Source of the DNA: Planctomycetota bacterium
Lineage (GTDB): Bacteria; Planctomycetota; Phycisphaerae; UBA1845; PWPN01
DNA length: 13,068 nt
Direction of reading: 5' to 3'
Assembly (NCBI GenBank): GCA_016209665.1
Contig: JACQVT010000151.1
Span: forward strand, 1 to 13,068
The translations under genes and the position numbers were made by a program. The notes below the pieces were generated by a model. That model was not told where the DNA came from. It was given only the letters and a program-made list of their open reading frames with translations, and made no database searches. Position 1 is the stretch's first letter; every line of letters starts with the position of its first letter. This document shows positions 1-13,068 of this stretch, piece after piece.

Positions 1-307
1 CCGCCAGCGTCGCCGCCAGCAGGATGAGCGTGACCACGGCCCCCGCCCGGATCGAGACCTGCCCGCTGGCGATCGGCCGGTCCTTCTTCATCGGGTGCAG
101 CCGGTCGCGATGGCGATCGAGGATGTCGTTGAACACGTAGCCGGCCGACGACGCCAGGCAGAACGCCGCGAACGCCAGCAGCGACAGCGCAACCGCGTAG
201 CGATCGCCCACCTTCTTGCCGAAGGCGTTGCCGAACGCCAGGGCCGCGAACACGAACAGGTTCTTGATCCATTGCGGCGGGCGGATGAGCTGAACGTAGG
301 CGTTCAT
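1..307 (-). CDS. UbiA-family prenyltransferase, resembling decaprenyl-phosphate phosphoribosyltransferase (partial)
   Basis: The first 102 residues are in the window and the 3' part lies beyond base 1. The N-terminus has the LIRPPQWIKNLFVF pattern that opens the phosphoribosyl-transferring branch of the UbiA superfamily. It is followed by a hydrophobic span (about residues 40-58) and the Mg-binding NDxxDxxxD motif (N60, D61, D64, D68), with HPxKxxRPIASG just after it. This family is membrane-embedded; the branch it resembles moves phosphoribosyl from PRPP to a polyprenyl phosphate, feeding arabinose-type cell-envelope sugars. ATG at 307 is the natural start because the family's usual N-terminus begins there; no clear ribosome binding site precedes it. 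The family assignment is firm. The exact substrate is inference, since the C-terminal half is not visible. Confidence 0.85.
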   Translation of the reverse strand, partial: MNAYVQLIRPPQWIKNLFVFAALAFGNAFGKKVGDRYAVALSLLAFAAFCLASSAGYVFNDILDRHRDRLHPMKKDRPIASGQVSIRAGAVVTLILLAATLA

Positions 308-450
308 GAGGCGATATCGTGGGCGATTTCCCGCCCGAATTCAACCGCAGGGGCCCGGGCCAACCTCCCGGGTGTGGCCAGACGAGCAGACGGGCAGGTC
401 AGAGCGCAGCGCCGACCCGCCCTCGCAATCCAATACCACCCCGGCGCATG

Positions 451-520
451 ACGGGGCCGGGCCCCGTGTCAGCGGCCGTCGGTCCAAGTCGCATCGTCCT
501 GGCAGGTCTGCGACCTTGCC
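451..520. repeat. Two short inverted repeats downstream of the transposase remnant
   Basis: Bases 451-467 form a perfect 7-bp stem (acggggc / gccccgt) around a cgg loop. Bases 501-520 form ggcaggtc / gacc-t-tgcc, an 8-bp stem with one bulged base. Neither is followed by a T run, so intrinsic termination is doubtful. They lie in the 269-bp gap between the prenyltransferase start and the transposase remnant, where I see no gene and no trace of the missing transposase C-terminus. Their arms differ from each other, so they are not copies of one REP unit. Confidence 0.4.
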
Positions 521-576
521 GTACTTTGCCGCACGGGCAGAGGGGTAGGGCAGAGCGCACCGTCAACCTGCCTTCA

Positions 577-933
577 TTATCTGGCTACCTTGGCGTCGGT
601 CTGCACGGGGAACGGTTTTGACCGGCCCTGGTAGAGGTGGCGGATGCCGGTGGCATGATAACGAGCGTGCCGGCGCACGGTGTGCGTGTGCGTCAGCCTA
701 CAGACAAACGCAAGCGGTCCTCCATCCTCGCGCGACCAGAGGACCATGTGCCAGTAATTGGGCATGAGACCGTAGGCGAGGAGTCCGATCGGCGGGCGGC
801 GATGGGCCTTGACCAGCACCCGCTCGAAGACGTCGGAGTTTTCGGGCTTGGGCAACCACGGCAGCCGACCCGCCGCACGATTGAGCACGTGGCAGACCAG
901 ACCGCCCGGAGCCCCGCGGTCCTGCCGAAGCAT
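577..933 (-). pseudogene. Truncated REP-associated tyrosine transposase (RAYT, Y1/IS200-like)
   Basis: This 118-residue frame matches the N-terminal half of RAYT proteins: APGGLVCHVLNR near the start, LLAYGLMPN before the HUH position, then LTHTHT and YQGRSKPFPVQTD. Family members usually run to roughly 200 residues or more and carry the nucleophilic tyrosine in a YVERNPLRA-type helix. Here the frame stops right after PVQTD, before that helix, and no continuation is visible in any frame down to base 308. The HUH motif is also broken. Residues 59-62 read NYWH where NHxH is expected, a single CAC-to-TAC change at 754-756. Loss of both the metal-binding His and the tyrosine means it should be catalytically dead. 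The start at 933 fits the family's N-terminus. RAYTs normally act on hairpin repeats nearby. Confidence 0.8.
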
Positions 934-965
934 GGGAACGGACCATCGTCACCGGAACAGTGTGT

Positions 966-1025
966 CAAAACTAGCTGCGTCCCCTTAAAGCTGGCCAAAA
1001 CGGCCTCCGTCCCCTTGAAGCCGGC
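966..1025. repeat. Two tandem 30-bp repeats upstream of the RAYT remnant
   Basis: Two imperfect copies with a period of 30 bp (966-995 and 996-1025) share caaaac, then c-t-c/g-cgtcccctt, then aagc-gg. Read on the minus strand, each contains AAGGGGACG followed by GTTTTG, and together they sit 33 bp upstream of the transposase start. From memory, AAGGGGACG...TTTTGACACA sequences often occur beside RAYT genes in diverse bacteria, so these are probably target or flanking units of that element. The tandem repetition is seen directly; the link with RAYT is inferred from position and that recollection. Confidence 0.6.
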
Positions 1026-1050
1026 TGGGAACCGGCCCCTGACCTCGAGG

Positions 1051-1280
1051 GCACTGGAAAGGAGAACCGTATATCACAGCCGCGGCATGAACGTGCTGTC
1101 CGTGGCGGCGAGCGACCCGGCCATCAGCGTTGACCCACGGGAGTGATTGGCGAGCGAGATGTACCTGGTGACGGCCACGCCGCCGGCGGGCTACCAGACG
1201 AACGGCGAGCCGGTGCACATTCTGGTCCGCACCGACCTGGCGGCCGAGCCGCTCATCCGCATCCCCGTGCGGGTCTTTAA
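1051..1280 (+). pseudogene. Decayed C-terminal fragment resembling a DUF1573-type protein
   Basis: In one plus-strand frame, residues encoded at 1087-1143 (MNVLSVAASDPAISVDPRE) and at 1147-1278 (YLVTATPPAGYQTNGEPV, then HILVRTD and PLIRIPVRVF) read like the last beta strands of an immunoglobulin-like domain. Planctomycete DUF1573 proteins end in this way, with a TDxxxEPxIxIPVxxxV pattern. A TGA at 1144-1146 interrupts the frame between the two parts. Upstream the similarity fades around 1051, and downstream it stops at about 1280, where GC-rich hairpins begin. It has no visible start, and the usual N-terminal two-thirds are missing. I read it as a gene remnant left by a rearrangement, perhaps linked to the adjacent transposase. 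The family call rests on pattern only, so it is moderate. Confidence 0.5.
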
Positions 1281-1297
1281 TTCGGCCCAAAGCGGCT

Positions 1298-1329
1298 CGG
1301 GCCGCCGGACCTTTCGGCCCGGCGGCCCG
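1298..1329. repeat. Strong GC-rich inverted repeat, 11-bp perfect stem
   Basis: The arms cgggccgccgg (1298-1308) and ccggcggcccg (1319-1329) pair perfectly around a 10-base loop. It is the longest uninterrupted stem I found in the window. It lies between the decayed plus-strand gene and the flagellin 3' end and could stop transcription from either side, but no T run follows on either strand. Confidence 0.55.
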
Positions 1330-1352
1330 CAGCTTGCCTCTCCCCAGACAGA

Positions 1353-1382
1353 CACCGGGGTCCTTTCCCCGCACCCCCGGTG
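1353..1382. repeat. Inverted repeat, 8-bp perfect stem
   Basis: The arms caccgggg (1353-1360) and ccccggtg (1375-1382) flank a 14-base loop. It is the second of three consecutive hairpins in the 190 bp beyond the flagellin stop codon. Confidence 0.5.
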
Positions 1383-1388
1383 GTTCCG

Positions 1389-1418
1389 GGTGGCCGTTAC
1401 CCCGACGTACCGGCCACC
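1389..1418 (-). terminator. Hairpin 55 bp after the flagellin stop, possible terminator
   Basis: The arms ggtggccg and cggccacc (1389-1396 and 1411-1418) form a perfect 8-bp stem with a 14-base loop. It is the first hairpin met by RNA polymerase leaving the flagellin gene. The missing U tract makes a classic intrinsic terminator uncertain. With the two hairpins beyond it, it may instead protect an abundant mRNA from 3' exonucleases. Confidence 0.35.
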
Positions 1419-1472
1419 GCGAATGCCCCTCCAGAAAGCAACCGCAACCTCAACTGTCGCGCCCCCTGCTCA

Positions 1473-2882
1473 TCAACCCAACAACAGGGCCAAGATGTTG
1501 GCCTGCTGGCTGTTGGCCAGCCCGAGCACCGAAACCGCCGCGCTCAGCAGGGTCTGCTGGCGCTGGAGCGCCGCCGTCTCCATGGCGTAGTCCGCACCCT
1601 CGATCTGCTCGACCGCCGACGTCAGACTCTCCTTCGTCGCGCTCAGGATGTTGGTCGACGCGCCGAGTTGGTACTTGTTGAACGTGCCCACGCGGGCGGC
1701 CAGGTTGGCCACCTGCGAGGCGGCCTTGCGGGCGATCGCCACGGCACTGTTCCCTGAGACGCTGAGGTTCTGTGAACCGCCGCTCCTCAGGTCGGTGAGA
1801 TAGCCGAGGTCGGACCGGCCCAGTTCGGCGGCGTTGATGCCGGCCAGCCCCAGGCTGACCCGGCTGTTGCTGTCGCTGGCCAACTGGAACGTCGCCCCGC
1901 CGCCGGTGATGGTGACCGACAAGTTGGCGTTGACGACGTTCTTGGCCAGGTTGAAGCTGAGGCTGACGCCGGCGCCGGTGTAGAACACCTCGGTGCCCTG
2001 AGCGTTGGCCTGCTCGTTGTTGACGCGGACCTTGGCGTCCACGCCGACCGTCTTGTTGACGGTGGCGGCGTTCATGAAGGTCTCGGAGCCGTCGAGGACC
2101 TGGACGCTGACGAAGGCATCGGAGCCGGTGGTCGTAGACATGAAGGCGATGTTGGCACTCTGGGCCGCCGCGGACACGCCGGTGATGCTCTTCTGGGCCA
2201 CGACCGCGGCCATGATGTTCACTCCGGTCGTACCGTTGGACAGGGCGATGGTGGCGGTTCCGAGCTTGCCGGTGATTTGGACCGTGGTCGCGGCAGAGAG
2301 AGCCGCCGCCGTCGTCGCCGTCGTCACGGCACTGCCCCGGGTGGCCGCCGCGGTCACGTTCACCGACAGCGTGAGGTTGCCGGTGACGTTCGGATTGCGG
2401 CGATAGACGGCCAGGTTCTTGACCGACGCCGTACTGTTGGTGATCACGCCGATGCGATTCTCACCATTGAAAATGTTCTTGCCGTTGAACGATGCGGTGT
2501 TCACCAGGCGGTCCAGGGCGTCGACGGACTCGTCGATCTGGGCCTGGTAGGCAGCCCGCTCCGAGACCGAGATCGAGGCGTCCGAGCCTTTCTGGGCCAG
2601 CTCCTCGATCTGGCTGACGAGGCTGCTGATCTCGGTCAGGGTGCCATCGGCCACGTCGAGCATCTGTTGTGACCGGCTGTTGTTGTCGAGGGAGGCGTTC
2701 ACCGCGGCCAACTGGCTGTTGAGTGAGTTCAACGCCACCAGCCCCGCCGGGTCGTCCGAGGCCCGATTGATGCGCTTGCCGGTCGCCAGGCGCTCCATCG
2801 TGCCGGCGTTCTGAGCGTTCAGGCTGCTGATGGCCTGCACGAGCCGCAGGACCGTCGATGATGATCCAATTGTCAGTGCCAC
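1473..2882 (-). CDS. fliC: Flagellin, the filament subunit
   Basis: The 469-residue protein has both conserved flagellin ends. The N-terminal D0/D1 helices (about 1-140) include RLATGKRINRASDDPAGL and the SFNGKNIFNG turn. The C-terminal D1/D0 part (about 375-469) includes ARVGTFNKYQLGAS and ends in QQANILALLLG. These ends pair to form the filament core after export through the flagellar type III apparatus. The middle (about 145-370) is a Ala/Thr/Val-rich, Lys/Cys-poor variable region. It contains a stretch like the flagellin hook-IN motif, ending STTTGSDAFVSVQVL. The start is GTG at 2882, supported by an AAAAGGGG element seven bases upstream. No chaperone, cap or other flagellar gene is adjacent, so it is probably a stand-alone unit under its own promoter. 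Confidence 0.95.
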   Translation of the reverse strand: MALTIGSSSTVLRLVQAISSLNAQNAGTMERLATGKRINRASDDPAGLVALNSLNSQLAAVNASLDNNSRSQQMLDVADGTLTEISSLVSQIEELAQKGSDASISVSERAAYQAQIDESVDALDRLVNTASFNGKNIFNGENRIGVITNSTASVKNLAVYRRNPNVTGNLTLSVNVTAAATRGSAVTTATTAAALSAATTVQITGKLGTATIALSNGTTGVNIMAAVVAQKSITGVSAAAQSANIAFMSTTTGSDAFVSVQVLDGSETFMNAATVNKTVGVDAKVRVNNEQANAQGTEVFYTGAGVSLSFNLAKNVVNANLSVTITGGGATFQLASDSNSRVSLGLAGINAAELGRSDLGYLTDLRSGGSQNLSVSGNSAVAIARKAASQVANLAARVGTFNKYQLGASTNILSATKESLTSAVEQIEGADYAMETAALQRQQTLLSAAVSVLGLANSQQANILALLLG

Positions 2883-2889
2883 TGCTGGT

Positions 2890-2897
2890 CCCCTTTT
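2890..2897 (-). promoter_or_regulatory. Ribosome binding site of the flagellin gene
   Basis: On the minus strand AAAAGGGG sits seven bases before the GTG at 2882. It is the reason to accept this non-ATG start: residues 1-5 (MALTI) also match the usual beginning of flagellins. Confidence 0.6.
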
Positions 2898-3354
2898 CTT
2901 GCCCGATCGAAGTTACCTGGACCCACCGACGTGGGACCGAAGCAACGGTAAGATATAACTCGCGCTGTCAAGTCAAGACGGGAGGATTTTTTCGCGAGCC
3001 ATTTATCTGGCCCTGTGGCAAGGATTTGAAGGCGCGAACTTGATTTTCTCCGCCCGAGTCCGCTTTTGGAGCGATGTCGGGCGGCGTCGGTGAGTGCCGT
3101 GCAGTGCCGTGATTACCAGACCCTGCCCGATGATGCGGGCGTCGACGACGCCCGGCGCATCGACGGGGCTCCAGGCGAGCGGCGCACCTTGGCGATCTCA
3201 CGCGGGTTGGCCGCCGAGGACCTGCGCTGGCCGCTTCCTGCCAAGCAATTGCATTGCCGGCAGCGGCGTTCTAGACTGGCGCGGAATGGGACCGTATCGG
3301 GCGGCCTCGACGCGCCCGCAGTCCGGCCGGCGGCCGGGCCCGGGAGCGCGGGCT
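2898..3354. other. Non-coding region between divergent flagellin and ACT-protein genes
   Basis: About 500 bp separate the two divergent starts. The flagellin side (2940-3060) is relatively AT-rich and holds the candidate promoter elements. From 3060 on the composition returns to high GC. The open frames crossing the stretch have no recognisable sequence and look like chance products of the composition. I see no further gene or repeat. Confidence 0.5.
3003..3029 (-). promoter_or_regulatory. Possible sigma-28-like flagellin promoter
   Basis: On the minus strand TCAAATCC (3029-3022) and CCAGATAA (3010-3003) are 11 bases apart, the spacing of the enterobacterial FliA consensus TAAAGTTT-N11-GCCGATAA. 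The -10 half matches 6 of 8 positions and the -35 half only 4 of 8. Transcription would start near 2996 and leave a leader of about 110 bases. A TTGACTTGACA stretch closer to the gene (about 2968-2978) is a rival sigma-70-type -35, but it has no good -10 at normal spacing. Confidence 0.3.
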
Positions 3355-3376
3355 GCTATAGAATAGCTGTCAGGGA
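3355..3376 (+). promoter_or_regulatory. Possible -10 region and ribosome binding site of the ACT-protein gene
   Basis: GCTAT-aga-ATAGC (3355-3367) is a small dyad that contains TAGAAT (3359-3364), five of six matches to a -10 box. Upstream is GC-rich with no -35 box. AGGGA at 3372-3376 stands eight bases before the ATG at 3385 and is a good Shine-Dalgarno. If the -10 is real, the leader would be only about 14 bases. Confidence 0.35.
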
Positions 3377-3384
3377 CGCAACGT

Positions 3385-3927
3385 ATGGCGAACTACGCAC
3401 TGGTGACGGCGTCCGGTAAGGACCGTCCGGGGATCGTGGCCGCGATCACCGGGGTCCTGCTGGAGCAGGACTGCAACATCGAAGACTCGCAGATGGCCCG
3501 GCTCGGACCGGACTTCGCCTGCATGTTGATGATCCGTATGCCCGAAGGGATGGTCAGCGAGCAACTCACGCGGAGCCTGGCCCCCGTCGCCGCCGAGTTT
3601 GGTTTGCGGACCCACGCCCAGGACCTTCGGCCCGAGGAGGCCGGCGAGACGCGCCCCGATCAACCCAAGCACGTCATCCACGTTTATGGGGCGGACCGCA
3701 AGGGCATCGTCCACCGCATCAGCCGCCACCTGGCCGACCGCAGCGTTAACATCACCAACCTGCATACCGAGGTGATTCATCACGCCAGTCCGCTGTACGT
3801 GATGATGATCGAGGTGGAAGTCCCACCCTTCGTCGATGCCGGCCGGTTACACGACGAACTGTCCGCCCTCGGCAAGCAGATCGATGTTGTCGTCTCCATG
3901 AAACCCAAAGACGACGCGCGGTTCTGA
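3385..3927 (+). CDS. Double ACT-domain protein of the GcvR type
   Basis: The 180-residue protein is two ACT domains in tandem and little else. The first covers about residues 3-78, with GKDRPGIV at 11-18 and NIEDSQM at 31-37. The second covers about 95-172, with GADRKGIVHRISRHLAD at 102-118 and SVNITNLHTEV after it. A short acidic linker (82-94) joins them. The arrangement and length match the glycine-cleavage repressor GcvR, which in enterobacteria binds glycine and sequesters the activator GcvA instead of contacting DNA. ACT domains typically bind amino acids at dimer interfaces. No glycine-cleavage gene is nearby, so the ligand and partner here are unknown. It is the only intact plus-strand gene in the window and appears monocistronic. 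The start has a good ribosome binding site. Confidence 0.85.
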   Translation: MANYALVTASGKDRPGIVAAITGVLLEQDCNIEDSQMARLGPDFACMLMIRMPEGMVSEQLTRSLAPVAAEFGLRTHAQDLRPEEAGETRPDQPKHVIHVYGADRKGIVHRISRHLADRSVNITNLHTEVIHHASPLYVMMIEVEVPPFVDAGRLHDELSALGKQIDVVVSMKPKDDARF

Positions 3928-3929
3928 GG

Positions 3930-3955
3930 ATCTCTATCGCCCCTGTGGCAGAGAT
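3930..3955. terminator. Possible bidirectional terminator between convergent genes
   Basis: atctct (3930-3935) and agagat (3950-3955) pair. Inside them gcc (3939-3941) pairs with ggc (3947-3949) around a cctgt loop, leaving an atc bulge. It fills most of the 41-bp gap between the convergent stops of the ACT-protein gene and the membrane-protein gene. There is no T run, so the evidence is mainly position. Confidence 0.4.
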
Positions 3956-3968
3956 ACGCGGCTGGACT

Positions 3969-4787
3969 TCACGCGATTGGAGACTTGAGGGGACGAGGAA
4001 GTGGCCGGTCCTCGCTCTTCTCTCCGCATTCCGGGCAGACTCCACCAGACGGGCGCTCGGAAGTCACATCCTTGTCTTTTAGCTGGCACGTCATCAACTG
4101 CCACACCGCTGTCCACCACGAATCCCGGGGCATCGCCCTTGCGGTGCCGACAGTCCCGACCAGCAACAGCGTGCTGGCGGCCAGGGATACGTACGGGCCG
4201 TAGGAAACCGGGAGGGAGCACGAGAGAAGCGAGAAGTAGCCCACCGCGGCCAGAGCGGCGGCAAACTCATGGAAGCGGGCCGCCTGCAATCCGAACCGGC
4301 TCGCCCACGTAAGGTAACTGAGAATGGCCAACCCTCCCACCATGGTGCCGGGCAACGACCACCATTCCCCGCAACGAAAAGCCTCATCGTGGTAGACGGG
4401 ACCCGTCCACAGCAGGCCAGCCCCGACCAGGGCCAACAAGATGGTGAGCGGGACGGCCAGGGCTCGGGCCAGGCGCGGCCGACCCGCCAGGCGTGCCGCA
4501 CCAACAAGCGCGATCAACCCGCCGAACAGATGGCACGCAGCGAGAGAGCAAAACGTGAAGAAGATCTCCGAGATGGGCATGTTCGGTCCGCACCACCAGT
4601 CGTACAGCTCCCACCGGATCAGGTAGGCGGGTGTCGTACTGCACTGATTGGTAAACGTGGGCAGGAAAAACGAGACTACCAAGGTCAGTCCCGCCACGAG
4701 GATGAGTGCGTCCCACAACCTGAGCTTCGTGTGCAAAGGCTGATTCTCCGCCGACGTCATCGATGCTGATGTTTCTGGCGTTGTCAT
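3969..4787 (-). CDS. Six-span membrane protein of unknown function, last gene of the sigma-kinase operon
   Basis: I do not recognise the family. The 272 residues contain about six hydrophobic segments (roughly 26-44, 72-98, 108-128, 146-164, 174-193, 197-215). The N-terminus (1-24) and the C-terminal tail (about 220-272) are polar. The loop after the first span and the loop before the fourth span carry cysteines (C49, C66, C139) and many tryptophans. The tail contains a single CPEC (251-254), resembling half of a zinc ribbon. The ATG at 4787 overlaps the stop of the upstream regulator as ATGA, and AGGAAAGG lies ten bases before it, so this start is preferred to an internal Met at residue 10. 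Being last in a coupled operon, it may be the membrane partner or the target of the regulator. Confidence 0.8.
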   Translation of the reverse strand: MTTPETSASMTSAENQPLHTKLRLWDALILVAGLTLVVSFFLPTFTNQCSTTPAYLIRWELYDWWCGPNMPISEIFFTFCSLAACHLFGGLIALVGAARLAGRPRLARALAVPLTILLALVGAGLLWTGPVYHDEAFRCGEWWSLPGTMVGGLAILSYLTWASRFGLQAARFHEFAAALAAVGYFSLLSCSLPVSYGPYVSLAASTLLLVGTVGTARAMPRDSWWTAVWQLMTCQLKDKDVTSERPSGGVCPECGEKSEDRPLPRPLKSPIA

Positions 4788-6010
4788 GACAGCACAACCT
4801 TTCCTGCGGGTGCAACTGATCCCCGCTCGATGAGTTCCACATCGAGGAGGACGTGTTGCGGCTGGAGGCCCGTCTCATCCATGAGGCGACGCTCCAGCAG
4901 CTCAACTGCCGTGCGGGCGACCTCATCGGTGCGTTGACGGATGGCCGTCATCGGGGGAGTCAGGGCCCGGGCAAACTCGGCGTCCTCGAGGCAGACGATA
5001 GACACATCGTTGGGGATGTTCAGGCCCAGCTCCCGGCAGGCCTCGAAGACTCCCCAACCGCTATGGGCATCGTGCGCGAGAACGGCGATGGGCAGGTCCC
5101 ATTCCTTGAGCACAGGCAGAACGGCAGCGTAGCCGCCGAACCAGCGCTCATCCTCACTCGTGCCCTGGGCCGTGACGGCGTTGTCGATCCAGACCTTCCA
5201 AGCGTGCATCGGCTCCAGACCATGGTCTACCAAGGCTTGCTCGTATCCCTTCAATCGTGCGGCCGCCGACGTCGGCGTGGGCTTCTGCGTGACCATCAAC
5301 ACGCGCCGATGACCTTGGGCGAGGAGATACTCGGTAGCCAGGTAGGCCCCCTTCTCGTGGTCCGATTCCACCACGTCCACCTTCAGTCCGGGAAGGGCCC
5401 GTCCTGCCAGCACCATGGGGCAGCCGTTGAGCTTCAGCCGGACCATGGCCTCCAGGTTCTCGGTACTGTCACCCGGCAGGATGATGACCCCCTTCAGTCC
5501 CGACTCAGCGATGTGCGAGAGGTTGCGGGCCTCCAGTGCGGTCTCACCGTGGGCACTGAACAGTTGCATACCCCAGCCGCGCTCCCGGCAGGCCTCCTCG
5601 ATGGACTCGGCCATCTGTGCGGTCAGGCCACCTTCAATCTCGATGGTGGCGAGAGCGACGGTGGTTTGACCATTCGCTGCCCGGTTGGGCACGGCGGGCT
5701 GGACGAACACCCCGACGCCGGGGATACATTGCAGGTGGCCCTCTTTCTCCAAGTGACGCAGCGCTTGCCGCACGGTGATGGTGCTCACGTTAAACCGCTT
5801 GCTCAGTTCCCGCAGCGAGGGTAGTCGGGTGCCGCCGTTGAAATCCCCTTGATCGAGCCGCCAGCGCAGGGCGTCGCAGACCGACTGATACAAGAATCGT
5901 CTCTTGTCCCTCCCCGGTTTGCGGCCGCTTCTTGGCTTGGCGCCCTTCTTGGCTGTCGACGGGCGCCGGGGGATTGAGCAACTGGCAATGGACGCACTCA
6001 TTCGACTCAT
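4784..6010 (-). CDS. GntR-type DNA-binding domain fused to LacI-type ligand-binding domain, transcriptional regulator
   Basis: The protein has 408 residues. A basic tail (about 15-38, rich in Lys/Arg) leads into a GntR winged helix (about 38-104). Its landmarks are LYQSVCDALRWRLDQGDF, LPSLRELSKRFNVSTITVRQAL and LEKEGHLQCIPGVGVFV. From about 116 to 395 it has the periplasmic-binding-protein fold used by LacI regulators: AESIEEACRERGWGMQL, SGLKGVIILPG, YLLAQGHRRVLMV, LGLNIPNDVSIVCLED and ALTPPMTAIRQ. This is the AraR-like architecture, which normally binds a sugar or related ligand and controls its uptake or use. The start at 6010 gives an ATGA overlap with the kinase stop, and the stop overlaps the next start in the same way. 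Coupling to a sigma factor and kinase instead of sugar genes is unusual. It may control its own operon. Confidence 0.92.
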   Translation of the reverse strand: MSRMSASIASCSIPRRPSTAKKGAKPRSGRKPGRDKRRFLYQSVCDALRWRLDQGDFNGGTRLPSLRELSKRFNVSTITVRQALRHLEKEGHLQCIPGVGVFVQPAVPNRAANGQTTVALATIEIEGGLTAQMAESIEEACRERGWGMQLFSAHGETALEARNLSHIAESGLKGVIILPGDSTENLEAMVRLKLNGCPMVLAGRALPGLKVDVVESDHEKGAYLATEYLLAQGHRRVLMVTQKPTPTSAAARLKGYEQALVDHGLEPMHAWKVWIDNAVTAQGTSEDERWFGGYAAVLPVLKEWDLPIAVLAHDAHSGWGVFEACRELGLNIPNDVSIVCLEDAEFARALTPPMTAIRQRTDEVARTAVELLERRLMDETGLQPQHVLLDVELIERGSVAPAGKVVLS

Positions 6011-9000
6011 CCATCAGGCCGTGTGGCGGCCGGCGTGTAAGAGGACGTATCAGAGCCTGCATTCCGCAGTGGCAGAACCTCCGAAAATCCACCTCGCTGG
6101 AAGCTTTCGTAACGCCGCATCAACTCGACCGTGCGTGGATCATTCGGCCCGAAGATGGTCTGATGCATCTCGGCCGCTTCCCGAAAGAGGAGATCGGCAT
6201 CGCCGCGCTGCTGCAGGCTCCACAGACGCATCGCGCCGTTGGCGAGGCCTTCGGCCGCCTGCGGACTGCGTTTCAGGTCTTCCGGGCTGATTGTCCTCCA
6301 GACCCGAATCTCGCCGTTCTCGGTGCCGGCGGCCAAAGAGGTCCCATCCGCACTGAACGCCACTGACCAGCCGGTCGAATTCCCGCTGGGCAGGGTAAGC
6401 AACTCCCAGACGCTGTCCCGCTTCCAGATGTTCACCCGGCCCCAGCCCCCGCAAGTCGCGATACGCGAGCCATCGGACGTCAGGGCGATACCGTAGACTG
6501 CCTTGGGATGGGTCAGCGGGGCGGCAAGGAGCTTACCCGTTTCGGGGTCCCATGTCTGGACGGTGCAATCGTCGGAAGCGGACAGCACGCTCTTGCCATC
6601 CGGGCTGAACAGGACCCTGCGTACCGTGTCGCGGTGGCCTGCGAAGATGCTGATCGGTCGCCGCGTCGCCAGGTCCCACACCACGACTGTCTTGTCGTGA
6701 CTGCCGGAAGCCACGCGCCAGCCGTCCGGGCTGAAGGCCACCGTGACAACACCCGATCGATGCCCGCGCAGGCACATCCGCTCAGTCCCCGCGCCGGCGT
6801 CCCAGATCCGCACGGAGTTGTCTCTGTCCTTGTCGAGATAATCCGCCGCCCCGCCGGCGGGCGGGACGTCGCGGGGGAGCAGTTCATCGCTCCCGCCCGA
6901 GGCAATGAGCCGCCCGTCGCGGCTGACCGCAACGGCCAGGACGCAATCCTTGTGGCCCCGAAGGACCTTCCGTTTGAGACCGGTGTGGGTGTCCCAGATG
7001 CCGATGCTCTTGTCGATGCTGCCGGTGACCAGCCAGGCGCCGTCCGGGCTGAAGGCGAGGCTGCGCACTTTATCTGTGTGACCGGCCAGCGTGAGCAGCA
7101 GCCGGCGCGAGGCAACGTCCCACATGGTGACGATTCCCTCGTTGCCACCCGAGGCCAGCCGCCCATCAGGTCCAAAGGCCACCGTGCGGGAAGCACGCTG
7201 GTGGGCTTGTATGCTCAGAGCAGACGGCGTGCGGTCGAGCCCCCAGACGCGAACGGCGAAGTCGTCGCCCGCGCCGGCCAGCCAGCGCGCGTCAGCGCTG
7301 AATACCAGATGCGACAGGTTGGTCTCTTCGAGCCTCAGCCAGCTCTGGGGCAGCCCCGTTCGCATATCCCAGACGAAGACCGTCTGGTCCGAGTCGGCCC
7401 CGGCGAGTAACCCGCCGTCGGGAGAATAGGCCAATGAATGCTGCGGGAGGCGCCGCGTCAGGATCGTCCTCTCCATCATGCCGCTTCCGGCATTCCACAG
7501 AATCAGCGAACCGTTTTCAGCGGAGGATGCCAGCGTCGTTGCATCGGGGCTCCAGGCCAGGGCAGTAACGTCGGCTTGGTGGCCGCGGAGGAGATGCAGT
7601 TCTCGCCGCTCCTGGATACTCCAGATGCGGACCATCTGGTCCGAACTCCCCGTGGCAATGAGACTGCCGTCGGGGCTGAAGGCGACGGTGGAGACAGACG
7701 CGCCGTGGGGTCCCAGCCGGGTCAGGCGGGCGCCCGAGACGGCATCGCAGAGTTCGAGCCAGCCGTTCGCGTTCCCGATTGCCAGCAGCTTGGAGTTGGG
7801 GCTGAAGCGCATCTGCTGGATCACGCCGTCGTGCTCGACGGGACACACCCTCTTGCCGCCGGCGGTTTCATAGACGGCCACCTTCCCCTCTGGGTCCCAG
7901 ATCGCGCATCGCTGGCCGTCCGGCGAGACGCACATCTTCTGGCACCGGCCGGAGACGGCGATCGAGCCGACTTCCTCGGCCCGCTCGGCGTTCCAGAGCT
8001 TGATCACACCGTCCGCGCCGCCGGAGATGAGCCTCGGCCATTCGCCAGCCACGGCCAGCGCGGTCACAGAACCCTGGTGCCCGCGCAGAACCCGCCAGGA
8101 ATGATTGAGCCGGCCGGCCAGCCAATACCACTCCCAGCCGCGCAGGTCCGCCGAGCAGGCGTAAATCTCGTTGCGGATCCGATCGAAGAGGCCAATGTCC
8201 ACCACGGACGCTGCCGACGTCACGTGATTCAGGTACATGACCCGGCGGAGTTCTTGCGCGCGACTGTCGGCGTGCTTCTGAGCCTGCACGGCGCGGTCTC
8301 GCTCTGATTGGGCGACCTGCCTCTGTTCTTCCGACACCCCGTGTAGTCGGTTCACATCCAGGTACAGGGTGGTGATGACGGTGAGCGCCGTTGCCAGTAC
8401 TACAAAGAAGCCCACTGCGACGGAGACCGGCAGGCGATGGCGGTACAGAAGCTTGCGGAATACGTAGAGGCGCTCGCGTTTGGCCTCGATGGGCTCGCCC
8501 GCGAGGTAACGCCCGAGGTCCCGGGCCAGATCTGCGGCGCTCTGATACCGGCGGTCGGGGTCCTGGGCCAGGGCGCGCAGCACGATGGCATCCAGCTCAT
8601 CGTCGATCGGGCAGCCGGGGCACCGGGTCTTGCCTGGGGCGTGTGGCTCGATCTCCTTCACTGGGCTCCATCGCCGGCTGGGCGGCGGAGGCGAGCCCTC
8701 CGTGATGCGCCGCAGGATCTGCGAGGCGGGCAGGCTGACGTCGTAGGGCAGGCAGCCAGCCAGTATCTCGTACACCAGCACGCCCAGGGCATACACGTCG
8801 GTACGGATGTCCGCCGCTTCAGGCCGTCCGGCCAGTTGCTCGGGAGCCATGTATGGCACGGTGCCGAGGATCTGCCCGGCAACCGAGACCACGCTGCCCA
8901 GGCGCTCGCCCGCCCCGCCGAGCGCCTTAGCCAGACCGAAGTCGAGAACCCGCGGCACCCCCTCAGAGTCCACCAGCACATTGGAGGGCTTCAAGTCGCG

Positions 9001-9639
9001 ATGAATAACGCCGCGCTGATGGGCGTGATTGACCGCCTGGCAGATCGAGATGAACAGGCTCAGGGCCTGCTCGATGCTCAGATCATGCTCGCGCACGTAC
9101 TGGTCCACGGGCAGGCCGCGCACATAGTCCATCACGAAGTAGCACCGTCCGTCCGGCGTCGTCCCGGAGTCGAAGATCGTGATGATGCTGGGGTGCTTGA
9201 GCAGAGAGGCCAACTCCACCTCGCGGTCGAAGCGGTGAGGCCGCTTGCCCGCCAACTGCATTTCCTCGAGGGCCACCTTGATGGCCACCTCGCGCTTGGT
9301 GGACTCTTGAATTGCCCGGTAGACCACCCCCTGGCCGCCGCGATGGATCTCGCCCAGAATCTCGTAGCCCTTGATGCTGTCCCGGGATATCAGCGGCACG
9401 ATCCGCACCGGGAGCTTCAACCCCTCCGCCACCGCGACCTCGGAACTACCGGGGGCGGGAGCACTCTGCACCGCACGCCGAACGTCGGCGGCGTACTCCA
9501 TGTTCGCCCGCCACTCGTCCACCTGGCCCTGGCACAGGGAACAGTACGCGCAGTGCCTCATCAACCGCCGGGACCGGGTTTCCGGGAGGGACTCGCCGGC
9601 CAGCGCGGCAATCTCATCTGTCGTCAGGCACCTGCCCAT
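6007..9639 (-). CDS. Membrane Ser/Thr protein kinase with N-terminal zinc anti-sigma-like motif and 14 WD repeats
   Basis: About 1,210 residues. At 29-36 there is HX3CX2C (H29, C33, C36), the signature of zinc-binding anti-sigma factors. The kinase domain (about 91-383) has a glycine-rich loop at 96-104, catalytic K121, E140, HRDLKPSN at 213-220, DFG at 233-235 and APE at 265-267, so it should be active. One membrane span (403-425) and a coiled coil (about 435-470) follow. Then come 14 WD-type repeats (516-1118), most with a GH near the start and WD-like ends, and finally a TPR-like helix pair (about 1147-1179, FGPNDPRTVELM). Repeat 10 carries an insertion of about 20 residues. The ATG at 9639 overlaps the sigma-factor stop (TGATG) and has GGAG five bases upstream. 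GTG at 9645 and 9642 are possible, but the former overlaps that GGAG. The kinase side is presumably cytoplasmic and the propellers external. The sigma factor next door is the likely partner. Confidence 0.93.
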   Translation of the reverse strand: MGRCLTTDEIAALAGESLPETRSRRLMRHCAYCSLCQGQVDEWRANMEYAADVRRAVQSAPAPGSSEVAVAEGLKLPVRIVPLISRDSIKGYEILGEIHRGGQGVVYRAIQESTKREVAIKVALEEMQLAGKRPHRFDREVELASLLKHPSIITIFDSGTTPDGRCYFVMDYVRGLPVDQYVREHDLSIEQALSLFISICQAVNHAHQRGVIHRDLKPSNVLVDSEGVPRVLDFGLAKALGGAGERLGSVVSVAGQILGTVPYMAPEQLAGRPEAADIRTDVYALGVLVYEILAGCLPYDVSLPASQILRRITEGSPPPPSRRWSPVKEIEPHAPGKTRCPGCPIDDELDAIVLRALAQDPDRRYQSAADLARDLGRYLAGEPIEAKRERLYVFRKLLYRHRLPVSVAVGFFVVLATALTVITTLYLDVNRLHGVSEEQRQVAQSERDRAVQAQKHADSRAQELRRVMYLNHVTSAASVVDIGLFDRIRNEIYACSADLRGWEWYWLAGRLNHSWRVLRGHQGSVTALAVAGEWPRLISGGADGVIKLWNAERAEEVGSIAVSGRCQKMCVSPDGQRCAIWDPEGKVAVYETAGGKRVCPVEHDGVIQQMRFSPNSKLLAIGNANGWLELCDAVSGARLTRLGPHGASVSTVAFSPDGSLIATGSSDQMVRIWSIQERRELHLLRGHQADVTALAWSPDATTLASSAENGSLILWNAGSGMMERTILTRRLPQHSLAYSPDGGLLAGADSDQTVFVWDMRTGLPQSWLRLEETNLSHLVFSADARWLAGAGDDFAVRVWGLDRTPSALSIQAHQRASRTVAFGPDGRLASGGNEGIVTMWDVASRRLLLTLAGHTDKVRSLAFSPDGAWLVTGSIDKSIGIWDTHTGLKRKVLRGHKDCVLAVAVSRDGRLIASGGSDELLPRDVPPAGGAADYLDKDRDNSVRIWDAGAGTERMCLRGHRSGVVTVAFSPDGWRVASGSHDKTVVVWDLATRRPISIFAGHRDTVRRVLFSPDGKSVLSASDDCTVQTWDPETGKLLAAPLTHPKAVYGIALTSDGSRIATCGGWGRVNIWKRDSVWELLTLPSGNSTGWSVAFSADGTSLAAGTENGEIRVWRTISPEDLKRSPQAAEGLANGAMRLWSLQQRGDADLLFREAAEMHQTIFGPNDPRTVELMRRYESFQRGGFSEVLPLRNAGSDTSSYTPAATRPDG

Positions 9640-10226
9640 CACCACTCCACGTCTACCATCCGATGCAGCTCCCGCATCCGCGAGAGCACCCGCTGGTTGG
9701 CCTTGACCACCGCCGCCTTCGACATCCCCAGGTTTTTCGCCACTGCCTCGGGGGCATGCTCCTGGAGAGTGATCGCCTCAAAGGCTGCCAATGTCGTCGC
9801 AGCCACGTCTCGGCGAACCAGGTCAAGACACGTCCGAATCACCGCCTGCCGCCACTCCTCTTCCCACACCTGTGCCGCGGCCCCGTCAGCCGCCCTCTGG
9901 TTCAGTTGCCGCTCCTGAGCCACGCTCATGCCGGCGGGGTCGCGGGCCCGGCGCCGCTGGATGTCGCGGACCTTGTTCTGGATGACGCCGAAGAGCCAGG
10001 ACCGTAGCCGTCCCCGTTCTCGGCTGTACCTGCCCTCCTGGTAAGCACGAGCGAAGGCGATAAACGTCTCCTGGGTCGCGTCCTGGGCATCGGCTTCGCC
10101 CAACCCCAGCCGCCTGGCGAAGGCCAACAGGACCGGCCCATAGCGCGCACAGAACTCCAGCCAGGCCGCATGGTTCCGCGGATCCCGCAAACCGTTCAGC
10201 AGCTCTGTACTGGTTGATTGCAGCAA
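9639..10226 (-). CDS. ECF-like RNA polymerase sigma factor, first gene of the operon
   Basis: The protein has 195 residues with the two domains of ECF sigma factors and no region 3. Region 2 spans about 19-92: AWLEFCARYGPVLLAFARRLGL, DAQDATQETFIAFARA for core-polymerase and -10 contacts, and LRSWLFGVIQNKVRDIQRR. Region 4 spans about 128-190, with a helix-turn-helix at about 157-180 (APEAVAKNLGMSKAAVVKANQR) for the -35. The linker between them is charged and rich in Ala/Glu. Pairing with a kinase-WD40 gene is characteristic of planctomycete ECF groups. Start choice: the frame opens after a TAA about 45 bases upstream and has no ATG or GTG there. TTG at 10226, with GGTGGG six bases before it, is the best option; CTG at 10223 is the alternative. 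The stop TGA shares its A with the kinase ATG. Confidence 0.9.
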   Translation of the reverse strand: MLQSTSTELLNGLRDPRNHAAWLEFCARYGPVLLAFARRLGLGEADAQDATQETFIAFARAYQEGRYSRERGRLRSWLFGVIQNKVRDIQRRRARDPAGMSVAQERQLNQRAADGAAAQVWEEEWRQAVIRTCLDLVRRDVAATTLAAFEAITLQEHAPEAVAKNLGMSKAAVVKANQRVLSRMRELHRMVDVEW

Positions 10227-10233
10227 ATCAACC
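10212..10233. promoter_or_regulatory. Inverted repeat over the start codon of the sigma-factor gene
   Basis: GGTTGATT and AATCAACC (arms 10212-10219 and 10226-10233) are perfect complements around six bases. The TTG start (10226-10224) lies in the arm-loop junction, and the GGTGGG ribosome binding site abuts the far arm. The arms are half A/T or more in a GC-rich context. It could be an operator for the operon's own GntR/LacI-type regulator, or an mRNA hairpin that hides the start. The symmetry is directly visible; the role is inference. Confidence 0.5.
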
Positions 10234-10738
10234 CACCGGCTGTATACGCCCCGGTACCGACGTTCTTATCTGCGCATCATGAATGTCCCATCGTGCCCTT
10301 ATACCCTCCGGCCTCCGCCCTGAATGCCATCTTTCGGGGCGGTCCCAGTCGAATGTCGCATCTTGCCGCTGTCCGCCTTCCCGGTCGCATGGGGACTCGG
10401 CGCCGGTTTGCCGTCAAGCGACCCCGTCGTCCCTGTCGTACCCAGACACATACGTCCATGCGCCTTGCCCACAGAAGCACACTCAAAAGCCTAGCCCTGG
10501 TCCTCCTGGTCCCCGCTCAGCCACAATCGCTCACGACGCCTCACAACCGGCTGGGCCGGACGGCTGTTCACTTCCTACCGATTCCGGCCTCAAGTCATGG
10601 GCTCCCCCATCCTTCTGAAGACTTCGCCGACAAGGCCCGGAAAAAGACACGGACTTTGCCCCAATCCCGGGCAACCGGGCACGTTGAAGGATGAGCCCGC
10701 CCGTTCGAGCGACCGTCGCTCGGCGGTCGCTCACCCGT

Positions 10739-10822
10739 AGGCCGCACGCCAGATCGGAAGCTGGCGACCGACGTCCCTCTCGTACTCCTGCGAGAGTCGT
10801 CGTCACTGGCTGCCAGCGGCCT
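10739..10822. other. Candidate structured RNA: closed multi-branch fold of 84 bases
   Basis: aggccgc (10739-10745) pairs with gcggcct (10816-10822). Inside are three hairpins: gccag/ctggc at 10748-10752 and 10761-10765; ctctcg/cgagag at 10777-10782 and 10791-10796, extended beyond an internal loop by cgacg/cgtcg pairs; and ctgg/ccag at 10806-10816. Immediately left, 10707-10715 and 10724-10732 form a perfect 9-bp stem. Three of the hairpin loops are eight bases long. Strand and function are unknown, and no known RNA family is recognised. Confidence 0.25.
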
Positions 10823-10923
10823 GCGTTCGCACGATACGGTCGGGGCGTCTCGCGTGCACCGCCCATATAGACGCGGCAGAGAGTCGTGAGGAACAGAGAA
10901 TCCGCCGGCACCACCTCCGATGC

Positions 10924-10937
10924 GGACCGATCGGTCC
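10924..10937. repeat. Perfect 14-bp palindrome
   Basis: ggaccga/tcggtcc is its own reverse complement with no spacer, the geometry of a dimeric repressor site. About one such palindrome is expected by chance in a window this size, so the assignment is weak. Confidence 0.3.
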
Positions 10938-10984
10938 CCTTCACGGGGTTGGCCCCGACGTGTTCCCCCCAGAGGTGCGGGGCC

Positions 10985-11010
10985 ACTGGCCTGACTCGCC
11001 ATCGGCCAGT
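10985..11010 (-). terminator. Hairpin directly after the lptB stop codon
   Basis: actggcc (10985-10991) and ggccagt (11004-11010) form a perfect 7-bp stem with a 12-base loop, beginning with the first base after the stop at 11011-11013. Position suggests a transcript end, but no U tract follows. Confidence 0.4.
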
Positions 11011-11799
11011 TCAGGCGCCCACGTTCTGGTGCTCGTCGGCGGGCTCGCGGTCGTCGAACTCGTCGCCGCGGAACGTGCTGCCAAGATAGATGCGGCGGAC
11101 CTTGGGGTCGTTGATGAGGTTGCGGGGCGGGCCCTCGGCGATGACCCGGCCCTCATGGATGATGTAGCTTCGGTCGGTCACGGACAACGTCTCGCGGACG
11201 TTGTGGTCGGTCAGGAGGATCGCGATACCGTGCTGTTCCCGCAGGCGGCGGATCTCCTTCTGCAGGCCCTCGACGGCAATGGGATCGACGCCGCTGAACG
11301 GCTCGTCGAGCAAGATGAGCTGCGGCTCGGTCACCAGGGCCCGGGCGATCTCCAGGCGTCGCCGCTCGCCTCCGGACAGGTCGCGGGCCATCTGTCTGGA
11401 CAGGTGGGCCAGGCCGAACTGCTCCAGGAGGCTGTCTGCCCGGCGAGACCGGTCCCGCCGGCCCAGCGGCATGGATTCCAGGATGGCCATCAGGTTCTGG
11501 CGGACGCTTAGCCGCTGGAAGACGCTGGGCTCCTGCGACAGGTAGCCGATCCCCCGCTGGGCCCGCTTGTACATGGGCAGCGGGGCGATGTCCTCGCCGT
11601 TGAAGATGACGTTGCCGGCGTTCGGGGTGATCATGCCGATAGTGATGCGGAAGCTGGTGGTCTTGCCCGCACCGTTGCGGCCCAGGAGGCCGACAATCTC
11701 GCCCCGGTGGACCGTGAAACTGACCCGGTCCACCACGGTGCGGTTTCCGTAGCGTTTGACCAGCTCGATCGCCTCAAGCAGCTTGGGAGAATCGGCCAT
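11011..11799 (-). CDS. lptB: LPS export ABC transporter ATP-binding protein LptB
   Basis: The 262-residue protein has every ABC ATPase element: Walker A GRNGAGKTT (40-48), Q-loop Q89, signature LSGGE (141-145), Walker B LILLDE with catalytic E166, and the switch histidine H199 in LLTDHN. The stretches IVGLLGRNGAGKTTSF, GIGYLSQEPSVFQRLSV, ARDLSGGERRRLEIARAL and LLDEPFSGVDPIAV are characteristic of LptB, not of amino-acid or lipoprotein transporters. LptB powers LPS extraction from the inner membrane together with LptF/LptG and the LptC-A-D bridge. Compared with the usual 240 residues it has an extra acidic tail (about 243-262). The ATG at 11799 fits the family start; the nearest purine-rich element (AGGG) is 11 bases upstream. 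None of the other lpt genes lies within the window, and the upstream gene is a signal peptidase. Confidence 0.93.
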   Translation of the reverse strand: MADSPKLLEAIELVKRYGNRTVVDRVSFTVHRGEIVGLLGRNGAGKTTSFRITIGMITPNAGNVIFNGEDIAPLPMYKRAQRGIGYLSQEPSVFQRLSVRQNLMAILESMPLGRRDRSRRADSLLEQFGLAHLSRQMARDLSGGERRRLEIARALVTEPQLILLDEPFSGVDPIAVEGLQKEIRRLREQHGIAILLTDHNVRETLSVTDRSYIIHEGRVIAEGPPRNLINDPKVRRIYLGSTFRGDEFDDREPADEHQNVGA

Positions 11800-12073
11800 G
11801 CCCGTCGTATCCCTGCTCAGCCCACGGCGGACCTCAAGGCCCGGCGTGGATAGACTGTTGAAAACGGTGCCTTCCAGGACGAGTTTTCGTCGCTGTGTGA
11901 TGAGTCGAGTTCATCCGAACCTCGATCCCGGGCGGGACCCTATCATCGCGCGTATCTCATTCATCATCAGCCAGTTATGTTCACAAGACCCTGAAACCGC
12001 ATCGTCTCGCCCGGGAGGGACGGCGGCGATGCCAGTGACGAAAAACCATCGCCGGCGGCAGCCCCGAACGAAT

Positions 12074-12082
12074 TGTGGATAA
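12074..12082. promoter_or_regulatory. Perfect DnaA-box sequence in the lepB-lptB gap
   Basis: TGTGGATAA on the plus strand is TTATCCACA on the minus strand, identical to the E. coli DnaA-box consensus. A weaker relative (CTATCCACG) occurs at 11845-11853. The 299-bp gap between lepB and lptB otherwise holds no gene, clear promoter or terminator that I can defend. Two isolated boxes do not make an origin. Confidence 0.25.
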
Positions 12083-12098
12083 CTGGCGAACAACGAAC

Positions 12099-13068
12099 CT
12101 ACCTGATCCACCGCATCCGGCCGAAGTTCGGGATGGCACCAATGTCCGCCGTCCAGCTTCGGCGGTACCCGCCGGGCCAATAAACGAAAAAAGCCTGCCC
12201 GATGAGCTGGTCCTCGGGCACGGTTCCGACCTGGTACTGCTCGCCCAGATGGTACAGGTGCGGGCCGATCTCCCACCAGAGGCGGGAATCCTTGCTCCCG
12301 GGGCTGTTGTCTCCCAGCATGAAGTACTCCCGCGCGTCGCCATCGCGGAGCAGGATCGGCCGGCCCTGAGTGCCCCACCCCGGCCACCGGAAAAACACGT
12401 TCTGCCTCGGCCGGTAGCTGCCGGTGGGCTGCCCCGGCGGCGAGGCGACCTCGGGCATCGAACTGGAACGATAATACACGTCGCGGTCCAACTCAACGTG
12501 ATCGAGCCGGCACTGCAGACGGTAGGCGCCGATCTTCACGGCGGACGGCACCGTCTGGTCGGGGCGGTTCTCGGTGTCACGGCTCAACAGCTCGGCCAGG
12601 TTCGGAGCGTATTGCTTGTCCGTCGACGCCACGACCTCCCGGCCATCGATGGTCAGCGACACGCGGAAGTCGACGTTCACGAACTCGACCTCGACCGCCC
12701 GGCCCAAGGCGAACGGATCGAGCTTGACGGGCCCCGTGCCGAGGGCCACCGGCACCTTGGCGGCCCCCGCGAGGTGGTCGACCTGAACCGTGCCGTCCAT
12801 TCGGATGCGGGCGGTGAACAGGTCCCGGTCCCGATTCATTTCCAGGACCAACCCACCGTCGCCCGCATCAGGGAACCAGGTGAACGCCAACCGCAGGTCC
12901 CCCACCGGCAGTCGCTGTTGGGCCGGGTGTTGGCCATTCTGGGAGTAGTTGTAACCGTAGAAATCGTCGATCGGCTTGCCGGCAAAGTGCAGGTTCAGCA
13001 CCTGGTCGCTCTCGCACTTGAACCGGATCGTGCGTTGGGAAGTGTCCCAGGCCTCGGCGGCCGCGGCA
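12099..13068 (-). CDS. lepB: Type I signal peptidase (S26), C-terminal part with beta-rich insertion
   Basis: The frame is open from the right edge to a TAG at 12099, giving 322 visible residues; the true start lies beyond base 13068. YFMLGDNSPGSKDSR (about 12326-12282) is box E of bacterial signal peptidases, with the conserved GDNS and SKDSR, and VPEDQLIGQAFFVYWP follows as in the family. The catalytic Ser and Lys should lie upstream of the window, so activity cannot be judged. More than 240 residues precede box E. Much of them reads as beta strands (LRLAFTWFPDAGDGGLVLEM, then LFTARIRMDG, and VEFVNVDFRVSLTIDGREVV), suggesting an inserted lectin/LamG-like sandwich. Signal peptidases cut signal peptides from exported proteins on the outer face of the cytoplasmic membrane. 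lptB follows on the same strand after 299 bp. Confidence 0.9.
   Translation of the reverse strand, partial: AAAAEAWDTSQRTIRFKCESDQVLNLHFAGKPIDDFYGYNYSQNGQHPAQQRLPVGDLRLAFTWFPDAGDGGLVLEMNRDRDLFTARIRMDGTVQVDHLAGAAKVPVALGTGPVKLDPFALGRAVEVEFVNVDFRVSLTIDGREVVASTDKQYAPNLAELLSRDTENRPDQTVPSAVKIGAYRLQCRLDHVELDRDVYYRSSSMPEVASPPGQPTGSYRPRQNVFFRWPGWGTQGRPILLRDGDAREYFMLGDNSPGSKDSRLWWEIGPHLYHLGEQYQVGTVPEDQLIGQAFFVYWPGGYRRSWTADIGAIPNFGRMRWIR

Follow-up and report, generated by a model that had tools for sequence, protein, structure and literature searches.

A planctomycete sigma factor-kinase cassette in which the kinase probably serves as anti-sigma factor and a ligand-binding regulator is unusual cargo

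Genes for ECF-type sigma factors followed by genes for Hanks kinases form a widespread cassette in planctomycetes, and the sequences and a structural model suggest that the kinase of such a pair is probably the anti-sigma factor of its paired sigma factor. The cassette is described here in a window comprising one entire contig of 13,068 bases (from a genome of 940 contigs, 77.55% complete), where the pair is followed by genes for a GntR/LacI-type regulator and a polytopic membrane protein, an unusual cargo that was seen once. The reading that the kinase acts as anti-sigma factor, that the regulator and the membrane protein are cargo, and that the wiring is serial, through a repressor acting in trans, is given a probability of about one half. 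The named relatives of the window proteins are from a Phycisphaerae bacterium and from Planctomycetota.

The four minus-strand genes between 10226 and 3969 (Table 1) were confirmed by open frames and profile matches, at the positions and in the families given by the initial annotation, and its junction strings TGATG (9641–9637), ATGA (6010–6007), and ATGA (4787–4784) were verified. The open frame of the kinase extends back to GTG 9645, and ATG 9639 agrees with the aligned relatives. The regulator may start at a second ATG, 6001, instead of 6010; a ribosome-site-like stretch, GGATGAG, precedes this ATG, which corresponds to the called start of relative P0020, and with this start the overlap between kinase and regulator becomes a 5-base gap. 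Short overlaps like those of the window are ordinary: by simple gene calls, the kinase and the next gene overlap by 4 bases in 13 of 47 sigma-kinase pairs, including that of the window. The downstream neighbor, which encodes ACT domains (3385–3927), is convergent with the operon, so the four-gene set ends there; the protein is presumably GcvR-like. A flagellin gene (1473–2882, Flagellin_N and Flagellin_C) lies near the operon, 784 bases separate the operon from the upstream ABC-transporter gene, and neither tRNAs nor Rfam elements were found in the window.

A scan of positions 3900 to 11100 yielded no sigma-70 consensus promoter, no internal promoter or terminator in the operon, and a single terminator-like site, which lies on the plus strand. 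The strong internal promoter that was named initially as an argument against a single unit was thus not detected, but this argues only weakly against internal promoters because the same scan missed the operon's own promoter as well. The GC contents of the regulator (0.638) and membrane-protein (0.626) genes are too close to those of the kinase (0.663) and sigma (0.658) genes to call a foreign origin of the former two.

Table 1. Features of the four-gene operon (positions in the window).
Feature	Positions	Strand	Remarks
ECF-type sigma factor, 195 aa, TTG start	9639..10226	-	sigma2.2 motif DAQDATQE intact
Membrane Hanks kinase: putative anti-sigma domain at N-terminus, then kinase domain, a single hydrophobic helix, and WD40 propeller repeats	6007..9639	-	
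Putative zinc anti-sigma domain of kinase	9400..9639	-	C4, H29, C33, C36 invariant in 41 aligned sequences
GntR helix-turn-helix + LacI-type ligand-binding regulator, 408 aa, start perhaps 6001	4784..6010	-	
Polytopic membrane protein from a small planctomycete family without a name; a single CxxC remains of the C-terminal zinc ribbon	3969..4787	-	
Operon upstream region	10227..10526	-	no regulator-class operator (best 3.7 bits), no sigma-70 consensus promoter

The first gene encodes a small sigma-70 protein with sigma2 and sigma4 regions, i.e., an ECF sigma factor, and matches Sigma70_r2 (E 2e-11) and TIGR02937 (50.7 bits against a cut-off of 42.9, residues 23–186 of 195). The acidic DAQD of region 2.2 is present, 44 of 46 aligned sigma factors retain the acidic pair (exceptions: L129 and L135), and a longer DxxDxxQE pattern occurs in 22 of the 46, including the sigma factor of the window. 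Residue 5 is threonine in all 46 aligned sequences and residue 7 in 38 of them. A perfect 8-base inverted repeat with a 6-base spacer (GGTTGATT/AATCAACC, 10216–10237) spans the sigma start codon; a hairpin at this site was rejected, the region folding no better than shuffles (z -0.48), and no such repeat was seen by eye in the upstream regions inspected. In two other loci, the sigma match lies within a longer open frame, of 852 aa in L212 and of 368 aa (ORF call) or 1164 aa (search) in L211, perhaps representing a sigma fusion.

The sigma factor was found at 1e-30 or better in 64 of the 114 genomes of the order. In addition to the window, 19 sigma loci and one kinase-only locus were fetched from its own family and 40 sigma loci from the remainder of the order, the latter being the 41 best of approximately 110 matches outside the family minus one skipped at a contig end (G077:C1333). 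A pair was called when a kinase shared the strand of the sigma gene and was no more than three genes and 1.5 kb away from it in simple script gene calls, and 47 of the 60 sigma loci contain a kinase by this rule; L098 and L101, where the gene caller missed the kinase, and L100 and L108, where it is too distant, were left out. In a sample of the phylum, the sigma factor was found at 1e-25 in 21 of 294 genomes, and a same-strand kinase lies nearby in 14 of the 17 loci fetched outside the order (from 25 sigma matches). Eight of the 47 pairs have WD40 repeats after the kinase; the seven besides the window require four changes on the sigma-plus-kinase tree, from which L151 was excluded owing to a very weak kinase match, implying that the repeats were gained or lost several times.

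The kinase of the window is a Hanks kinase with the motifs VAIK, HRDLKP, DFG, and APE (Pkinase, E 7e-45), followed by one hydrophobic stretch (residues 407–425) and 13 blade-like repeats. PADLOC matches to PD-T4-6 and MAD6 cover mainly the kinase domain and indicate nothing specific, and a role in defence was rejected. Numbered from ATG 9639, residues 29–36 read HCAYCSLC, the anti-sigma motif noted initially. The pattern HxxxCxxC recurs near the kinase N-terminus in 42 of the 47 pairs, against 0.11 expected from shuffled N-termini, the exceptions being L099, L102, L103, and L104, which form the most distant sigma group, and L151, where the kinase match has 20 bits. Outside the order, it precedes the kinase in 12 of the 14 same-strand loci, in two of them by more than 100 residues. 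The four cysteine and histidine residues of Table 1 are the sole invariant positions in the alignment of the 41 N-termini. Pfam zf-HC2 matches nine of ten N-termini tested (E 1e-7 to 0.0017), seven of which reach the curated cut-off; the N-terminus of the window kinase, alone among the ten, has no match.

An AlphaFold2 model of the first 80 residues is a three-helix bundle with a mean pLDDT of 86.1 (approximately 60 over the last 20 residues), including helices at residues 20–32 and 34–59. The top match in Foldseek is ChrR with SigE, with a probability of 0.99 and an E-value of 0.28; among the 16 PDB chains matched, none reaches E 0.001, and anti-sigma factors bound to ECF sigma factors account for 15 of them, drawn from five entries, so that the predicted fold resembles that of ChrR, RsiW, and RslA. 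The spacing of the ligands presumably agrees with that of the zinc ligands of ChrR, in which we take the first ligand to be histidine, against cysteine in the window kinase. The signature of the class I zinc type, Hx3Cx2C over helices 2 and 3 according to excerpts of PMC7406223, is found at H29, C33, and C36. The N-terminus of the kinase is accordingly taken as a putative anti-sigma domain, and the zinc motif, the match to the three-helix fold, and the retention of the acidic motif in the sigma factor together suggest that the kinase is probably an anti-sigma factor. The initial view of a sigma-kinase pair with an anti-sigma motif inside the kinase is upheld by these observations.

What follows the kinase differs between lineages. 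In the 46 other pairs of the order, 34 of which have 2.5 kb or more behind the kinase, neither the regulator nor the membrane protein was found there; five contigs (L104, L118, L127, L154, and L157) end less than 150 bases past the kinase, leaving 41 informative pairs. L118 (G052:C544), the nearest pair, contains the most similar sigma factor (52%), and its contig ends inside the kinase. The seven other WD40 pairs likewise show neither gene behind the kinase (L157 ends within the kinase), and neither was found in the 17 sigma loci outside the order. The nearest approaches are two weak membrane-family matches (47 and 31 bits) approximately 7 kb behind the kinase in L141, a gene weakly resembling the regulator (32 bits) at 1.1 kb upstream in L106, a sigma locus without a kinase, and a distant ECF gene (22 bits) on the opposite strand 2.3 kb from the regulator in L073. 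Since the two genes were seen behind the kinase in the window alone, the conserved four-part module proposed initially is not supported; their absence beside related pairs, which had been named as evidence against it, is what was found in the pairs examined.

Other cargo recurs. The third gene encodes a pseudopilin of the N_methyl/DUF1559 type in nine pairs by profile, two of which were checked with Pfam, and in nine further pairs a lipoprotein-like protein of approximately 300 aa is followed by one of approximately 385 aa, with only length and order placing L126, L130, and L141 in this group. Of two 385-aa proteins tested, one matches a metalloprotease, with a score below the cut-off. These cargo labels track the sigma-kinase tree, requiring 10 changes against 23.8 in shuffles, with one locus mislabeled: L124, the third gene of which appears by eye to be cation transporter-like, bears the lipoprotein-protease label in the tree and is not in the count of nine. 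The window's place among the cargo groups has no resolution in this tree. Lineage-specific plug-ins are the best explanation for the genes coupled behind the kinase.

The regulator combines a GntR helix-turn-helix (8e-18) with a LacI-type ligand domain (9e-33), both above curated cut-offs, and is thus of the AraR type, with a ligand domain that matches PurR and RbsR (E about 1e-26) better than AraR (4e-17). Relatives that are 72–76% identical are proteins from short metagenome contigs, among them P0018, P0019, and P0020 on contigs of 1.9–4.2 kb, and the sole match in a scan of named genomes was a Sinorhizobium stretch in the helix-turn-helix region. At 1e-50, the subfamily is confined, among the 114 genomes of the order, to 7 from the family of the window, with 16 copies including that of the window, one with an in-frame stop and one partial; none of the other 15 lies beside this sigma-kinase family. 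By eye, a secreted or pseudopilin-like gene adjoins the regulator in 8 of 14 loci, and in G000:C182 an N_methyl match starts approximately 100 bases behind it. Two copies of the subfamily stand in tandem on one strand in L080 (G000:C842, 292–2619).

From 14 regulator upstream regions, a script derived a palindromic candidate operator, TATCACA(C/G)TGTGATA, with a log-likelihood of 57.8 against 26.5–31.3 in eight mononucleotide-shuffled sets, the model being scored on its own training regions and the controls being searched from half as many starting points. Sites of at least 12 bits occur in 10 of the 14 regions (12.6–21.4 bits; below 12 are L076, L079 with 11.8 bits, L080_292, and L084), and in 8 of the 14 the site begins 9–28 bases before the called start. 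In relatives, these sites are found at the promoters of the regulators themselves and, in several loci, towards neighboring secreted or pseudopilin-like genes. In the window, the best site has 3.7 bits upstream of the sigma gene, 0.8 bits in the kinase before the regulator, 2.3 bits before the membrane-protein gene, and 7.8 bits anywhere; matches with three mismatches are at chance, with 10 found and 8.7 expected. In the whole genome, TNTCACNNNGTGANA with one mismatch occurs 28 times, against 8 for the reversed control. The recognition helix is the same as in the paralogues, which makes a new operator unlikely.

The membrane protein has four hydrophobic stretches and no Pfam or NCBIfam match, and a search for relatives with the single sequence returned only the protein itself among the best 7,998 candidates. 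A six-row profile gave 11 further relatives and matches in 218 of the 397 genomes of the class, with many listed matches covering the zinc ribbon only. This sigma family is absent from the 11 membrane-protein loci read. Only one of them (G009:C36) contains kinases, two with WD40 repeats, the nearer approximately 1 kb from the relative without overlap, with a different ECF-like gene beyond the kinase by eye; a tie of the family to kinases was judged weak. A kinase-WD40 protein of that contig (L088:3306-8312), roughly 1 kb from a membrane-protein relative, has a C-terminal aldose 1-epimerase domain (Pfam 1e-97).

In the mechanism proposed, which takes up the domain order, conserved zinc ligands, and intact polymerase-binding motif read from the sequences together with the fold match of the model, the zinc domain at the cytoplasmic N-terminus of the kinase would hold the sigma factor at the membrane, and the WD40 propellers, presumably outside, would sense an envelope signal. 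Activation of the kinase would free the sigma factor; binding, release, topology, and signal are here what we infer. If the released sigma factor drives its own operon, for which no promoter was identified in the upstream regions or in the scan of 3900 to 11100, it would raise a ligand-gated repressor that could act in trans at TATCACA(C/G)TGTGATA operators, and the membrane protein might, at a guess, be an envelope component co-expressed with the response. Serial control of this kind is a best guess, considered likely because the regulator keeps the DNA-reading helix of its paralogues and lacks a self-regulating promoter; nothing ties the function of the regulator directly to the pair. A still more tentative extension, which we would not favor over its negation, is that the cassette unites kinase, extracellular sensor, and anti-sigma factor in one membrane protein with an exchangeable downstream slot, filled here by a ligand-gated repressor acting elsewhere, such that a signal from the envelope and a metabolite inside the cell would combine in two tiers at distant promoters of surface-protein genes.

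Three other readings were weighed against the main one. The kinase could switch the sigma factor on by phosphorylating it, as in ECF43 pairs, and its intact catalytic motifs and the invariant Thr5 of the sigma factor, a possible phosphosite, agree with this; however, the acidic motif that ECF43 factors lack (PMC8999054, section 3.4) is present here, and the kinase bears a putative anti-sigma domain, so sequestration fits better and such gating is considered very improbable as the sole account. Phosphorylation may still trigger release, so that gating could be part of the truth, and Thr5 as the triggering phosphosite is speculation. It is possible, albeit somewhat unlikely, that the regulator and membrane-protein genes merely landed behind an established pair and are co-transcribed without shared function. 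The arrangement in one genome only, the subfamily's own promoters and operators in most relatives, and the absence of this sigma family from all 11 membrane-protein loci speak for such passengers, against which stand the two tight junctions with intact frames and the recurrence of coupled cargo behind the kinase in this family.

Less probable than passengers, and doubtful in our view, is an integrated module in which the regulator responds to a small molecule by acting on its own operon, so that ligand and kinase signals converge on the sigma output. The tight coupling of all four genes favors it, and the inverted repeat at the sigma start could be a diverged operator; yet no operator of the subfamily precedes the sigma, regulator, or membrane-protein gene, the unchanged recognition helix speaks against a new one, and the arrangement was not seen in 46 other pairs or 17 loci outside the order. 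The joining of ligand and kinase signals at sigma release, as envisaged in the initial annotation, is unsupported on the same point, the sigma promoter region reaching 3.7 bits where 10 of 14 relatives have 12.6–21.4. Of that interpretation, the sigma-kinase pair, the anti-sigma motif, and the tight operon stand, whereas the conserved four-part module and the integration at release are not supported.

Among known systems, the regulator resembles AraR of Bacillus subtilis in joining a GntR helix-turn-helix to a LacI-type ligand domain, whereas the candidate operator of its subfamily appears to be different; arabinose as ligand and the AraR operator are hallmarks of AraR orthologues. The four-gene set demonstrates that a second regulator can form part of the cargo of the cassette. 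The kinase resembles the planctomycete WD40 kinases of PMC11032199, for which available portions of that article predict a kinase inside, a WD40 array outside, and mostly one membrane span, in its WD40 array and single hydrophobic span, and differs from them in being paired with an ECF gene and in its putative anti-sigma domain; in the portions of the main text available, "zinc" occurs zero times and "sigma factor" once. No description of an anti-sigma domain within an ECF-linked kinase was found in the literature searched, and one may already have been published. ChrR, RsiW, and RslA, which are class I anti-sigma factors, share the three-helix zinc domain, the HxxxCxxC motif, and a gene directly after the sigma gene, whereas the domain is fused here to a kinase and WD40 repeats. 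The ECF43 pairs, i.e., EcfP-PknT of Vibrio and EcfK-PknS of Xanthomonas, likewise have the genes for an ECF sigma factor and a Hanks kinase side by side; according to excerpts of PMC8999054, PMC13147305, and PMC8103513, ECF43 factors are without the DAED motif of region 2.2, and phosphorylation supplies the charge. By contrast, the sigma factor of the window keeps the acidic polymerase motif, and its kinase bears the putative anti-sigma domain. According to section 3.4 of the review PMC8999054, ECF factors that are linked to kinases but lie outside ECF43 retain a DAED-like motif, may therefore work differently, and are still to be characterized; an anti-sigma domain inside the kinase, if true, would explain the DAED-like motif in this widespread planctomycete family.
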